Assembly (NCBI GenBank): GCA_029263715.1 | Contig: JAJUFP010000002.1 | Coordinates: 62,001 to 126,000 of the forward strand | Source of the DNA: Nitrososphaera sp. | Lineage (GTDB): Archaea; Thermoproteota; Nitrososphaeria; Nitrososphaerales; Nitrososphaeraceae | Direction: 5' to 3' | DNA length: 64,000 bases | Shown: positions 1 to 64,000 of the stretch, one piece after another | How the letters are laid out: each line of letters begins with the position of its first letter | Position numbering within the stretch: position 1 is the stretch's first letter | Translations under genes and position numbers: made by a program | Notes under the pieces: generated by a model | Databases searched by the model: none | Seen by the model: only the letters and a program-made list of their open reading frames with translations | Told to the model about the DNA's origin: nothing

Positions 1-90
1 CCGCCGCACCTCAAGGCCATGGGGCTAAAGCTTGTACTGGAGCCGCTCCGGTTCATGAACAACGAGCTGCGTGCCAAGTTCTGGTCTTAA
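1..90 (+). CDS. 3' end of an unidentified gene
   Basis: Frame 1 is open from the window edge to TAA at 88-90 and gives a 29-residue C-terminus ending ELRAKFWS. The upstream part lies outside the window, so the product cannot be named. The next gene has its own promoter, so this is the end of a separate transcript. Confidence 0.55.
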   Translation, partial: PPHLKAMGLKLVLEPLRFMNNELRAKFWS

Positions 91-151
91 AGATAGTACT
101 ACTGGACCGGAAATGGAGAATCCTTAAATAATCAGCCGATAATAGGGCCCT

Positions 152-637
152 ATGGCTGCTCAAATAGGTCAAGAATTGGCAAGCGTGCCATTTGACGAGA
201 TGATTAGGAACCTTCTGCTGGCCATGGTCGACGCACAGAACCAGGCGAACTCTTCGTTCATCGCCGGTATCCAGGAACTGGCAGACACCGAAGTCGAGAT
301 AAAGTACAAGAAAGATGGATCTGACAAAACCGTAACAGGCAACGCCATCGCCCTGGGAATTCTGCCAACCATGCTGCAGATACAGCAAGGCGTCATCGAG
401 ATAAAGATGGCCATCACCATGGAACAGAAGCGGGAAGTCCAGGTAGGCATTAAGGCAAAGGCGAAATGGGCATTCTTCTCTGTTTCAGTCGATGCCAAGT
501 ACTCGTCCAGCTACTCGTACAAGGTAGAGGCCTCCAGCTTCATAAGGATCCAGGTCGCACCGGCACCGCCGCCCCAGCCACTGATGACTGTCATACAAAA
601 GATCATGGAAGACACCCCGGTATCGTTGCCTGCGTAG
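152..637 (+). CDS. DUF2589-like protein
   Basis: A 161-residue soluble protein without signal peptide or membrane segments. It has an N-terminal helical part with an SSFIAGIQEL segment, a middle ILPTMLQIQQGVIEIKMAIT strand region, and a C-terminal KAKWAFFSVSVDAKYSSSYS stretch followed by a PPPQP turn. This order resembles DUF2589 proteins, a family of unknown function; that is recognition by pattern, not a search. The start is ATG 152, since CCTTAAATAATC at 122-133 is a TATA box centred 25 bp upstream (leaderless). It is followed after 4 bp by the next gene, and that one overlaps the third, so the three form one operon. Confidence 0.6.
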   Translation: MAAQIGQELASVPFDEMIRNLLLAMVDAQNQANSSFIAGIQELADTEVEIKYKKDGSDKTVTGNAIALGILPTMLQIQQGVIEIKMAITMEQKREVQVGIKAKAKWAFFSVSVDAKYSSSYSYKVEASSFIRIQVAPAPPPQPLMTVIQKIMEDTPVSLPA

Positions 638-641
638 CACA

Positions 642-920
642 ATGATACCCTCCGTCCCTTTCTTGGATCTGGCAACAGAACTGGTATCTGAAGTCCTAGA
701 GGGTACTGATTACCTTGGCAAGCTGGACTCGATCCCAAACACCGTCTTTGTGGCGCCGCAGGTGGACATCAAGTTGATGTGCTTCATCCATGGAGCACCG
801 CCGCTGGAGATCATACCCTCAAACGCCGTCAGTACAAACTATTACGATACAAGCAAATATGAATCGGTTATCAACATACAGTTGAAGAACATACCGAGGC
901 GAACCAAGAATGTCGGATGA
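642..920 (+). CDS. Small hypothetical protein, partner of the DUF2589 cassette
   Basis: A 92-residue protein of unknown function. Its second half (strand-rich, with PPLEIIPSNAV and VINIQLKNIPRR) matches in spacing the middle of the next protein (KPLFILPS and VNITLKPIPLR), so both appear to carry the same about 50-residue beta domain. It starts 4 bp after the DUF2589-like gene and overlaps the next gene by 11 bp, which implies translational coupling. The shared domain is seen by eye only; function is unknown. Confidence 0.55.
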   Translation: MIPSVPFLDLATELVSEVLEGTDYLGKLDSIPNTVFVAPQVDIKLMCFIHGAPPLEIIPSNAVSTNYYDTSKYESVINIQLKNIPRRTKNVG

Positions 921-1701
921 GCTAAATATATTGAAGAGTCAGATCAAGAACCTGCAAGCGGAAAAGGCAACACTGATCGGCAGGCTAGCGGAAATAGAGG
1001 GCCCGTTTTCCAACAAGATAGAGCCATCCATCCTGATAAAATCTATACAGGACGACCTGCTCAAGGTTGACGAGTTTGCCCAGACGCAGGAGCGGCAGAC
1101 AACGTACGTGGTATCCGACCTCAACCTGCAGCTAAAGGCCGTCGTCACCAAGGAGGGCGACAAGCCCCTGTTCATACTGCCGTCCAAGCCCGGAGATATT
1201 GACCCCAACCTGCTAAGCTCCGTCAACATCACCCTCAAGCCGATACCGCTTCGCGTCAAGCCGGCCGTCACGCCGCGTCCAGTTGAGGCCATTGAAGGCA
1301 TCGGCCCAATAATCGGAGGCAAGCTCCGCAAGATCGGGATAAACACCACGCTGGACCTCGCTACCGCTTCTCCGGAAGAGGTGGCCAAAGCCGGCGTCCC
1401 TGCAAAGAAGGCCACGGAATTTGTCAAGATGGCCAGGTTCATGGCCAAGTCCGAGCTGGCCGGAATCGAGAACGTCGATGAGCAGACCGCGGAGCTGCTG
1501 GTGCTCTCCGGCAAGATAGACTCAAAGGAGAAGCTTGCCCAGTCGGATCCAGAAGTGCTCTTCACCACGCTCAAAAAAGCCATAGACACCGGCAAGATCA
1601 AGGTCCCCAAGACCTTTGTTCTGGACAGAGAGAAGGTCGATACCTGGGTCAATTCTGCAAAGGTCCGCACAGGCCTGACAAGAATAGAAGTGAGCCAGTA
1701 A
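910..1701 (+). CDS. Helix-hairpin-helix (DUF4332-like) protein
   Basis: 263 residues. Residues 1-55 look coiled-coil (LKSQIKNLQAEKATLIGRLA). Residues about 60-115 repeat the beta domain seen in the upstream small protein. From about residue 122 there is a helix-hairpin-helix pair (VEAIEGIGPIIGGKLRKIGI and the later ENVDEQTAELL), the arrangement found in DUF4332-type proteins, where HhH motifs bind nucleic acid or mediate assembly. The ATG at 910 overlaps the previous stop by 11 bp. A T-rich stretch at 1704-1721 after the stop probably terminates the three-gene transcript. A role for the cassette is not known to me. Confidence 0.65.
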   Translation: MSDELNILKSQIKNLQAEKATLIGRLAEIEGPFSNKIEPSILIKSIQDDLLKVDEFAQTQERQTTYVVSDLNLQLKAVVTKEGDKPLFILPSKPGDIDPNLLSSVNITLKPIPLRVKPAVTPRPVEAIEGIGPIIGGKLRKIGINTTLDLATASPEEVAKAGVPAKKATEFVKMARFMAKSELAGIENVDEQTAELLVLSGKIDSKEKLAQSDPEVLFTTLKKAIDTGKIKVPKTFVLDREKVDTWVNSAKVRTGLTRIEVSQ

Positions 1702-1896
1702 ACTATCCTTTTCTTTTTTGGTACAAATACGATCCTGGTTTTGTAGTTCAAATTCTATTGAATTTACGGTAGCAAGAGTTTCTTCACGTGTGATTCTGAA
1801 GGTATTTGAACTATCAGCACATTAAGGACTCGGCAAGCAGTTTGGATAAAAGTTCAAAAGAACCAAAAGGGCTCTGATAATCGAATAGAATAAGGA

Positions 1897-3960
1897 TTGC
1901 TGAGGCCTTGGAAGATCGCATCGATAGCAGCTGGAGTTGTAGCGCTATCTGTTGTCGTTCTCTTTTATGCAACTTCTGTAAACCCTTGCACCTTGTTTAC
2001 CTTTCAGAATGCTGATACTCTGCTGGCTCCGGCAACGACCAAGGAGCTTTACGATGGTTCTGAACTGGTCGTTGTTGGCAGGATCACCGGTTCAACTGCC
2101 AAGTGCGAGGGCTCACAAATCTGGACTCATATGCAGATACAAGTCGAAGAATCTTTGAAAAATCCGCAAAACATCCAAGTTCTGACGGCCAAGACATACG
2201 GTGGCACAATAGGGAACTATGGTGTGTCCATGGAAGACTCGCCCATCTTTAACAAAGGTGACAGGGCATTTCTTTACCTGTACAGGGACAAGCCCGGCGA
2301 TATATACAGGATCAGCCCCTATTCCGGTATTTTGGTGGATGAAACCATTACTGGCAGAGACATCCTCGGGTCCTTCAGGCTGCAAACTGACAACGCGTCT
2401 GCCGTAGATATTCTACGAGGAACCAGTAAAGAAGTGACATTAAGCCTAGAATCCTTCTTTGGATATGATTCGCCAACCAATGTGACAGCAACATCCTTTA
2501 CTTATTACAACGAGAATGGTGTACTTGTTTCAGGAGACACAGATATTTCTGCTCTTGGAGGATATGGCCTTTTATTAGAGCCGGCAGACTTTATCCTTCT
2601 CCCACAGGTCAATGGTACTGCCCCGGCAGAATTCAGGATCACGGCCTCATACAATGCTGTTCTGGGCATCTATGATATTAGGTTGTCCGGCGTAGGGCAA
2701 GACAAACAGTCAAAGGTCGCCAACACGTATGTCCGGGTTAACATAAAAGATTCTCAAGACGCTTTTGCGCAAGGCATTTCCGTGAACATTGAAAAGTACG
2801 GCAGAAGGCAGTTCTATCAGGATGAAAACGTTGGCCTTCCCACAAACGTCACGATATCTGATGCAACTGCCTTTGGCAAGGACGCAGTAATAGCCTGGCC
2901 ATCCATCGGGCCAAATTACATCATCACTGATATGACCGCCAACGATGTCGTGTTTGATTTTTACAAGAGTCTGGGCATTGAAGACACGTCGCAATTACAA
3001 TTCGACGAGTCTGTTAAGGCCAGCGAGCTTGATCCGCCTCCTGCTGTTTTCGGCCGGTACTTTGGGCTTGAATGGAACCAGACTGATCTGGACGGCAAAA
3101 GGGTAGAGCCGGGCACGTATCAAGTATTCCTGAGCATGCCGGTGATGATCAAAGATGAGATAATCACTTTAACATCAAAGTCGGACTCGTTTACGATAAT
3201 TGAGGGCAAACCGGCTCCAAAACCGCACAGCCTGAGCTTGGAATACCATGTTGATAACACAAACCTGGCCACCGGCGAGCCGTACAACTTTTCCCTATAT
3301 CTGGTCAACAATGCAAGCCATTCTGAATCGTTTACCGTGGATCACAACAGCGAGGAGGGGTCCTGTTACTGGAATCACACCGCAAAACTGGAGCATCCAG
3401 ATTACGTACTTGCTCCCGGAGGCAGGATTGATTTGGCGGCAGAAAATAATGTCGGCGCGGCACCAAGAATTCCTGGCACATATTCTTATACGCCATTTGT
3501 AATGCTGTCCATCGATGAGCTGGAGCGGGTTGAATGCCTCAAAGTTGAGGCCAACACTGTCACACTGAACGTGACAGCTCCTGTCTATGAAGGCGTCAAG
3601 CTCGTAATTACCACCGACAAACAGGTCTACCAGCGGGGCGAGGCCGTTGCAATCTCCCTTTACATCGAAAACAACAGCTACAAGGCCTTCAAGTTGCAAG
3701 AAGTCTTTCCTTCAATTACCATAAAAGATTCCTCTGGCTGGCAAGTTTATGGCATGGCCTGGGTTGCAGATTACGCAGAGTACCCGATTATCCTGCCGCA
3801 TTCCAGCTTCAACCTGAATGTTGGCACACCTTTAACCTGGGACCAGATCGTGTATCTGGAAGATGGCAGTAAGACCGCGGAACCCGGCGAATATTTCCTT
3901 GCGGCAACTTTTACGTACCCGTACTTGGAGTCAGATGTTCGCAAGATAACAATAGAATAA
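1897..3960 (+). CDS. Large exported or membrane-anchored protein with beta domains
   Basis: 687 residues with TTG start at 1897, an N-terminal hydrophobic segment (residues about 6-26) that is a signal peptide or anchor, and an otherwise extracellular-looking, strand-rich chain. Residues about 45-150 (ELVVVGRITG, DSPIFNKGDRAFLYL) resemble a domain common in secreted archaeal proteins. The C-terminal 230 residues contain two segments like the intracellular proteinase inhibitor/BsuPI beta domain (TGEPYNFSLYLVNN; RGEAVAISLYIENN). No catalytic motif was found. It stands alone, with an RHH regulator converging on its 3' end. Start choice is uncertain, because a TATA-like GGATAAAAG near 1843-1851 would give a short leader. 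Confidence 0.6.
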   Translation: MLRPWKIASIAAGVVALSVVVLFYATSVNPCTLFTFQNADTLLAPATTKELYDGSELVVVGRITGSTAKCEGSQIWTHMQIQVEESLKNPQNIQVLTAKTYGGTIGNYGVSMEDSPIFNKGDRAFLYLYRDKPGDIYRISPYSGILVDETITGRDILGSFRLQTDNASAVDILRGTSKEVTLSLESFFGYDSPTNVTATSFTYYNENGVLVSGDTDISALGGYGLLLEPADFILLPQVNGTAPAEFRITASYNAVLGIYDIRLSGVGQDKQSKVANTYVRVNIKDSQDAFAQGISVNIEKYGRRQFYQDENVGLPTNVTISDATAFGKDAVIAWPSIGPNYIITDMTANDVVFDFYKSLGIEDTSQLQFDESVKASELDPPPAVFGRYFGLEWNQTDLDGKRVEPGTYQVFLSMPVMIKDEIITLTSKSDSFTIIEGKPAPKPHSLSLEYHVDNTNLATGEPYNFSLYLVNNASHSESFTVDHNSEEGSCYWNHTAKLEHPDYVLAPGGRIDLAAENNVGAAPRIPGTYSYTPFVMLSIDELERVECLKVEANTVTLNVTAPVYEGVKLVITTDKQVYQRGEAVAISLYIENNSYKAFKLQEVFPSITIKDSSGWQVYGMAWVADYAEYPIILPHSSFNLNVGTPLTWDQIVYLEDGSKTAEPGEYFLAATFTYPYLESDVRKITIE

Positions 3961-3989
3961 GGCGCGAGCTCTGGATAAGTCCAAAGAGC

Positions 3990-4532
3990 TCATGGAGTCT
4001 GAAACCTTATGACAAGTGAGTTTTTGGTAACCTCGCACTTGGGGATAATCCCGATGGTGGCCTTCATCCCACCTTCAACTGCGCCCTTGCAGTACAAGGA
4101 CCATTTCTCGCCCATGCTGTGAACCAGCGTGATGATGTATTCTCTGCCATCGGTAGCCAGCTCGTATTGGGCGACGCCTCCATACCTGCAGACCAGTGAA
4201 AGGTATTCAAGATAAGACTCTACATCGACCTTCTTGAACCAGAAAAGGAGGAATTCCTTCTGTATTCTGGACCCTGCCTCCCTGCCGGCCTCAACTATGG
4301 CCGCGTCGTCTACCATCTCTAGGATATCCCGAAGCATGTCGTGTCTTAGCGAAACCGACCCACCGAATCTCTCGCTGTACCTATCCCACTCGGCGTATCT
4401 TGTCAGGATTGATGTGATAAGAGCATTGACGTTTGTTCTCTTGGCCTTTGCATCTTTTTGCAGGATGCTGTCAAGCTCTTTGGTGATCCGTATGGTCTTT
4501 AGCAAGGTCTTTTTTGTGCCTGCAGAACTCAT
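3990..4532 (-). CDS. Ribbon-helix-helix transcriptional regulator with C-terminal sensor-like domain
   Basis: 180 residues. The N-terminal 45 residues (LLKTIRITKELDSILQKDAK..NVNALITSIL) have the strand plus two-helix pattern of an RHH DNA-binding domain. The rest, about 130 residues, resembles the C-terminal domain of thaumarchaeal RHH proteins that show a ligand-domain-like alpha/beta pattern; its ligand is unknown. ATG 4532 is supported by a TATA box (GTTTATATTG, reverse strand) centred near 4558. The inverted repeat ATTGTATTACAAT at 4546-4558 overlaps that promoter, which suggests autoregulation. The divergent neighbour is a membrane protein. Confidence 0.7.
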   Translation of the reverse strand: MSSAGTKKTLLKTIRITKELDSILQKDAKAKRTNVNALITSILTRYAEWDRYSERFGGSVSLRHDMLRDILEMVDDAAIVEAGREAGSRIQKEFLLFWFKKVDVESYLEYLSLVCRYGGVAQYELATDGREYIITLVHSMGEKWSLYCKGAVEGGMKATIGIIPKCEVTKNSLVIRFQTP

Positions 4533-4545
4533 TTGGGCGTACTAC

Positions 4546-4558
4546 ATTGTATTACAAT
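4546..4558. promoter_or_regulatory. Palindromic operator ATTGTA-T-TACAAT
   Basis: A perfect 6+1+6 inverted repeat lies between an RHH regulator gene (start 4532, reverse) and a membrane-protein gene (start 4622, forward) and overlaps the RHH gene's TATA box. RHH dimers commonly bind such short palindromes and repress their own promoter. Binding itself is inference. Confidence 0.5.
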
Positions 4559-4621
4559 ATAAACACGCTGTATGACAAAGTGTCCGTCCTGGATATAGCC
4601 TCTGCCCGTTAATACAGGCGT

Positions 4622-5086
4622 ATGACAAAAACAACAACGAACCAAAAGGCGTTCATCATTAGTTTTGCCCTTATGGTGACGGCCGGGTACGTTCACCACG
4701 TATACGGCCAGATAGCGTATGGCGGAAAAGAGCTGGGCCTTGCAGGCGGAACAGTCTATCTTGTGGCCGTTGGAGCAGCGCTCTGGCTTTCGGCAAAAGG
4801 CAAAATGAGCCAGCGACTTGGGCTTTGGATTATAGCAACAGTCACATCGCTTGTAATTCCCTGCTTTATCTATGACGGCGCCGTCTCCCACCTTCCAGTC
4901 ATAATCCTGTGGCTGGCCGGCGATGTTGAGGCTATTGATCTTGCCTCGCAGCTCTCGGGGCTGGCAGAACTAGTCTTTGCAATCCCGCTGGTCTTGTACA
5001 CCTACAGATTCATCAGCGCAAAAAAGAGCAACTTGACAAAGCGCGAAACCATGATGCCTTTGTGTGCTATAAGGCGTGAACAATAA
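4622..5086 (+). CDS. Four-helix membrane protein of unknown function
   Basis: 154 residues with about four hydrophobic segments (near residues 10-30, 40-57, 64-84, 110-130) and a basic C-terminus. ATG 4622 is supported by GGATATAGCC (4591-4600) centred 26 bp upstream, giving a leaderless transcript. It is transcribed divergently from the RHH regulator and may be its target. No family was recognised. Confidence 0.6.
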   Translation: MTKTTTNQKAFIISFALMVTAGYVHHVYGQIAYGGKELGLAGGTVYLVAVGAALWLSAKGKMSQRLGLWIIATVTSLVIPCFIYDGAVSHLPVIILWLAGDVEAIDLASQLSGLAELVFAIPLVLYTYRFISAKKSNLTKRETMMPLCAIRREQ

Positions 5087-5105
5087 CGATGCGATGATTG
5101 CATCG
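5087..5105 (+). terminator. Possible hairpin terminator
   Basis: CGATGC (5087-5092) and GCATCG (5100-5105) form a 6-bp stem with a 7-base loop just after the membrane-protein stop codon, followed by ACCTTTTTGG. A terminator is plausible, but archaeal termination depends mainly on the T-run. Confidence 0.35.
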
Positions 5106-5111
5106 TCCTAA

Positions 5112-5372
5112 CTACCTTTTTGGCAGTGATCTAATTTTTCTCCTTCTCAAAGTAAAAAGCGGGGTTCTAATAAGGAGTTTCTTGCCAATGACCAGGTCCG
5201 AGTTCTGGCCGTTGACTTGAAGCGATACCAACCTTGTGCACGTGCGCAAATAGTCCCAGAATTCGGCCAGCTGGCTGAGCTGGTGCTGGCCATTACATTT
5301 GCCGCAGCCATGGCCTGCCTGCAAGTCTTGACGGTTGCAGTAAAATACACCTTGCTGTATACCCTGCAACAT
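5112..5372 (-). CDS. Small zinc-binding-type protein divergent from sucC
   Basis: 86 residues read from ATG 5372. The segment CNRQDLQAGHGCGKCNGQH supplies Cys, His, CxxC and His in the pattern of a metal-binding knuckle, followed by a helical SQLAEFWDYLRTCTRL and a basic tail (RRRKIRSLPKR). Codons favour G/C in third position, as in neighbouring genes, whereas the opposite-strand frame does not look like a protein. It shares the TATA-rich region 5385-5400 with sucC on the other strand. Function unknown; start could also be TTG 5369 or 5381. Confidence 0.5.
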   Translation of the reverse strand: MLQGIQQGVFYCNRQDLQAGHGCGKCNGQHQLSQLAEFWDYLRTCTRLVSLQVNGQNSDLVIGKKLLIRTPLFTLRRRKIRSLPKR

Positions 5373-5384
5373 CCAATCCAAAAT

Positions 5385-5400
5385 AGAGTTATAAATAGCG
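5385..5400. promoter_or_regulatory. Shared bidirectional TATA region
   Basis: AGTTATAAATAGC reads as a TATA box in both directions. In the forward sense it is centred near 5393, giving a start site about 6 bases before the sucC ATG at 5426. In the reverse sense it serves the small zinc protein starting at 5372. Confidence 0.45.
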
Positions 5401-5425
5401 AAAATCGCTGCCCTTCCTACCAAAC

Positions 5426-6535
5426 ATGAGGCTACTTGAATATCAGGGCAAGGAACTGTTCGATCAATACGGGATACGCATACCGCGGTCATACCTGGCC
5501 AACAACGTAAACGAGGCAAGGCAGGCCGCAGAAAAACTGGGATATCCCTTTGTTCTAAAATCACAACTTACCGTCGGCGGAAGGGGCAAGGCCGGTGCCA
5601 TACAGAAATGCAAGACGCCGGAGGAACTTGAGCCCAAGTTCAACGAGCTCTTGCACAAGGAAGTAAAAGGCGAGCTTCCTCGGGGCATACTGCTTGAGGC
5701 CATGGCCGATATCAAAAAGGAGCTTTACCTGTCCTTCTTTTTAAACAGGAGCAAGCGCTGCTACTCTCTAATCTCGTCGGCGGAAGGCGGAGTCGATATC
5801 GAGACCAGCGGCAACAAGGTCGTTGTCGACATCCCCCTTGACGGGCTCAACCCGCAGACAGCGGAGGATGTAGCCGGCAAGCTGGGCCTCAACGGCACGA
5901 CAGTGCCGGCCTTTGTGGACTTTACCACAAAGCTCTCCCGGCTTTGCATGGAAAAGGAAGCCGAGCTGGCCGAGATAAACCCCGTTGCCATCCTTGGCGA
6001 CGGATCCATGGCGGCCCTTGACGCCAAGGTGATAATCGACGACAACGCTCTGTTCCGGCATCCTGAACTCAAAAAGTACGAGCACGTATCGGAGCTGGAA
6101 AAGCAGGCCGAGGTTAGCGGATTTTCGCTGGTCGAGCTTGAGGGCAACATCGCCATCATCGGAAACGGTGCGGGCTTGGTGATGTCCACCCTGGACATGG
6201 TGTCTGATGCTGGCGGCAAGGCCGGTGCATTCCTTGACTTTGGAGGCCGGGCCACCACCGAGACCATATACGAGGCACTCAAGGTCATCAGCAAGATAAA
6301 GCACATCGACGCCATCCTGGTCAACCTCTTTGGTGGCATTGTGCGCACAAGCCTTGTGGCGCAGGCGATACTGGACGCGTACAGGGACAACGTCATCACA
6401 GTCCCGGTCTTTGCAAGGATCTCCGGCGCAGAATCCGAGAAGGCCCGCGAGATGCTCAATGGGAGCCGGGCAAATCTCTATAATACAGTGGAAGAAGCAA
6501 TAGCAGCCGCGGTGGCGCAGGCAAACAACAAGTAG
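5426..6535 (+). CDS. sucC: Succinyl-CoA synthetase (ADP-forming) beta subunit
   Basis: 369 residues, usual length for the family. It opens with the conserved MRLLEYQGKELFDQYGI, followed by an ATP-grasp domain (residues about 1-230; VLKSQLTVGGRGKAGAI) and a C-terminal CoA-ligase flavodoxin-like domain (IIGNGAGLVMSTLDM, NLFGGIVR). With SucD it interconverts succinate, CoA and ATP with succinyl-CoA, serving the TCA branch and the succinyl-CoA step of the 3-hydroxypropionate/4-hydroxybutyrate carbon fixation cycle in ammonia-oxidising archaea. sucD follows immediately. The cytoplasmic alpha2beta2 or alpha-beta complex is expected. Confidence 0.95.
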   Translation: MRLLEYQGKELFDQYGIRIPRSYLANNVNEARQAAEKLGYPFVLKSQLTVGGRGKAGAIQKCKTPEELEPKFNELLHKEVKGELPRGILLEAMADIKKELYLSFFLNRSKRCYSLISSAEGGVDIETSGNKVVVDIPLDGLNPQTAEDVAGKLGLNGTTVPAFVDFTTKLSRLCMEKEAELAEINPVAILGDGSMAALDAKVIIDDNALFRHPELKKYEHVSELEKQAEVSGFSLVELEGNIAIIGNGAGLVMSTLDMVSDAGGKAGAFLDFGGRATTETIYEALKVISKIKHIDAILVNLFGGIVRTSLVAQAILDAYRDNVITVPVFARISGAESEKAREMLNGSRANLYNTVEEAIAAAVAQANNK

Positions 6536-6544
6536 GTGGAAGAC

Positions 6545-7462
6545 ATGGCAGACAATTTTGATATCTTTGCAATTCTGGAAGGAAACAAGGGTGACAAGAA
6601 CTACGGCAAAAAGCCGGTGGTAATCCAGGGCATAACTGGAAGCTACGGCTCAACCCATGCGCGCCTTATGAAGGCGTACGGCACCAACGTTGCGGCCGGA
6701 GTCACGCCGGGCAAGGGCGGCATGGACTTTGATGGGACGCCGGTGTACAACACCGTCGACGAGGCAGTCAAGGCCACCGGCGCGCAGGTCTCCGGCATAT
6801 TCGTGCCGGCTCAGTTCTTCCTAAAGGCCGCGCTGGACGCGCTGGACGCCGGAATCAAGCTCCTCGTGGCCATACCGGAGCATGTGCCGGTCCGAGACGC
6901 GATGACAGTAATAGAATACGCCAGGAAGAAGGGCGCCAGGATGATCGGCCCCAACACCGCCGGAGTCATCGTGCCGGAGGTCATGAAGGTGGGAATCATG
7001 CCGGCGCAGCCATTCAAGGCCGGAAACACGGTGGTCGTGTCAAGGAGCGGCACCCTGATGTACGAGGTCTCGTTTAACCTCACCAACAGGGGCTACGGAC
7101 AGCGGCTGTGCATCGGAATTGGTGGCGATCCTGTCATTGGCACTAACCTGATTGAGGCCTTTGACCTGGTAAGGAATAGGCCAGACGTCGATTCTGTGGT
7201 GGTGGTAGGCGAGATAGGCGGCGACGCCGAAGAGCAGCTGGCCGACTATATCATCAGGACTTCTTTCTCAAAGCCGGTCATCGCCTACATCGCAGGCAGG
7301 GCCGCTCCAAAGGAAAAGAGGATGGGCCATGCCGGCGCCATAGTGTACGGAAACTATGGCTCTGCAGAATCAAAGGTGGCCAACTACGCCAAGGCCGACG
7401 TGCCGGTGGCCAAGCGTCCTGCAGAAGTGCCGATGCTGCTTGAGCAAAAGATGCGCAAGTAG
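6545..7462 (+). CDS. sucD: Succinyl-CoA synthetase (ADP-forming) alpha subunit
   Basis: 305 residues from ATG 6545; GGTGG just after the sucC stop lies at Shine-Dalgarno distance from this ATG, which I prefer to the in-frame GTG at 6536. It has an N-terminal CoA-binding Rossmann domain ([24 protein letters not shown]) and a C-terminal ligase domain with the phospho-histidine motif GHAGAIV. The alpha subunit carries the phosphohistidine and binds CoA. It is co-transcribed with sucC, 9 bp apart. Confidence 0.95.
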
Positions 7463-7514
7463 TCCTCTTCTTTTTCATTTTAAATTTTTAAGTAAGAAAC
7501 TTTTTACTTTTTCT

Positions 7515-7760
7515 GTGAAGGTACGGGTCAAGGTATCGCAGAAGGGCCAGATAGCCATTCCTTCAGAAATCCAGCGCGACCTTGGCATAAAGAAAGGAGA
7601 CGAGCTTGTTCTGATAAGAAAGGGCGACAAGATCCTGCTGGAAAAGGCTGCCCGCAAGCTGGAAGGCGAGTTTGACGATATCGCGGATATCTTGGAACGC
7701 TCGCTTAAAAAAATCTGGCTAAACAAAAAAGACGAAGTGTGGAACCAGTACCTCAAGTGA
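7515..7760 (+). CDS. AbrB/SpoVT-type DNA-binding protein
   Basis: 81 residues from GTG 7515. Residues 1-45 (VKVSQKGQIAIPSEIQRDLG, KKGDELVLIRKGDKILLEK) form the swapped-hairpin AbrB fold used by antitoxins and transition-state regulators. The C-terminal helix is charged. No toxin gene follows, so this may be a stand-alone regulator or an antitoxin that has lost its partner. It lies 50 bp after sucD. Confidence 0.75.
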   Translation: MKVRVKVSQKGQIAIPSEIQRDLGIKKGDELVLIRKGDKILLEKAARKLEGEFDDIADILERSLKKIWLNKKDEVWNQYLK

Positions 7761-7903
7761 TGATCCTTGGTTTAGCAACGGGAGATCCTCTTGATATCGT
7801 TTACCTAACTTAGCAGAATTCATCGATTATCTGTCTTGACAAAGGCAACCTTGTTACGCTTGGTTGTGTAGTGTCAGCAAATTATTTAATTTTCATCCAA
7901 GCA

Positions 7904-8434
7904 TCATTGCGGCTGTCTTAACCAATCCTCGTACTTTTGCAGGTCGATGCAGAAGGCCATGGCACACTGAGCCAGCGGACCCATGATGTTTTGCCGGACC
8001 CTGATCCACACAAGCGAGGCAATGGGATTGTTGTCGGGGTTCTCAACGCGCATGACTTTTTTCAGGTCCGCGTCTGCAATCGGTATCAGTTCGTTGTAGA
8101 TGAACCGGCCCTGCCGGTCGCCTATCTTGATCTCAAGGCCGGTCTTTTGCGCAAGCGCCCTTAGCAGCGGAAGCGGGTTTGTGGTTTTTGTAACGTCTAT
8201 CAGTTCATCTTTTACTAAAAAGGCAAGGTCGACTACCTGCTCCTGGCCTGCCAGGTGCGTGACTATGACCATGAACCGCCCTGCTCTTTTGCTGTACATG
8301 ACTATAGTCAGGCCCTGCGACTGCAGACGCTGCTCTCTGTCTGGCTGCAAGATGGCCTGCAAGACTGCCTCCTTTGTCATGCCAAGCCGGCCTTCACACT
8401 CTTTTTGGAACTGGTCTGAAAACACCACGGCCAT
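7904..8434 (-). CDS. Conserved hypothetical protein
   Basis: 176 residues, soluble, no signal peptide. The first 95 residues (FQKECEGRLGMTKEAVLQAI..GLTIVMYSKRAGRFMVIVTHLAGQEQVVDLAFLV) have an alpha-beta pattern reminiscent of a phage-derived Gp49/BrnT-like fold, but no family can be assigned. It is transcribed divergently from a small zinc protein, sharing the A/T-rich segment 8447-8473. Confidence 0.5.
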   Translation of the reverse strand: MAVVFSDQFQKECEGRLGMTKEAVLQAILQPDREQRLQSQGLTIVMYSKRAGRFMVIVTHLAGQEQVVDLAFLVKDELIDVTKTTNPLPLLRALAQKTGLEIKIGDRQGRFIYNELIPIADADLKKVMRVENPDNNPIASLVWIRVRQNIMGPLAQCAMAFCIDLQKYEDWLRQPQ

Positions 8435-8492
8435 TTTGCTGTCAGTTTAAGAACCCAATACATATTAAAATTACAACTGACAAGGATATGCA

Positions 8493-8666
8493 TTGCCGAC
8501 AGAGAAGCGCTTTTGCGACCAGTGCATGATCCGCACGGATCACGACGTCATAGAGGATCCAGAAGCGATATACACATACAAGCGAAGGCGGCTGTACAAA
8601 TGCAGGGAATGCGGCCATACAAGTTACAAGCGCGGTCTGCGGCCAAGCTCAGAGTCGGTGTACTGA
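8493..8666 (+). CDS. Small zinc-ribbon protein
   Basis: 57 residues: FCDQCMIRTDHDVI near the N-terminus and YKCRECGHTSYKRG near residue 37 supply two CxxC knuckles of a zinc ribbon. TTG 8493 is favoured because CATATTAAAATTAC (8461-8473) is a TATA box centred 26 bp upstream. It ends 1 bp before the methyltransferase ATG, so the two are co-transcribed. Probably a nucleic-acid or protein-interaction module. Confidence 0.65.
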   Translation: MPTEKRFCDQCMIRTDHDVIEDPEAIYTYKRRRLYKCRECGHTSYKRGLRPSSESVY

Positions 8667-8667
8667 C

Positions 8668-9483
8668 ATGACGACCAGCCTTGCACAAGATGTAGTCAGG
8701 TTAAAGTCTGAATTCAGGAAGGTTTTCAGGGGCACAAGCCACCTGCATGAAGCGCTGCCTGTATCTTGTTCTGAAGCGCTGCCAATTGAAGACGGCGTCC
8801 TGCAGTCCCTGGACCGGTTTGCCCAGGCCAACCCCATCTACTTCAAGTCAAAGGACATCCCGATATCGGGCATCCCATGCCGCGTCTATGAAGGCGATAT
8901 CAACTCGTACTGGCTGGGGAGCATCAAGCACGACACCAGCTACCAGCCCTTTTACCCGACGTGGATGCTCTCGGCCTACGCGCTGGCAGTCGCCTCAAGG
9001 GAATTTGGCTTTGAGGAGATAGTGGACATCGGTTCAGGTGACGGCCGTATCGCCTACTGCGGGGCACTGGCCGGCATGCGATCCTTTGGAATAGAGATCG
9101 ACTCTGACCTTGTCTTGCTGCAGCAGTCCATCATCGACAGGACCGGCGTAAGATGTCAGGCCATCAACGCCGATGCCACCAGTTTTGACTACACGTCGCT
9201 GAAACTATCAAAACCGCTTTTCTTTATCTCTGGCCTTCCAGAGATGGGCGAGATGCTGGCCAACAGCGTCATCTGCGTCGCATCCGCCGATGTCGGTTCA
9301 GCCGGCTTTGTGTTCATGGGAAGCCACAGGATGCGCAAGTATTCCCGGGACCACACCAAGTGGGGTTGGGGCCAGGTTATAGACAAGTTCGGACTCCAAA
9401 TCATCGACACAGTGACGCTTCCAACGCACTGGACTGCGGACCAGGAATCGGACACGCCGTACGTCTTTACACGGTCTTTTTGA
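8668..9483 (+). CDS. SAM-dependent methyltransferase-like protein
   Basis: 271 residues. EIVDIGSGDGRIAYCGALAG at about residues 113-132 is SAM-binding motif I, followed by FGIEID (motif II acidic residue) and a NADATSFDY segment that fits motif III. The N-terminal 90 residues contain a WLGSIKHDTSYQPFYPTWM region typical of thaumarchaeal members. The substrate is unknown. It follows the small zinc-ribbon gene with 1 bp spacing and probably functions with it. Confidence 0.75.
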   Translation: MTTSLAQDVVRLKSEFRKVFRGTSHLHEALPVSCSEALPIEDGVLQSLDRFAQANPIYFKSKDIPISGIPCRVYEGDINSYWLGSIKHDTSYQPFYPTWMLSAYALAVASREFGFEEIVDIGSGDGRIAYCGALAGMRSFGIEIDSDLVLLQQSIIDRTGVRCQAINADATSFDYTSLKLSKPLFFISGLPEMGEMLANSVICVASADVGSAGFVFMGSHRMRKYSRDHTKWGWGQVIDKFGLQIIDTVTLPTHWTADQESDTPYVFTRSF

Positions 9484-9521
9484 TTTATATTTGCCTTGGA
9501 AATACCTGAAACGGTCGTTTA

Positions 9522-10565
9522 TTGGCTGAAAACCTGCTGATGATGCTGCTCTGGCTTGGCGAGCTGACCGGGGCCAGCTTTGTTCTTTCATACGGTGCAG
9601 AACACCTGTCCAAGAAATACGGCGCCAAGTTCGTGGGCCGGACACTGCTAAGTGTGGCCACGACGCTGCCAGAGATTGCCATCGTTGTCTATGCTGCCGC
9701 CGGCGGCTTTTACGGCACGGCCATCGGTGCGGGGCTTGGAAGCAACCTGCTCATGATGACGCTGGGCCTTGCCATCATGCTTCTTGTGGCAACCACCCGG
9801 CTGTCCAAGGCGCCGCTTAAAGGCATAGACGTTTCCACCTTCAAGCTGGACAAGATCTTTCTGGTCATAACGGCGGTGGTAAGCGCAGTCCTGTTCCTGG
9901 ACGGCTACAGCTACATCGACGGCTTTATCTTTACCGGGCTGTTCGTCGCGTACCTTGCCATGGCGCTTTTGGAGATGCGCCAGGAAAAGAAAAAGGCCGC
10001 AGCAGAAAACGGCAAGACCATCGACGGCCACAAGCTGGTCAAAATCGAAGAAGTCGAGTATGTCAGCAGCAGACAAATGCTAAAAGCAGGACTCGCGTTT
10101 GCAGCTGGAACTGCGGGCATCTTCATCGGTGCAGAGCCCTTCATACATTCACTGGAAGGGTTCTCCGTAGACGTCGGAATTTCTGTCATCATTTTAGCAG
10201 TCATCATCAGCCCGATAGCCGGCGAGATGCCGGAAAAGATATCCATGATACTTCTTGCCCGCAAGGGCGCGGCCGGTGCGTCCATAGCCGTGGCAAACGT
10301 GCTTGGCTCAAAGATACTGAACAACACGCTGCTTTTGGCCGTCGCCGTGTTTGGGGCCATGGCCCACGGCGGCTTTTTTGCAGTCATCGAGGCTTCAAGC
10401 CTGTTGGAGTACCAGATGATACTTGTCACCGTCGTCACGATAATTGCACTGGTGCCCATGTTCAAAAAAGAGATCGGCCTGAAGGTGGGCATCGCCCTGG
10501 CAGCGATGTATGCGGTAAGTCTTGTAATACAGTTCCTGCTTCCGCATGATCCCAGCTTGCATTAG
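9522..10565 (+). CDS. Sodium/calcium exchanger-family membrane transporter
   Basis: 347 residues with about ten membrane segments in two halves. Each half has the alpha-repeat signature: GAEHLSKKYG..TLLSVATTLPEIAI..GLGSNLLMM, and SPIAGEMPEKISMILLARKG..NVLGSKILNNT. The central cytoplasmic loop (EMRQEKKKAAAENG) separates the halves. Such proteins exchange cations such as Ca2+ for Na+ or H+. The second alpha repeat has GEMPEK where many relatives have GTSLPE, so ion specificity is uncertain. Start is TTG 9522. Confidence 0.8.
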   Translation: MAENLLMMLLWLGELTGASFVLSYGAEHLSKKYGAKFVGRTLLSVATTLPEIAIVVYAAAGGFYGTAIGAGLGSNLLMMTLGLAIMLLVATTRLSKAPLKGIDVSTFKLDKIFLVITAVVSAVLFLDGYSYIDGFIFTGLFVAYLAMALLEMRQEKKKAAAENGKTIDGHKLVKIEEVEYVSSRQMLKAGLAFAAGTAGIFIGAEPFIHSLEGFSVDVGISVIILAVIISPIAGEMPEKISMILLARKGAAGASIAVANVLGSKILNNTLLLAVAVFGAMAHGGFFAVIEASSLLEYQMILVTVVTIIALVPMFKKEIGLKVGIALAAMYAVSLVIQFLLPHDPSLH

Positions 10566-10640
10566 GCGCTATTCAAGCCACCAAACAGCATGCAGCACCT
10601 AAAAACACACTGGTGCGTGTTTAAGTCCAAAGACCGATCC

Positions 10641-10671
10641 TTTACAATTGTAAACTGCATTTCTTATCTAT
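10641..10671 (+). promoter_or_regulatory. Copper-island operator (copy 1) and TATA box
   Basis: TTTACAATTGTAAA at 10641-10654 is a perfect 14-bp palindrome. CTTATCTATC (10662-10671) is the TATA-like element, centred 26 bp before the ATG at 10693. The operator ends 38 bp before the ATG. Two further copies with the same geometry precede the genes at 16159 and 16584. Confidence 0.7.
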
Positions 10672-10692
10672 CGTTGCTTTGCAATACTGCGC

Positions 10693-10833
10693 ATGATCAG
10701 AGACCCTGTGTGCAATATGGCCGTTGACGAAAAGACCCAGTTCGTGTCGGAAGTGGGTGGCAGGAAAACCTACTTTTGTTCAGTGCACTGCAAGTCCTTT
10801 TTTGACAGGAATCGCGGCGTATTTGGGTACTGA
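10693..10833 (+). CDS. Stand-alone YHS-domain mini-protein
   Basis: 46 residues consisting only of a YHS/TRASH-like metal-binding domain: RDPVCNMAVDEKT at the start and YFCSVHCKSFFDRN near the end. The Cys pair in FCSVHC and the Cys of DPVCNM are the expected metal ligands. The same domain is fused to the N-terminus of both nearby Cu-ATPases, so it is probably a detached copper or heavy-metal chaperone or sensor. It is preceded by the copper-island operator. A paralogue lies at 16159. Confidence 0.8.
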   Translation: MIRDPVCNMAVDEKTQFVSEVGGRKTYFCSVHCKSFFDRNRGVFGY

Positions 10834-10882
10834 AGCGTATGCTTTCAAATGTTCTAGGTTTTTCCTGACCTTTTCGGTTGTT

Positions 10883-11473
10883 CTACTGCATTTCCATGCC
10901 AGAGCTCTGCCCCATCGCTTCTTGGAATTCGCGCATGAATTCCTCGTTTTCAAGCATGTGACCTATCATCTGCGTCCTTATGGCCGGGTCGTCCATCATG
11001 GACATGATCATGCTCTGAGCAAAGTCATGGTTTTCCCTCATGGTCTGTAGCATCTGCTCTCGGAGCTGTGGATCGTCCATCATGCTTTGCATGAACGCTT
11101 GATTCTGCATCATCATGGTCATCATTTGGCGGCTAACATCGGCGTCTTGCATCATCCCTGACATCATGCTCTGCGAAAACTGTTGATTGGTCCTCATGTT
11201 ATCGATCATCTGTGCGCGGAATGCCGGATCGTTCATCATTTCCTGCATAAACTCCTGGTTTTGCATCATCGACGTCATCATCTGCTGCCTTCCAGCCTGA
11301 CTGCTCATCATTTGCTGGTTTAACTGATTCATCATCTGCGGGTTCTGCATCATCTGCTGATTCATCATCGGCATTGTGGGCTGGTACGTTGCTGAAAAGA
11401 CTCCATAACCTATAGCTATGCCTGCGGCAAAAACTCCGACGGCTATTCCTACCCAGACGTACTGGCTTGTCAT
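10883..11473 (-). CDS. Membrane-anchored methionine-rich protein
   Basis: 196 residues from ATG 11473, supported by GATAAAATC (reverse-strand TATA) centred 27 bp upstream. Residues 5-27 form one membrane segment. The rest is a soluble, Met-rich chain (roughly a quarter Met) built from imperfect about 30-residue repeats with DPxxRxQM and NxxFMQxMM elements. Such Met-rich chains bind Cu(I) and Ag(I) in periplasmic copper proteins, so a pseudoperiplasmic copper buffer is likely. It is divergent from a Cu-ATPase gene and inside the copper island. Confidence 0.7.
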   Translation of the reverse strand: MTSQYVWVGIAVGVFAAGIAIGYGVFSATYQPTMPMMNQQMMQNPQMMNQLNQQMMSSQAGRQQMMTSMMQNQEFMQEMMNDPAFRAQMIDNMRTNQQFSQSMMSGMMQDADVSRQMMTMMMQNQAFMQSMMDDPQLREQMLQTMRENHDFAQSMIMSMMDDPAIRTQMIGHMLENEEFMREFQEAMGQSSGMEMQ

Positions 11474-11532
11474 ACACTTGAATAGCGATCCACCGATAAA
11501 ATCACTCCGGTACAATTCTCTAAAGGAGCAGC

Positions 11533-11570
11533 GCAGTGCATTGCATTGAATACTTCTGAAAGATATATCT
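11533..11570 (+). promoter_or_regulatory. copA1 promoter with GCAGTGCATTGCATTG element
   Basis: GCAGTGCATTGCATTG at 11533-11548 is followed by the TATA box AGATATATCT (11561-11570), giving a start about 6 bases before the ATG at 11598. Related elements containing ATGCAGT(G/A)C occur before the genes at 14913 (reverse), 21242 and 44674 (reverse). Confidence 0.45.
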
Positions 11571-11597
11571 GAAACGGAAGCAGTTATTGTATCAAGG

Positions 11598-13760
11598 ATG
11601 GCAAAAGACCCGGTATGCGGCATGGTGGTCAACGAAGAGACAGCCCTTTCAGCCGACATTGGGGGCAGAAAGTTCTACTTTTGCAGCACCAACTGCCTGA
11701 ATACTTTTGCCAATCCGGAAAAGGAATTATCAAAGCTCAAGAAGCGGATGTACGTTGCAGCATCCGGAGCCCTGATCCTTGCAATACTTCGTGCTGCAGT
11801 GTACCTTGGTCTAGCCTTTGGCGCCATCACCGTAACTTGGGCGCCTATTCCAGACATCCCTTATCTTACATGGGGTTTGCTTCTGTTCATCATCGTTACG
11901 CCCATCCAGTTCATAGGCGGATGGACCTTCTACGTGGGGGCATACGAGGCAGTCAAAAGAAGGACAGCCAACATGGACCTGCTCATCACCATAGGAACGC
12001 TTGCCGCCTACATATACAGCACTGTAGTGCTTTTCTTTCCCGGCGCGCTGCCAGTCAAAGAACGGGACGTCTACTTTGAGGTCTCTGCAGTAATCATCGC
12101 CTTTGTCCTGCTTGGAAAATACATGGAAGAGGCCATCAAGAAGCGGAGTTCTGCCTCCGTCAAAAAGCTGCTGGACCTTAGGCCTGCCATGGCCCGGGTC
12201 ATCAGGGACGGCGAGGAAAAGGAAATTCCTGCCAGCGAAGTGCTGGTCGACGACATCTTGGTTGTCCGGCCCGGCGAGAAGATACCCACCGACGGTGTTG
12301 TACTGGACGGCTCTTCAGCTGTGGATGAAAAGATGATCACCGGCGAAAGCATACCTGTAGACAAGAAGGCCGGCGACCAGGTGATAGGAGCCACGGTCAA
12401 CAAGCAAGGCATGCTCAAGATAAGAGCAACGAAGGTTGGAAAAGAGACAGCGCTGTCCCAAATCGTTCACATCGTAGAAGAAGCCCAGGCATCAACTGGC
12501 AAGATACAAAGGCTTGTAGATTCGGTCTCTGCAAAGTTTGTTCCTGCCGTCGTCTCTGTTGCCGTCGGGTCCTTCATAGTCTGGTACTTTGTGCTTGGAA
12601 ACTTTGTCACCGGCCTGTTGTCCTTCATAGCGGTGCTGATCATTGCATGCCCCTGTGCCCTTGGCATTGCCACTCCTGCCGCACTGATGGTGGGTGTGGG
12701 CAAGGGTGCTGAAGCAGGGATCCTGATCCGCGGCGCGGAATACCTGGAGCGCTCGCAAAAGATAACAACGGTGGTCTTTGACAAGACTGGCACCCTGACC
12801 CGGGGCGAGCCTTCTGTAACTGATGTGGTGGGTGAAAGCAAAGAAAGACTGCTAAGGGCCGCCGGCTCGGCAGAGATGGGCTCAGAGCATCCCCTTGCCC
12901 AGGCAATACTCAAGGAGATCAAGAAAACCGGTATTAGGCTTGAAAGCCCAAAGCAGTTTGAGGCCATATCCGGGATGGGCGTGCGCGCCGAAGTCGGGGG
13001 AAGGCGGATATTGTTTGGCAATAGAAAACTTGTGCAAAAGTTTGGCATCAGCACTTTGGATGTGGAGCAGCCCATGTCCGCACTTGAATCCGACGGCAAG
13101 ACAGTCATGATTGTAGCCGAGGACGAGACAGTGCTGGGCGTCATTGCCGTTGCCGACACCATCAAACCGTCATCGGCCCCTGCCGTGCAGGCTCTAAAGG
13201 AGCTTGGCGTCGAGACGGTGATGCTGACCGGCGACAACGAAAAGACCGCCCACGCCGTGGCCCGGCTTGTGGGAATAGACCGGGTGATTGCCAACGTCTT
13301 GCCAGGAGAAAAGGCAGCCGTGATAAAGCAGCTCCAGTCAGAAAAGAAGGTGGTTGCAATGGTCGGAGACGGAATCAATGACGCGCCGGCCCTCGCCCAG
13401 TCCGATATTGGGATTGCAATTGGAAGCGGCTCTGACATCGCAAAGGAGACCGGCGGGATCATACTGATAAAAGACGATGTGATGGACGTTGCACGATCAA
13501 TAAAACTGAGCCGGGCGACCATGAAAAAGATAAAGCAGAACCTGTTCTGGGCGCTAGTCTACAATGCTGCCGGCATCCCTATAGCAGCCATAGGCTTGCT
13601 GAGCCCCATAATAGCGGCAGCAGCAATGGCCCTAAGCTCCATATCCGTCATTGCAAACTCGTCCTTGCTCAAACGGTACAATGTGGACCATGAAAAGATG
13701 ATGCCAGGGCCGGAAGCCAAGACTGCTGTCACTGCCGCCAAAGTAGAGCAACTGCACTGA
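11598..13760 (+). CDS. copA: Copper-type P1B ATPase with N-terminal YHS domain
   Basis: 720 residues. The N-terminus ([21 protein letters not shown], residues 3-40) is a YHS metal-binding domain replacing the usual HMA domain. About eight membrane helices follow, with the CPC metal site ([13 protein letters not shown], about residue 350), TGES actuator motif, DKTGTLT phosphorylation site (about 394), SEHPLAQA nucleotide-binding HP motif, and GDGINDAPA (about 589). CPC plus the C-terminal motifs points to Cu(I) or Ag(I) export. It is divergent from the Met-rich protein. A second copy lies at 16584. Confidence 0.9.
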
Positions 13761-14189
13761 TTATCTTACCACCATCACGGTGCAGGGGGCGTACGTCACA
13801 ACACCTGAAGCCACGCTTCCAAGCAGCACCTTCTTCAGTTTGGTTCTACCTCTTGTCCCCATCACAATGAGGTCCACCTTTTCCTTTTCAGCGCGATCAA
13901 CTATGGCTGAGGCCGGCGTCCCAACGCTTTCGACCATCTGCGTCTTGACTTGCACGCCGTTGTTGCCTGCCTTGCTCTTGATCTTGCTAAACCACTTCTC
14001 GGCCTCTCTACCTCCGTTTTCTATGACATCGTTGAACAGGCTTGGAGTATAATGGCCTACAGTTGGAAGCTGAAGAACATGCAGCGCAATGATGTCTGCC
14101 TTGTCGCGCCTGGCAATCTGTATTGCTTTTTCAGCGGCAGCCATGCTCTGATCAGAACCATCCACGGCCACAAGTATCTTGGAAAACAT
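13761..14189 (-). CDS. Universal stress protein (UspA family)
   Basis: 142 residues from ATG 14189 (MFSKILVAVDGSDQSMAAAE). The family ATP-binding signature near the C-terminus is present as MGTRGRTKLKKVLLGSVASG. A TTG at 14204 in the same frame is an alternative start and fits the TATA box (about 14229-14240) as leaderless. It abuts the copA1 stop on the opposite strand, and lies downstream of another Usp gene on its own promoter. Confidence 0.85.
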   Translation of the reverse strand: MFSKILVAVDGSDQSMAAAEKAIQIARRDKADIIALHVLQLPTVGHYTPSLFNDVIENGGREAEKWFSKIKSKAGNNGVQVKTQMVESVGTPASAIVDRAEKEKVDLIVMGTRGRTKLKKVLLGSVASGVVTYAPCTVMVVR

Positions 14190-14278
14190 GCCTTCTTTTC
14201 CCAAAATACACTTGAGGGGAATGCGCTGATTATAAGCCTATTTAGGTTCTTTTATGAAAAACTGCATATATCATAAAT

Positions 14279-14731
14279 TTAGTGCACCAGCATCACAGGA
14301 CAGTTGGCCCGCTCAGAAACCTTCCTTGCGACACTGCCCAGGGCCACAACCACCTTTGATAGGCCTTGCAGCCTCCTGCTTCCCATTATTATCAGGTCCG
14401 CGTCTTTTGCGGACTTTATGATCTGCTCAGCCGGGTCGCCGGTCTTGACTTCAGAAGATACCTTCACTTTTTCATTGGATAGTAGCCTTATCTTGTCCTG
14501 GGCAAACCTGTTCCACTCCCGTTCGATATCACTGGCAATACTTCTTCTTGCCCTTGCTACCAACACTCTGTCGTTTCCAAGCACAAGGCTTGGTGGTATC
14601 GTTATTTCCTCTATAACATGCAACAGAATTATCTCGGCTTCAAGAGCCTTTGCAAACTCGGCCGCGTACATCAATGCCCTGTCGGACATCTGCTCTCCGT
14701 CGTGCGGCACCAGTATGGTCTTGATCTTCAA
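14279..14731 (-). CDS. Universal stress protein (UspA family)
   Basis: 150 residues starting MKIKTILVPHDGEQMSDRAL, with a C-terminal MGSRRLQGLSKVVVALGSVA nucleotide-binding loop. TTG 14731 overlaps the upstream gene's TGA as TTGA, so translation is coupled to the TRASH-like mini-protein. Its place in the copper island suggests a metal-stress response, which is inference. Confidence 0.85.
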   Translation of the reverse strand: MKIKTILVPHDGEQMSDRALMYAAEFAKALEAEIILLHVIEEITIPPSLVLGNDRVLVARARRSIASDIEREWNRFAQDKIRLLSNEKVKVSSEVKTGDPAEQIIKSAKDADLIIMGSRRLQGLSKVVVALGSVARKVSERANCPVMLVH

Positions 14732-14913
14732 ACTTTAGCAGCCACCAAACCTGAACCTTCTGTGCTGGCCAAGGCCCTCTGTTCCTGCCTTGCCCTGACG
14801 TATTGCTCCATGTGGTCCTTTGAGCAGAAGAGCTTGCCAAACCTTTTCAGCTCTGTATCGGGCTTGACATCTATTCCACATACCTCGCAATAGGTCGAAA
14901 CCTGCTCCGTCAT
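14728..14913 (-). CDS. TRASH/YHS-like mini-protein
   Basis: 61 residues. YCEVCGIDVKPDTELKRFGK followed by LFCSKDHMEQYVR gives the CxxC...FCSxxH pattern of TRASH/YHS metal-binding domains, used in heavy-metal sensing and trafficking. It is the first gene of an operon with a universal stress protein (TTGA overlap). Its TATA box (reverse of 14932-14942) lies about 25 bp upstream and the element GCAATGCAGTGCAT (14959-14972) just beyond. Confidence 0.65.
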   Translation of the reverse strand: MTEQVSTYCEVCGIDVKPDTELKRFGKLFCSKDHMEQYVRARQEQRALASTEGSGLVAAKV

Positions 14914-14958
14914 GCTACAAAAAAGACCTTTGTTTTATTTATCTGCCAAGAATGTTCT

Positions 14959-14972
14959 GCAATGCAGTGCAT
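14959..14972. promoter_or_regulatory. GCAATGCAGTGCAT element
   Basis: The element lies upstream of the TATA box of the TRASH-like/Usp operon (reverse strand) and also upstream of the wHTH regulator gene on the forward strand. It matches the elements at 11533, 21193 and 44728. Confidence 0.45.
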
Positions 14973-15092
14973 CTAAAAAAGTGCCCAAAGAAGCGCATAC
15001 CGAACGCCTCGCAAACAACTTTCTGCAAAAGTCAACAAGTTTTATCCCAATATGACAGTCTGGCACACCTTGATTGGTACAGATCACTAAAC

Positions 15093-15677
15093 ATGGCTAA
15101 CCAATATAACCATAGAACCGCAATATATTGGAGGGTCTTGTCCACGGCTTTCCCAGATGAGAACACAAAAGACCGAGTCTACGTATTCATTTCCAAGCAC
15201 CCTGGGTCGTATTTCCGGGAGATACTGCGTTCTCTGGCTGTAGGAACGGGAAACCTGCAGTACGTCATAGAGGCATTGGAGCGTGAGGGCAAAATAACTG
15301 CCATCCGCATAGGCTCGTGCAAGCATTTCTATGCGTCAGATGTGGACGAAGGAAAGAAAAAGATACTGAGCATGCTGTCACAGGAATCTCCAAGGGAGAT
15401 ACTTTTGTTCCTCTCAAGGAAGCCTGGTGCGTGTCAGACCGATGTTGCAAGGGAGATACACTGCTCTTCGCCAACGGCCAGGTGGTATCTGATTAGGCTA
15501 GAGTCCATGGGGCTGATCTGGAGCAAGCGGCACGGTGTTGAGGTAAAGTACTATGCCAACACATCCATGCCAGAACTGGCTAACCTTCTCAAGACTTACC
15601 GGCCAAGCATATGGAACAGGTATGCAGACAGGTTGGCCGACCTGCTGAGAACTTTTGAAGAGAAAGGTGTGGAATAA
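15093..15677 (+). CDS. Double winged-helix transcriptional regulator
   Basis: 194 residues from ATG 15093. Two consecutive winged-helix domains are visible: residues about 20-80 (VFISKHPGSYFREILRSLAV..LQYVIEALEREGKI) and about 95-155 (LFLSRKPGACQTDVAREIHC..ARWYLIRLESMGLI). This tandem design is common in archaeal regulators. Its stop codon overlaps the ATG of a small membrane protein (TAATG), so the pair is co-translated, as in archaeal membrane-linked regulatory pairs. The copper-island location suggests metal regulation, but no metal-binding motif is visible apart from scattered Cys. Confidence 0.75.
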   Translation: MANQYNHRTAIYWRVLSTAFPDENTKDRVYVFISKHPGSYFREILRSLAVGTGNLQYVIEALEREGKITAIRIGSCKHFYASDVDEGKKKILSMLSQESPREILLFLSRKPGACQTDVAREIHCSSPTARWYLIRLESMGLIWSKRHGVEVKYYANTSMPELANLLKTYRPSIWNRYADRLADLLRTFEEKGVE

Positions 15678-15982
15678 TGGCACTGTTTAGCATATTTGAC
15701 ATCTTTCAGCAAAGTCATCATGGCTTTTGGTGGGAGGTATTCAGCCTTGCAAGTGCTGGCCTTGCTCTGGCGCTGCTGGCGATAGCGTTGATAGCATACA
15801 AAAGACACCGGCTTAGGAGGCTGTTGCCACTCTCTGCTGCTTTTGGCCTCTTCATCACCAAAGTAGGGCTGCTTCATCTGGACAGCCTTTATCCCATGCT
15901 TGAATCGGAGCTGCAGCTGGCATCAGTTGCAGTAGAAGTCGGCATGCTTTCCATGATATTTTTGGCAGTGATAAGAAAATAA
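15677..15982 (+). CDS. Small three-helix membrane protein paired with regulator
   Basis: 101 residues with three hydrophobic segments (about residues 18-40, 50-66, 80-97). His residues sit near the N-terminus (QSHHGFW). The ATG overlaps the stop of the winged-helix regulator, so it may be its membrane partner. No family recognised. Confidence 0.55.
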   Translation: MALFSIFDIFQQSHHGFWWEVFSLASAGLALALLAIALIAYKRHRLRRLLPLSAAFGLFITKVGLLHLDSLYPMLESELQLASVAVEVGMLSMIFLAVIRK

Positions 15983-16107
15983 CCACAGACGAAGACTTTT
16001 TGTTTTTGTTCATATCTTGCGCAAGTTCTCAAACATCAGTCATTCTTAGGCGAACCAGATTTTCAAGAGGCAGGAATAAAACCAGGTTTTTTGGGTGTAG
16101 AGCATGG

Positions 16108-16138
16108 TTTACATTTGTAAAGTGTGTCTTTATCTATG
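16108..16138 (+). promoter_or_regulatory. Copper-island operator (copy 2) and TATA box
   Basis: TTTACATTTGTAAA at 16108-16121 differs from the other two copies at one central base. CTTTATCTATG (about 16128-16138) is the TATA element, 26 bp before the ATG at 16159. The operator ends 37 bp before the start. Confidence 0.65.
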
Positions 16139-16158
16139 AAAATTACGTTAAATGAAGC

Positions 16159-16302
16159 ATGTTTAAAGATCCTGTTTGTAACATGATGGTGGATGAGAAG
16201 AAGGCCCAGTTCGTATCAGAGGCGGGAGGCAAAAAGATCTACCTGTGTTCAGCAGACTGCAAGTCGCAGTTTGACAAGAACCCCAAGAAATACGGATACT
16301 GA
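16159..16302 (+). CDS. Stand-alone YHS-domain mini-protein (paralogue)
   Basis: 47 residues: FKDPVCNMMVDEKK then YLCSADCKSQFDKNPKKYGY. It is closely similar to the mini-protein at 10693 and to the N-termini of both Cu-ATPases, with the same Cys positions. Operator copy 2 precedes it at the same spacing, so the two mini-proteins and the second ATPase look co-regulated. Probable cytoplasmic copper carrier or sensor. Confidence 0.8.
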   Translation: MFKDPVCNMMVDEKKAQFVSEAGGKKIYLCSADCKSQFDKNPKKYGY

Positions 16303-16307
16303 AACAG

Positions 16308-16511
16308 TTACTTGAGCATAGCAAGGAACCTGTTCTGACTGTTCTTGCTTTTTGTCTGTTTCATTTGAATTCGGCCAACAGTTATGCCCGTATTAACAAT
16401 CGTTACACCGTTGATTCGCGCCTTTGAATTTGGGAGGCTGTGTTCAAGTAAAACGTATTGTTTGACCTTCTGCCGTCGTAGAATGTCTTGCATTAAAATG
16501 ACATACTTCAT
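16308..16511 (-). CDS. Small basic hypothetical protein
   Basis: 67 residues from ATG 16511 (MKYVILMQDILRRQKVKQYV...), or 61 from ATG 16493. It is basic and lacks membrane segments. The reverse frame fills the whole gap between a YHS mini-gene and operator copy 3. A possible TATA (GTAAAATCC, reverse strand, near 16535) overlaps that operator, so the palindrome could act on both strands. No family recognised; coding status rests on composition and on filling the gap. Confidence 0.4.
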   Translation of the reverse strand: MKYVILMQDILRRQKVKQYVLLEHSLPNSKARINGVTIVNTGITVGRIQMKQTKSKNSQNRFLAMLK

Positions 16512-16530
16512 GATTTCGAAATGCGTGGAT

Positions 16531-16563
16531 TTTACAATTGTAAACTTGTGTCGTAATATATCC
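16531..16563 (+). promoter_or_regulatory. Copper-island operator (copy 3) and TATA box
   Basis: TTTACAATTGTAAA at 16531-16544 is identical to copy 1. CGTAATATATCC (16552-16563) is the TATA box, centred about 26 bp before the ATG at 16584. The operator ends 39 bp before the ATG. Confidence 0.7.
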
Positions 16564-16583
16564 ACAGCTTGCTTTAGTATTCG

Positions 16584-18722
16584 ATGGCAAAAGATCCTGT
16601 GTGTGGCATGTTTGTTGAAGAAAAGCCCGACGCCATTCGCCATGTGGCCGATGGCCGGGAATACTTCTTTTGCAGCAACCAGTGCCTCAACGAATTCACG
16701 CAGCCAGAAAAGGAACTTGCAAAACTAAAGCGGCACGTGATCATAAGCGCAGCCCTGACCGTACCGATAGCGCTGCTCACATACTTGACTATCCTTCCGA
16801 TGCAGACAGGCAACTATGTCATGCTTGCCCTGGCAACTCCAGTCCAGTTCTGGATAGGATGGCGGTTCTACCAGGGGTTGTGGGACGGCATCAAGGCAAA
16901 GGCGTCCAACATGGATACACTGATAGCAATCGGAACGACGGCGGCGTACCTGTTTAGCGCCACCGTAACGCTGCTGCCAGGATACTTTCCAATTGAATCA
17001 GTTTACTTTGAGACTGCTGCCATCATAATCACGCTTATCCTGGTCGGCAAGTTGCTTGAAGCCCGGACAAAGGAGAAGGCGTCCAGCGCGGTAAGAAAAT
17101 TGCTGGACCTCCAGCCACGGGTTGCCCACGTCATAAAGAATGGCAAAGAGGCAGAAATCCCTCTGGAGCAGGTTCAGGAAGGTGACCTCCTGGTGGTCAG
17201 GCCCGGCGAGAGGGTTCCCACCGATGGCGTGGTGGTCAAAGGATCGTCTACCATCGATGAGTCGGCCATCACAGGTGAAAGCGTGCCGGTGGACAAGTCT
17301 GCCGGAAGCGAGGTGATTGGAGCCACCATCAACAAGAGCGGGCTTTTGCAGATAAAAGCAACAAAAGTCGGCCAGGACACGGTGCTTGCACAGATAATCC
17401 GGCTGGTGGAGGATGCAAGAACCGGCAAGGCCCAGATGCAAAGGCTGGTAGACCAAGTGGCCAAGTACTTTGTTCCAGCCGTGCTCTTGACGGCAGTAGG
17501 CGTCGGGCTTGGATGGTACCTGGCCGGCATAGGCTTTACGTACTCGCTTCTTGCGTTTGTGTCGGTGATAATCATCGCATGCCCATGCGCCCTTGGCATT
17601 GCGACTCCTGCGGCCCTGATGATGGGCTCCGGCAAGGGCGCCGAAAACGGCATACTGTTCAAAGGCGGCGAGCATCTGGAGATGGCAAGGAAGGTCAGAA
17701 CCATAGTCTTTGACAAGACCGGAACCCTCACCCAGGGCAGGCCTGCCGTGACCGACGTCCTCGACCTTTCGGGGATTGGAGAAAAGGAGCTGCTCCGGCT
17801 GGCTGCAATAGCCGAGTCCGGATCGGAGCACCCCCTTGGGCAGGCAGTCGTGCGAAGGGCAAAAGAAGAAGGGATGGTGGTGACCACCCCCGCCTCTTTT
17901 GAGGCCGTCTCCGGCCACGGCCTTCGGGCTGTATACGCGGACCACACAATACTTGTCGGCAACAGGAAGCTGATGAAAGAAAACGGCATCGAGGTTTCAG
18001 AGGTCGACTCGACACTGACGCGCCTAGAAATGGAGGGCAAGACTGCAGTCATTATCTCAATAGATGGCCGGCTGTCCGGAGTCATTGCCATGGCAGACAC
18101 GGTAAAGGAGACGGCCAGGGGCGCCATCGATGCCCTGAAATCAAATGGCATCGAGGTGATAATGCTGACTGGAGACAACGAACGCACAGCCCGGACCATT
18201 GCCTCAAAGCTTGGCATTGAAAGGGTGATAGCCCAGGTCCTGCCGCACCAGAAGGAAGAGGTTATTGCAGGACTCCGAGCCGAGGGCAAGGTTGTGGCCA
18301 TGGTGGGCGACGGTATCAACGATGCTCCGGCCCTGGCAAGGGCAGACCTTGGCATAGCTATAGGCTCTGGCACCGATGTGGCCAAGGAGACCGGCGGGAT
18401 CATACTGATAAAGGAAGACCTCCGGGACGTGGTGACCGCGCTGGAACTGGGCAAGAAGACTGTGTCAAAGATAAAGCAGAACCTGTTCTGGGCTTTTGCG
18501 TACAACACCGGCCTCATCCCTGTTGCTGGGGGTGCGCTGGTACCGGTAATGGGCGTTGAAATATTCAGCTGGCTTCCGCTGCTGGCCGGCGCCGCCATGG
18601 CCCTGAGCTCTGTTACCGTGGTTGGAAACTCGGTGCTGCTTGGAAGGTACAGGCCTAGCTTTGCAAGGGGTCAATCTCTGAAGGGAGAAGAACTCTTGTA
18701 TCCAAAAGTGTCTCAAGCGTAA
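16584..18722 (+). CDS. copA: Copper-type P1B ATPase with N-terminal YHS domain (second copy)
   Basis: 712 residues, same architecture as the ATPase at 11598: YHS domain at residues 3-40 (KDPVCGMFV..FFCSNQCLNEF), TGES, CPC ([17 protein letters not shown], about residue 331), DKTGTLT (about 376), [17 protein letters not shown] (about 574). It is expected to export Cu(I) or Ag(I). It is preceded by operator copy 3, whereas the first ATPase has a different upstream element, so the two are probably induced under different conditions. Confidence 0.9.
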   Translation: MAKDPVCGMFVEEKPDAIRHVADGREYFFCSNQCLNEFTQPEKELAKLKRHVIISAALTVPIALLTYLTILPMQTGNYVMLALATPVQFWIGWRFYQGLWDGIKAKASNMDTLIAIGTTAAYLFSATVTLLPGYFPIESVYFETAAIIITLILVGKLLEARTKEKASSAVRKLLDLQPRVAHVIKNGKEAEIPLEQVQEGDLLVVRPGERVPTDGVVVKGSSTIDESAITGESVPVDKSAGSEVIGATINKSGLLQIKATKVGQDTVLAQIIRLVEDARTGKAQMQRLVDQVAKYFVPAVLLTAVGVGLGWYLAGIGFTYSLLAFVSVIIIACPCALGIATPAALMMGSGKGAENGILFKGGEHLEMARKVRTIVFDKTGTLTQGRPAVTDVLDLSGIGEKELLRLAAIAESGSEHPLGQAVVRRAKEEGMVVTTPASFEAVSGHGLRAVYADHTILVGNRKLMKENGIEVSEVDSTLTRLEMEGKTAVIISIDGRLSGVIAMADTVKETARGAIDALKSNGIEVIMLTGDNERTARTIASKLGIERVIAQVLPHQKEEVIAGLRAEGKVVAMVGDGINDAPALARADLGIAIGSGTDVAKETGGIILIKEDLRDVVTALELGKKTVSKIKQNLFWAFAYNTGLIPVAGGALVPVMGVEIFSWLPLLAGAAMALSSVTVVGNSVLLGRYRPSFARGQSLKGEELLYPKVSQA

Positions 18723-18805
18723 CACCAACTTTTTTGTTATCTCTGCATCAGATGTGGACGATATCTGGAAAATCACTTAAATACGAAATCCCGATCACAT
18801 TTTTT

Positions 18806-19867
18806 ATGGTAGACCAGGCAAAGGCAGAGGCTTTTGTTGGACGGTTTTTAGACATATTCAACAGCGGGACACTGTGCCTGATGATAAGCATCGGGCATCA
18901 GACCCGGCTTTTTGACGTCATGGCAAGGCTGTCATCTTCTACAAGCCAAGAGATAGCAAGTGCTGCCAACCTCAATGAACGCTATGTCCGGGAGTGGCTT
19001 GGCGCGATGGTGACAGGCCGGATAGTGGAATACGACCCTGCCACGGCAAGGTATGCCCTGCCGGCAGAGCATGCGGCTTTTCTCACACGGTCGGCAGGCA
19101 TCGACAACTTGGCGGTTTTCTCGCAGTACATCACGCTCATGGGAAACGTTGAGCAGCAGATAATAGATTGCTTTCAGAAAGGCGGGGGCGTGCCGTATTC
19201 TGCGTTCCCGCGCTTTCAAGAGCTGCAGGCCGAGGAGACGGCAAGGGTCTTTGATGCCCGGCTGACAGGCCAGATAGTGCCGCTAGTAGATGGGCTGGCC
19301 GGCCGGCTTCAGGCCGGAGTGGAGGCCCTTGACGTGGGCTGCGGCCAGGGCCATGCAGTCAACCTGCTGGCCAAGGCCTTTCCAAACAGCCGGTTTGCAG
19401 GATACGATATCTCTCAGCAAGCCATCGATGCCGCCAGAAGCGAGGCCACGCAGATGGGGCTGAAAAACGCCCGCTTTGAGGTAAGGGACGTCTCTTCAAT
19501 AAACGAGCATGAGAAATACGACTTCGTTACTGCCTTTGACACCATACACGATCAGGCCCGGCCAACGCAGGTGCTAAGAGAGATCCACGGCGCGCTTAGG
19601 ACCGACGGCACTTTTCTGATGCAGGACATTGCCGCTTCAAGCCTGCTTCATGAAAATATCGGCAACCCGCTTGGCCCGGCCCTGTACACGCTTTCTACGA
19701 TGCACTGCATGACCGTCTCGCTGGCATACGGCGGCGAGGGTCTTGGCACCGTGTGGGGAAGACAGAAGGCGGAGCAAAAGCTGGCCGAGTCAGGATTTGC
19801 AGATGTCCAGGTAAAGCAGGTCGCCGGCGACATACTGAACTACTACTATGTCGCCAAAAAAATCTGA
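18806..19867 (+). CDS. SAM-dependent methyltransferase with N-terminal winged-helix dimerisation domain
   Basis: 353 residues from ATG 18806; CTTAAATACG centred near 18780 is a TATA box 26 bp upstream. Residues about 10-100 (SSTSQEIASAANLNERYVREWLGAM) form the HTH-like domain seen in Rv2258c-type and O-methyltransferase-like enzymes. EALDVGCGQGHAVNLLAKAF (about residue 171) is SAM motif I, and FDTIHDQARP (about residue 250) the motif-IV region. Substrate unknown. It lies downstream of the copper island but has its own promoter. Confidence 0.8.
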   Translation: MVDQAKAEAFVGRFLDIFNSGTLCLMISIGHQTRLFDVMARLSSSTSQEIASAANLNERYVREWLGAMVTGRIVEYDPATARYALPAEHAAFLTRSAGIDNLAVFSQYITLMGNVEQQIIDCFQKGGGVPYSAFPRFQELQAEETARVFDARLTGQIVPLVDGLAGRLQAGVEALDVGCGQGHAVNLLAKAFPNSRFAGYDISQQAIDAARSEATQMGLKNARFEVRDVSSINEHEKYDFVTAFDTIHDQARPTQVLREIHGALRTDGTFLMQDIAASSLLHENIGNPLGPALYTLSTMHCMTVSLAYGGEGLGTVWGRQKAEQKLAESGFADVQVKQVAGDILNYYYVAKKI

Positions 19868-19902
19868 GGGCAGGCCTTCCCCCGCCCTTTTGGTAGAGCT
19901 GG

Positions 19903-20829
19903 CTACTTCCTGTTGCCGTACAGGCGCTTCCACACCGTAAGGACAGTCACCGCACCGATGGCCGCAGACATGGCCAACCATGCAAGTGGGAATTCTGGGA
20001 CTGCATTCGTGCCGACCACCTCTATCCTGTGGATGCTGTGGGTGTAGTTGATCTCAAAGGTCGTCTCGTCCTGGGTGTTGGATTTCACTATGACGTCCTC
20101 CTGCCTTGCGATGTTCTGATCTATCAGGACGGTCATCTCGCCGCTGAGCAGCGCCTTGGGGATGGTGATCTCTGTGACACCTAGCGTTCCACCGTTGCCT
20201 TCAGCTAAAAACGATACTTTTTTTTCATGCTGCGTGAACTCAAAGTTGCTTATACCTGAATTGCTTGCTATCTGGACGGTGAAATCCTGGTTCTCTGCAT
20301 TTACATTGTATTCCACGGGTTCTGCGACCACAAACTGAATGGAGGACCGCAGCGCCACCGAGGTGATGGTCTCTACAATACCAAGGGCATCGGCGTCAAG
20401 CTCGACTCTCGACTCCAGGGTGTATATGCCGCTTCCGGCGCTTTCAAGCAGGCTCAGTGCCTTTGAATACCTGCCCTCGTCGTCTACAGTTGCATCTTCA
20501 CGAGCAACAACATTTCCGTTGCCGTCCTTGACCTCGATCTGTACAACATCGATGGCATCGACCTGCCTTACAATCTCCGGCCAAACAGAGCCCTTTACCC
20601 GGATCTCGTCGCCGCGATTGTAAAGGTGGCTCTCAAGGGATACCGTAACTGGTCTGGTTACATCCGCGGTCACTTCCTCGTAGGATGAACTGTATGTCGT
20701 CTGGGTGCCTTCGGACTGAGCAGCCGCCTGCAACGAATGCGTGGCCGCAAAGAAAGACAGGCTCAGCACTAACAGTACGGCAGCTGCAATACTGACGATT
20801 CTCTCTAAACCACTTGAATACACGTACAA
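19903..20829 (-). CDS. Exported beta-sandwich protein with VPEF-type C-terminal sorting tail
   Basis: 308 residues. An N-terminal signal peptide (IVSIAAAVLLVLSLSFFAAT) is followed by strand-rich, Ig-like domains (RGDEIRVKGSVW; NGNVVAREDATVDDEGRYS). The C-terminus has NAVPEFPLAWL, a hydrophobic helix, and a basic end KRLYGNRK. That is the layout of PEF/PEFG-CTERM-type signals processed by archaeosortases and anchors the protein at the cell surface. TTG 20829 fits a TATA (CTTTTAAATT) about 26 bp upstream. Confidence 0.75.
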   Translation of the reverse strand: MYVYSSGLERIVSIAAAVLLVLSLSFFAATHSLQAAAQSEGTQTTYSSSYEEVTADVTRPVTVSLESHLYNRGDEIRVKGSVWPEIVRQVDAIDVVQIEVKDGNGNVVAREDATVDDEGRYSKALSLLESAGSGIYTLESRVELDADALGIVETITSVALRSSIQFVVAEPVEYNVNAENQDFTVQIASNSGISNFEFTQHEKKVSFLAEGNGGTLGVTEITIPKALLSGEMTVLIDQNIARQEDVIVKSNTQDETTFEINYTHSIHRIEVVGTNAVPEFPLAWLAMSAAIGAVTVLTVWKRLYGNRK

Positions 20830-20882
20830 TATATGCAGAAAAAATTTAAAAGAGCTTGGTTTGTTCGGCCGATACTACCTTT

Positions 20883-20900
20883 CACAGGACCACGCCTGTG
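20883..20900. promoter_or_regulatory. Inverted repeat upstream of a small membrane-protein gene
   Basis: CACAGG-ACCACG-CCTGTG is a perfect 6-bp inverted repeat with a 6-base spacer. It sits about 22 bp upstream of the TATA box (near 20914) of the gene at 20941, a position where archaeal activators bind. Alternatively it is a hairpin of unknown role. Confidence 0.35.
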
Positions 20901-20940
20901 CGTAGTAACTTTTTATAATTATTCCTGATTATTTTTGCCC

Positions 20941-21153
20941 ATGGGCCTGTTAACATGGATTGTTGTGGCCATCGTGGTACTGGCCATAATAGGGTTGGGC
21001 ATCGGAACCTTTTTCTCTGGAGTTTTTACCGGGGCCCAGAAAGTGGCCAGCAATCCCGTGGTACAAAACACCACAGAGGAAGCAAAAGAATTCGTTAGCA
21101 ATACCACACGGGATTCAGCAAACGAAATAATCGACAAAGCCCTTCAGAAATAA
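20941..21153 (+). CDS. Small single-pass membrane protein
   Basis: 70 residues from ATG 20941, with CTTTTTATAATT centred 27 bp upstream. Residues 3-30 form one membrane helix, and the rest is a hydrophilic amphipathic segment (VQNTTEEAKEFVSNTTRDSA). Function unknown. Confidence 0.6.
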   Translation: MGLLTWIVVAIVVLAIIGLGIGTFFSGVFTGAQKVASNPVVQNTTEEAKEFVSNTTRDSANEIIDKALQK

Positions 21154-21192
21154 AATACAGATCTAGACACCCACCTTCCTAACATTTTGATC

Positions 21193-21220
21193 GCAATGCA
21201 GTACTATAGAAACAAATAAC
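21193..21220 (+). promoter_or_regulatory. GCAATGCAGTAC element and TATA of a Usp gene
   Basis: GCAATGCAGTAC (21193-21204) precedes the TATA-like AACAAATAAC (21211-21220), itself 26 bp before the GTG start at 21242. The element resembles those in front of the copper-island genes. Confidence 0.4.
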
Positions 21221-21241
21221 GCAGCGCCGGATACAAGGGAC

Positions 21242-21667
21242 GTGGCATCAAAGATACTGGTACCTGTGGACGGCTCTGAAAACTCAAAGAGAGCATTTGA
21301 ACGGGCCCTTTCGCTGGCTAAGAGCACGGGGGCAAGCATCACCGCCGTGCACGTGATAGAGAACCCGCCGACAGTTTACGTGGAATCGCAGAAACTGCTA
21401 AACGAGCTCTTGGCAAACTACCGCAAGGAATCAGCCAAGATCCTAGACCAATATGAAGAGGCTGCAGAAAAGCACGGCATCAAGATAGAGTCCGTGGTCA
21501 TGGAAGGAGACCCTGCCTCAAACATTGTAAGCTACGCCAACAAGGAGGGCTTTGACATGATAGTTATTGGAAGCCGCGGCCTTGGCAAGATAAAAGAGAT
21601 GATGCTTGGAAGCGTGTCAAGAAAGGTAATCCACCACGCCCACTGCTCGGTGCTTGTAGTCAAGTAG
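21242..21667 (+). CDS. Universal stress protein (UspA family)
   Basis: 141 residues: ASKILVPVDGSENSKRAFER at the start and IGSRGLGKIKEMMLGSVSRK near the end, which is the Usp ATP-binding loop (G2xG9xGS/T). Start is GTG 21242, leaderless by TATA position. Its 3' end overlaps the convergent zinc-finger gene by 8 bp. Confidence 0.9.
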   Translation: MASKILVPVDGSENSKRAFERALSLAKSTGASITAVHVIENPPTVYVESQKLLNELLANYRKESAKILDQYEEAAEKHGIKIESVVMEGDPASNIVSYANKEGFDMIVIGSRGLGKIKEMMLGSVSRKVIHHAHCSVLVVK

Positions 21668-21860
21668 GTTTTACTGATTTCTGCCACTGCAGGACAACAG
21701 ACTCGCCGTTGCTGTAGTCCTTGCCTTCAACCTGTGCTAGGTCCTGCTCAAGCCTTGATTTCAAAGACACGTGGTCTGCCGCCAACGCATGCTCCTTGGC
21801 CTTGCTCATCTCGACTTCAAGGTTGCATATGTTGCAGCGCAGCATTTCTTGGTCTGCCAA
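21660..21860 (-). CDS. Small C2H2-type zinc-finger protein
   Basis: About 66 residues. LRCNICNLEVEMSKAKEHALAADH contains C-x2-C-x12-H-x6-H, a C2H2-like finger. The rest is helical. A TATA (GTTTTATACC, reverse) centred near 21887 points to TTG 21860; ATG 21845 is an alternative 5 residues downstream. Convergent with a Usp gene. Function unknown. Confidence 0.55.
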   Translation of the reverse strand: MADQEMLRCNICNLEVEMSKAKEHALAADHVSLKSRLEQDLAQVEGKDYSNGESVVLQWQKSVKPT

Positions 21861-22097
21861 TACCAAAAGTACTGTGCTAGAGGTATAAAACCTGTGCCAT
21901 GGATTTTTCTGTCTCATCTTTGAAGATTAGGTTTGGAGTCAGTTCAGAACCTCGAGGGTATGTGACCGTAGCAGGAACGAGTCAGTTACCCGCATGACGG
22001 GATATTGTTTTGGGTTATCGGTTCATGGGAATTGCAAGAAGGTGGGTTGGTGGCATGCCCACTAGCGAGGATCTTGGATGCCTGTCGGTTGGCGGTG

Positions 22098-22334
22098 TTA
22101 CAGGAATTCACGCAGCATCATTTTACACATACGCACTTGGGTCTGGTAGAACAGTGCTGCTGGAACATTTCCCTCCTTGAGGGCCTTGTCCATCTGTTCA
22201 ATAGCTTCTGATTTCATTTTTCGAACATTCGTATCAAATGTTTCTAAGGCGTTCTTGGGAATCTTGGTTAATTCCTCTTCCAGCTTCTTGTTCAGATCCT
22301 CGTAGCGCTTATTCTCGTCAGGTTTATCAGACAT
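22098..22334 (-). CDS. Small helical protein of unknown function
   Basis: 78 residues from ATG 22334, with reverse-strand TATA CTTAAATCTC near 22362. It is almost wholly helical and charged (ENKRYEDLNKKLEEELTKIP..NVRKMKSEAIEQMDKALKEG), likely a coiled coil. No family recognised. Confidence 0.55.
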   Translation of the reverse strand: MSDKPDENKRYEDLNKKLEEELTKIPKNALETFDTNVRKMKSEAIEQMDKALKEGNVPAALFYQTQVRMCKMMLREFL

Positions 22335-22590
22335 AACTGTAATCATACCGTTCAGAGATTTAAGAACTAGCTTTCTGATGGGAAAAATGCAAAGCGTCTA
22401 CGGTTCTTTCGAATCCGCCACGAGATTGTCAAATCCATACTTGATGTAAGACAACCAACATATGTCAAAATTCCAGCCGCAAAGGTCGCTTGAAATCGGA
22501 TTCCTTGAGTCTAAACAATAGACCTATACACGGTTTTTACTTCCTAGGTTGTCCACCAAACATTACGAAATCAATGAGTTTGGCATAAAC

Positions 22591-22920
22591 TCATCTTAAG
22601 GTTTCAACGTCAAATGGTTCCTGAATTGAATTCAACATGTACAGCATCTTTCTGATGTACTTCTGCTTTGAAGGCATCTCGATTAACTTCTGCTGGTAAA
22701 AATCAATTAAATGGGAAATGAAACATCTTATCTCTTCTTTGCTCTCAGGTAGGTTGACGAGTATCAATCCATACCAGTACTCTACCAATGCGTCTTCACC
22801 ATATTTTTTCTCCAGATCAAGGAGGGTTGAAAAATTGGAATGACACTTTCTGCATAGTCCGCCATGAGAATCTACATATGACTTTATTGCAAAATGACCA
22901 CAACGTGCCTTAGCGATCAT
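22591..22920 (-). CDS. Small Cys/His protein of unknown function
   Basis: 109 residues from ATG 22920, leaderless by TATA GTTTATATTTC centred near 22948. CGHFAIKSYVDSHGGLCRKC near the N-terminus gives C-H...H...CxxC, a probable zinc site. The C-terminal 70 residues are helical. A longer start at ATG 22962 is possible but does not fit the promoter. Confidence 0.5.
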   Translation of the reverse strand: MIAKARCGHFAIKSYVDSHGGLCRKCHSNFSTLLDLEKKYGEDALVEYWYGLILVNLPESKEEIRCFISHLIDFYQQKLIEMPSKQKYIRKMLYMLNSIQEPFDVETLR

Positions 22921-23061
22921 CGGGACATTTACAATGCATTTTATGAAATATAAACCATCCATACAGTTGAGAATTCAAGTTGGATGCTGAACTGACATTG
23001 CAATAGGATGACACATTCAACAGGAGGTCTTATTAGTCATGAATTGTATATAGTGGTACAC

Positions 23062-23376
23062 ATGTCCGAGGCAGACTATAACGTAGAATCAGGAAAGGAC
23101 TACATGGAAGGTGCCTCAAAATTTAAACCAGTAAATGTTGAAATGAAAGTTTCAAATGCAAACAAAGACCAGGTCCACTACTGGGTAAACGAGATTGCAA
23201 ATCAGTATGCGGACCTGGTCTTGACAAATGTCAGCATTGGCAGTGACAAAATATCCTTTGACATAGGCTCCCCCAGCATGGGAGACCTGACTGCCGAAGA
23301 TATCAAGTTCAGAATAGAAGAATACCTGGCCATGAATATACCTCCTTTTGAGCTCAAAGAGTTAAAGGTACACTAA
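23062..23376 (+). CDS. Small hypothetical protein
   Basis: 104 residues from ATG 23062 (MSEADYNVESGKDYMEGASK). Alpha-beta pattern with KPVNVEMKVSNANKDQVHYW and VSIGSDKISFDIGSPSMGD. Acidic, soluble. In-frame GTG 23053 and ATG 23008 are possible earlier starts. No family recognised. Confidence 0.5.
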   Translation: MSEADYNVESGKDYMEGASKFKPVNVEMKVSNANKDQVHYWVNEIANQYADLVLTNVSIGSDKISFDIGSPSMGDLTAEDIKFRIEEYLAMNIPPFELKELKVH

Positions 23377-23529
23377 GCAAGGCACCTGATTTTTTTATTT
23401 GTATGAAAATGGACAGATAGTTTGGTGGCAGGTATCATTAAATTTTGATTGGCAGTAATTGGCGCAAAGTCTTTCACCACGGCCAAACGCACAGCAAGCC
23501 ATTTAAGGGATGAAAACAATAACCTCTGC

Positions 23530-23865
23530 ATGGAAACGGAACTTGCGTCGCAGGTAATACTTTCGCGCCTTGTGAGTGCAAATTCCGGCATGCAGGAAGG
23601 CTCGGCCACCATGAGCCAAATGCGGATGTGGTTTGTGCCGCAAAAGGCCGAAAATGAGTACGACTACAGCATCAACGAAAAGTACTTTGAGGCAATGCTG
23701 CATCAAGCTGTGCGCTTTCTGCTTGAGAAGGGGTACCTCTCCGCGTCCCTTCCAGATGGGATCGAGGACGGCGACGCGCAGCTCTTCTCGCTGACAGAGC
23801 AGGGCATAAAGTACCTCGAACAGCAGGCCGCTTTGCAGCCAGAACCTGTGGTGTTCTCTGACTGA
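23530..23865 (+). CDS. Small hypothetical protein, possibly winged-helix
   Basis: 111 residues from ATG 23530, with CATTTAAGGG centred 27 bp upstream. The C-terminal half (HQAVRFLLEKGYLSASLPDG..AQLFSLTEQGIKYLEQQ) looks like the recognition helix and wing of a winged-helix protein. Function unknown. Confidence 0.5.
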   Translation: METELASQVILSRLVSANSGMQEGSATMSQMRMWFVPQKAENEYDYSINEKYFEAMLHQAVRFLLEKGYLSASLPDGIEDGDAQLFSLTEQGIKYLEQQAALQPEPVVFSD

Positions 23866-23965
23866 AACTCGTGCCACCAAAGACAGGCTTGACACCAGAA
23901 AATAAATAAAAACATTCAAAAGCAACTGGCATTAGATCAACGCTGGTTCGCTGGAGGTATCGGAA

Positions 23966-24256
23966 TTGACTTTGACAAAAAAAGAGCAGAAGGAAAAGGA
24001 GAACCAGGAACGTCTTGCACGCGCCATAGAAACGCTTGACACGATAACAAAGAACGCCGACATACAGAAGAGTATCAGAAACATGATAAAGGAGGTCCTG
24101 ATGGCCCTCAAAGACGAGAAGGGGGGCAGCCCGTCAGTGCGTGCGGCAAATGCCATCAGCCTTCTTGACAACGCGACCCAGAGCCCGCAGATGCAGTCGC
24201 ATATCCGGACCATGCTGTGGCAGGTCGTATCAACCCTTGAAAGCATAAGAGAATAG
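23966..24256 (+). CDS. UPF0147 family protein
   Basis: 96 residues. IETLDTITKNADIQKSIRNM, GSPSVRAANAISLLDNATQS and SHIRTMLWQVVSTLESIR match the all-helical archaeal UPF0147 family, of unknown function. Start TTG 23966. The stop lies directly next to the stop of the convergent small gene. Confidence 0.85.
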   Translation: MTLTKKEQKEKENQERLARAIETLDTITKNADIQKSIRNMIKEVLMALKDEKGGSPSVRAANAISLLDNATQSPQMQSHIRTMLWQVVSTLESIRE

Positions 24257-24400
24257 TTACTTGACTGCTGGTCCTTTGGCCGGCTTTGGAGGCGGCGGCA
24301 GTTTTTCCAGTTTGTGGGTAGGGTACGCAAGGTAGTGCCTTGAGGCGCCTTCCCCTGAAAGAACGATGTTGCAGTTTACACATTTGTACCTAATTGCCAT
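24257..24400 (-). CDS. Small CxxC protein
   Basis: 47 residues from ATG 24400: MAIRYKCVNCNIVLSGEGAS, then a proline-rich tail KLPPPPKPAKGPAVK. The single CxxC could bind zinc as a dimer or bind a partner. A reverse-strand TATA-like GTACAATACC lies about 24 bp upstream. Convergent with UPF0147 and downstream of aCPSF1. Confidence 0.5.
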   Translation of the reverse strand: MAIRYKCVNCNIVLSGEGASRHYLAYPTHKLEKLPPPPKPAKGPAVK

Positions 24401-24449
24401 TGGCCTCTACCACACAGGTATTGTACGAACGGGGTAAAAAACGCTGTGG

Positions 24450-26540
24450 CTATCTAAGGCGGACAATTTCGCGGTTGTCCGGCACGCCGGACCGGATCTT
24501 GAGCCTTGAGTAGATTGCGCTGGCGACGTTCTCAGACTTGGTGCGCTCACCATGGTTTACCAGCACCCGCTTGGGCTTTATCTTGGCCACAAAGTTCATT
24601 ATCTGGTTAAAGTCGCTGTGGCCGGAAAAGCCGTCGATCTTTTGGGTCTGGCAGCGTATGGGCACGACCTTGAGCTTACCGGACTTGTCCATCATGCTCA
24701 CTTCTGAAACGTTGCCGTCAAGGACGCGCCGTCCAAGGGTGCCGTTTATCTGGTACGAGACAAAGATTATCTTGTTTTTGGGGTCCGGCGCCAGCTCCTT
24801 AAAGTACTCGACGGACGGGCCGCCCTCAAGCATGCCGGAGGTGGCCATCACTATCGCCGGGTTGGGGTCGTTTAGCACCTCGTCGCGCTTGCCGTAGCCG
24901 CTGATGACCGTAAAGTATTCTGACTGGAACGGGTTTATGCCCTGCTGCACTGACCGCCTTACCTCGGAGCCCAAATAGTGCGCATAAGACATGTGGATGG
25001 CACTTGCCTCGGAGATCATGCCCTCTATGTAGATGGGGGACTCCATCAGCCGGCCCTCGCTCATCTCCTTGGCCATGACAAGCATTATCTCCTGAGCCCT
25101 GCCGACGGCCGGAACGGGGATCAGAACCTTGCCTCCCTCTTTGAGAGTCTGGTTTATGGAATTGCAGAAACTCTGGTAAACAAAGGACTGGTCCGGCATT
25201 ATGTCTGTAGAATTGCCGTACGTGCTTTCTGTAATCAGCGTCTCGACGCGGGGGTATGTGGATACAGCGCTGTCCAGCAGCTGCGTCTTGGCGTACTTGT
25301 AGTCGCCGGAATAAAGTATGTTGTGCGCGCCGGATATGTTCAGGTGCACGGTTGCGCTGCCCATGATGTGGCCAGCGTTGTTAAGCGTGATGGTGATGTC
25401 CGGTGAAATGTCAGTTGGCTTGCCGTACGGGATGGTGATGGTGTGTTTGATGACTTCGTGCACGTCACGGGCCTCGTAGGGCAGGTACGAGCCGTTGGCC
25501 TTGGCTATCTTGACAGAGTCCATCTGCAGAAGCGTGGTCAGCGGTAGCGTGGGCTCGGTGCAGTAAACCGGTCCCCTGTATCCATACTTGAAGAGGGCCG
25601 GCAAAAATCCCTGGTGGTCGATGTGGGCATGGCTTAGGACAACTGCATCAAGGTCATCAAGGTCAAAGTTGAACCAGTCCAGGCGCGGATAAGCGTCAAG
25701 GCCGGACATCTCGCCGGGGTTGATGCCGCAGTCAAGCATCACCTTGCTTTCGGGGGTAACAACAACAAAGCATGAACGGCCCACCTGCTTTACGCCGCCA
25801 AGGCAGAAGAGCATGACTTCTTCCTTGCTTGTGGACCAGGGCTGCGGCCTTGCCGTGGGCTCTGCCTCGGCCCTGCCGTTTCCGTTCTCAGAAACGTCTC
25901 GGACAACCAGCGAGTCTCGAAATATCCGCCGGCCAAGCTGCTGCAGGAACTCGGTGCGCTCCTTTGCCGAGCCCTTGAGGGTGGAGTGAATGGTGTTGAT
26001 GCTGGTAGACGGTATGTGCGGCGACCGCCGTGTATGGGCTATCCAGCCGGTAGACTGGGCTATCTGCACTATCATGTTGGCGTCCACGGCCTCCTGCTTG
26101 TCGACTTCCAAGACGACCTCGCCGGTGGCATCGTCGCAGAAAACTGCAGAAACGTTCACGTCCTTTGGTAATAGCTTGACCACGGTCTGCCGCGTATCGT
26201 CTTCCGGCAGCCGCACCGACGGGTCCGTGCGGATTATGAACCTCTTTTTCAGGGTCTTGGAAAGCGATCCAAGGTAGTACGTCAGCTCGGTAAGCGCAAA
26301 CTTGGGGTTCTTTGAATAAAGCGCGATGTTGGGGCCTTCAAACCTGACAGTGGTGATCTTGGCGTCGGAGGGTATGGACTGCAGGATGGTCTTGGCAACA
26401 GCATCCTCGTTTTCGGCAGTCACCTTCGTAACGCCGGCATCCATTCTTGGTCTTTTTACAACAGCCGTCTGCTCAACAGATTGTTCCATCGTTTCTCTAT
26501 CGTTCAACTCTTCGTCAGTCCGGCCACACCTTGATGCCAT
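24450..26540 (-). CDS. KH-domain beta-CASP ribonuclease, archaeal CPSF1 type
   Basis: 696 residues, the size of archaeal aCPSF1 (FttA). Two N-terminal KH-type domains (residues about 35-205) precede a metallo-beta-lactamase core with SHAHIDHQG (HxHxDH), NAGHIMGSA and a beta-CASP domain; GFSGHSDFNQ and VNHGE supply the C-terminal metal ligands. The enzyme is an endo- and 5'-exoribonuclease, and it acts in transcription termination by cleaving U-rich 3' ends in archaea. ATG 26540 gives a short leader from TATA CTGTTTATG. Confidence 0.92.
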   Translation of the reverse strand: MASRCGRTDEELNDRETMEQSVEQTAVVKRPRMDAGVTKVTAENEDAVAKTILQSIPSDAKITTVRFEGPNIALYSKNPKFALTELTYYLGSLSKTLKKRFIIRTDPSVRLPEDDTRQTVVKLLPKDVNVSAVFCDDATGEVVLEVDKQEAVDANMIVQIAQSTGWIAHTRRSPHIPSTSINTIHSTLKGSAKERTEFLQQLGRRIFRDSLVVRDVSENGNGRAEAEPTARPQPWSTSKEEVMLFCLGGVKQVGRSCFVVVTPESKVMLDCGINPGEMSGLDAYPRLDWFNFDLDDLDAVVLSHAHIDHQGFLPALFKYGYRGPVYCTEPTLPLTTLLQMDSVKIAKANGSYLPYEARDVHEVIKHTITIPYGKPTDISPDITITLNNAGHIMGSATVHLNISGAHNILYSGDYKYAKTQLLDSAVSTYPRVETLITESTYGNSTDIMPDQSFVYQSFCNSINQTLKEGGKVLIPVPAVGRAQEIMLVMAKEMSEGRLMESPIYIEGMISEASAIHMSYAHYLGSEVRRSVQQGINPFQSEYFTVISGYGKRDEVLNDPNPAIVMATSGMLEGGPSVEYFKELAPDPKNKIIFVSYQINGTLGRRVLDGNVSEVSMMDKSGKLKVVPIRCQTQKIDGFSGHSDFNQIMNFVAKIKPKRVLVNHGERTKSENVASAIYSRLKIRSGVPDNREIVRLR

Positions 26541-26644
26541 GCATCATAAACAATTAACTTACACGGCATAAACAGGCGATAAGCCATCAATACCTATCCC
26601 TTTGCAGTATAAAAGCCTACTGTTTTTCCAGACACTACTCCGTC

Positions 26645-27250
26645 TCAGGTGGCATACGCAAATCTGGAGTAGAACCCGTTCTTGCCAGAGTTGTCCCACT
26701 TCCTTCCGTAGTCGCTATAGTTGTTCTTTGTGGACTTGGCCACTACTGCAGCAAATCCCGGCGCCACCCCCATCGGCGCGTTGCTGACAGTCGCTTCTTT
26801 ACTTTTATCGGCCCCTTCAATGGCTTCGACGGCAAGGTCGATTGCCGATGGAATCTGCAGCGTCCTTCTCTTTCCATCCACTTCAAACTTTATAGGAACC
26901 GACCGAACGCCTGCAATTTCTCCAATCAGCCCTGCAATGGCTCCAAAAAAGCCTCCGGCCTGGCCGGAATATATCTTGCCCAGCGCATCTGCTTGTTCTT
27001 TGCTTGCACTCTCATCCAGGTACAGAGCTGCCTTCCACTTTGGGCCTGTAAACATGTTGCCCGGGGCATGAAAGACAGCAACAACATTCAGTCCATCCAG
27101 GGGTGTGCTATCGAAATTTCCTTTCTGGATGTGCCATGCCACAATTACGTCGCACTCGCCTTGATCGGGATTTCCCAGGAAAACACACGGGCAGACAGTA
27201 TCGCAGTTGCAGGCTTCAAAATAATCTCCCTCCATTTTCCATGCAGTCAT
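26645..27250 (-). CDS. DUF1326 family protein
   Basis: 201 residues from ATG 27250 (leaderless; reverse-strand ATTAAATAT centred 27 bp upstream). The N-terminal MEGDYFEACNCDTVCPCVFL, with a Cys cluster CNCDTVCPC, and the following GECDVIVAWHI are the DUF1326 signature. The family is of unknown function, but the Cys motif suggests metal binding. Cytoplasmic. Isolated gene. Confidence 0.85.
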   Translation of the reverse strand: MTAWKMEGDYFEACNCDTVCPCVFLGNPDQGECDVIVAWHIQKGNFDSTPLDGLNVVAVFHAPGNMFTGPKWKAALYLDESASKEQADALGKIYSGQAGGFFGAIAGLIGEIAGVRSVPIKFEVDGKRRTLQIPSAIDLAVEAIEGADKSKEATVSNAPMGVAPGFAAVVAKSTKNNYSDYGRKWDNSGKNGFYSRFAYAT

Positions 27251-28025
27251 GCCAGATCCTCTGCTGGAAGAATTCCCATATTTAATGGTGGCTAATGAAA
27301 GATATAAGCATTTTATGAAGTGATACCACAATTCTTCATAATAATGACACAAGGTTTGCAAATACGCAACTTTGGAGGGTTTCTTGGATCATACTGAAAT
27401 ATCCCACGCGACATTCGTGTCTGCATTCTATCACCCGAATCGAACAAGCAATGTAATTTACCTTCAATGCACATGCATCGCAGTATTTTTCTATTAGGGC
27501 GATACCTTCGCCAACATCAAAGCAGGCTTCTTGGGTTGCCAGGCTGCCACAAGTTGCACTGTTTCTATCCTTTTAGGGCTGCTTGCAAAGGGCTTCAGCG
27601 CTAACAAAAATTTTGCCATTAATTTTCACTCCGTTATGCTTCCGACGAGCGTAACTAGAGACATAGCTGCAGCGGTAGCCAAGAATCTAGTGTTATTGTC
27701 TTGTCTGTCATCGCATATTACGGTCTTATGAGAATGTACTGATCACGCCAAGCAGACCATCTCTACTGCGTTTAAATGATTGAAAATGGCTCTAATTTTA
27801 GTATGGAACATGTGAAAAACATTATTCATGCTGCATATCAGGCAGATGTTCAGCGGCTACAACCTCTATTTGATCGTGGATGTGCTTACCGAGTTACTTC
27901 CATTTTGATCGGATGAACCCTTATTTTTGTTAAAAATTGTCAACGTTATTTAAATAGCCCGAATGTGCATATACAACGACTAATACCGCTCTGCTCCTAT
28001 TAGTAGAGGTTAGTTCTTCATAGTA
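27251..28025. other. 775-bp stretch without a clear gene
   Basis: No convincing reading frame. A 66-codon frame from TTG 27531 lacks a promoter at the expected distance and resembles no protein. A 37-codon frame from ATG 27803 (MEHVKNIIHAAYQADVQRLQ) has GTTTAAATG about 29 bp upstream and could be a micro-gene or a remnant. The right end holds the TFB promoter and leader hairpin. Confidence 0.4.
27945..28004 (+). promoter_or_regulatory. TFB promoter and leader hairpin
   Basis: TTATTTAAATAGCC near 27947-27958 is a strong TATA box predicting a start near 27979. From that base ACTAATA (27979-27985) pairs perfectly with TATTAGT (27998-28004) across a 12-base loop, so the about 47-base leader of the TFB mRNA begins with a hairpin. 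Most genes here are leaderless, so this leader is unusual. Confidence 0.45.
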
Positions 28026-28925
28026 ATGCAAACTTCAATCATATGTTCCGTATGTAATAACGGTCATCCGATTACAGACCTGGAATCTGGCGAGCTGATA
28101 TGTAGCGATTGCGGTCTTGTCTTGTCAGATAACGCCCAAGAAAGCCGCGCAGAATGGCGAACTTTCGACTCTGAAACAAGCGATAGAGTAAGGGTAGGCG
28201 CCCCCACTTCTCTAGCCCACCACGATATGGGATTGGCAACGGTCATCGGAAAGAACAACAGCGATTCCAGCGGACGCAAATTGGATGCATCAATGCATTC
28301 AACCATGCAGAGGTTAAGAACCTGGGATTTCAGAACGCAGGCGCACACATCAGCTGATAGGAATCTTATTCAGGCTTTCAGCGAGCTTGGCAGGTTAAAG
28401 GATAAACTTGGTCTATCAGATGCAATAATCGAGAAGACAGCCTACATCTATCGGAAAGCTCAGGAAAAAGGGATGATAAGGGGAAGGTCAACATCTTCTA
28501 TTTTGGCTGCAGCCATATACATCGCATGTAGAGAGATGGGAGCGTCAAGAACGTTAAGAGATGTCGCCGAAACTACCGATGTAAAACGCAAAGTTATTTC
28601 ACGCAGCTATCGGCTGCTTATCTATGAACTTGGCATCATGGTGCCATCGGTAGATCCAATGAAGTGTATCGCCAAGATAGCAAACAATGCGAAACTGAGT
28701 GAAAAGACGAAACGCATGGCAATAGATACTATGAACGACCTTACCGAAAAAAAGATATCTGCCGGAAAGGCACCCATGGGGCTTGCAGCAACGGTTCTTT
28801 ACTTGTCTTGCTTGAGAAATGGGGAGAACATAACCCAGAAAAATATCGCAGAAGCAGCAGGAGTAACAGAAGTGACTATCAGAAACAGGGTCAAAGACCT
28901 GAAGGCTAGGCTTGACCTTGATTAG
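28026..28925 (+). CDS. tfb: Transcription initiation factor TFB
   Basis: 299 residues. N-terminal zinc ribbon (CSVCNNGHPITDLESGELICSDCG), B-reader/linker region (AEWRTFDSE) and two cyclin-fold repeats (residues about 100-190 and 200-295) with a C-terminal HTH (TQKNIAEAAGVTEVTIRNRV). It recruits RNA polymerase to TBP-bound promoters. Thaumarchaea carry several TFB paralogues; this one has its own long leader. A small gene follows 20 bp downstream. Confidence 0.93.
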   Translation: MQTSIICSVCNNGHPITDLESGELICSDCGLVLSDNAQESRAEWRTFDSETSDRVRVGAPTSLAHHDMGLATVIGKNNSDSSGRKLDASMHSTMQRLRTWDFRTQAHTSADRNLIQAFSELGRLKDKLGLSDAIIEKTAYIYRKAQEKGMIRGRSTSSILAAAIYIACREMGASRTLRDVAETTDVKRKVISRSYRLLIYELGIMVPSVDPMKCIAKIANNAKLSEKTKRMAIDTMNDLTEKKISAGKAPMGLAATVLYLSCLRNGENITQKNIAEAAGVTEVTIRNRVKDLKARLDLD

Positions 28926-28945
28926 ACCAGGGGAATGCTACAATC

Positions 28946-29134
28946 ATGTCTAATGAAGATACACAAGAAGAAAAAGATTTCAGGGAAAGATACACAGAGG
29001 ATCTACGCAAGAAAAAGACACAGAATTTTGTCAGTCCGCATTTTGGGTGTGACGAGTTGTCTGAGGAAATAAGAAGTGTCAAACAACAGGAATTGATAAC
29101 TCTGGGACGGAGAGGAGAGAAAATAAAAGCATGA
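28946..29134 (+). CDS. Small charged protein downstream of TFB
   Basis: 62 residues, highly charged (EEKDFRERYTEDLRKKKTQN), helical, no motif. It begins 20 bp after the TFB stop and is probably co-transcribed. Function unknown. Confidence 0.4.
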   Translation: MSNEDTQEEKDFRERYTEDLRKKKTQNFVSPHFGCDELSEEIRSVKQQELITLGRRGEKIKA

Positions 29135-29739
29135 AGAAATTAGCAGGGAGATTATCCTACGTCTAAAGTTAAAACATCACAGTCAAGACAACAAAGGTTA
29201 AGGACAAATTCTCTTTTGCAGTATTTTCTATCTGGTATAAAGACCAGCATCTGCAGTTATCGATTAAGTGCTTCCTTTTATCTGTTAGCAGCAATGCCAC
29301 GACCAGCCTTTTGATGGCAAGGTTCGACTCGCCGGTTCTCAGCTATTAAACAACCACGCTGTTTCTTCCGCGATATGGCATCGCATATGCTTCGAGATAT
29401 CAACGGCGATTGCCATGTTGTTTATCATCAACTGCTCTTACCTTAAACGGCGTATATTTACCACCGTGGCAAACCGGACAATCTAGGTTGGGTCTATACT
29501 AGATATCAAACACCACAGGTATTACAAGCCTGGATATCTGGCGTATACGCCATAATCATCGGGTTGCTTGGCGGTTCCAGCAGTCTTGCATTATGGTACA
29601 AGAAGCACTGGAATCAGAGATGATGTTACTACAGAATTCAAACAAAAATTGCGTGCGAAAACCAACGGCAAAAGTCTGCCAATTTTGGAATCACATGGGA
29701 ACTGTCATGTTTTTATTGCCATTCAGGTAAGTCCAAACA
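29135..29739. other. 605-bp low-coding stretch with possible gene remnants
   Basis: No intact gene. On the reverse strand near 29400-29500 a short frame reads LDCPVCHGGKYTPFKVRAV and then stops, without a start codon, which looks like a relic of a zinc-knuckle gene. The forward frame from 29568 to 29765 does not resemble a protein. The promoter of the next small gene lies at 29708-29720. Confidence 0.35.
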
Positions 29740-29877
29740 TTGCCAAGGAAAACAGTTTATGGTAAATGTCCAAGATGCAAAACAAAGAGCGAGCTGGAAG
29801 TGGTTTCAAGTACACCGGGCAAGGAGAAGTTCAAGTGCAATCAATGCTTTCATAAATTTGGCATGGACGAGCTTTGA
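29740..29877 (+). CDS. Zinc-ribbon mini-protein
   Basis: 45 residues from TTG 29740: YGKCPRCKTKSELE and KFKCNQCFHKFG give two CxxC knuckles, a complete small zinc ribbon. GTTTTTATTG centred 26 bp upstream is the TATA box, so the mRNA is leaderless. Similar ribbons occur in transcription and translation factors; exact role unknown. Confidence 0.6.
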   Translation: MPRKTVYGKCPRCKTKSELEVVSSTPGKEKFKCNQCFHKFGMDEL

Positions 29878-29885
29878 TCAAAAGA

Positions 29886-30212
29886 TCATCTCTTTACCAG
29901 TCTGTATAATACTGGTTTAGTTTTCGGTACTCTTTCTATTATTTTCTTGGCTTCAAGATCCAGTTTGACGCATTCGACGTACCAGTTTATCGAACCCTTG
30001 AACCTGTTCAGCTTTTCGCTGATGTCTTTAGTTAATTCAGTGTAGGTCATCTCACCTTTTTCTTTTAGGCAATCTATGATCGCAGTGTGTATTGCATCAT
30101 ATTTTTCCTTGCTAATGCTGACTCCTCTTTTGCCCTCTGGGTGTTTTGTTTTGACCCTATCCTCAGACATAACGCGCTTGTGCAATACCTTCCTTTTCAT
30201 CGGAGCGTCCAA
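29886..30212 (-). CDS. DUF6958-like small protein
   Basis: 108 residues from TTG 30212. KRGVSISKEKYDAIHTAIID, MTYTELTKDISEKL and SINWYVECVKLDLEAKKIIERV give the winged-helix-like pattern of DUF6958-type proteins, with the invariant-looking WYV..VKLDLEA segment. Probably DNA-binding. Convergent with the zinc-ribbon mini-gene, with 8 bp between stops. Confidence 0.6.
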   Translation of the reverse strand: MDAPMKRKVLHKRVMSEDRVKTKHPEGKRGVSISKEKYDAIHTAIIDCLKEKGEMTYTELTKDISEKLNRFKGSINWYVECVKLDLEAKKIIERVPKTKPVLYRLVKR

Positions 30213-30345
30213 CCAATGCCTAAGAACGCATCCATGTCATAAGAATTTTCAAGCGTTGATTGCTTGATGTGACGCACTAAACCTGATATCGCTGTTGACA
30301 AGAATAAAACCGCATTATATCAAATCATGAAAAAGGTTAAGACTC

Positions 30346-30615
30346 TTGTTATCGTATGAATATCAGGTGCATAAAGGAAGTACCGCAATATTTGTTATCG
30401 GCTTATCTCTCATAGCTTCAGGAATCCTTGCATTGCAACTAGCTAGCTGGGAACCAATTTGGTATGAGCGATGCACTTCCGTCGGCCAATCACAGTGTTT
30501 CATTCCTGAATGGTTGCCTGCATTATTCCTACCATCATTTCTGATGATGTTGTTGGGGATGGTGCTTCTTGCGCTCAATATGAAATCAAAACCAAGTCAG
30601 GCAAAAATACAATAG
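30346..30615 (+). CDS. Small two-helix membrane protein
   Basis: 89 residues from TTG 30346, with CATTATATCAAA about 28 bp upstream. Two membrane segments (about residues 11-31 and 55-77) flank an outer loop with two Cys (YERCTSVGQSQCF) that could form a disulfide. Function unknown. Confidence 0.5.
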   Translation: MLSYEYQVHKGSTAIFVIGLSLIASGILALQLASWEPIWYERCTSVGQSQCFIPEWLPALFLPSFLMMLLGMVLLALNMKSKPSQAKIQ

Positions 30616-30641
30616 AAATCGGGCTCTTTTTTGTCTAGAAG

Positions 30642-31754
30642 CTAGTTAACTATACTGCACTGACCTATCTTGAAAGCGCTAATGGGGTAGGCATTGTAGG
30701 CTTGGTCTTTGGGAACCCGCCAATCTTGGTGATAGATTCCGCCTGTACTTCTGTCAAAGATATTTATCTCCACAACATAGTCGTCTGCTTTCTCCGTTAC
30801 CGTGATGTCTCTAGATGACGGATTTTTTTCGATTTGGCAACCAGTTGTTGCAGATTCAAATTGTTGTTCTGAAGGAATTATGAACCTGATGCCTTTTTCA
30901 TTCTGACTTACAGAAAAATATGCTACATATTCCAATGCTTGCTGCTCTGAAGTAATCGATCTAAAGAGCTGGTTGGTATCAGATACAGGCACCGGCAGAT
31001 TTTTTCTGATTGCAGAGTTCTCGTATTGGTTTTGCATTATGAAATGTTTGTACTGTATTGCATATTCATTAATTGAACAACCCTGTCTGAATACGGTATC
31101 CTTTGGTTCAAGGTACGAGAATGTCAATTCTTGAGGCAGCCACCTTACTAGATTGGGGTCAGTATCATCAAGAGAAGATATGTCAAACACATCTTCGCCA
31201 CAAACTTTGCTCTGAATCTTGGCAGCTTCTGTTTTCGTATAGTCTGTCAGTGTTTTCGCAGTAGGAAGTGGATAACTGTCAAAAACATATGCTTTCTGAA
31301 GCAACTTCTCACTTCCAACTCTAATTTCAGATTCCCTGACAGCCGAAAGAATCTGTGGTTGTTCTAGATCGCTTATGGCAAATACCCTTACAGTATAGCG
31401 CCCTTCTGCCGGCGGAACGAATGATACTCCTATCGTTTGGTTGGCATTAGCTTGAAGGATGCCTGATGACCATGCTATATGCTCAGTGATTCCTGTTTCA
31501 TCTCTGACTTCCATAATCGCAACATATGGTTGGCTATGGTCAAGTAGATTGTTGAACACCGTTGTTGATAGCACGATTTGTTGGTCCTTTGCAGCTTGAA
31601 TTAGCACGTTACCTTCTATGTCAGTTACCACCGGCGATGAAAAGTCGACGACAACAATAGAGGTAGCATTTGCATAAAAGGTGTCAGGCAGAACAAATGA
31701 AAAAACCAAAGTGAAAACCATTAGCATCGTAAAATTGAGCCTAGGATAATTCAC
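30642..31754 (-). CDS. Exported protein sharing a beta domain with the clostripain-family protein
   Basis: 370 residues from GTG 31754, with signal peptide (LMVFTLVFSFVLPDTFYANA). Residues about 30-145 (SQPYVAIMEVRDETGIT; VFAISDLEQPQILSAVR) match the N-terminal domain of the protease-like protein at 41624-44206. The C-terminal 220 residues have several Cys (VCGEDVF, RQGCSIN, TTGCQIE, IGQCSIV) that may form disulfides outside the cell. Function unknown. Confidence 0.6.
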   Translation of the reverse strand: MNYPRLNFTMLMVFTLVFSFVLPDTFYANATSIVVVDFSSPVVTDIEGNVLIQAAKDQQIVLSTTVFNNLLDHSQPYVAIMEVRDETGITEHIAWSSGILQANANQTIGVSFVPPAEGRYTVRVFAISDLEQPQILSAVRESEIRVGSEKLLQKAYVFDSYPLPTAKTLTDYTKTEAAKIQSKVCGEDVFDISSLDDTDPNLVRWLPQELTFSYLEPKDTVFRQGCSINEYAIQYKHFIMQNQYENSAIRKNLPVPVSDTNQLFRSITSEQQALEYVAYFSVSQNEKGIRFIIPSEQQFESATTGCQIEKNPSSRDITVTEKADDYVVEINIFDRSTGGIYHQDWRVPKDQAYNAYPISAFKIGQCSIVN

Positions 31755-31947
31755 AGTTAGAAACTAGTCCTTATTCAATTAATTATGTTTATGGTGACAT
31801 CCCGTCTGTTTGCAAATTGTTGCCGCTGTTTAGAAACTCAGACAAAATCTAATTTTAAACAAGGCCAGAAATCAGAGCCTCATAAAGCATTTAGAACAGA
31901 AAGTTATCGAAAATCAAAAGAGCTTTGGTGTCGTACAACAAAAACAC

Positions 31948-31962
31948 CTGTTATTATAACAG
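31948..31962. promoter_or_regulatory. Palindrome CTGTTAT-T-ATAACAG at the VOC gene promoter
   Basis: A perfect 7+1+7 inverted repeat, whose centre also reads as the TATA box for the gene starting at TTG 31991. A repressor bound here would block TBP. Chance symmetry around a TATA box is possible. Confidence 0.4.
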
Positions 31963-31990
31963 ATCAAAGTAATACATACATGAAGAGCCC

Positions 31991-32407
31991 TTGAAATTCA
32001 AAAAGATAATCGAGACCTGCATCTATTGCCCTGATTTACAAAAGATGAAGGATTTCTACGTCGATGTCCTTGGCCTTGAGGTGGTAACTGAAGAGCCGGA
32101 ACGGCACCTGTTTCTGAAGGCTGGAAAAAACATGCTGCTTATCTTCAATCCGCAAAGAACGCTGATGGAAAACGAGAACATCTTTCCTCCCCACGGGGCA
32201 TTAACGCCGCCATCTATCCTTCACCTTGCGTTTGAAGTATCAAAAGAAGGATACGAAGAAGCAAAGGAACTCCTCAAAAAGAACAACATCGAGATAGAAT
32301 CAGAGCTGGCATGGGAAGACCGGAATTCCAAATCCACATACTTTCGGGACCCTGCCGGCAATCTGGTAGAGATCATTACTGAAGGGGCCTGGCCGGTGGA
32401 AGACTAG
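31991..32407 (+). CDS. VOC (glyoxalase/bleomycin resistance/dioxygenase) family protein
   Basis: 138 residues from TTG 31991. Two beta-alpha-beta-beta-beta halves: CIYCPDLQKMKDFYVDVLGL and LHLAFEVSKEGYEEAKELLK, ending FRDPAGNLVEIIT with the metal-binding Glu. His of ILHLAFEV is the other likely ligand. Substrate unknown. The TAG stop lies inside the left end of a MITE-like repeat (32404-32524), so that insertion formed or trimmed the 3' end. Confidence 0.8.
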   Translation: MKFKKIIETCIYCPDLQKMKDFYVDVLGLEVVTEEPERHLFLKAGKNMLLIFNPQRTLMENENIFPPHGALTPPSILHLAFEVSKEGYEEAKELLKKNNIEIESELAWEDRNSKSTYFRDPAGNLVEIITEGAWPVED

Positions 32408-32524
32408 AAGTTGTCTCATAAATGGTTACTTGCCCCAAAAGCAGATGCAGCATGGATCTAATGGGGAGAAACAAACGGCGATTCAATTACCACCTTGTTT
32501 CCCTATTTATGAAATGACTTCTAG
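32404..32524 (+). mobile_element. MITE-like element, copy 1
   Basis: 121 bp bounded by CTAG, with terminal inverted repeats AAGTTGTCTCATAAAT and, at the right, ATTTATGAAATGACTT (13 of 16 pair). It carries no coding sequence. A diverged copy in the same orientation lies at 33228-33349. The CTAG/CTAA ends fit the YTAR target duplication of IS5-group elements, which is inference. It includes the VOC stop codon. Confidence 0.6.
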
Positions 32525-32572
32525 TAAGGCGGCAGAAAAGCTTAACCGTATGCAGGAATAAATGCTAAGATC

Positions 32573-33055
32573 TTGAAGGTCTATATCGATACATCGGTCA
32601 TCGTTTCACTGGCCGATCCTTTTGACGTCTTCCATGACCAATCCATAACTTCCATTAACAATTTAATTAAACATGGAATTGAATGTAATATAAGCAGCCC
32701 ACTTGTAATTGAACTTGGAAAAATTGTTAAAGTTAAGGGAACAAAAAGATGTCTAGACATTACCCGTTCTCTTGAGGAGTTTAAGATTAATTTTAAGAAC
32801 ACGGACATGAAAGAAGTCTGGAAATTATCCCAGACTTATCTGGACGAGCGGGTACTAACAGTAAGGCACCGTCTCGATCTGCTTCATTATGCAGCCGCGT
32901 CATTGCTCAATTCTACACATTTGGCATCTTGGAACAGTAGACAATTCAATGATAAAATAGCAGTGAAGGTAAGCAGGATAAATTCCAAGCATGGGCTGCT
33001 AAGCTTAATAGCAGGTAAACCCGATTATATCGTCAAGCGAGAAAACCTTGGCTAA
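32573..33055 (+). CDS. PIN-domain protein (VapC-like RNase)
   Basis: 160 residues from TTG 32573. YIDTSVIVSLADP holds the first PIN aspartate, SSPLVIELGKIV the conserved Glu, and RLDLLHYAAASLL..LASWNSRQFND the later Asp residues. The fold is typical of VapC-type toxins and of site-specific RNases. The small gene behind it overlaps by 8 bp and could encode its antitoxin in reverse order. The pair is bracketed by two MITE-like repeats. Its A/T-rich 5' half differs from neighbouring genes, which hints at transfer. Confidence 0.75.
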   Translation: MKVYIDTSVIVSLADPFDVFHDQSITSINNLIKHGIECNISSPLVIELGKIVKVKGTKRCLDITRSLEEFKINFKNTDMKEVWKLSQTYLDERVLTVRHRLDLLHYAAASLLNSTHLASWNSRQFNDKIAVKVSRINSKHGLLSLIAGKPDYIVKRENLG

Positions 33056-33221
33056 AGCAAAGCGTGATAATCTAAAGATGCTGCGTCAGATACGCAAAGA
33101 ACTGTCGCTGGAATTAGAAAAGATGACGCCGGAGCAGCGCGAAGAGTTCTTCAAGGGCGCCGAAGAGTTCTACGAAGGCCTTAGAAAGATGGAAAAGGTC
33201 AGAGCTGCTATCGCTAGATAA
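33048..33221 (+). CDS. Small helical protein overlapping the PIN gene, candidate antitoxin
   Basis: 57 residues from TTG 33048, overlapping the PIN stop codon by 8 bp. All-helical, charged (LKMLRQIRKELSLELEKMTP; REEFFKGAEEFYEGLRKM). Proteins of this kind often bind and neutralise PIN toxins. No DNA-binding domain is evident. The gene ends 6 bp before MITE copy 2. Confidence 0.5.
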   Translation: MAKAKRDNLKMLRQIRKELSLELEKMTPEQREEFFKGAEEFYEGLRKMEKVRAAIAR

Positions 33222-33227
33222 TTCTTA

Positions 33228-33349
33228 CTAAAAGTTATCTCGTAATGATGCTGCATCCAAAATCAAGTAGATGCAGCCATGAATCTGAGGCTTATGGTGG
33301 ACAGCTACCGGCTAATACCTTGTCTTCCTATTTATGGGATGACTTCTAG
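33228..33349 (+). mobile_element. MITE-like element, copy 2
   Basis: 122 bp, bounded by CTAA and CTAG, homologous to copy 1: shared TAGATGCAGCCATG/CAGATGCAGCATGG core and CCTATTTATG(G/A)(G/A)ATGACTTCTAG right end. It also has an internal stem (ATGCTGCATC with GATGCAGCCAT). No coding sequence. Confidence 0.6.
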
Positions 33350-33487
33350 ATAATCTGTGCCCAAATGATAAATCAGAAATTATTCACGGTAAAACCGCTC
33401 CAGGTCTGCTGCAGCTCTATCAATGCTGTACACAGAAAAACCATGTTGATATCCTGAATTGTGAGAATAAGCACCTGTTTATTTAGG

Positions 33488-33736
33488 ATGGCAGCGTACT
33501 AATCATACGGGGCGAGTCGTACGGGAGCAGTCTTTAGACCAAAAGACCTGACAAAAGGCCGCAGAGAGGTTATAGAAAATGCACTGAAAGACATCCATCC
33601 AGACGTTAAAGATGGGGTGATGGACCTGCTCAGCTCCTGGGAAGGGACAGCGTCAGAAGAGAAGCTCAAAAAGATGCTTGGCCATGAAAAGACGAGGTCG
33701 CTGCTTGGCAGCATAAAAGAACAAGAGGATCTGTAG
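33488..33736 (+). pseudogene. Small ORF interrupted by an early stop or lacking a standard start
   Basis: The frame 33503-33736 encodes about 77 residues of soluble helical protein (RPKDLTKGRREVIENALKDI..HPDVKDGVMDLLSSWEG..KLKKMLGHEKTRSLLGSI), with good codon bias, but has no ATG, GTG or TTG near its start. The in-frame ATG at 33488 reads four codons and then TAA (33500-33502). Either the start is non-standard or a nonsense mutation has hit codon 5. Family not recognised. Confidence 0.4.
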
Positions 33737-33791
33737 GGATACAAAACAAGATCGTTTTCACTTTTAAATACAAAGAACCGTAACATAATTC

Positions 33792-35429
33792 ATGAAAACC
33801 GCGGGCACGATAGGCGACTACCTGATCGACCGGCTGTACTCCCTTGGGATCCGTCATGTTTTTGGAGTGCCCGGCGATTACGTGCTGGGTTTTTACGACA
33901 TGCTGAGCAAAAGCCGGCTTGAACTTATCAACACCTGCGACGAGCAGGGCGCCGGGTTTGCAGCCGATGCCTACGCCCGGCTAAAAGGGATCGGGGCAGT
34001 CTGCGTGACTTATGGCGTAGGCGGCCTAAAGGTGGTCAACACCACCGCGCAGGCGTACGCAGAAAAATCCCCAGTCGTCGTCATAAGCGGCGCTCCGGGA
34101 GTAAGGGAGCGGGAGAAAAATCCGCTGCTCCACCACCGGGTGCGGGACTTTGACACGCAAAAGAACATCTTTGAAGAAATAACGGTTGCATCGGCGGCCC
34201 TTGATGACGCCCAGACGGCGGTGCAGGAAACTGAAAGGGTGCTGGCCGCCCTGTTCCGCTTCAAACGTCCAGTCTATATCGAACTTCCAAGGGACATGAT
34301 CTCATCTGAAATAAGCCAGCATCGCCACAAAGCAGCCTATAGGGAGAAGCGAAGCGACCAGGTAGTTCTCAATGAGCTGGTCGGCGAGGCAGTGGGCATG
34401 ATAAACGGTGCAGAAAAGCCAGTGATCATAGCCGGCGAAGAGATCCACCGATTCGGGCTGCAAAACCAGCTGCTGGACTTTGTAAACAAGACCAACATCC
34501 CGGTGGCATCCACCGTCCTAAGCAAGTCCGTCATAAACGAGCTGCACTCCTCTTACATGGGCGTGTACCAAGGGGCTGCCGGCCACGAGTTTGTGCAAAA
34601 TTATGTCGAGTCAAGCGACTGCATCATAATACTTGGCGCGCTCTTGACGGACCTGAGCCTTGGCATGTTCTCAGCAAAGATAGACCAAGCAAAGACCATC
34701 TACGTGACAAGCGAAAGGATCTCCGTTGGCTACCATCTGTACGAAAAAGTGCTTTTGCAGGACTTTATCGTAGCCCTGACCCGCTCAAAGATAAAGCCCC
34801 GTTCGTATCTAACGGGCAAGCCGTATCCCAGATACTCGTACAGCCCCGGCTTTGCAAGGGGGCACAGGATAACCATCAAACACCTGTTTGAAAGGCTCAA
34901 CTCATTTCTGACCGACGAGATGATCGTTATAGCAGACGTGGGCGACGCATTGTTTGGAAGCATCGACCTGATAATACGAGGCAAGACCCAGTTCCTCTCA
35001 ACGGCGTACTATGCCTCCCTTGGGTTTGCAGTGCCAGCCAGCATAGGGGCCAAACTTGCCATGCCGCACCTGCGGCCGGTTGTCCTTGTGGGTGACGGCG
35101 CCTTTCAGATGACGGGGATGGAGCTGTCCACCATCGTCAGGTACCGGCTTGATCCGATAATCCTGGTGCTCAACAATGGTGGCTACATGACTGAGCGAAT
35201 CATGCTAGACGGCTCGTTTAACGACCTGCAGCCGTGGCAGCACAGCCAGCTTACTCAGATATTTGGCGGCGGTCGGGGCTACGACGTTCGTACCGAGGAC
35301 CAGCTGGAAAGCGCGCTTGCATCAGCCAAGAAGTCCAAAGAAGCGTGCATCATAGACGTGCACCTGGATCCAAAGGACATGTCAGAAACGCTCAAGCGGC
35401 TTACAAAGGGATTTGCAGAGCGGGTTTGA
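33792..35429 (+). CDS. Thiamine-diphosphate-dependent 2-oxoacid decarboxylase (pyruvate/indolepyruvate decarboxylase-like)
   Basis: 545 residues, the family's usual length. TCDEQGAGFAADAYAR carries the catalytic Glu, NPLLHHRVRDFD the HH pair diagnostic of decarboxylases, and VVLVGDGAFQMTGMELSTIV..LNNGGY the GDG(X)nN ThDP/Mg motif. It decarboxylates a 2-oxo acid to the aldehyde; substrate is uncertain (pyruvate, indolepyruvate or a branched acid). CTTTTAAATACA centred 26 bp upstream of ATG 33792 gives a leaderless mRNA. Its stop is overlapped by the HExxH protein's start (TTGA). Confidence 0.88.
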   Translation: MKTAGTIGDYLIDRLYSLGIRHVFGVPGDYVLGFYDMLSKSRLELINTCDEQGAGFAADAYARLKGIGAVCVTYGVGGLKVVNTTAQAYAEKSPVVVISGAPGVREREKNPLLHHRVRDFDTQKNIFEEITVASAALDDAQTAVQETERVLAALFRFKRPVYIELPRDMISSEISQHRHKAAYREKRSDQVVLNELVGEAVGMINGAEKPVIIAGEEIHRFGLQNQLLDFVNKTNIPVASTVLSKSVINELHSSYMGVYQGAAGHEFVQNYVESSDCIIILGALLTDLSLGMFSAKIDQAKTIYVTSERISVGYHLYEKVLLQDFIVALTRSKIKPRSYLTGKPYPRYSYSPGFARGHRITIKHLFERLNSFLTDEMIVIADVGDALFGSIDLIIRGKTQFLSTAYYASLGFAVPASIGAKLAMPHLRPVVLVGDGAFQMTGMELSTIVRYRLDPIILVLNNGGYMTERIMLDGSFNDLQPWQHSQLTQIFGGGRGYDVRTEDQLESALASAKKSKEACIIDVHLDPKDMSETLKRLTKGFAERV

Positions 35430-36052
35430 TCTCACCGGAGCTTTTGGCAGGAGAAGACCTGAAAAGGTTTGGCAAAGTCGAAAAGATTCTTGAAGAATCG
35501 TACGGGCAGGTCCTAAGCTCGCTGCAAGACAGATCCGCCCTCCCCTACATTCCAAACCTTTATCCCGTTGCATTTATGATGTTTAAAATATACAAGGTCA
35601 AAGCCGGACTGACAAGGCTTCTTTTCTACAGCCTGACGTACCCTGACATTAAAGACTTTGACAGGTTTGGGATTTACATAACACTGAGCGTGATAGAAAA
35701 GTTCCCCCAATTCCTTTCGGGTCTTTTGGGCCATGAAATTGCCCACATGATTTCTACAAGGGGGCAAGTCGAGCTCTCCAAAAGCCGGATATATCGGCTT
35801 CTCAAAGACAGGATGGGCTACCTCCAGGAGCAGGAAAAAAGTGGGCAGAACGCCTACTCTTACTTTAATGAGGACATGCAGTCCAAGATAAGGCAGTGGA
35901 ACGAGTCAAGCTCCAAAGAAGAGGTTGAGGCCGCGGTTGTAAAGGGTGCAAGGCTGGTCAGCCAGCAGGACTTTGACAGGCTGGTCTTTGGAGAGAGGCT
36001 GGCCGATTACCACGACTTTATCAGATCCAAGCTCAGAAAAGCCGACTTTTAG
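35426..36052 (+). CDS. HExxH metalloprotease-like protein
   Basis: 208 residues from TTG 35426. LLGHEIAHMISTRGQ is an HExxH zinc-protease motif around residue 107; a following Glu (VELSKSRIYR) could be the third ligand. The rest is helical with a hydrophobic stretch (residues about 45-62). It overlaps the decarboxylase stop as TTGA, so expression is coupled. Substrate unknown. Confidence 0.6.
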   Translation: MISPELLAGEDLKRFGKVEKILEESYGQVLSSLQDRSALPYIPNLYPVAFMMFKIYKVKAGLTRLLFYSLTYPDIKDFDRFGIYITLSVIEKFPQFLSGLLGHEIAHMISTRGQVELSKSRIYRLLKDRMGYLQEQEKSGQNAYSYFNEDMQSKIRQWNESSSKEEVEAAVVKGARLVSQQDFDRLVFGERLADYHDFIRSKLRKADF

Positions 36053-36063
36053 CCAAAAAAGGC

Positions 36064-37290
36064 CTAGAACACGTAGGGGAGCAGTATGGCCATGGCCACT
36101 ATCATCACCGTGATGAGCGTAAGCCATGTGGTGGCGTTCTTGGCCATGATCTGGGAGCGCACCCTCTTCTCGATGATCGAGCCGTACAGCTGTCCACCGT
36201 CCAGCGGGCCTATGGGAAGCGCGTTGAATATGCCGACGTTGAAGTTGATGAACCAGAGCCAGAATAGCAGGTTGGCTATGATGGACCAGGCCGGGCCCAG
36301 CGCGGACTCGTACCGGGGCGCCATCAGGTCGGAGTACGGCACTGCTCCCTGCTGCATGGTTGGTGGAAGCAAAAGCGCCAGCGGGTTGTTGCCAAACGCA
36401 CCCTTGTAGCGGTCAAGCACCACTGCTGGATCGGGAGTGATGGCCGTCACACCAATACCAAGGATTCCCCTGCCTGGCTCGACCGCCGCCGGCAGTGTTG
36501 CGGACCTAGTTATGGTCTGCCCATTTTCATTGACCCATGTTATCTCGATGGTCTGCCCAAGGTGATCTCGCAAAAGCCTGCCAAGATCGTCCAGCTGTCG
36601 CACTTCTTGGCCGGCCACCACCTGGATGGTTGAGCCCTGCGTCAGGCCTATGGACTGGGCCAGAGACCCTCCGTTGACGTTGAGGACAAAGACTCCAAAC
36701 TGCGGTGCATTGGGGTCCGGCGGAAGCGGCGTAAGGGTGGAAATTATAAGGTAAAGCGCCAGCAACGACAAACCTGCCAGTATCATGTTGTTGAGCGGAC
36801 CGGCGGTGAGTATCGCGCTTTTCTGTTTTAGTGTGGTCTTGGCCAGCTCTTCGCGCTCGATGTTGACAAACGCCCCTATGGGGATTCCAAGGAAAAGCAC
36901 GATACCAGTAGAGTCCACGCGGGCGTTGTACACCCTGGCTATGATGCCGTGGCCGGCTTCATGAATTACTATCGTGATGAAAAGCGCTACCAGCCCGTAG
37001 CCTATGGGCAGGTACGGATTTAAGCCCGGTATCAGCAGGTTGGCCTGCGGACCAACACCGCGCACACCTTCTCTGGCACCGGCATCGGCAAACAGCACGG
37101 CAAGGGAGCCGACAATGAGGAGCATGGCAAAGACAGTGATGAATGGCATCAGGTACGTGTTTATCTTGGCCCATGCCTTGGCCCCTGGAAGCCTTGCTAC
37201 CCGGTCAAAGAAGTCAAGACCAAAGGGTGTGTGAATAAGTATGAGTGGCAGCTTGACTTCTGCCCGCACTTTGCCTCGCGCCTGTTCCAA
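36064..37290 (-). CDS. Site-2 protease-like M50 membrane metalloprotease with PDZ domain
   Basis: 408 residues from TTG 37290; reverse-strand GCTTTAAATACA centred 27 bp upstream. About six membrane segments, HEAGH at residues 110-114, a PDZ-like domain (QSIGLTQGSTIQVVAGQEVR) and the second motif FNALPIGPLDGGQLYG supplying the third zinc ligand Asp. It cleaves membrane-spanning substrates by regulated intramembrane proteolysis. It converges with the HExxH gene. Confidence 0.9.
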   Translation of the reverse strand: MEQARGKVRAEVKLPLILIHTPFGLDFFDRVARLPGAKAWAKINTYLMPFITVFAMLLIVGSLAVLFADAGAREGVRGVGPQANLLIPGLNPYLPIGYGLVALFITIVIHEAGHGIIARVYNARVDSTGIVLFLGIPIGAFVNIEREELAKTTLKQKSAILTAGPLNNMILAGLSLLALYLIISTLTPLPPDPNAPQFGVFVLNVNGGSLAQSIGLTQGSTIQVVAGQEVRQLDDLGRLLRDHLGQTIEITWVNENGQTITRSATLPAAVEPGRGILGIGVTAITPDPAVVLDRYKGAFGNNPLALLLPPTMQQGAVPYSDLMAPRYESALGPAWSIIANLLFWLWFINFNVGIFNALPIGPLDGGQLYGSIIEKRVRSQIMAKNATTWLTLITVMIVAMAILLPYVF

Positions 37291-37346
37291 ACGAGATATC
37301 TACACGGATTCTGTATTTAAAGCATTAAAAAGTTAGTTTTACTTAA

Positions 37347-37580
37347 TATTCGGAATCAGGCATCGCTCGATACTCTGGTGCCTCGCTAAAGCACATGCAG
37401 ACGACGATCCCAAGACTGGCAGAACTAGGGGTCCTGGTGAACACCCGGCAGTCTGAACAGTCGGGGATGTACCGGCTGAACAAGGAAAGCCGCGCCGGAT
37501 CTCTTCGAAAAACTGAGGAGCTTGCAACGGCGGCCGTAGACAAAAAGATATCCGGGCTCAAAATACCCATGACCGCGTAG
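37347..37580 (+). pseudogene. Truncated winged-helix regulator fragment
   Basis: The frame runs from just after TAA 37344-37346 to TAG 37578-37580 and reads SGIARYSGASLKHMQTTIPR LAELGVLV, the recognition helix and wing of a winged-helix domain, then a charged tail. The first helix of the domain and a proper start are missing; the first ATG (37395) falls inside the recognition helix. It looks like a 5'-truncated gene. Confidence 0.4.
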
Positions 37581-37607
37581 TCGTGACGGGGTTTTTAAGT
37601 CGAAAAG

Positions 37608-37931
37608 TTATACGCCGCTGGCCTCTACCTTTAGGATCTCAAGTGTGATCTTGTCGCCAACCTTGATGGACATGTCTTGGTACTCCTTCATGCTCATCTT
37701 GATGACCGGAGAGTCGGTTACCCCGCCGCCAAGCATGCCCGGCAGATTGGCCATGACCTTGGGCATGTTCTTCATCATGTCCTCGATGGATGAAAAGGCC
37801 ATGGTGTTTGGGCCAAACGGGTTCATCGGCCTGTCGGCCTTGTACTCCTTGGGGTCGTTAAACGTCACGTAGACGTAGGGACTGCCATCCTGAGAAGCCT
37901 CGATACGCGCAACGATGAACTCTTTTTTCAT
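37608..37931 (-). CDS. Small conserved hypothetical protein
   Basis: 107 residues from ATG 37931. A beta-rich N-terminus (KKEFIVARIEASQDGSPYVY), a Met-rich middle (SIEDMMKNMPKVMANLPGML), and an MSMKEYQDMSIKVGDKITLE strand pair that looks like a small beta-barrel. Function unknown. Reverse-strand TATA-like CAAATATG about 29 bp upstream. Confidence 0.5.
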   Translation of the reverse strand: MKKEFIVARIEASQDGSPYVYVTFNDPKEYKADRPMNPFGPNTMAFSSIEDMMKNMPKVMANLPGMLGGGVTDSPVIKMSMKEYQDMSIKVGDKITLEILKVEASGV

Positions 37932-38324
37932 TTGATGTAATGCATATTGCAATGGGCACATATTTGCATATCGACATCGGTTTTGGTTATGAAAGTGCCG
38001 ACAAGTCTTTGCATGTTTGCGTGACAGTCAAGTATCTCCTGTTTGATATTGGCGGCGAGCTTTTACGGAGTCAGCTCCAGCCTGACCGGCCAAGTAGTAC
38101 GGTTGTAGAATTCAATCTTTTCCATAGACCTGCTTGTGGTCTCCTACATCAAGCAGCAGTATCACCATTTTATCGTCCAACACGTCGTAAACCCGCAAAA
38201 AGACTCGTTCACAATAGTGGGCATGTCGTGGTACAACTGTCTAATTAAGACCAGCTGCCTGTAATTGGAGATAATTGTTCAGTTAGGCTCCTGCACCGGA
38301 ATTATTATTATCTTTTTTGAGTTT
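37932..38324. other. 393-bp stretch without an intact gene
   Basis: No intact frame. One forward frame reads two blocks broken by stops (FYGVSSSLTGQVVRL, then VVSYIKQQYHHFIVQHVV and SFTIVGMSWYNC), which has the texture of a decayed exported protein. The TATA of the next gene (ATTATTATTATC) is near 38300-38312. Confidence 0.35.
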
Positions 38325-39128
38325 ATGTTGGATATGAACAAGAAAACGGCTATAATCTTGCTGGCAACTATTCTGTCAACTGTGCTCGCAGGCCTATTTA
38401 CGAGCGGTCAGCTCGCACTGGCCGGCGAAGATTCAAAGAAGGACGAGGAGTCCACAGAAACAATACCTCTCAAAGAGGCCAAGCTGAATATCGAGCACAA
38501 TGCCAAGGACAAAGATACTGGATTCCAAGGGTTCATTGATAGCGAGGGTTGGAAGTGGATAACGGCTACTGGTCCAGATGGGAAGGTTTTGAAATTCGAG
38601 GGCAAGGGAGATCTGGGAAAACTTGGATTGACTGAGTTGTTCTTTGAGACTGTCGAGCCGGAAAATGCCGATGTGCCTATTGAAGAGCTGCTGGAAACTC
38701 TGCCAGAAGGCAACTATGTGTTTAAAGGATCTGCCATCGAGGCCGGAGAAAAGCAAGGCATGACGATTGGGACCGCCTGGCTGACTCATGACATTCCTGA
38801 AGGCCCTGTTCTTTTGTCACCTGCTGAGGATGCCGTCGTTCCGGAAGATGAAGATCTTCTGGTGAGCTGGAGTCCCGTTGACAAAACTATCGACGGCTCT
38901 GACATCAACATCATTGCCTACCAACTCATTATCGAGAAGGATGAAGCACCTCACCCGCACATGATCGGAAAACTGGGACTCAGTATGTATCTGCCGGCTT
39001 CTGTGACCCAAATAACGATTCCGGCAGAATTTCTTGAGCAGGGGACCGATTATGAATGGGAAGTGCTGGCCATCGAGGAGAGCGGCAATCAGACTCTCAA
39101 TTCCAGCCAATTCAGTACTAGCGACTGA
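38325..39128 (+). CDS. Exported fibronectin-like beta protein
   Basis: 267 residues from ATG 38325 (ATG 38334 is an alternative). Signal peptide (AIILLATILSTVLAGLFTSG). The last 95 residues (PVLLSPAEDAVVPEDEDLLVSW..IIAYQLIIEKDE..LEQGTDYEWEVLAIEESGN) match a fibronectin type III-like domain. A surface or secreted role is likely; no catalytic motif is visible. Confidence 0.65.
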   Translation: MLDMNKKTAIILLATILSTVLAGLFTSGQLALAGEDSKKDEESTETIPLKEAKLNIEHNAKDKDTGFQGFIDSEGWKWITATGPDGKVLKFEGKGDLGKLGLTELFFETVEPENADVPIEELLETLPEGNYVFKGSAIEAGEKQGMTIGTAWLTHDIPEGPVLLSPAEDAVVPEDEDLLVSWSPVDKTIDGSDINIIAYQLIIEKDEAPHPHMIGKLGLSMYLPASVTQITIPAEFLEQGTDYEWEVLAIEESGNQTLNSSQFSTSD

Positions 39129-39319
39129 TCATATGCATAGTGGCCCGGATTGCAGGACCCCTTCTTTTTTTATCATAACCCAGAAAGCATCGGTTCGATG
39201 AATTCCGTTGCTGTTACAATGCGCAATGCTTGAATAAAATCTCCGTCTATAGCAGGTACTATCCTTCGCAATTCGCAGTCAAAAACTCTACATTAGAGGT
39301 CCGCGCTATCTAGCATGAA

Positions 39320-40255
39320 GTGCTTGCCATAGACGCAGACAGCCTGACCAAGGTCTACAAGGGATCCAGCAGGGCTGCCTTAAACAATGTCTCCATAAAG
39401 GTGGATTCTGCCAAGATCTTTACGTTGCTGGGCAGAAACGGGGCAGGCAAGACCACCTTTGTCAGGATGGCGGCAACGCAGCTTCTGCCCACGTCTGGAA
39501 GCATCAGCGTGCTTGGATACGATGCCGTCCGGCAGGCAAAGCAAGTCCGGCAGCTGATCTCAGTGGTGCCGCAGGAAGGCCGGCCACTTCGGGCGCTGAC
39601 GCCGTGGGACCATGTCTACAACTGGCTTCAGATCCGAGGTGAGGACAAAAAGCAGGCCCGGGAGAAAACTGAGGCCGTCCTGCAAAAGCTGGAGCTCTCC
39701 GAGGTCAGGGACAGGCCAGCCATGAACCTGTCTGGCGGCATGAAGCAAAAGATTCTTGTGGCCATGGCCCTGGCTGTGGACGCACAACTGTTGTTTTTAG
39801 ACGAGCCCACCATTGGCCTTGACCCTGTTTCAAGAAGGCAGGTCTGGTCCGCAGTAAAGGACTGGAAGGCCAAGGGCGGGTCCATCCTGCTGACGACGCA
39901 CTACATGGACGAAGCCGAGATGCTGTCTGACTACATCGCCATAATAGACAGGGGCTCCGTCGTGGCGGAAGGAACTGTCCGGGATTTGCGCAAGGTCATC
40001 CCGCAGAACACCCGCATAGACGTGGCCAGAGATGGCCTTGACATTGAGACGCTTCAGTCTTTTGGCTCTGTAGTCGATACTGGCGCCGGCACGCTTCGGG
40101 TCTTTACGTTTGAGTCATCAATCCGCGAGCTGTCAGAGCTGGCGATACGCCGGAACCTTCCCTTCACCGTCTCGCCGGTCACACTGGACGACGTATTCGT
40201 ATACCTTGTGGGCAACATCGAGTCTAATGGAGGATGGTCGCAACGAAGTCAATAA
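39320..40255 (+). CDS. ABC transporter ATP-binding protein
   Basis: 311 residues: Walker A GRNGAGKTT, Q-loop VVPQEGR, signature NLSGGMKQK, Walker B LLFLDEPT, H-loop TTHYMDEAE. The C-terminal extension is typical of ABC-2 type exporters. The next gene, overlapping by 22 bp, is the permease. Substrate unknown. Confidence 0.92.
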   Translation: MLAIDADSLTKVYKGSSRAALNNVSIKVDSAKIFTLLGRNGAGKTTFVRMAATQLLPTSGSISVLGYDAVRQAKQVRQLISVVPQEGRPLRALTPWDHVYNWLQIRGEDKKQAREKTEAVLQKLELSEVRDRPAMNLSGGMKQKILVAMALAVDAQLLFLDEPTIGLDPVSRRQVWSAVKDWKAKGGSILLTTHYMDEAEMLSDYIAIIDRGSVVAEGTVRDLRKVIPQNTRIDVARDGLDIETLQSFGSVVDTGAGTLRVFTFESSIRELSELAIRRNLPFTVSPVTLDDVFVYLVGNIESNGGWSQRSQ

Positions 40256-40989
40256 CACTCCCGGCAAGGCAGGCCTTTCTCATAGCTTACTCCACCGGTA
40301 TACTTTGGCTTAGGCGCAACCCGTCTTCCCTTGTCTTTACGGCAATAAGCCCCTTCTCGCTTCTGTTCGTGCTCTTTGTGATAAGCAACGGCCAGTACGT
40401 GCAGTTTGCCGTGGCCGGAAGCCTGGTCATGGCTCTTGTCGGATACGGCCTTGCCCTGGGCCAGGATATCTCATTTTACAAGACAGAATACAAGATCCAG
40501 GACGTCTTTGTTGCCTCGCCGGTCTCGCCTCTAACCTACATGATGGGCCTTGCACTGTCAGAGCTGATGTTTGGCTTGCCGGCACTCACTGCCCTTGCCG
40601 CCCTCGTAGTGTATTTCGGCGCGTCGCTGTTTAACATCCCGCTTCTTGTGGCAACCATACTCTTGCTCTGGAGCTCGATGTCAGCGATGGGGTTCTTTCT
40701 GTCCTCGCACATGCTTCACATGCGCAACGCCACGCAGGTCATCTCCTTTGTCAACGTGATACTGGCAGTATTGCCACCAGTGTTCTACCCCATTGCCAAC
40801 CTGCCGGAGCAGCTGCAGTATCTTTCATACGCAGTTCCCACCACCCATGCGTCGCTTATGCTGCAGCATTCCATGGGGCTGCCGGTTCCTGCCGGCTGGT
40901 CTCTGGAGTTTGGCTACGCAGTCCAGATAGCATACCTGGTCGGATTTGTGACTCTGGCTAAGACCCGGGCAATTTGGCGCGAAACGTAA
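40234..40989 (+). CDS. ABC-2 type transporter permease
   Basis: 251 residues with six membrane segments and the ABC-2 hallmark EYKIQDVFVASPVSPLTYM loop and a FYPIANLPEQLQ segment near the last helices. It forms a homodimeric exporter with the ATPase at 39320. ATG 40234 overlaps the ATPase gene. Confidence 0.9.
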   Translation: MVATKSITLPARQAFLIAYSTGILWLRRNPSSLVFTAISPFSLLFVLFVISNGQYVQFAVAGSLVMALVGYGLALGQDISFYKTEYKIQDVFVASPVSPLTYMMGLALSELMFGLPALTALAALVVYFGASLFNIPLLVATILLLWSSMSAMGFFLSSHMLHMRNATQVISFVNVILAVLPPVFYPIANLPEQLQYLSYAVPTTHASLMLQHSMGLPVPAGWSLEFGYAVQIAYLVGFVTLAKTRAIWRET

Positions 40990-41042
40990 GGCTGCGCGGG
41001 TTGCCATAAAACAGTTATAAAGAAACGTAACAAAGTATTCCT

Positions 41043-41243
41043 ATGGCCCTGAAACATTCTGCCAAAAAACAACAAGGTGGGCTCTGGCCAGAAGAGGTTG
41101 AAGCATGGAAAAAGATCCATAGCGGAGAGACCAAGATGACACTAATGACTGCTGAAGAATTTAGCGCTGAAATGGAGCGAATCATTAGTGAGCGAAAAGC
41201 AAAAGAAAGAAGAAAAAAACTGGCGAATACTAAAACCAGATGA
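41043..41243 (+). CDS. Antitoxin-like protein of a RelBE-type module
   Basis: 66 residues from ATG 41043, leaderless by TATA GTTATAAAG. Charged and helical (LMTAEEFSAEMERIISERKA), lacking an obvious DNA-binding domain. It overlaps the RelE-like gene by 56 bp. Its role as antitoxin is inferred from that arrangement. Confidence 0.55.
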   Translation: MALKHSAKKQQGGLWPEEVEAWKKIHSGETKMTLMTAEEFSAEMERIISERKAKERRKKLANTKTR

Positions 41244-41490
41244 TTGGGAAAAACAAACCAGACGCTTGCCTGTGCATCTACTTGAAAAACTAAAAGCTAT
41301 TGTAGATGAACTGGCGGAACTGGAAGATCCAACGATATTTGGAGTCCTTGAAAAGAATCTGCGTTATGGATCTGCTTATGTCCTTAGACTTGATAAGTCA
41401 TATCGGTTATCCTACAGGGTTGATTTCAAATCGCACACCATAATTTTAGGCAGGGTAGGGGACCACAAAGCAGTGGGGTCTAAAGAGTAA
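41188..41490 (+). CDS. RelE/ParE-type toxin
   Basis: 100 residues from GTG 41188. RILKPDDWEKQTRRLPVHLL, YGSAYVLRLDKSYRLSYRVD and TIILGRVGDHKAV are the RelE/ParE helix-beta-sheet pattern, ending with the typical GDHK turn. Such toxins cleave mRNA on the ribosome or inhibit gyrase; which applies is unclear. Overlaps the antitoxin gene. Confidence 0.7.
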   Translation: MSEKQKKEEKNWRILKPDDWEKQTRRLPVHLLEKLKAIVDELAELEDPTIFGVLEKNLRYGSAYVLRLDKSYRLSYRVDFKSHTIILGRVGDHKAVGSKE

Positions 41491-41610
41491 ATAGATTGGC
41501 ATAAGCGCCTTGGTTGTGAGTGTTTCGATAATAAGATCGGTTTGAAGGCCGGAAGATTCAAGACCTACAAAAGCAGCAAGGAATTCTTTGCAGATCTAGA
41601 AACAATTTGA
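41491..41610 (+). pseudogene. Remnant of a second RelB-type antitoxin
   Basis: Immediately after the toxin stop, the same frame reads GLKAGRFKTYKSSKEFFADL ETI and stops at 41608-41610. That resembles the C-terminal toxin-binding tail of RelB/DinJ-type antitoxins. There is no intact N-terminus, so this is a fragment unless TTG 41542 starts a 22-residue peptide. Confidence 0.4.
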
Positions 41611-41623
41611 AGCGTCATGACTT

Positions 41624-44206
41624 CTATATCACTTCAAATGATGAGGAGTAACTTTCTGGCTCGTATTTGTCGGCAGACGCGTCTACCAGCACCTCAAACG
41701 TGCCCGGGTCAGTGTTTTCACTGATTCTCCAGGAGAAGGTTACCATGCCGTTGCTGTCGGTGTGGCCAGAAAAGTTCTTTGAAGTCTGGCCGGATGCATA
41801 GTTGACCTGCACCTCGACAAAGGCATCCGCAATGGCGTATTCTGTGGGCTCGTCAAACACCTGCACAGTTATTGTCTGCACGCTTCCCCGGGTTATGGGA
41901 TCCTGATCAAACCAGAGGCCAATGTCCAGGTTTCCGGGTCCGTAGGCCGAGTCTTCCTCGATGCTGCTCTGGCCGGTCACAAACGCAAACTCTTCTGAAT
42001 ATGAGCAGTTGTCAGAAAAGTCGCAGACTCCAAAGGAAAGGTAGTATGTCCCGTCATACGTAAAGTATTCCGGCTGAAAGTTCTCCGTCACCACTATCGG
42101 CTCGTACTCTATGTAGTTAAAGTAGTCCTCGTCTTCCAGGTCGTACTCGTACGTGTAGGTGTAGATCTTGTCGCCAGCATACAGCGGCCAAAGCTCCCTT
42201 GCTGCCGTGTCATCGCCTGTTTCCGGCCAGGCGCCCAGAAACTCAAAGGTGCCGCTTCCATCATCTTGTACCTGGTAGATAAGGGTCACCGGCTCGTTGA
42301 CGTCCTCAGCCTCAAGCCTGACGGGGAAGAGGGCAAAAAGCGTGTCCTCTGTTACCTCCAGGTTCATCAGGGTCGGCGCGCAGAAATCCTCGTTGCACAG
42401 AGAGATTATCTGCTTGTTCCAGGTAAACTCTATCGTTCCGTCCGGCTCGATTATCCATGACGGGTCCAGCTCCAGGTATGAGAGCACCTCCACCCGGGTC
42501 TGGTCGTACGTCTCACTGCTGATGTACATTATGACGCTGGATACGTCCTCGCCCTCAACAAAGCCGCTCACCGTCTGGCCGTCAAACTCTAGATCTATAA
42601 AGGGTGCCTCGTCGTCTGACTGCAGCAAGGACTGCTGCGTTTCAAGAAGGCTGTCCCAGCCGGCCACCGAGTAGAGGAGGACATCATCGTTGAACTCCTC
42701 GGCCTCGACAGGCACGTATATGGAGATCCCGTTGGCGTTGGGCTTTGCCTGGCCGCTGACGTTGTAGACTACGGCATCGTCTATGGCTTCCTGCAGGTCC
42801 TCCGCCAGGAAAAGGTAGCCGGGGAATTCTGAACCGATGTTGGACGCAAGGTGGCGCAGGTCAACGTGTCCAGAACTGCTTTTTGCGCCAACGCCGTACC
42901 TCTCGGTATTGTCCACGGCGCGGGCAAAGGAATACGAGTATTTCAGATTGGATATCTGGTTTTCAAGGCCATCAGAAAGCGCCTTGACTCTGTCCTTTAG
43001 CGCGGGGATCTTTTTTAGGTCTAGAACGGACATGGTCACCGTGCTCTGAGATTCATAGTCCCAGTACTTTTCTGCGTTGTCCACCGCATGCTTGACGTAC
43101 GTGTCAGCAACGGTCCTGCCAAGAATGTCTCCAGTCTGGTCTGGGTTGCCAGCCAGAGAAGACAGCAAGGCAGTATAGTCCCACCCCCAGCTGGGCTCCA
43201 CTTCCTGCGATGCCACAAGGTAACTGCCGTATGGGCTGAGCCGGTCGGCCACCTCTACCGTGGCCATCAGGCATGCGTCAAAGCCAATGACCTCAAAATC
43301 CTGCTGCGTCTGCTGCTTTGCGTCTGCAAACGCCTTCTCGATCTCGTCAAGGGTCAGGCTATCCTCAAAGAGCTCGTCAAAACCAAAACCGTCGATGCCG
43401 TTGCCATGGTCCCAGAGCACGATGGCGTATCTTTCTGCCGGGTACTGCGATACTGACCATGCGATAAAGTCTGAAAGGGTCTGCGGGTCTCCCATGTTCT
43501 TCTGCCCGACATCCTGCAGGGTCTGGTGTTTGCCGTCCAGTACCTGGTGTATCTGGACGCTGGTAAAGTCGATGAATCTTTCCTCGTCTTTGGGCGCGTT
43601 AGCACCCCCTGTCTCTACTATCACGTTGACTCTGTCCGTGGAGCCAACCGCCTGCATTTCACGGATATCAAGAGTGGCGGCGTAATTCTGTGATTCAAGG
43701 TCAGAGCCCACCATGTAAACAAGAACGGTGTAATCGGCAGCCGGCCTGCCAGCATCGATGCCTACCTCTAGTTCCTCTGATATCAGAAAGGAGCTTGTCC
43801 TGACGCCGGACAGGACCTGCGGGTTTTCAAAGTCTGTTATGGCAAAGGCGCGGATGGTTATCTCCTCAAACTCGCTGCCAGAGTCGGCTGTCCAGGACAT
43901 CGCTATATCTTTGCTGCCGTTTGGCTCAAGGGTGCCTGTCTGCCATTGCAGGTTCAGGGTTATTCCATCCTCGTCTCTTACCTCCACTATGGCAGTAAAA
44001 GGCTGGCTGACCGATTCGTTGTTTGTAACCGTGATATGGATGAGGGCCTGCTGGCCGGGCTTCACCACGAAGATCGGGCTTCCATCTGTACTTTTTAGCG
44101 CCGGCAGACTCAGAGAAACAGAATCAAGACTTGATGCAAAAGAACTGGCAGTTTGGGAAAATGCAAGCAGGAAAATAAACGCGATGACCAGCGCGGTCTT
44201 GACCAT
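41624..44206 (-). CDS. Secreted clostripain-family (C11) cysteine protease
   Basis: 860 residues. Signal peptide (residues 1-25), an N-terminal beta domain (about 30-145) shared with the protein at 30642, then the C11 domain from about 160 to 530: VLVYMVGSDL, His267 in IVLWDHGNG and Cys312 in IGFDACLMA, the caspase-clan catalytic pair. Beta domains follow, with a final Ig-like repeat (SGQTSKNFSGHTDSNGMVTF) near the C-terminus. It acts outside the cell or at its surface. Isolated gene. Confidence 0.88.
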   Translation of the reverse strand: MVKTALVIAFIFLLAFSQTASSFASSLDSVSLSLPALKSTDGSPIFVVKPGQQALIHITVTNNESVSQPFTAIVEVRDEDGITLNLQWQTGTLEPNGSKDIAMSWTADSGSEFEEITIRAFAITDFENPQVLSGVRTSSFLISEELEVGIDAGRPAADYTVLVYMVGSDLESQNYAATLDIREMQAVGSTDRVNVIVETGGANAPKDEERFIDFTSVQIHQVLDGKHQTLQDVGQKNMGDPQTLSDFIAWSVSQYPAERYAIVLWDHGNGIDGFGFDELFEDSLTLDEIEKAFADAKQQTQQDFEVIGFDACLMATVEVADRLSPYGSYLVASQEVEPSWGWDYTALLSSLAGNPDQTGDILGRTVADTYVKHAVDNAEKYWDYESQSTVTMSVLDLKKIPALKDRVKALSDGLENQISNLKYSYSFARAVDNTERYGVGAKSSSGHVDLRHLASNIGSEFPGYLFLAEDLQEAIDDAVVYNVSGQAKPNANGISIYVPVEAEEFNDDVLLYSVAGWDSLLETQQSLLQSDDEAPFIDLEFDGQTVSGFVEGEDVSSVIMYISSETYDQTRVEVLSYLELDPSWIIEPDGTIEFTWNKQIISLCNEDFCAPTLMNLEVTEDTLFALFPVRLEAEDVNEPVTLIYQVQDDGSGTFEFLGAWPETGDDTAARELWPLYAGDKIYTYTYEYDLEDEDYFNYIEYEPIVVTENFQPEYFTYDGTYYLSFGVCDFSDNCSYSEEFAFVTGQSSIEEDSAYGPGNLDIGLWFDQDPITRGSVQTITVQVFDEPTEYAIADAFVEVQVNYASGQTSKNFSGHTDSNGMVTFSWRISENTDPGTFEVLVDASADKYEPESYSSSFEVI

Positions 44207-44263
44207 CGGTAGGGCTATCCGGCATACAACTAGATAACCTTTACAAAAAAGAGGGCGCCGTGC

Positions 44264-44674
44264 CTATCTTTTTGTCAGCGCCAGTATGCCGCCTACGATT
44301 CCCAGTATGGGCCCGATGATAAATCCGCCCATGCCAAACAGCCCGATGATGGATGCTATCAAGACTGCAACGCCCCAGCCGTGTCCGCTTTCCGGCCTTT
44401 TGTGGATCATGTATCCACCAAAGATCGATACTGCGCCGGCTGCCAAGGAGATGGACGCCATGGTGCCAACAGCCCACGCAAGATATCCGCCGGGTGCCAT
44501 CATGCCCCATCCGCCGCCTCCCATCATCGGTCCCCATCCGTACATTGCCGACTGGGACCAGACGCCAAGCATGGAAAACGCCAGTAATCCGCCAGCTAGC
44601 ATCAGTGCGCCGCCTATTATGGACAGAACTACCGACGGCCTTACTTCCCTTCCTGCCTGCGATACACTTTCCAT
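44264..44674 (-). CDS. Small multi-helix membrane protein
   Basis: 136 residues from ATG 44674, preceded by GGAGG at Shine-Dalgarno distance; ATG 44695 is an alternative. Three to four membrane segments separated by a Gly/Met/Trp-rich loop (MYGWGPMMGGGGWGMMAPGG). The Met-rich loop and the upstream element TGCAGTGCACTGCA, shared with copper-island genes, suggest a metal-linked role. Confidence 0.6.
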   Translation of the reverse strand: MESVSQAGREVRPSVVLSIIGGALMLAGGLLAFSMLGVWSQSAMYGWGPMMGGGGWGMMAPGGYLAWAVGTMASISLAAGAVSIFGGYMIHKRPESGHGWGVAVLIASIIGLFGMGGFIIGPILGIVGGILALTKR

Positions 44675-44710
44675 TTCTTTTGCCTCCACTGTCATCAATG
44701 GACGGCCGCA

Positions 44711-44741
44711 GATATATGCAAAAGGAATGCAGTGCACTGCA
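44711..44741 (-). promoter_or_regulatory. TGCAGTGCACTGCA palindrome and TATA
   Basis: TGCAGTGCACTGCA at 44728-44741 is a perfect 14-bp palindrome. The reverse-strand TATA GCATATATC (44711-44719) lies between it and the start of the membrane-protein gene. It is the most symmetrical member of the ATGCAGT(G/A)C family of elements in this window. Confidence 0.5.
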
Positions 44742-44757
44742 AAGAGATCAGGTGTTG

Positions 44758-45084
44758 TTACCTGGGCGCATAAAAGATGATGGCAGCGCCAGCAACGGCC
44801 ACAATGGATCCAATGACCTCATACATGTCAGGCTTCTTTTTGTCCACCACCCTGCCCCAGATTATGGAAGAGGCGATAAAGATCCCGCCGTATGCTGCGT
44901 AGACCCGGCCAAAGTCGGCCGGCTGCAGCGTCGGTACAAGCCCGTATACAAAAAGCACGATGCCGCCAAGGATGCCGATGGCAAGTCTCTTCTTTTTCCT
45001 TATCCAGAGCCAGACAAGGTAGCCCCCACCAATCTCTGCCAGGGCGGCTGCAAAGAACAGGGCCGCCGTCAGCGGAACGGTCAC
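44758..45084 (-). CDS. YnfA/UPF0060 family membrane protein (second of a tandem pair)
   Basis: 108 residues with four membrane helices. [20 protein letters not shown] at the start and [19 protein letters not shown] in the middle are the UPF0060 (YnfA) signature. This family belongs to the small multidrug resistance fold. It overlaps the upstream paralogue by 4 bp, a heterodimer-like arrangement. Confidence 0.88.
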
Positions 45085-45464
45085 TGTCTCGACCAGATGC
45101 CCTTCTCACCCTTCCTTGGCATGTAGAATATGATGGCCACGCCTGCCAGGGCAACGGCCATGCCCAGCAAGTCGTACCGGTCAGGCGGTATTCCCTCAAA
45201 GAACCAGCCCCACAGTATCGACATGACGATAAAGACGCCGCCATAAGCAGCATAGATCCTGTGAAAATGGGCCGGCTGAAACGTGGGCACAATGCCGTAA
45301 AGAAACAGCACAAATCCGCCCAGCACACCAAGGGTCCAGCTCATGCCGTCTCTGAGCCACAGCCACACCAGGTAGCCGCCACCGATCTCGCAAAGGCCAG
45401 CAATAAAGAAGAAAAGCAGCGTCACTAGGATTGTTCTTGGCGCCGGCAACTGCCTACTGAACAC
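45081..45464 (-). CDS. YnfA/UPF0060 family membrane protein (first of a tandem pair)
   Basis: 127 residues from GTG 45464. [20 protein letters not shown] and [20 protein letters not shown] match the UPF0060 signature of four-helix small transporters. It overlaps the next UPF0060 gene by 4 bp. Paired SMR proteins often form obligate heterodimers. Confidence 0.88.
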
Positions 45465-45501
45465 TTGCTGGCGTTATTATTGTTAGCCTGCTAGAGGCAG
45501 C

Positions 45502-46032
45502 TCATTTTATCTCGGCGTTTACCTTTACGATGTGCGACATGCTGTACATGGCCGGGCAGCGCTCCTCGGCCATCTTTAAGACCTGGCTTAGCCTTTCTCT
45601 GTCGGCGTTATCGCTTTGCACGTCAATTCTGAAGTTTATGCCCTCAGTTATCGGCTCGTCTGCCACGTCAAAGGTCTTGGCAAAATTGATGTTGCACTCT
45701 GCGTCGACATTTAGTCTTGTCAACCTTATGCCCTGGCCGGAGGCCACGCTTACAAACGTTGCAATAAAGCACGACGTGATGCCAGCAACGCAGTAGCCCA
45801 TGGGACCAAGCCGGCTGCCGCTTCCGCCCATGAAAGATGGCGAATCGATCTCGATTACCTGCTTGCCCTTTTCAAAGGCCAGCTCGGTCCGAAACTGGTA
45901 GCCCTTGCTTGGATCAAGGTTCCACTCGCCCTGCAACTTGACAGGCCTTTTCAGCGTAGACCTGTCCGTCCTGCCGGCTGCAACTGTCTGGGAAATCTTG
46001 TCCAAGTCCACGTTGTTTAGTATGTTTGCCAT
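45502..46032 (-). CDS. OsmC-like protein
   Basis: 176 residues. GPMGYCVAGITSCFIATFVS holds the OsmC N-terminal reactive Cys region, and AEERCPAMYSMSHIVKVNAE the second conserved Cys (ERCPAMYSMS). These proteins reduce organic hydroperoxides or act as Ohr/OsmC-like thiol enzymes. Cytoplasmic. It ends 37 bp upstream of the YnfA pair. Confidence 0.85.
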   Translation of the reverse strand: MANILNNVDLDKISQTVAAGRTDRSTLKRPVKLQGEWNLDPSKGYQFRTELAFEKGKQVIEIDSPSFMGGSGSRLGPMGYCVAGITSCFIATFVSVASGQGIRLTRLNVDAECNINFAKTFDVADEPITEGINFRIDVQSDNADRERLSQVLKMAEERCPAMYSMSHIVKVNAEIK

Positions 46033-46095
46033 GGTGCGTTGTCACTCGGCTTGCACTTAAAAGACATTCCGTCTGTCCTGATGGTGCCTATGTGA

Positions 46096-46527
46096 TTGGC
46101 TAGCCACGAAGAATCGTTGCATAAAGTTAATTATCATCGTCGTCAAACAAGGACAGCCGTGTCCTCTGACGACAACCTTTGCAGAGAGGTTGCTTTGCTG
46201 AAAAAGAACATACTTGGAACTGGAGTCGTCGTTAACGGCAAGCTGATCTCGTCCTACATAAAGCCAAACGTCCCACTACCCAATGAAAAAAAGCTGGGGC
46301 AGATGCTCATGCAGTCGCATTTTCTGACGGCCCTGGCCAAGAGCAACGATGATTTCTTTGGCCGGTTCGGATACATGATGGTCCACTGGGATGGCTCAGA
46401 TGTCTTCTTTTTTGTCCTTGATGAATCATTGCCAAAATTGTTTCTTCTCAGGATTGTTCGGCCGTACGACCACGAAGAATTGATGGAAAAGGTTTCCCAT
46501 TGCCTTAAAAAATTCAACTATGAATAA
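46096..46527 (+). CDS. Small conserved hypothetical protein
   Basis: 143 residues from TTG 46096. The chain LKKNILGTGVVVNGKLISSY and DVFFFVLDESLPKLFLLRIV looks like a roadblock/profilin-like alpha-beta fold, which often regulates GTPases. No GTPase gene is near. Function not known. Confidence 0.5.
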   Translation: MASHEESLHKVNYHRRQTRTAVSSDDNLCREVALLKKNILGTGVVVNGKLISSYIKPNVPLPNEKKLGQMLMQSHFLTALAKSNDDFFGRFGYMMVHWDGSDVFFFVLDESLPKLFLLRIVRPYDHEELMEKVSHCLKKFNYE

Positions 46528-46589
46528 TTATCCCTTTAAAAGGGGAAAATATAGAAATGTTTAAAGGTTATGCGTGTTTTTATCATGTA

Positions 46590-46880
46590 ATGGCCAAAAA
46601 AGGAGATACTATCTCAACAAAGAGATCCAAGAAGGGCCGTTCTTTTCTAGGAACTTCTAGCAAAAGGCTAGTGCTCAACATCCATCTGCTGATATGCAAC
46701 TCTTGTTTTTGGTGCGCGTCCTATTTGTACGGCGACGGGCGCGTCTGGTTTAGGAAATGCCCTGTCTGCAGCAAAAACGACATTGAAGCCCTGCCCATAA
46801 TGTCAAACGAAAGGTGTGTCTTTGATTACGATACCAGACGCGGCGTTACGCTACAGTTCACTACTGATAAAAAGGGATAA
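46590..46880 (+). CDS. Small zinc protein
   Basis: 96 residues from ATG 46590, leaderless by GTTTAAAGG centred 27 bp upstream. A basic N-terminus (TISTKRSKKGRSF) precedes ICNSCFWCASYL and RKCPVCSKND, two CxxC-type knuckles of a zinc ribbon. Probably nucleic-acid binding; not assigned. Confidence 0.6.
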   Translation: MAKKGDTISTKRSKKGRSFLGTSSKRLVLNIHLLICNSCFWCASYLYGDGRVWFRKCPVCSKNDIEALPIMSNERCVFDYDTRRGVTLQFTTDKKG

Positions 46881-47106
46881 GCCTTGTGAATGGCACCGGT
46901 GTGAACATTAACGTATGGCATTTGCCCCCGCCGTTTAGCTTGCAATTTCTCTGCTCTTTCCAATCGTACCTTTACGTACGCTAATTCGGGGTTTTCTTTG
47001 ATACAAGTCTGTCTTAACAGATGTAACGATATCAGAAAATAATAATTGCATATGTTAGATGTTTTAGTAGAACATCTTATATTTGTCTATCACGTTATCG
47101 TCAAAT

Positions 47107-47256
47107 ATGGTGGAAAACCTGACCGTGTATCCGATCATTGGGTTTGTCATCACCTACCTGTCGTTGGAGGTAGCATGGCACCTTGCTGTATGCAAGCATA
47201 AAAGCCAGACGCTGGCTCCCTGCGTGTTCAAGCAGGTGAAAATGCTGATTGCCTGA
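47107..47256 (+). CDS. Small single-helix membrane protein
   Basis: 49 residues from ATG 47107; CTTATATTTG centred 26 bp upstream. One hydrophobic segment (IIGFVITYLSLEVAWHLAV) and two Cys. It precedes the membrane-anchored protein at 47311 by 54 bp and is probably co-transcribed. Confidence 0.5.
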   Translation: MVENLTVYPIIGFVITYLSLEVAWHLAVCKHKSQTLAPCVFKQVKMLIA

Positions 47257-47310
47257 AAGTGGAGCATCTGCACAGAAAGCCAACAGTATTGCACCGGAGG
47301 CTGGCAGCTC

Positions 47311-47904
47311 ATGACCATAGCCCAGACCAGCATGATAGCTGCCAGCCTGGCAATACTGGTCTACATCGCCATAATTACCACTGGCACTCTTACTACACAG
47401 AACAACAAGGATGCTGCCATTCAGCAGGCAGAAGCCGATGCCGCAAGGCGCAACCAGATAGAAACGAATCTAGACTATATTCACGAGTCGGATACTAACC
47501 GGGCTTCTCTTACCGTGCTTCTTGGTGGCCACACCCTTGGCAAGGATGAATTCATCCTTCTGTACGACTCCACACCATACGCAGCAAAGGGGCACGTCGC
47601 GTTGAACCTGCCGTGCGACAGCCAGAACCCGCGAAACCCCATGTTCCAGGTGCTCGTAGGAAGGGCGCCGGACCTGTCGCCGATGTCCCTTGGCTATCTG
47701 GAGCAGATATCCAGCGCTCCAGAAATGTGCGTGTACCACACCCAGTTTGGCTTTGGCGACCCTGTCACTGACTTGGTTCTGAAAAACGTATCAGGTGGCG
47801 AGGTAAGTTTCAGAGGCCCTCACTCTGTGGTGATAACCACCCATGAGTCCTACATACCGACGGCTCCTTCGTACAAAGACATACTGCACCAGCAGGGATA
47901 CTAA
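47311..47904 (+). CDS. Membrane-anchored exported protein
   Basis: 197 residues from ATG 47311. N-terminal helix (MIAASLAILVYIAIITTGTL) anchors it, then an extracellular helical segment and a beta-rich domain with two Cys (LPCDSQN, EMCVYHT). Function unknown. It converges with the Lrp gene. Confidence 0.55.
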   Translation: MTIAQTSMIAASLAILVYIAIITTGTLTTQNNKDAAIQQAEADAARRNQIETNLDYIHESDTNRASLTVLLGGHTLGKDEFILLYDSTPYAAKGHVALNLPCDSQNPRNPMFQVLVGRAPDLSPMSLGYLEQISSAPEMCVYHTQFGFGDPVTDLVLKNVSGGEVSFRGPHSVVITTHESYIPTAPSYKDILHQQGY

Positions 47905-47936
47905 GACAAACCCAAACACGACTCTTTTTTATCGTG

Positions 47937-48380
47937 CTAGCTTTCTATGAAGCGAAAGTCCTCTTTTACAGTTATCAGCACGACATGGGTGTTGGTCCTC
48001 TCCACGTACGGCATCGAAAGGTCTTTTTTCACAAACTTGCTCAGCTCGCTTCTGTTTTTGAACTTGGCGATGATCATCATGTCCGTCAGGCCGGTGATGT
48101 CGTAAACTGCGCAGACGTTTGGAAACTTGGCTATTTGTTTTTCTATTTCCACGATCTTGCCCTTGGTGGCGGTTATCTCGATTATCGCCGTCAGGTCAAA
48201 GCCCAGCTTCTCATGGTCCAGCAGCGCAGAGTAGGACTTGACGATGCCTTCCTGTTCAAGCTTTTGCACCCTGGCAAGCACGGTGGGCGGCGAGACGCCT
48301 ATCTCGTCGGCTATCCGGCGATACGACAGCCGGGCGTCGGAGAGCAGCTTTTTGAGTATTCTAACATCTGTATCGTCCAT
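47937..48380 (-). CDS. Lrp/AsnC family transcriptional regulator
   Basis: 147 residues. N-terminal HTH (LSDARLSYRRIADEIGVSPP TVLARVQKLEQEGIV) and C-terminal RAM/ACT-like ligand domain (AIIEITATKGKIVEIEKQIA; VYDITGLTDMMIIAKF). It is transcribed divergently from glnA with about 110 bp between starts, so it probably senses an amino acid and controls glutamine synthetase. Confidence 0.92.
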   Translation of the reverse strand: MDDTDVRILKKLLSDARLSYRRIADEIGVSPPTVLARVQKLEQEGIVKSYSALLDHEKLGFDLTAIIEITATKGKIVEIEKQIAKFPNVCAVYDITGLTDMMIIAKFKNRSELSKFVKKDLSMPYVERTNTHVVLITVKEDFRFIES

Positions 48381-48494
48381 ATGAGCAGGCTCGTTTAGCC
48401 GATTTACAAATATAAAGTATTGCTTTGAAAAGGCTATCAGATATTAACAGTATTGAAAGAAGACAATATATCCAACAAGTGTGTATTGTATGAC

Positions 48495-49904
48495 ATGACA
48501 ACCAGAGATGATTTATCCCTAGAAGAGCGTGATCTCGGCAAGTCACAGTTCAAGGATGTGGAGTTTATCCAGCTGAGGTACACCGATGTCGTCGGCAGGT
48601 TTCTTGCCAAGTATGTCTTTGTAGACTCGGACCCATCGGAGTTTCTAAGGGGCGTGGGCACGGACGGCTCGTCTGTCAGAGGCTTTGCAACCATAGATGA
48701 GTCAGACATGCTGCTGGTACCGGACAGGTCCACACTGAGGCTGGCACCGGTCTCTGACAATTACCGTGTGGCCACGGTTATTTCAGACGTTTACGAGGGC
48801 TTTGGACGGGGCCGGCTTGTCAAAGACCCGCGGTATACGTCGCAGAAGATGGAAGAGCACCTTTCTCAGCAAGGCCTGTCCTGCTATATCGGGCCAGAAG
48901 TCGAGTGCTTTATCTTTGACGACCTGACCCTTAAAGGCGATGCGCCGGCGATAATGTCAGAAGAGCAAGCCGGCAAGTATCCCATAAGGCGTAAGGGCGG
49001 ATACGACGCGCCTCCTTCCCAGGACTCGCTTTTAGAGTTCCGGTTCAGGGTGGCTGAGATACTCAAAAAATACTACTTTATCAAAGTCACGAACCTGAAC
49101 CATGAAGTTGCCAGCTGCGGCCAGATAGAGATCAACTTTATGCACAGCACGCTGACTAGGTCGGCAGACAACGTGCAGATATACAAAGACGTAGTCAGGA
49201 ACCTGGCACGGCAGCAGGGCAAGATTGCCAACTTTATGCCAAAGCCGATATTTGACGAGGGTGACCCCCGCAATGCCGACAACGGATCTGGGATGCACAT
49301 CAGCGTCAGCCTTTGGTCCGGTGCTGGCAACATATTTTACGACCCAGACGACGAGTACGCGGAATTCAGCCAGACGGGCCGTTACTTTGTCGGCGGCGTG
49401 CTAAGCCATGCCTCATCGCTGGCCGGGCTGGTCGCGCCCACCGTCAACTCGTACTACCGGATGGTGCCGGGATTCGAGGCCCCTGTCTATTCTGCCTGGT
49501 CCAGGGGGAACCGGTCAGCCATCCTGCGGGTGCCGATAAACGAAAAGAACAACCCCAAATCAAAGCGTATCGAGTTTAGGGCGCCGGACCCTTCCGCCAA
49601 CCCGTACTTGGCCATGCCGGCCATAGTGGCAGCCGGGATGGATGGAATAAAGAAAAAGATAGACCCTGGCGACCCGGTCAACGCAGACATTTACAAGATG
49701 TCTGACTCGCTTAGAAGCAGCCTTGGGATAAAATCGCTTCCCGGCAGCCTCGAAGAATCACTGGCGGCCCTTAAGAGCGACTCTGACTACCTGAAGGTGT
49801 GCTTTGGAAGCGAGCTGCTTGAGGCCCACATGGAGCTCAAGGAAGCCGAGATCGCTGGCGGCCGGTCAAAGAAGCAGCAGTTCCTGCAATACTATGACAT
49901 CTGA
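48495..49904 (+). CDS. glnA: Glutamine synthetase
   Basis: 469 residues from ATG 48495, with GACAATATATCC centred 27 bp upstream. It has the beta-grasp N-domain (VEFIQLRYTDVVGRF), GIDGSSVRGF-like GTDGSSVRGFATIDESDMLL, the ATP-binding EVASCGQIEINF and MPKPIFDEGDPRNADNGSGMH metal loop, and the NRSAILRVP Arg motif. It makes glutamine from glutamate, ammonia and ATP. Divergent from an Lrp regulator and about 6 kb from a PII gene. Confidence 0.95.
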   Translation: MTTRDDLSLEERDLGKSQFKDVEFIQLRYTDVVGRFLAKYVFVDSDPSEFLRGVGTDGSSVRGFATIDESDMLLVPDRSTLRLAPVSDNYRVATVISDVYEGFGRGRLVKDPRYTSQKMEEHLSQQGLSCYIGPEVECFIFDDLTLKGDAPAIMSEEQAGKYPIRRKGGYDAPPSQDSLLEFRFRVAEILKKYYFIKVTNLNHEVASCGQIEINFMHSTLTRSADNVQIYKDVVRNLARQQGKIANFMPKPIFDEGDPRNADNGSGMHISVSLWSGAGNIFYDPDDEYAEFSQTGRYFVGGVLSHASSLAGLVAPTVNSYYRMVPGFEAPVYSAWSRGNRSAILRVPINEKNNPKSKRIEFRAPDPSANPYLAMPAIVAAGMDGIKKKIDPGDPVNADIYKMSDSLRSSLGIKSLPGSLEESLAALKSDSDYLKVCFGSELLEAHMELKEAEIAGGRSKKQQFLQYYDI

Positions 49905-49985
49905 GCCTGATGCCCCCGGTCGTTTTCATGACCGCGAGGGCACCATGCTTTTCCTTACGATTTCTTCAGGCAGGTCATGCCGGCC

Positions 49986-51014
49986 TCATACCTTGCGCAC
50001 TCTGATGGAGTACTTGCCCATCCCGCTTTCGCGATTGTAGTGGCGCACCTGCACATAGTACTCGCCGGCGATCAGGTTTGCTACTATCCTGGCGTTGGTA
50101 TCGATGCCGGAATCGTCATCCTCTGCAATGAGCGATGTGGCGTTGTTGGGGCCAAAGAGCTTCATGTACACATCCGTTGGGCCAAGGGTATCAATGAGGT
50201 AGCGTCCGTTGGTTGCCGCCGTGAACTTGAAGAGGTCCTCCTCTCCAATCTTGCCGATGGAGGCTTTGGTGCGTTGTTTTGCGTTGACCTTCAGTTCGGT
50301 GGCAGCATCGACGGTTGTGCCGGTCTTTGGATACATCTTGGCGCCGGCGATGAATTCCTTGTCCATGTGGGAGAGCACTTCGTTTGCCTTGGTGCCTATG
50401 CCGTTTAGGGTCCATGAGGCAGGAAAGAAGTAGAGCATGATGGAATCGGGGTCAAAAGCAGTGCCGTTTATCTGGTCTACCCTGTACTTGTTGAGGATGT
50501 TGTGCCGGGTCGTCGCTTCGTCCCAGAAATTTGGCGACTTGGCAGCCTCGCGGATAACTACTTCTTCGTTCCACTGGATGCCGCCTGCAGGATTCTGGTG
50601 CTCGTGCGCAAGCCCCAGGGCATGGCCAAATTCATGTGCAGCAGTGCCTCCGTCCAGAAAGCCAAGGTTCATGGTAGGATGGCCAAAGGGAATGCTGCGG
50701 CAGTCTGTACCAATATAGGACCAGGCTCCATCACTGGGATCAAAGGTTATTCGGATCTCTGCATTGTTTGCGTTGTTGAAATCGAACTTGATGTTGGCGA
50801 CTTGTTCCCACCAGCCAGCCTGCTCACGGGCAATGGCCTGCTCCTGGGAGGAACCACCCATGAATTTCACTCGCAAAGTCGAGCCGTTCATCCAGGTCTT
50901 GCCGATGGGCGATATAGCACGCACGGTGCCATCGCGCCTTCGCATGGTTGGATGAAAACTCAGCATGTCTTTAGGCAGCACGCGGTCGATGCAAACTTTT
51001 GCTCTTTCGCTCAT
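49986..51014 (-). CDS. Astacin-like zinc metalloprotease with PPC domain
   Basis: 342 residues from ATG 51014, with reverse-strand GTTTAATTATT about 27 bp upstream. HEFGHALGLAHEH at 127-139 is HExxHxxGxxHE, the astacin/metzincin zinc site, followed by a SIMLY Met-turn near residue 210. Residues about 250-340 (LFKFTAATNGRYLIDTLGPT..AGEYYVQVRHYN) form a bacterial pre-peptidase PPC domain. No signal peptide is visible, unusual for this family. Confidence 0.85.
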   Translation of the reverse strand: MSERAKVCIDRVLPKDMLSFHPTMRRRDGTVRAISPIGKTWMNGSTLRVKFMGGSSQEQAIAREQAGWWEQVANIKFDFNNANNAEIRITFDPSDGAWSYIGTDCRSIPFGHPTMNLGFLDGGTAAHEFGHALGLAHEHQNPAGGIQWNEEVVIREAAKSPNFWDEATTRHNILNKYRVDQINGTAFDPDSIMLYFFPASWTLNGIGTKANEVLSHMDKEFIAGAKMYPKTGTTVDAATELKVNAKQRTKASIGKIGEEDLFKFTAATNGRYLIDTLGPTDVYMKLFGPNNATSLIAEDDDSGIDTNARIVANLIAGEYYVQVRHYNRESGMGKYSIRVRKV

Positions 51015-51150
51015 GTCGATGCTGTTTTTTCCAAATAATTAAACATTTTGTCTTACGAAATATCATGGACAGCGTAGGTCGCCAACTATCTCGATTTTTT
51101 GCAATACAATCTTGCGAAACGTCAAGAATTGTATGCCTGTCGCCCGCCAC

Positions 51151-51564
51151 TTATCCGATAAATTTGACTCCGTCAAGATTACGAAACTGCGAATCACCGG
51201 TCAGAAACTTTAGTTTCAGTTTTCTTGCCAAGTGATACCCTAATGCATCGGCATAGGAGATGTCAAGTTTCTTGTTCTTGAGTTTTGATCTGAGCAACAT
51301 TGATTGCTCGATATCGTCTATATCAAAATCGACAAGAAACTTTGAGAAAGAGTCCACAACCTGCTTTGCCATGTCGCCGTTGCCGCTCTTGTGATAATAG
51401 TATGCTATTTCCATCAGGTTAAGTTTTGTCAAGATTCCATGGTTATTGTTAAAGTATTCTGCAACGGCCGGGTTTCCTACAAGAAATTCCAGGACTGCAT
51501 ATGTGTCGTAAAAGTACCCTTCCTGCTTGATGTCTTTGTTCGTCTCAGTCGCCCCATCCCTTTC
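51151..51564 (-). pseudogene. PIN-domain toxin frame lacking a standard start codon
   Basis: The open frame reads YFYDTYAVLEFLVGNPAV (first PIN Asp) through LNLMEIAYYYHK (Glu) to SYADALGYHLARKLKLKFLT GD (later Asp), a complete VapC. Between the upstream in-frame TGA at 51565-51567 and YFYD there is no ATG, GTG or TTG; the ATG at 51556 is in another frame. Either initiation is unusual (an ATC or similar codon) or a frameshift has destroyed the start. It follows an AbrB-type antitoxin gene, which ends inside it. Confidence 0.55.
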
Positions 51565-51763
51565 TCAATTCGTCTTTTATCTTTTGTACTGTTTCTCCTG
51601 GCTTTAGCTTCAGGCTTCCATACAATTTCTTGATGTCCTTGTATTTTCGTATCTCGATCTCGATTATGTCGCCTTCATGAATGTCTTCTTTTTTGATCAG
51701 TTCTGAAGGAATGATTACGCCTAAGGAATGACCCCATGTTCTAACCTTGCCCTTAAGACGCAT
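51545..51763 (-). CDS. AbrB-type antitoxin (VapB-like)
   Basis: 72 residues. RTWGHSLGVIIPSELIKKED and HEGDIIEIEIRKYKDIKKLY form the AbrB swapped-hairpin domain, followed by a C-terminal toxin-binding tail. Its 3' end overlaps the PIN frame on the same strand. The TATA-like GTATAACTTACTATC region around 51770-51785 lies upstream. Confidence 0.75.
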   Translation of the reverse strand: MRLKGKVRTWGHSLGVIIPSELIKKEDIHEGDIIEIEIRKYKDIKKLYGSLKLKPGETVQKIKDELRKGWGD

Positions 51764-51909
51764 AGATAGTAAGTTATACTTGGTATAACTACTTAATAAG
51801 AATTGTTGTTCTTGCCAAAGAACATGTTGGTTATTTTCAAGGCGGGACGTCGAAAAGTAGGTTCGGCGGATCCGAGGGTTCCGAACACAAACGGGTTCAG
51901 GTCGCGTGG

Positions 51910-52137
51910 CTAATTAGGAATCTCTATTACAATCTTTCTGTCTTTCTTGGCCTGCTCTTCCAAAGTATCCAATACAAGCTGAATGGCTTCTGTCATGTTT
52001 GTTTTTAGCTCTTCAATAGTCTCGCCTTCGCTGATGGCTCCCGGAAGCTCGATGCATCGACCTGTATAGCCTCCTTCAGAAGCTTCTTGGACTCATACTG
52101 TGAATTTTCTATTGCCAACGTTTTTCTTAAGAGCCAT
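51910..52137 (-). pseudogene. HicB-like antitoxin with in-frame TGA
   Basis: From ATG 52137 the frame reads MALKKNVGNRKFTV, then TGA (52093-52095), then continues without shift as VQEASEGGYTGRCIELPGAI SEGETIEELKTNMTEAIQLV and stops TAG at 51910-51912. The GGYxGxCxELPGxxSxGxTxEE motif is the HicB partial RNase H fold. One base change explains the loss. No HicA partner is present nearby. Confidence 0.7.
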
Positions 52138-52275
52138 CGGTGTAGGGTATGACCTAATTTGATTATTAAATCATGACGAACTCTGCATCTTGAAATGTTC
52201 ACTTGCATTCTTTTGCTTTGGCAGCAAGGTGGAAACAAAGTATGGTTAAATACAGTTTAAACACATCTAGGATTG

Positions 52276-52500
52276 ATGGTAAAGACGATAACCATCAAAG
52301 ACGATGTGTACAAGAGACTGGCCGCCCGGAAGGGCAAAAACGAGAGTTTTAGCGACCTGTTTGAAAGGCTGATGGAAAAAGATGTGCAAAGCAGCGTCGA
52401 CGCCCTAAAGAAACTGAAGGGATCTGTAGAATTTGACGAAGGCGTCAAGGAAAGGATTCTTGCAGATATTGCCTTGAAGAGAAGTGAACGCAGACTTTAA
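52276..52500 (+). CDS. VapB-like antitoxin (DUF217-type)
   Basis: 74 residues from ATG 52276 (TTG 52273 is 3 bases earlier). MVKTITIKDDVYKRLAARKG and SFSDLFERLMEKD match VapB/DUF217-type antitoxins, with a C-terminal tail that binds the toxin. GGTTAAATACAG is the TATA box. Its stop overlaps the ATG of the damaged VapC gene (TAATG). Confidence 0.75.
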   Translation: MVKTITIKDDVYKRLAARKGKNESFSDLFERLMEKDVQSSVDALKKLKGSVEFDEGVKERILADIALKRSERRL

Positions 52501-52869
52501 TGATAGACACAGATGTGCTGAAAGATTTCCGACAAGCGTTCCAAGAAAGGCGATCAAATATATCAAAAGATAGTATCCAGCGGCGATAATGTTGCCATCA
52601 CTGCAATAACACTGTACGAGACAATGTACGGGCTGATGAAATTGACAAAACCAGTCCGATATCTATCATCATTTCGTGTTTATGATTTTACCAAGGATGA
52701 TGCCCAGCGATCGGCAAGGATAGAGGTTGAGCTGGAGAAAAGGGGCAAGATGATCAAAAGGACCGACATAATGATAGCATCAACAGCCATCGGTCAGGGC
52801 GCGACATTGTGCACCTTTGATAGCGATTTTTTGGAGCTGGAAGACCTTGGACTAAGGCTGTTCAAATAG
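52500..52869 (+). pseudogene. VapC-like PIN toxin with frameshift
   Basis: ATG 52500 overlaps the VapB stop. The first seven codons read MIDTDVL (the first PIN Asp), then one extra A near 52521 shifts the frame; from ATT 52525 the other frame continues ISDKRSKKGDQIYQKIVSSG DNVAITAITLYETMYGL (PIN Glu) to RTDIMIASTAIG and DSDFLEL (PIN Asp). Removing one base restores a 122-residue VapC. It could be a real mutation, a sequencing error or programmed slippage. Confidence 0.7.
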
Positions 52870-52908
52870 TGTATGTCGATTCGGAAGGCGCACCAGATAC
52901 GGCCGGAA

Positions 52909-52999
52909 AGGTCATGGTGGGATTCGGACCCACGACCTGCTGATTTCCTGATTTGGGGTTTACAAGTCAGCCGCTCTGACCAGGCTGAGCTACATGACC
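52909..52999 (-). tRNA. tRNA-Thr(TGT) with 16-nt intron
   Basis: The acceptor stem GGTCATG/CATGACC pairs fully. The D stem is GCTC/GAGC, the anticodon stem GCTGA/TCAGC, and the T stem GTGGG/CCCAC. The anticodon TGT is at 52962-52964. About 16 extra bases (52945-52960) separate position 37 from 38, the standard archaeal intron site. Discriminator U73 fits archaeal tRNA-Thr. The T loop reads TCCGAAT, so position 55 is C rather than the nearly invariant U. TATA-like GTATTAATTATG lies about 27 bp upstream. Confidence 0.8.
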
Positions 53000-53230
53000 T
53001 CGTTACGGAAGTTCAGGAGAACATAATTAATACTTTATTCAAAAAAGGAGGGCAACTTTGGATGAAGCAATCTTGGTTGCGTTGGAGATACCTATTTTTC
53101 ATCATGCATTGGTAGATGCTCCAAATCGCTTAATGGGGTCGGTAGTTGCTGCATAGAGTTAGTCATTCGGACTGCAAGTTAGTTGCACTATTCTACTGTA
53201 TTATTATACATGGTACTTGTATTTGATGTC

Positions 53231-53671
53231 ATGAGTAACGTGGAAGAAGAGAACATGCATCTGATGAAAACATTAGATGACGCATGGAACTCGCAAGACT
53301 GGGATACGTTCAAGAAACGTCATGCAGACAATGTGGTTGTACGTTGGCCGGGCCAACCACCAACCAATGGAATAGATGCCCACCAGAAAGAAGGCGAATA
53401 TTTCTTCAAAGCATTTCCAGACAACCATGTCGAGAATAATCCATACAAGGTGTTCTTCGCTCAGGGTGAGTGGACATGCTCCATAGCTGTATTCACAGGC
53501 ACGCATAAAGGGCCGATGATGGGCCTTGATGGAAAAATGATTCCACCTACAAACAAGAAGTTTAAGGTAGATTTTTGCACCGTCGCGCACTGGAAGGATG
53601 GGAAGATCGTTGAAGAGAATCTGTTCTACGACCTGGTCGGAATGATGACCCAGCTTGGCCTGATGCAATAG
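53231..53671 (+). CDS. SnoaL-like (NTF2-fold) protein
   Basis: 146 residues from ATG 53231, with GTATTATTATACA centred 26 bp upstream. TLDDAWNSQDWDTFKKRHAD NVVVRWPG and KFKVDFCTVAHWKDGKIVEE NLFYDLVGMMTQLGL are typical of SnoaL-like ester cyclases and NTF2-fold proteins. Substrate unknown. Confidence 0.8.
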   Translation: MSNVEEENMHLMKTLDDAWNSQDWDTFKKRHADNVVVRWPGQPPTNGIDAHQKEGEYFFKAFPDNHVENNPYKVFFAQGEWTCSIAVFTGTHKGPMMGLDGKMIPPTNKKFKVDFCTVAHWKDGKIVEENLFYDLVGMMTQLGLMQ

Positions 53672-53783
53672 GGAGACAATGAAATTCGAGAAAGTCCGAA
53701 CATGCTTCACAGCCTTAGATTCCGGTTTTACAATTCACGCTTGATTATGTGTAAAAAGATGCAATTGGTGGATGCCCAGTACT

Positions 53784-53831
53784 GTCTGAAAAAATACGTT
53801 ACCAAATCGTGTCTAAACGGTATTTTCAGAC
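53784..53831. terminator. Long imperfect hairpin between convergent genes
   Basis: GTCTGAAAA (53784-53792) pairs with TTTTCAGAC (53823-53831), and the stem continues imperfectly inward. It lies between the SnoaL-like gene and the convergent DsrE gene. The A-run at 53833-53839 is a T-run on the reverse strand, so it most likely terminates the DsrE transcript. Confidence 0.4.
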
Positions 53832-53856
53832 TAAAAAAATAAGGTTTGTTCTGCGC

Positions 53857-54213
53857 TTAGAAGTTCATGACGTGGAATCCGTCTGAGACTAGTTTTCTTA
53901 CGCTGACGTGCTGCTCAAACTCATCCACAAGCCCGACGCCGCACTGCCCGGCAGATTCCTTTGCACCAAACACCGTGGCACAGAACAAACAGGCTCCAGA
54001 TACTCTGTCCTTTACCGATTCGTACAGCGGGTTTGCCTTGTGATCCTTTCCTGACAGGACGCCGGGCCACCTTGTGCCAGTACCGTCAAAGTAGAGGCGG
54101 ACCTCGTCTCCGGCCTGTTTGAATTCCTTTACTGCTATCATTGCGTTTACCACCCGGCCCAGATCCTCGCTTGTCTCCGTATCTGCAAACACGAACACTG
54201 CTACCTTGTTCAT
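53857..54213 (-). CDS. DsrE/DsrF-like sulfur-relay protein
   Basis: 118 residues. The DsrE fold is evident from KVAVFVFADTETSEDLGRVV NAMIAVKEF and a C-terminal SDGFHVMNF. CLFCATVFGA provides Cys residues in the position where DsrE-type sulfur carriers have their active Cys. Reverse-strand AAGGAGGTGAAAAGATG is a near-perfect Shine-Dalgarno start, so this transcript has a leader. It is divergent from an HxlR-type regulator. Confidence 0.8.
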   Translation of the reverse strand: MNKVAVFVFADTETSEDLGRVVNAMIAVKEFKQAGDEVRLYFDGTGTRWPGVLSGKDHKANPLYESVKDRVSGACLFCATVFGAKESAGQCGVGLVDEFEQHVSVRKLVSDGFHVMNF

Positions 54214-54308
54214 CTTTTCACCTCCTTACCTTTGGTAGTTAGATGAAGAAAGGTAACCTATATTAACTAGAAAGTAACAAAAAGGTAGGCAGGTGAAAAT
54301 CAGGTAAC
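54214..54308. promoter_or_regulatory. dsrE-hxlR divergent control region
   Basis: The 95-bp gap holds repeated GGTA-type half-sites: TTACCTTTGGTAGTTA (54226-54241), AAGGTAACCT (about 54250-54259), AAAGTAAC, AAAGGTAGG and CAGGTAACTT (about 54301-54310). The reverse-strand TATA GTTAATATAGG lies within. HxlR-type dimers could bind these to switch the DsrE gene. Confidence 0.5.
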
Positions 54309-54692
54309 TTGGATTCGAACTTAAAGTTCTGCCCCATACATAACACCTTTGACTTGATAGGCAAGAAATTCACCATCCTTATTCTGCGGGACATGATGCT
54401 TTATGGCAAGAAACGGTTCAACGAACTTCTGGATTCAGTGGAAGGCGTAAACTCAAAGACCCTGTCCCTGAGGCTCCGGGAGATGGAGCGTGATGGGCTG
54501 ATTAGGCGGCGAGTTTTCGCCGACAGGCCGTTGCGGGTAGAGTACGAACTGACCGAAAAGGCCGGGAAGCTTCGGCCAGTGCTTGAGCAGATGGGGGAAT
54601 TTTCTACCCAGTACTGCGCCACCGATGTTTTCCGGGACAAAAAGCCCCGGAGCTTTAAGCAGGTCCTTGAAGCTCAGGAGCTTGGAAATTAA
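54309..54692 (+). CDS. HxlR-family winged-helix regulator
   Basis: 127 residues from TTG 54309. FCPIHNTFDLIGKKFTILIL RDMMLYGKKRFNELLDSVEG is the classic HxlR HTH with an N-terminal Cys (CPIH) that in this family often senses redox or thiol-reactive compounds. The wing LRVEYELTEKAGKLRPVLEQ follows. It is divergent from the DsrE-like gene and probably regulates it. Confidence 0.85.
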   Translation: MDSNLKFCPIHNTFDLIGKKFTILILRDMMLYGKKRFNELLDSVEGVNSKTLSLRLREMERDGLIRRRVFADRPLRVEYELTEKAGKLRPVLEQMGEFSTQYCATDVFRDKKPRSFKQVLEAQELGN

Positions 54693-54743
54693 GTCCACTG
54701 CGAGCTTCAATTTATTTAAATTACGGCTGCAAGTGCTCAAGTC

Positions 54744-55019
54744 ATGATGGCGCGCAGCAAGTTCATGGTGCAGGTTGTCATAGAAAACAAGCCGTACATC
54801 AACGATCCTGAGGGCGAGACGATACACCGCGACCTGGTGGTAAAGGGCGGATATTCCGCAGTCAAGTCGGTTCGCTCAGCCAAGATGCTCAAGATGGTGG
54901 TAAGCGCCGCCTCTGAATCAGAGGCCGAAAAGACGGTGCAAAAGCTGTGCGAGGAGCTGCGGATATTCAACCCCGTGGTCAGCGTCTGCACGGTCAAGGC
55001 CGTTGCAAAGCAAGACTAG
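54744..55019 (+). CDS. purS: Phosphoribosylformylglycinamidine synthase subunit PurS
   Basis: 91 residues. KFMVQVVIENKPYINDPEGE TIHRDLVVKGGYSAVKSVRS AKMLKMV matches PurS, the small subunit bridging PurL and PurQ in the FGAM synthase complex of purine synthesis. Start ATG 54744, with TTTAAATT centred near 54716. It lies about 4.7 kb from purQ and purL, apart from the usual cluster. Confidence 0.9.
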   Translation: MMARSKFMVQVVIENKPYINDPEGETIHRDLVVKGGYSAVKSVRSAKMLKMVVSAASESEAEKTVQKLCEELRIFNPVVSVCTVKAVAKQD

Positions 55020-55474
55020 TGCCTGTCGTGGTCCATCGTCGCAATGACGTTGTCCATCTTTTCCGTGTCCCTAAGCGTGCCTTCCAAAAGCAGCGTTGTC
55101 CGCAAATGCTTTGCCAGGTCCGTGACGGTTATTATTCCGACTATCTTGCCTCCATCCATTATGGGAAGCCGGCGGATCTTGTGGTTTATCATGCGCTGTA
55201 CAGCTACCTCGATGGGCATCTCCGGGCCGGCGGTGGTCAGGATCTTGGACATGATCTCGCCAACCCTGACCTCGGCTACGTTGCGCTCCTTGACGCAGAT
55301 CTTTTTGATGAAATCCCGCTCGGTGATGATGCCGACAGGTGCCCCGTCCTTGACTACAAATATCGAGCTTATGCCCTTCTCCGTCATTGTCTTGGCCGCC
55401 TCAAGGGCGGTCTTGTCGGCGTCTATCATGACTATTTCCTTGGTCATGATGTCTCGGACCACGCCAGCTACCAT
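55016..55474 (-). CDS. CBS-domain protein
   Basis: 152 residues with two CBS domains: residues about 8-65 (DIMTKEIVMIDADKTALEAA; GAPVGIITERDFIKKI) and about 74-130 (IMSKILTTAGPEMPIEVAVQ; GGKIVGIITVTDLAKHL). Such Bateman pairs bind adenine nucleotides and regulate enzymes or transporters. It overlaps the end of purS on the other strand by 4 bp. Confidence 0.88.
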   Translation of the reverse strand: MVAGVVRDIMTKEIVMIDADKTALEAAKTMTEKGISSIFVVKDGAPVGIITERDFIKKICVKERNVAEVRVGEIMSKILTTAGPEMPIEVAVQRMINHKIRRLPIMDGGKIVGIITVTDLAKHLRTTLLLEGTLRDTEKMDNVIATMDHDRH

Positions 55475-55513
55475 GCCAGTAATTTCAATCCTTAAAATTT
55501 AATCCTTGTTGTC

Positions 55514-55855
55514 TTAGATGGCTGACTCGCCGCGTTCTCTGGTCTTTAGGTCTATGGCCACCGGCATCTCTGAGACAAATATCTTGCCTCCGTAAGATGG
55601 GCCGCCAATCTTGTCTAGGATCCTGCTTATGATCTCCTCTGCCTTGCTGTCTGGCACCACGGCCTCAACCTTGGTGCGGGGTATGAACTCTGGCACGTAA
55701 TGGCTCGTACCTCGTCCGACGGATACAGGCTTTGCCTGGCCCCTGCCCCTGCCCTCGACTCGGTAGTGGGTCATGCCTCCGACATTGAACTCTTTGAAGA
55801 CCGCGTTGAGCTCTGGAAGCGCCCTGTCCGGTATCACGACTTCGATCTTTTTCAT
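55514..55855 (-). CDS. PII nitrogen-regulatory protein
   Basis: 113 residues from ATG 55855, starting MKKIEVVIPDRALPELNAVF. It has the PII T-loop region (VEGRGRGQAKPVSVGRGTSH YVPEFIPRTKVEAVVPDS) and the C-terminal GGKIFVSEM B-loop region. PII proteins sense ATP/ADP and 2-oxoglutarate and control ammonium transport and glutamine synthetase. No amt gene is adjacent, unusual for GlnK. Reverse-strand GCATATAGCC centred about 30 bp upstream. Confidence 0.9.
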   Translation of the reverse strand: MKKIEVVIPDRALPELNAVFKEFNVGGMTHYRVEGRGRGQAKPVSVGRGTSHYVPEFIPRTKVEAVVPDSKAEEIISRILDKIGGPSYGGKIFVSEMPVAIDLKTRERGESAI

Positions 55856-56206
55856 CAAGTCTTGTTTTAGCAAGAATTAGGCTATATGCGGAACTAAAAA
55901 ACGGACTGTATTTCTCAGCAACGGCTGCAATGGGCACTTTATGATGGCAGCATGCCTACAGCAGCTATGGCAATCAGGCCCTTTGGTGTCAGGCTAATAT
56001 ACATACACAACGATTGTAGGCGGAAGATGAAGAGTCAAAGACCGTATGGTTGGTTGATATTCTAGTTGATCGCAAATTATAACATACAAATTTTTGTATG
56101 CTTAAAGGCAAAGTGATTTTTGAGTTGATGACTTTTTGTCAAAATTGATCATGAAATTATGGGTTGAAAACATTTTTCTACACGAGGATTACCACGAAAT
56201 GCTGCA
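55856..56206. other. 351-bp gap between PII and STAND genes
   Basis: No convincing gene. It contains the inverted repeat CATACAAATTTTTGTATG at 56083-56100. A 50-codon frame from ATG 56151 (MKLWVENIFLHEDYHE) overlaps the STAND start region in another frame and may be chance. Confidence 0.4.
56083..56100. promoter_or_regulatory. Inverted repeat CATACAAA-TT-TTTGTATG
   Basis: A perfect 8-bp inverted repeat with 2-base centre, about 105 bp before the STAND gene. CTTAAAGGC directly follows and could be a TATA box. Candidate operator. Confidence 0.4.
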
Positions 56207-59200
56207 GTGGCAGCGCTTTCTCCGGACCTTTTATCTTCTCTTGTCCAGATGGGAACCAACCTTCTTCTCGATTGGGCTTCACAAGAGGGTCTTGACCATC
56301 TAAGTGGTAGAATTATTCGATTTGTAAAAGAGAAAGGCGAGGACAGGGCAATAGAAGACGCAATCCGGAGTGTTTGCATACAACACAACATAGACGAACG
56401 TTTTGAGCAAGAACTCAAAAACGACCTGCGCGGTCCTGTCTCCTTTAGGGAAGCAAAGGACAAGATATCAAACAGGCTGGTGTCGAGCAACAGCGTTGTA
56501 AATACAGACGATTTCCTCCGTGAATTTGTACTAAGACTCTTTGACAACATGAGTAGCAAACACAAAGATAAGATGTTACTATCGATAATTTTTGAAATCG
56601 AGAGCAACGTAAGCAAATGGCTGGACGTGAGCAGTGGATATTCTGAATTAACGGCGCTTCTTGAAGATCATCAACGGCAACAGCAAGCAAGAAAGCGTGC
56701 GTTTGAAATAGGCTCTGCACAGGAAATAGTCAAATACATTCAGTCACAGTCCCCGTCTGGCGGCGCAGGATACGCCAAAAGAAAGGAGGACCAGATACTC
56801 AAGGAAGTTATTCAACACCCACCTGCCGATGTGAATGGGATAATCCTTGTAGGACCGCCGGGAGCTGGAAAAAGCACCATGCTTGCAAATGCCCTTGGCC
56901 ACCTACAGGATATGGCATTCACCAAATTCGTCTTTCTTGAGAGATTCTTTGGCAGAGAATCTCACCAAGCACTTGATGAGGCTCTTCAAGGTTTTTCTAA
57001 CTTTGTAGTTGTGTGGGATAACCTGCATTATGTACGGGAGACCAAGGACATAGCAGATCTGCTTGAAAGACTCGACAAACTAGCCAGCACTGAGAATAAG
57101 AGGTTCAGGTTCATAGGAACTAGTAGACAGGATATCGATTTGGAAAACATCTACAGGATAAAATTGGAAAAATTTGGAAACCATCAACTTGTAGAGGATT
57201 GCTCCAAGGTCTACAGTGTTACACTCGAGGTGTCCCCAGAAGAAATTCTGAACGAAGGTGATGGAACGCCGTATTATGTTATATCACTTTTCAAGATACA
57301 CAAAGGCGGAAAAATCACGAAGGACGTCCTTCGCAGATCTCATGAGGTAACCGACCTTTGGAGGAGACACATCAGGGACACGTATCCCCTTTCTCCCATT
57401 CAGAAACACTCCCACGTCCTGAATGTCTTTCGGAGCATAGGATTGCTGTTACACGCATCATCGGGCAAGGAAATAAGCAAGGACAAGATTCTGCATGTCT
57501 ATTCAGAGGTTTTCGGAGACAAAGATACAGGGATGTTTGATTATGCGCTGATGGAACTCGTTGAAAAAATGTTTGTTTCCGCCAAGGGAGATGGATATAC
57601 TGCTCATGACTCACACATAGAAGCCCTTGAATACGCGGGCAAGAACGGAGATGAAATGTATCCTCTTGAAAGCGACCACATCAAAAGATATGCCGAGATG
57701 GAAACCGATGTAGGTAGCCTCTTTTCTTTGTCGATCTGGTGTTATTATAAGAAGAAATACAAGGAAATGGTTAACATAATTGACAAGATAGTAAAAATAA
57801 AGCCGGATTATGCGATAGCGTGGTTAAACAAGGGTGTAGCTCTTGACTATCTTGGCAGACATCAAGAGGCCATAGCTAGCTATGACAAAGCACTGGAGAT
57901 AGACGAGAAACTTGTTCAGGCTTGGAACAGCAGAGGCGCAGCTCTTGGTGACCTTGGCAAATATTCCGAGGCTTTAGATAGTTGTGACAAGGCCCTTGCA
58001 ATAAAGCCGGATTACGCTGAAGCTTGGTCAAACAGGGGTAATGCACTTGATAAACTTGGAAGACATCAAGATGCTGTAGATAGTTATAACAAGGCCCTTG
58101 CAATAAAGCCGGATTACGCTGAAGCCTTGTCAAACAAAGGTGTGGCCCTTGGTAATTTGGGTAGGTACGACGAAGCCATCAAGTCCTGCGAGGAAGCCAT
58201 CAAGATAGATCCGAACTTTGCCATGGCATGGTACAACAAATGTACGGCCTTTCATAATTTGGGCATGTACGAAGATGAAATAAAGTCCTATGATGAAGCC
58301 ATCAAGATGGACTCTAAACTTGCTCAGGCTTGGTCCAACAAGGGTGCAACCCTTGATAAATTGGGTAGGTACGACGAAGCCATAAAGTCCTATGATGAAG
58401 CTATCAGGATAGACCCTAACGATGCTAAGACATTGTCCAACAAGGGTGCAACCCTTGATAAATTGGGTAGGTACGACGAAGCCATAAAGTCCTATGATGA
58501 AGCCATCAAGGTAGATCCTAACTATGCTAAGGCCTGGTACAACAAGGGTAATACTCTTAACAATATTGGCAAACATGAAGATGCTGTAGCTAGCTATGAC
58601 AAGGCCCTTGCAATAAAGCCGGATTACGCTGAAGCTTGGTCAAACAGGGGTAATGCACTTGATAAACTTGGAAGACATCAAGATGCTGTAGCTAGCTATG
58701 ACAAAGCCGTTGCAATAAACCCTAATCTTGCTGAAGCTTGGTACAACAAAGGCGTAGTTCTTGGTAACCTTGGTAAAGATGAAGATGCTGTAGCTAGCTA
58801 TGACAAGGCATTGGAGATAGACTCCAATCTTGCTCAGGCTTGGAGCAGCAGAGGCGCTGCTCTTGGCAAACTTGGCAAATACCATGAGGCTTTAGCTAGC
58901 AGTGACAAGGCTATTGCAATAAACCCCCATCTTGCTCAAGCCTGGTCAAACAAAGGTACTGCTCTCGGGAAACTAGGCAAATATGAAGACGCCATAAATT
59001 CATTATTTGTTTCTGCTTCACTTTTCATATTACAAGGCGACTCTCTTGATTTGGCAATTAAGATACTTCGATTTATTATGAATAACGCAAAAGATAATCA
59101 GATAAAAGATGATGCAAAGGTAATGTTTTTTGCTTTCAGCTATATGGGAGATATTGCAAAGGAACAAGTCCTAAACGAGATAGGTTCGCTTGATGCTCTT

Positions 59201-59326
59201 TCTACCCGAGCCAGAGCTTTGGCCAACGCAATTGTCAATAAAGACACGCCAATAAAAACAAGTAATCGTATTGACGAAGCATTCGAACTGCTTAGAACCA
59301 GAGTTCTCGGCGGCAACAAAGGTTAA
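56207..59326 (+). CDS. STAND-type NTPase with TPR array
   Basis: 1039 residues from GTG 56207 (start uncertain). Residues 1-170 are helical with no recognised fold, and may be an effector or oligomerisation part. The NTPase core from about 180 has Walker A ILVGPPGAGKSTM (about 212-224), Walker B NFVVVWDNLHY and a FRFIGTSRQDID sensor strand, then a winged-helix region. From about 536 to 940 there are 12 consecutive 34-residue TPRs (AWxNKGxALxxLGRxxEAIxSYDKAL), the usual ligand sensor of STAND proteins. They signal, regulate transcription or act in defence; which is unknown here. Confidence 0.75.
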   Translation: MAALSPDLLSSLVQMGTNLLLDWASQEGLDHLSGRIIRFVKEKGEDRAIEDAIRSVCIQHNIDERFEQELKNDLRGPVSFREAKDKISNRLVSSNSVVNTDDFLREFVLRLFDNMSSKHKDKMLLSIIFEIESNVSKWLDVSSGYSELTALLEDHQRQQQARKRAFEIGSAQEIVKYIQSQSPSGGAGYAKRKEDQILKEVIQHPPADVNGIILVGPPGAGKSTMLANALGHLQDMAFTKFVFLERFFGRESHQALDEALQGFSNFVVVWDNLHYVRETKDIADLLERLDKLASTENKRFRFIGTSRQDIDLENIYRIKLEKFGNHQLVEDCSKVYSVTLEVSPEEILNEGDGTPYYVISLFKIHKGGKITKDVLRRSHEVTDLWRRHIRDTYPLSPIQKHSHVLNVFRSIGLLLHASSGKEISKDKILHVYSEVFGDKDTGMFDYALMELVEKMFVSAKGDGYTAHDSHIEALEYAGKNGDEMYPLESDHIKRYAEMETDVGSLFSLSIWCYYKKKYKEMVNIIDKIVKIKPDYAIAWLNKGVALDYLGRHQEAIASYDKALEIDEKLVQAWNSRGAALGDLGKYSEALDSCDKALAIKPDYAEAWSNRGNALDKLGRHQDAVDSYNKALAIKPDYAEALSNKGVALGNLGRYDEAIKSCEEAIKIDPNFAMAWYNKCTAFHNLGMYEDEIKSYDEAIKMDSKLAQAWSNKGATLDKLGRYDEAIKSYDEAIRIDPNDAKTLSNKGATLDKLGRYDEAIKSYDEAIKVDPNYAKAWYNKGNTLNNIGKHEDAVASYDKALAIKPDYAEAWSNRGNALDKLGRHQDAVASYDKAVAINPNLAEAWYNKGVVLGNLGKDEDAVASYDKALEIDSNLAQAWSSRGAALGKLGKYHEALASSDKAIAINPHLAQAWSNKGTALGKLGKYEDAINSLFVSASLFILQGDSLDLAIKILRFIMNNAKDNQIKDDAKVMFFAFSYMGDIAKEQVLNEIGSLDALSTRARALANAIVNKDTPIKTSNRIDEAFELLRTRVLGGNKG
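57985..58691 (+). repeat. Near-identical DNA repeats inside the TPR array
   Basis: A 69-bp block at 58334-58402 recurs exactly at 58436-58504 (offset 102 bp, one TPR). A 95-bp block at 57985-58079 recurs exactly at 58597-58691 (offset 612 bp, six TPRs). Synonymous positions match too, so these are recent duplications or gene conversions. Confidence 0.85.
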
Positions 59327-59685
59327 TGTTATACTTTTACAGGCAACTGACTTCGCTACAAGCTTTGCAGAGATCTTCCAAGGGGCGGTCACTGCCATTT
59401 TACTATGTATACCAATAAAGACCTTGAAACCACTACGGCCTCAGCGAATTCTCGATATCTCCTACAAGTTATTGGGCTCGCGTTGGAAGAAGGTTTGATT
59501 GGTATTGTGCGAATTCATTTGTTGTTTAAACCTTCAATCTTTATGAAAGCGTGCAAAAAAGGAAGTTACTGGCTATGTAGTACATTATGCTTGGAAACAC
59601 CCAATACTTGATCAGGCTTGTACCAGCCATACCGGCGGAATCCTCAAGATATTAATACGAGGGTAGTCAAGTCTTTGCCGCAACC
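59327..59685. other. 359-bp gap before purQ
   Basis: No supported gene. Two forward frames (59271-59498 and 59405-59611) lack promoters and family resemblance. A short hydrophobic stretch (QGAVTAILLCIPIKTL) could be a relic. TTAATACGAG near 59653-59662 may be the purQ TATA region. Confidence 0.4.
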
Positions 59686-60369
59686 ATGACCAAAGTCGGG
59701 ATCGCCGTTTTTCCTGGAAGCAACTGCGATCGTGACGTCCATCACGTCCTAAACAAGGTAGTTGGCATTCAGGCCGATTTCATCTGGCACACAAAGGACC
59801 GGATCTCCGGCTACGACGCCATGATAGTACCTGGCGGCTTTGCCTTTGGCGACCGGCTTCGGGCCGGCATAATAGCGGCCCACAGCCCCATAGTATCCGA
59901 GGTCAAGCGGATGGCCAAAGACGGACTGCCGGTGCTTGGGATCTGCAACGGCTTTCAGATACTTGTTGAATCCGGGCTTTTGCCTGGAGCCCTCATGATG
60001 AACGACTCTCTGCGGTTTGTCTGCCGGTGGACCAAAGTCAGAGTTCAGAACAATGGCACGCCCTTTACGTCAGAGTTTTCAAAGAGGCAGGAGTTTGACA
60101 TCCCCGTCGCCCACGGCGAGGGACGTTACATGGCCGACAGCAAGATGCTGCGGGACATGAAAAAGAAGAACCAGATAGTATTGCAATATTCAAACGACGA
60201 TCCAAACGGATCCGTCAACCTCATTGCTGCCGTATGCAACGAGGAGGGAAACGTCATGGGCATGATGCCGCACCCAGAGCGGGCCAGCGAGAGCATCATC
60301 TCGGCGTCCGGCAGAAACGACGCGATAATGATCTTCCACTCCCTTGCCTCATACCTGAGAGGGGTCTGA
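59686..60369 (+). CDS. purQ: Phosphoribosylformylglycinamidine synthase subunit PurQ
   Basis: 227 residues. Class I glutamine amidotransferase: VPGGFAFGDRLRAG oxyanion loop, nucleophile Cys in GICNGFQ, and the His-Glu pair MMPHPERA. It supplies ammonia to PurL in the FGAM synthase complex. Start ATG 59686. It ends 2 bp before purL. Confidence 0.95.
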   Translation: MTKVGIAVFPGSNCDRDVHHVLNKVVGIQADFIWHTKDRISGYDAMIVPGGFAFGDRLRAGIIAAHSPIVSEVKRMAKDGLPVLGICNGFQILVESGLLPGALMMNDSLRFVCRWTKVRVQNNGTPFTSEFSKRQEFDIPVAHGEGRYMADSKMLRDMKKKNQIVLQYSNDDPNGSVNLIAAVCNEEGNVMGMMPHPERASESIISASGRNDAIMIFHSLASYLRGV

Positions 60370-60371
60370 CC

Positions 60372-62537
60372 TTGGGCGTACTTACCAATCAAGAGCTTGC
60401 TTACTTGGAAGAAAAACTCGGGCGCAAGGCAAACGAAGTCGAGCAGGACATCGTCGGTGCTGAATGGTCCGAGCACTGCTCGTACAAGTCTTCCAAAAAG
60501 TTCCTGCGCCTTCTTCCCACCAAGGGCAAAAACGTGGTGGTGGGCCCCGGCTACGATGCCGGCGTTATAGATGCCGGCGACGGATACGTGCTGACGGTGC
60601 ACATTGAAAGCCACAACCACCCATCGGCTGTCGAGCCGTACGGCGGCGCTGCCACCGGCGTGGGCGGCGTCATCCGCGACATCATGTCCATGGGCACGCG
60701 GCCTATCGCGGTGCTGGACGCCCTGCGCTTTGCGCCCATAGAGAACTCGGCATCAAAATCAAGGTGGCTTTTCAAAAACGTTGTCCGCGGTATTGCTGAT
60801 TATGGAAACTGCATCGGCATACCAACGGTGGGTGGAGAAGTCGAGTTTGACTCCTCTTTTGAGGATTACTGCCTTGTGGACGTTGCCTCCATCGGCTTTG
60901 GCCGCAAGGAGAGCATAGTGGCCAATACCGCCGATGTTGGCGACCTGATAGTCCTGGCCGGGGGCTCGACTGGGCGCGACGGCATCCACGGCGCGTCCTT
61001 TGCCTCCCGCGCCCTTGAGGCTGAGAACCGGTCTGCAGTGCAGATTCCAGACCCGTTCCTAGAAAAGCTGCTCCTTGAGGCCACCATGGAGGCCGTGGAA
61101 GGAGGATACGTCAAGGCCATAAAGGACCTTGGCGGCGGCGGTTTGTCATGCTGCCTGTCCGAGACTTCAGACAACCTTGGCAGGGGCTTTGAGGTAGACC
61201 TTGCCACCGTGCACGCCCGTGAGGCCGGCATGAATCCGGCGGAGCTGATGATATCCGAGTCCCAGGAGCGCATGCTGTACGTCACCGACTCTGAAAAACT
61301 ACCCAAACTCAAGGCAGTGCTGGACAAGTACGAGATCCGCTATTCTGTCCTTGGCCGGGTTGCCGGCCACCAGAACCTGGTCATCAAACACAAAGACTCG
61401 CCGGTGGCAGACATGCCATCCTCGCTGGTGGCACATGCCCCCCTTGCCGACAGGGCCGCAAGGCGCCCCACATACCTTGACAGCATACAGAATGTCAAGG
61501 CGCCCCGGCAGCCCTCCGATATTGGAAAGGCTCTGCTTTCCTTGCTTTCAAACCCCACCATCGCAAGCAAGAGCTGGGTGTACCAGCAGTACGACCATGA
61601 AGTGGGGGTAAGGACTGTCCTCAAGCCCGGCGCGGCAGACGCAGCAGTCATGCGCCTTGACAACGGCCGGTTTGTTTCCATCAAGCTGGACGGAAACTCC
61701 AAGCACTGCTACATAGACCCGTACCAGGGAACCCTTGGCTGCCTGTCTGAGGGCCGCCGAAACATCATCTGCACCGGCGCCAGTCCCGTGGGCGTAGTCG
61801 ACCATTTGCAGTTTGCAAACCCCGAAGACCCCGAGATATTCTGGACGTTTACCCAGGCCATAAACGCCATCGTTGATTACTGCAACTTTATGGAGGTTCC
61901 TGTGGTGGGAGGCAAGGTCAGCTTTTACAACGAGACGGCCAAGGGGCCCATCAAGCCCTCGCCGGTCATCGGCACCCTTGGGCTCATAGACGATGCTGCG
62001 AATATCGCCCGCTCTGCGCTAAAGCGGGGCGACTCGATATTCGTAATCGGCCAGACAAAGCCGGAGATGGGCGGCTCTGAATACTATGAGTACCACCACG
62101 GCATCACTGGCGGCCCTGTTCCCACCGTCGACTTGAAGCAGGACCGGCAAAACGGTGAAGCCGTGCTTGTCTTGATAAAGGAAGGCCTTGTCAGCTGCGC
62201 GCATGACTGCTCCAAGGGCGGCCTTGCAGTGGCGCTATCCGAGATGGCTGTGGCCGGCAACGTCGGCTTTAAAGTCGACATAAAAAAGGCCCCAAACACT
62301 TGCAGCAGAATCGATGAACTGATGTTCTCTGAATCCCATTCAAGGTACATCATTGGAACAACGAAACCCGACAGGGTTTCAGAGATCCTTTCTGGCCAGA
62401 ATGTGGCCTTCTCCCAGATAGGCAGGGCCGCCGGAAGTCGTGCAGAGTTTCTGGCAGGCAGAAAGCAGGTTGCAAGCCTGACCCTAGCAAGGTTGCGCTC
62501 GTCCTTTGCCTCCCTTGAAAAAATAATGCAGCAATAA
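60372..62537 (+). CDS. purL: Phosphoribosylformylglycinamidine synthase subunit PurL
   Basis: 721 residues from TTG 60372, usual for the small-type PurL. VGAEWSEHCSYKSSKKFL and VHIESHNHPSAVEPYGGAAT are the characteristic motifs. It has two AIRS-like halves (VGDLIVLAGGSTGRDGIHGA and later PEMGGSEYYEYHHG). It converts FGAR to FGAM using ATP and ammonia delivered by PurQ, with PurS. Confidence 0.95.
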   Translation: MGVLTNQELAYLEEKLGRKANEVEQDIVGAEWSEHCSYKSSKKFLRLLPTKGKNVVVGPGYDAGVIDAGDGYVLTVHIESHNHPSAVEPYGGAATGVGGVIRDIMSMGTRPIAVLDALRFAPIENSASKSRWLFKNVVRGIADYGNCIGIPTVGGEVEFDSSFEDYCLVDVASIGFGRKESIVANTADVGDLIVLAGGSTGRDGIHGASFASRALEAENRSAVQIPDPFLEKLLLEATMEAVEGGYVKAIKDLGGGGLSCCLSETSDNLGRGFEVDLATVHAREAGMNPAELMISESQERMLYVTDSEKLPKLKAVLDKYEIRYSVLGRVAGHQNLVIKHKDSPVADMPSSLVAHAPLADRAARRPTYLDSIQNVKAPRQPSDIGKALLSLLSNPTIASKSWVYQQYDHEVGVRTVLKPGAADAAVMRLDNGRFVSIKLDGNSKHCYIDPYQGTLGCLSEGRRNIICTGASPVGVVDHLQFANPEDPEIFWTFTQAINAIVDYCNFMEVPVVGGKVSFYNETAKGPIKPSPVIGTLGLIDDAANIARSALKRGDSIFVIGQTKPEMGGSEYYEYHHGITGGPVPTVDLKQDRQNGEAVLVLIKEGLVSCAHDCSKGGLAVALSEMAVAGNVGFKVDIKKAPNTCSRIDELMFSESHSRYIIGTTKPDRVSEILSGQNVAFSQIGRAAGSRAEFLAGRKQVASLTLARLRSSFASLEKIMQQ

Positions 62538-62624
62538 AGATATGTTTTTTAAATCAACGCGACAGTATAAGATACGTCTTGGAGGCAATTTCTTGGCTCC
62601 CGGCCTGGCAGCTAGGGGTGTGAG

Positions 62625-64000
62625 TTGAGTTTGGTTCATGAAAACTGTGGCGTGGTGGGGGTCTTTTCCCTTGACGGCGAAAACGTCATACCGTTTGTCA
62701 TCGACATGCTCCGGGCGCTGCAGCACCGCGGCCAGGAAGCCTGGGGGATAGCGGTTCCCGGCAAGCCTCCATTCAAGAAACTGGGGCTTGTATCGGCAGC
62801 AGCATCCGAGTTCCAACAAATAGTCAGAAAGTACAAGTCGCCGGCTGCAATTGGGCATGTCCGGTACTCCACTCTGGGCAAGAGCAACCTTGAAAACGCC
62901 CAGCCGCTGCGGGTCAAAGACCTGTGCATCGCGCACAACGGGACCATCGCCAACGTCGAGGAATTGTCAGGGATGATGGGCGGCTGCACATTTACGCCGC
63001 AGACCATGAGCGACACGCTGGTGGCAGCGCAGCGCCTTGTCTCGCACATCGCTGAAAAGCAGGACATGACTTCTGCCATGAACATCCTGAAAAGCGAGAT
63101 GGTCGGCTCCTTTTGCTTTACATTTCTCACCGATGATGGCTCTGTCTACGCCGCAAGAGACACCCGGGGTTTTCGGCCGCTGGTGCTGGGCTTCCACAAG
63201 GATACCAACACGTACATGGTGGCCTCCGAATCCTGCGCACTTGATACGGTGGGCGCGCACCTTGTCCGGGACGTTGAGCCCGGCGAGCTGATAAAGATGG
63301 GCAAGAGCGGCATCGAGTCCAATCAGTTTGCCACGGAAAAGCCCCATGCCCACTGCGCGTTTGAATACACGTACTTTGCACACCCTGCCAGCGTGATGGA
63401 GGGGATAAGCGTTTATGCTGCAAGAAAGCGCATCGGCCAGTTCCTGGCCCGAAAATTCCCAATAGATGCCGATGTAGTGATACCAGTCCCGGATTCTGCA
63501 AGGCCTGCCGCGCTGGGCTACGCCCTTGAGGCTGGCATCAATTTTGAGGAGGGCCTGCTCAAGGACCGGTACAGCAAGAAGGGCTCGATGCGCAGCTTCA
63601 TCGAGCCGTACCAGGACACCAGGGTAGAGATAACCAAGGGCATCATCCCCATCCGCGAGGTCATCGAGGGCCGGCACGTAGTCGTTGTTGACGACAGCAT
63701 CGTTCGTGGGACCAGCTCGGCTTCCATCATAAACACGCTGAAAACGGCTGGAGCCAGAAAGATAAGCCTTGTAGTCACGTATCCGCCCATACGCTACCCT
63801 TGCTACGCCGGAATCGACTTTCCATCCCAGGAAGAGTTGATAGCATACCAGAGTGGCTCTGACTTGCGCTCAAACGACGAGATATCTGCGAAAGTGGCCC
63901 GGACCATACATGCGGATTTCGTGGGCTACAACGATACGGCCAACCTTGCCAACGCGATAGGCATGCCAGAAGAAGAGCTGTGCTTTACCTGCTCGACTGG
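62625..64000 (+). CDS. purF: Amidophosphoribosyltransferase PurF (3' end beyond window)
   Basis: Partial, at least 458 residues. TTG 62625 has GGGGTG upstream; a short propeptide precedes the catalytic Cys in NCGVVGVFSL, as in PurF enzymes that process their N-terminus. LQHRGQEAWGI, GHVRYSTLG and AHNGTIANVEEL mark the glutaminase half. VVVVDDSIVRGTSSASII is the PRPP loop. Cys residues in HCAFEYTYFA, YPCYAGIDF and ELCFTCSTG fit a 4Fe-4S cluster. It catalyses the first step of purine synthesis. Confidence 0.94.
   Translation, partial: MSLVHENCGVVGVFSLDGENVIPFVIDMLRALQHRGQEAWGIAVPGKPPFKKLGLVSAAASEFQQIVRKYKSPAAIGHVRYSTLGKSNLENAQPLRVKDLCIAHNGTIANVEELSGMMGGCTFTPQTMSDTLVAAQRLVSHIAEKQDMTSAMNILKSEMVGSFCFTFLTDDGSVYAARDTRGFRPLVLGFHKDTNTYMVASESCALDTVGAHLVRDVEPGELIKMGKSGIESNQFATEKPHAHCAFEYTYFAHPASVMEGISVYAARKRIGQFLARKFPIDADVVIPVPDSARPAALGYALEAGINFEEGLLKDRYSKKGSMRSFIEPYQDTRVEITKGIIPIREVIEGRHVVVVDDSIVRGTSSASIINTLKTAGARKISLVVTYPPIRYPCYAGIDFPSQEELIAYQSGSDLRSNDEISAKVARTIHADFVGYNDTANLANAIGMPEEELCFTCST

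Follow-up and report, generated by a model that had tools for sequence, protein, structure and literature searches.

A 14-bp palindrome, TTTACAATTGTAAA, recurs at a conserved distance from the start codons of copper genes in this Nitrososphaera genome and its relatives. We consider it probably the operator of the one-component copper sensor CopT, which has an HTH and a TRASH domain and would serve at least four promoters in this genome. Based on the comparison of many genomes, a copper sensor of the CopT/CopR type is the most likely reader of the palindrome; we infer from sequence that CopT binds it, in which direction it regulates, and that it responds to copper. Ammonia-oxidizing archaea, the group of the nearest named relatives, depend on copper enzymes.

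Palindromes in the Window and the Genome

The window is the whole stretch of 64,000 nucleotides that was analysed. The earlier note had placed three copies of the palindrome in it, each followed by a TATA box and standing before two YHS mini-genes and the second YHS-copA. The coordinates, the sequences, and the distances to ATG (38, 37, and 39 bp) were exact, TATA-like heptamers were found to begin 9, 8, and 9 nt downstream (in window order), and the products contained the YHS domains, with a heavy-metal P1B ATPase for 16584-18722. The features are listed below.

10641..10654, unstranded: palindrome TTTACAATTGTAAA, proposed CopT operator, ending 38 bp before ATG 10693 of YHS mini-gene 1
10664..10670, + strand: TATA-like TTATCTA, starting 9 nt past the palindrome at 10641-10654
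10693..10833, + strand: YHS mini-gene 1, 46 aa, predicted target (Pfam YHS 36.2 bits, cut-off 30.3)
11598..13760, + strand: first YHS-copA, 720 aa (domain matches), no palindrome in the upstream scan, not a predicted target in this genome
16108..16121, unstranded: palindrome TTTACATTTGTAAA, proposed CopT operator, ending 37 bp before ATG 16159 of YHS mini-gene 2
16130..16136, + strand: TATA-like TTATCTA, starting 8 nt past the palindrome at 16108-16121
16159..16302, + strand: YHS mini-gene 2, 47 aa, predicted target (Pfam YHS 40.1 bits, cut-off 30.3)
16531..16544, unstranded: palindrome TTTACAATTGTAAA, proposed CopT operator, ending 39 bp before ATG 16584 of the second YHS-copA
16554..16560, + strand: TATA-like TAATATA, starting 9 nt past the palindrome at 16531-16544
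16584..18722, + strand: second YHS-copA, P1B-type heavy-metal ATPase, 712 aa, predicted target (domain matches to YHS and P1B ATPase)

We found that the pattern TTTACANNTGTAAA occurs at 4 sites in the 1.92-Mb genome, against a dinucleotide expectation of 0.09, and that each of them is followed, after 37-39 bp, by the start codon of a copper gene. The fourth site, TTTACAGATGTAAA, is outside the window on contig C3, where an HMA-type copA, the third copA of the genome, starts with TTG 39 bp farther downstream. The pattern TTACANNTGTAA also gave 4 matches, all of them matching TTTACANNTGTAAA too, while its reversed control gave 0; when the TATA box was included (TTTACANNTGTAAA-N8-10-YWAWMYA), the same 4 sites were recovered and the control was again 0. 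The motif thus exceeds the chance expectation, and the observation of the earlier note is confirmed in a stronger form than it had claimed. With up to 2 mismatches to the palindrome, the window contained 4 matches against 0.23 expected, a number reached by 0 of 100 shuffles. The additional match, at 48403-48416 and with 2 mismatches, stands upstream of a minus-strand Lrp-family gene, 22 bp from its ATG; this gene is no recognised cop gene.

Conservation of the Site and Its Promoter Geometry

The same spacing was sought in related genomes and is conserved across the family. In relatives, the site lies upstream of YHS-copA, HMA-copA, YHS mini-genes, and copZ, and also within copT promoters, where it is often common to a divergent copT and copA. 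Among the matches listed for 61 sampled genomes of the family, 126 oriented sites had 63 ATGs at the 6 positions from 36 to 41, compared with 87 at the other 25 positions of the range 20-50; an earlier subset of 120 of these sites, likewise among the matches listed, gave 62 and 82. The pattern of palindrome plus TATA box had 49 matches in 27 of the 61 family genomes and 1 match in the control. In a sample of the phylum, 25 of 398 genomes matched; counted by row, 22 belonged to the 74 genomes of the order and 3 to the 324 from elsewhere in the phylum. In a second family of the order (f9), a recognised cop gene stood directly behind the site in only 3 of 21 loci examined.

The position of the TATA box differed between the two classes of promoter. 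At 52.5 of 60 targets it started 9 nt past the palindrome, and at 12.7 of 25 copT promoters (about half) it started 2-3 nt past it, the fractions arising because ties were split. The offsets at copT are scattered and based on weaker TATA matches.

CopT as the Candidate Reader

One protein over the cut-off for PF08394 is encoded in this genome. This CopT (155 aa, contig C7, thus in trans and not adjacent to copA) has an N-terminal AsnC/Lrp-type HTH (PF13404, 51.1 bits, cut-off 27) and a C-terminal TRASH domain (PF08394, 36.5 bits, cut-off 27). The Lrp ligand-binding domain PF01037 had no match within E 0.01 in this protein or in those of L160 and L131; it was over the cut-off in L132, L135, and L138 and below it in L137 (20.3 of 25 bits). 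Its absence was not treated as defining for membership of CopR/CopT, because the published description of CopR domains names HTH and TRASH only (PMC7830388). In the predicted fold of the L160 CopT, the HTH and TRASH ends are confident and the middle is of low confidence (mean pLDDT 68, pTM 0.33).

In relatives, the site is linked to copT genes. The copT promoters account for 25 of the 85 distinct cop-linked sites collected. Of 80 loci fetched with a copA query, 35 archaeal ones were examined; copT lay on the same locus in 12, and the site was found before copA or copT in 8 of these with at most 1 mismatch and in 10 with at most 2. G008, a genome of the same genus that is 99% complete, had no CopT-level match (best E 3.6e-13, to the HTH part), and its YHS-copA has no palindrome. 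With CopT presence set at a best profile E below 1e-15, a threshold chosen in the analysis, the architecture was matched in 21 of 27 family genomes with CopT and in 5 of 10 without it, which is not significant (Fisher p 0.12). Neither was the difference significant at a completeness of at least 90% (12 of 16 vs. 1 of 4, p 0.10) or of at least 95% (9 of 13 vs. 0 of 2, p 0.14).

According to the proposed mechanism, CopT encoded in trans would serve the two YHS mini-genes, the second YHS-copA, and the HMA-type copA on contig C3. The operator edge at these targets is 8-9 nt upstream of the TATA box, a distance that would let TFB and TBP bind beside the operator, and CopT most likely aids their recruitment. 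In relatives with the operator at copT, the gap to the TATA box is often 6-7 nt shorter, and bound CopT would there cover the BRE, whose position is taken from the TATA box, and repress its own gene. None of the 8 copT genes checked in the genus of the window has the palindrome; therefore, copT self-repression was rejected for this genus.

Alternative Readings

It is conceivable, but unlikely, that CopT binds the site as a repressor of the target genes or as their activator under copper limitation. The genome G014, which we take to be N. viennensis from its gene order, has the site before YHS-copA, before HMA-copA, and between copZ and a YHS mini-gene. The reported rise of copA2 in N. viennensis under copper limitation (PMC7785015) would suit this reading, and it does not fit simple copper-on activation. 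The interpretation in the earlier note is supported in part: an operator-like element tied to copper genes, with its edge immediately before the positions expected for the BRE and the TATA box, holds up, and CopT is a strong candidate for the binding protein; activation and induction by copper are conjectural. However, only copC/D rose besides copA2 among the cop genes named in that report (PMC7785015), and the predicted regulon therefore did not shift as a unit. Moreover, the geometry of the targets leaves the expected BRE and TATA box free, as at activated Pyrococcus promoters (PMC7830388).

Readers other than CopT were considered as well. The palindrome encloses the bacterial cop box TACANNTGTA, and TTTACAATTGTAAA occurs unchanged in the operators that L. 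lactis CopR has before copB and yahC (PMC7253601), as might be expected if a winged-helix repressor of the BlaI/MecI/CopY family (PF03965), known from Gram-positive bacteria, read the site and repressed until copper comes. A weak PF03965 match (19.1 bits) also adjoins one palindrome in G019, which has no CopT-level match, but this link failed on inspection: the palindrome ends at the ATG, no TATA box follows, and the neighbour is a non-cop gene. PF03965 was over the cut-off in 8 of 37 genomes and in no protein of this one (best 18 bits, cut-off 22.6), and many sites are linked to copT. Such a regulator was rejected for this genome by the search and is quite improbable as the reader. The winged-helix protein encoded at 15093-15677, between the YHS genes of the window and near two of its three sites, is a very improbable regulator. 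Its product matches Pfam HTH_HVO_0163_N and ArsR/MarR-like HTH families, but no metal-binding family beyond a sub-cut-off match to the NCBIfam metalloregulator ArsR/SmtB (27.1 bits, cut-off 55). Among the loci searched for it, only two frames of L263 matched it outside this genome (E 4e-14 and 2e-11), the palindrome-like site of L263 has no cop gene behind it, and many cop loci have the site without a homologue; it was rejected for this lack of conservation at the cop loci searched. An origin of the palindromes by chance, or as a dispersed repeat with no regulatory role, has a negligible probability. In seven genomes of the same genus, 14 of 33 TTACANNTGTAA sites were without a cop-type gene behind them, near the reversed-pattern background of 9, but the excess and uniform placement of the sites in this genome and the spacing and TATA phasing conserved across the family contradict it.

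The First copA

The first copA lacks the site, as the earlier note had stated; the best 14-mer within 160 bp upstream has 4 mismatches. Its suggestion that the two ATPases respond to different signals gains a little from the closest relative of this gene (G013, 86% identical), which is likewise without a palindrome. On the other hand, the copA of L312, from another family, is 69.6% identical to the first copA and 48.1% to the second and carries a site, with a divergent copT on the side opposite copA. Loss of the site in this lineage is therefore no less probable than a fixed division of labour. The sequence GCASTGCATTGCA before the first copA, with 2 exact copies in the window, was rejected as a second operator, TGCASTGCATTGCA (at most 1 mismatch) being dispersed and clustered elsewhere in the genus.

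Comparison with Known Copper Regulators

The CopT/CopR regulator of Sulfolobus solfataricus, with its copTMA cluster, is reportedly of the same kind and controls a copper P1B ATPase. Our reading supplies a defined operator and names a candidate sensor; it also offers a testable spacing rule and predicts a regulon with stand-alone YHS mini-proteins among its members, for genes whose regulation "remains an open question" in the words of the N. viennensis transcriptome paper (PMC7785015). That paper describes a copper-limitation promoter motif, TTCSGSMTTTGWACYANT, proposed for the copper response. Like the palindrome, it is a promoter element for copper response in a related archaeon; in contrast, its sequence and its gene set (the copC/D region and multicopper oxidases) are different.

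The core TACANNTGTA of L. lactis CopR/CopY is present in all four sites here, and copper export genes are involved in both systems (PMC7253601). However, the regulator there is a bacterial repressor of the BlaI/CopY family, and none of the four sites fits the refined 16-mer RNYKACANNTGTMRNY (PMC7253601) completely, the mismatch being at one end or both. The sharing of TTTACAATTGTAAA with the Lactococcus operators is likely cross-domain convergence and, if this is true, the identity would offer a clear-cut example of operators that evolved convergently. A fuller hypothesis, which we hold only tentatively and would not expect to stand in every part, is that different families reached the same 14-bp operator in two domains (CopR of CopY/BlaI type in Lactococcus, CopT of Lrp/TRASH type in Nitrososphaera-like archaea), that both outputs are set by spacing alone (TATA at 9 nt for activation and at 2-3 nt for copT self-repression), and that the reader is a shortened CopT which lost the Lrp effector domain.

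The closest parallel is found in Pyrococcus. CopR of P. furiosus (PF0739), an Lrp-type octamer, recognizes the semi-palindrome TTNNCAWWWTGNNAA directly upstream of the BRE, and copA is activated while copR is repressed (PMC7830388). The palindrome here is stricter, with a centre of 2 bp instead of 3, and 15-mers over the palindromes in the copT promoters of the named loci depart from the exact 15-bp consensus by 2-4 mismatches. The CopT proteins measured in the family have 143-183 aa and, where scanned, no match to the AsnC ligand-binding domain, compared with the octamer-forming CopR, and copT in the genome of the window is in trans with no site in its promoter. Nevertheless, CopT shares with P. 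furiosus CopR the HTH plus TRASH organization of the Lrp/AsnC kind, the half-sites TTNNCA/TGNNAA are common to both motifs, and copT is divergent from copA in many relatives as copR is in P. furiosus (PMC7830388). As at the activated Pyrococcus promoters, the palindrome lies directly upstream of the BRE, as placed from the TATA box, and the activation of copA and repression of copR there are in line with the two TATA offsets observed here (PMC7830388).

Distribution of the Palindrome in the Genome

The earlier note had placed a 14-bp palindrome upstream of two YHS mini-genes and of the second YHS-copA, ending 38, 37 and 39 bp from the ATG, and these positions and distances proved exact:

10641-10654, palindrome before the YHS mini-gene at 10693-10833 (+)
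16108-16121, palindrome before the YHS mini-gene at 16159-16302 (+)
16531-16544, palindrome before the second YHS-copA at 16584-18722 (+)

At these sites a TATA-like heptamer begins 9, 8 and 9 nt 3' of the palindrome, which agrees with the TATA centre about 26 bp upstream of ATG that the note had described. Leaderless transcripts are common in archaea, and the predicted promoter spacing fits them. The closest named relatives of the copA genes were from Nitrososphaera MAGs (76-77% identity).

The 1.92-Mb assembly of 14 contigs that contains the window was then scanned. TTACANNTGTAA occurred four times and the reversed control not at all; all four sites also fit TTTACANNTGTAAA, for which 0.09 occurrences were expected from the window's dinucleotides. 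Three are those of the window. The fourth, TTTACAGATGTAAA, is on contig C3, where an HMA-type copA starts with TTG 39 bp further on and the TATA offset is again 9. The palindrome plus TATA pattern recovered the identical four sites, so that the link with copper genes held across the genome at four of four sites. A further YHS mini-gene (L269, G000:C8, ~74254-74355) has no palindrome. A two-mismatch palindrome at 48403-48416, 22 bp 5' of the ATG of a minus-strand Lrp-family gene, is possibly a self-regulatory site of this paralogue, or a chance match.

Distribution in Related Genomes

In seven genomes of the same genus, including our own, the 12-mer was found 33 times and the reversed control 9 times. 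Fifteen of these sites lie 37-46 bp 5' of YHS-copA, HMA-copA, YHS mini-genes or copZ, and four lie 39 bp 5' of other candidate genes. Two of these encode DUF4396-like proteins (one by Pfam, the other similar by eye), one a cysteine-containing protein of 63 aa and one a protein whose YtkA match is weak and below cut-off. The other 14 have no such gene behind them, slightly above the reversed-control count of 9. Site and spacing recur more widely: among the matches listed for a sample of 61 genomes of the family, 126 oriented sites led to 150 ATGs at 20-50 bp, 63 of which fell within the six positions 36-41. The palindrome plus TATA pattern gave 49 matches in 27 of these 61 genomes (control, 1 match). 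In the phylum sample it occurred in 25 of 398 genomes (control, matches in 5 genomes), which, counted from the result rows, were 22 of the 74 that belong to the window's order and 3 of the other 324. The gene link was thin in f9, a second family of this order, where a recognised cop gene (YHS-copA, YHS mini-gene and HMA-copA) stood directly behind the site in 3 of the 21 loci examined and copT on its other side in one more. Tandem palindromes 35-36 bp apart were seen in genus g2 at L043 (G036:C1:282395, 282431), where they face a YHS mini-gene, and at L239 (G085:C40:5071, 5106).

Of 80 copA loci fetched, 35 archaeal loci were examined, and 12 had the site before YHS-copA, among them loci of Nitrososphaera, Nitrosopolaris, Nitrosocosmicus and, with a one-mismatch site, of a Euryarchaeota MAG and a Thermoplasmata MAG. 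The same locus carried copT in 12 of the 35, and 8 of these 12 had a site before copA or copT at no more than one mismatch, 10 at no more than two.

CopT as the Candidate Regulator

Many relatives have copA and a gene divergent from it with the palindrome in between; that gene encodes an AsnC-type HTH protein with a C-terminal TRASH domain, which is CopT. The CopT profile matched several Lrp-type proteins in our genome, and among the matches listed HTH and TRASH occurred together only in a 155-aa protein on contig C7, which was also the one protein over the cut-off for PF08394. The AsnC ligand-binding domain was matched in none of the short CopT proteins scanned, and was matched in the proteins of L132, L135 and L138. 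In the predicted fold of a relative's CopT (L160), the HTH and TRASH ends alone were confident. In G008, of the same genus and 99% complete, the best CopT-profile match was at generic Lrp level (E 3.6e-13, HTH part); the YHS-copA of this genome has no palindrome and keeps the TATA-like TTAATATATAG, apparently a natural loss. Across 37 family genomes, CopT presence showed no significant association with the palindrome-TATA architecture (p 0.12), which fragmentary assemblies may blur. The best explanation, and one we consider probable, is that the palindrome is the operator of CopT, a copper sensor of the CopR/CopT type.

Two TATA geometries were found among 85 distinct cop-linked sites (30 YHS-copA, 19 YHS mini-genes, 7 HMA-copA, 4 copZ and 25 copT). 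A site was included if its palindrome had no more than one mismatch and kept the core, and if a recognised gene lay 25-60 bp from it; related by descent, the sites are not independent. The best TTAWATA match was at offset 9 in 52.5 of the 60 target sites (ties split) and at offset 2-3 in 12.7, about half, of the 25 copT promoters, the rest being scattered. The mean match was weaker at copT promoters (5.48/7) than at targets (6.30/7), and the contrast recurred, displaced by one base, with three other TATA strings. In archaea the BRE lies immediately 5' of TATA. CopT bound at a target site would leave the BRE free, whereas at a close-TATA copT site it would cover it; we infer that targets may be activated and copT self-repressed. 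The copT promoters of the window's genus had no site (8 genes checked), so the self-repression half does not apply there.

The First copA and Its Neighbours

The first copA indeed lacks the site, as the earlier note had it, and so does its 86% relative in G013. An f9 copA (L312) is nearer to the first copA than to the second (69.6% vs 48.1% identity) and has the site at 36 bp, with a divergent copT also at 36 bp; thus the first copA may once have been part of the regulon and later dropped out of it. Exactly two exact copies of GCASTGCATTGCA were present in the window, with a similar stretch from each to the TATA box:

11533-11545 (+), 52 bp 5' of the start of the first copA, 11598-13760 (+)
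14958-14970 (-), 44 bp 5' of a 61-aa cysteine-containing gene, 14728-14913 (-)

TGCASTGCATTGCA also occurs in other genomes of the genus, both dispersed and in clusters, which leaves a second operator and a repeat as possible readings of the element. The 61-aa gene resembles by eye a 63-aa gene of G015 (L044:6197-6385), which has the palindrome 39 bp upstream; the two genomes may use differing promoters for this mini-gene. Divergent from the first copA, 10883-11473 (-) encodes a Met/Gln-rich protein, probably membrane-anchored (by eye), and a similar gene diverges from the orthologous copA of G013 (L240:6222-6845). At 15093-15982 a winged-helix gene is followed by one for a small predicted membrane protein; G019 has the gene of a two-part winged-helix protein (L328:1241-1822) 3' of such a gene, a likeness by eye only.

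Direction of Regulation and Known Systems

G014, which we take from its gene order to be N. viennensis, has the site upstream of YHS-copA and of HMA-copA and also in the stretch that separates copZ from a YHS mini-gene, and its HTH-TRASH CopT lies away from copZ. At L233 of this genome (~12175-12640) a 47-aa YHS mini-gene adjoins copZ. The "CopT" beside copZ in PMC7785015 (NVIE_012920) may be this YHS mini-gene rather than a DNA-binding regulator. According to the same paper, of the cop genes only copC/D and copA2 rose in N. viennensis under copper limitation (PMC7785015). A simple copper-on activator would not predict the rise of copA2.

Among the open-access papers searched, the literal site strings occurred in a single one, in a table of which the CopR sites of L. 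lactis upstream of copB and of yahC contain TTTACAATTGTAAA (PMC7253601). The repressors of this bacterial system are of the CopY/BlaI family, of which no protein exceeded the cut-off in our genome. If CopT binds the site, the archaeal and bacterial identity would most simply reflect convergence of winged-helix recognition. The full combination, one 14-mer operator reached convergently in two domains, with spacing-coded output and a shortened CopT without the Lrp effector domain, is put forward tentatively and with some doubt. The open-access papers searched yielded no archaeal report of the operator and described no CopT regulon for this group. What would set the system apart from the known archaeal CopR/CopT regulon is the shortened regulator, the strict 14-bp operator and the proposed spacing code.
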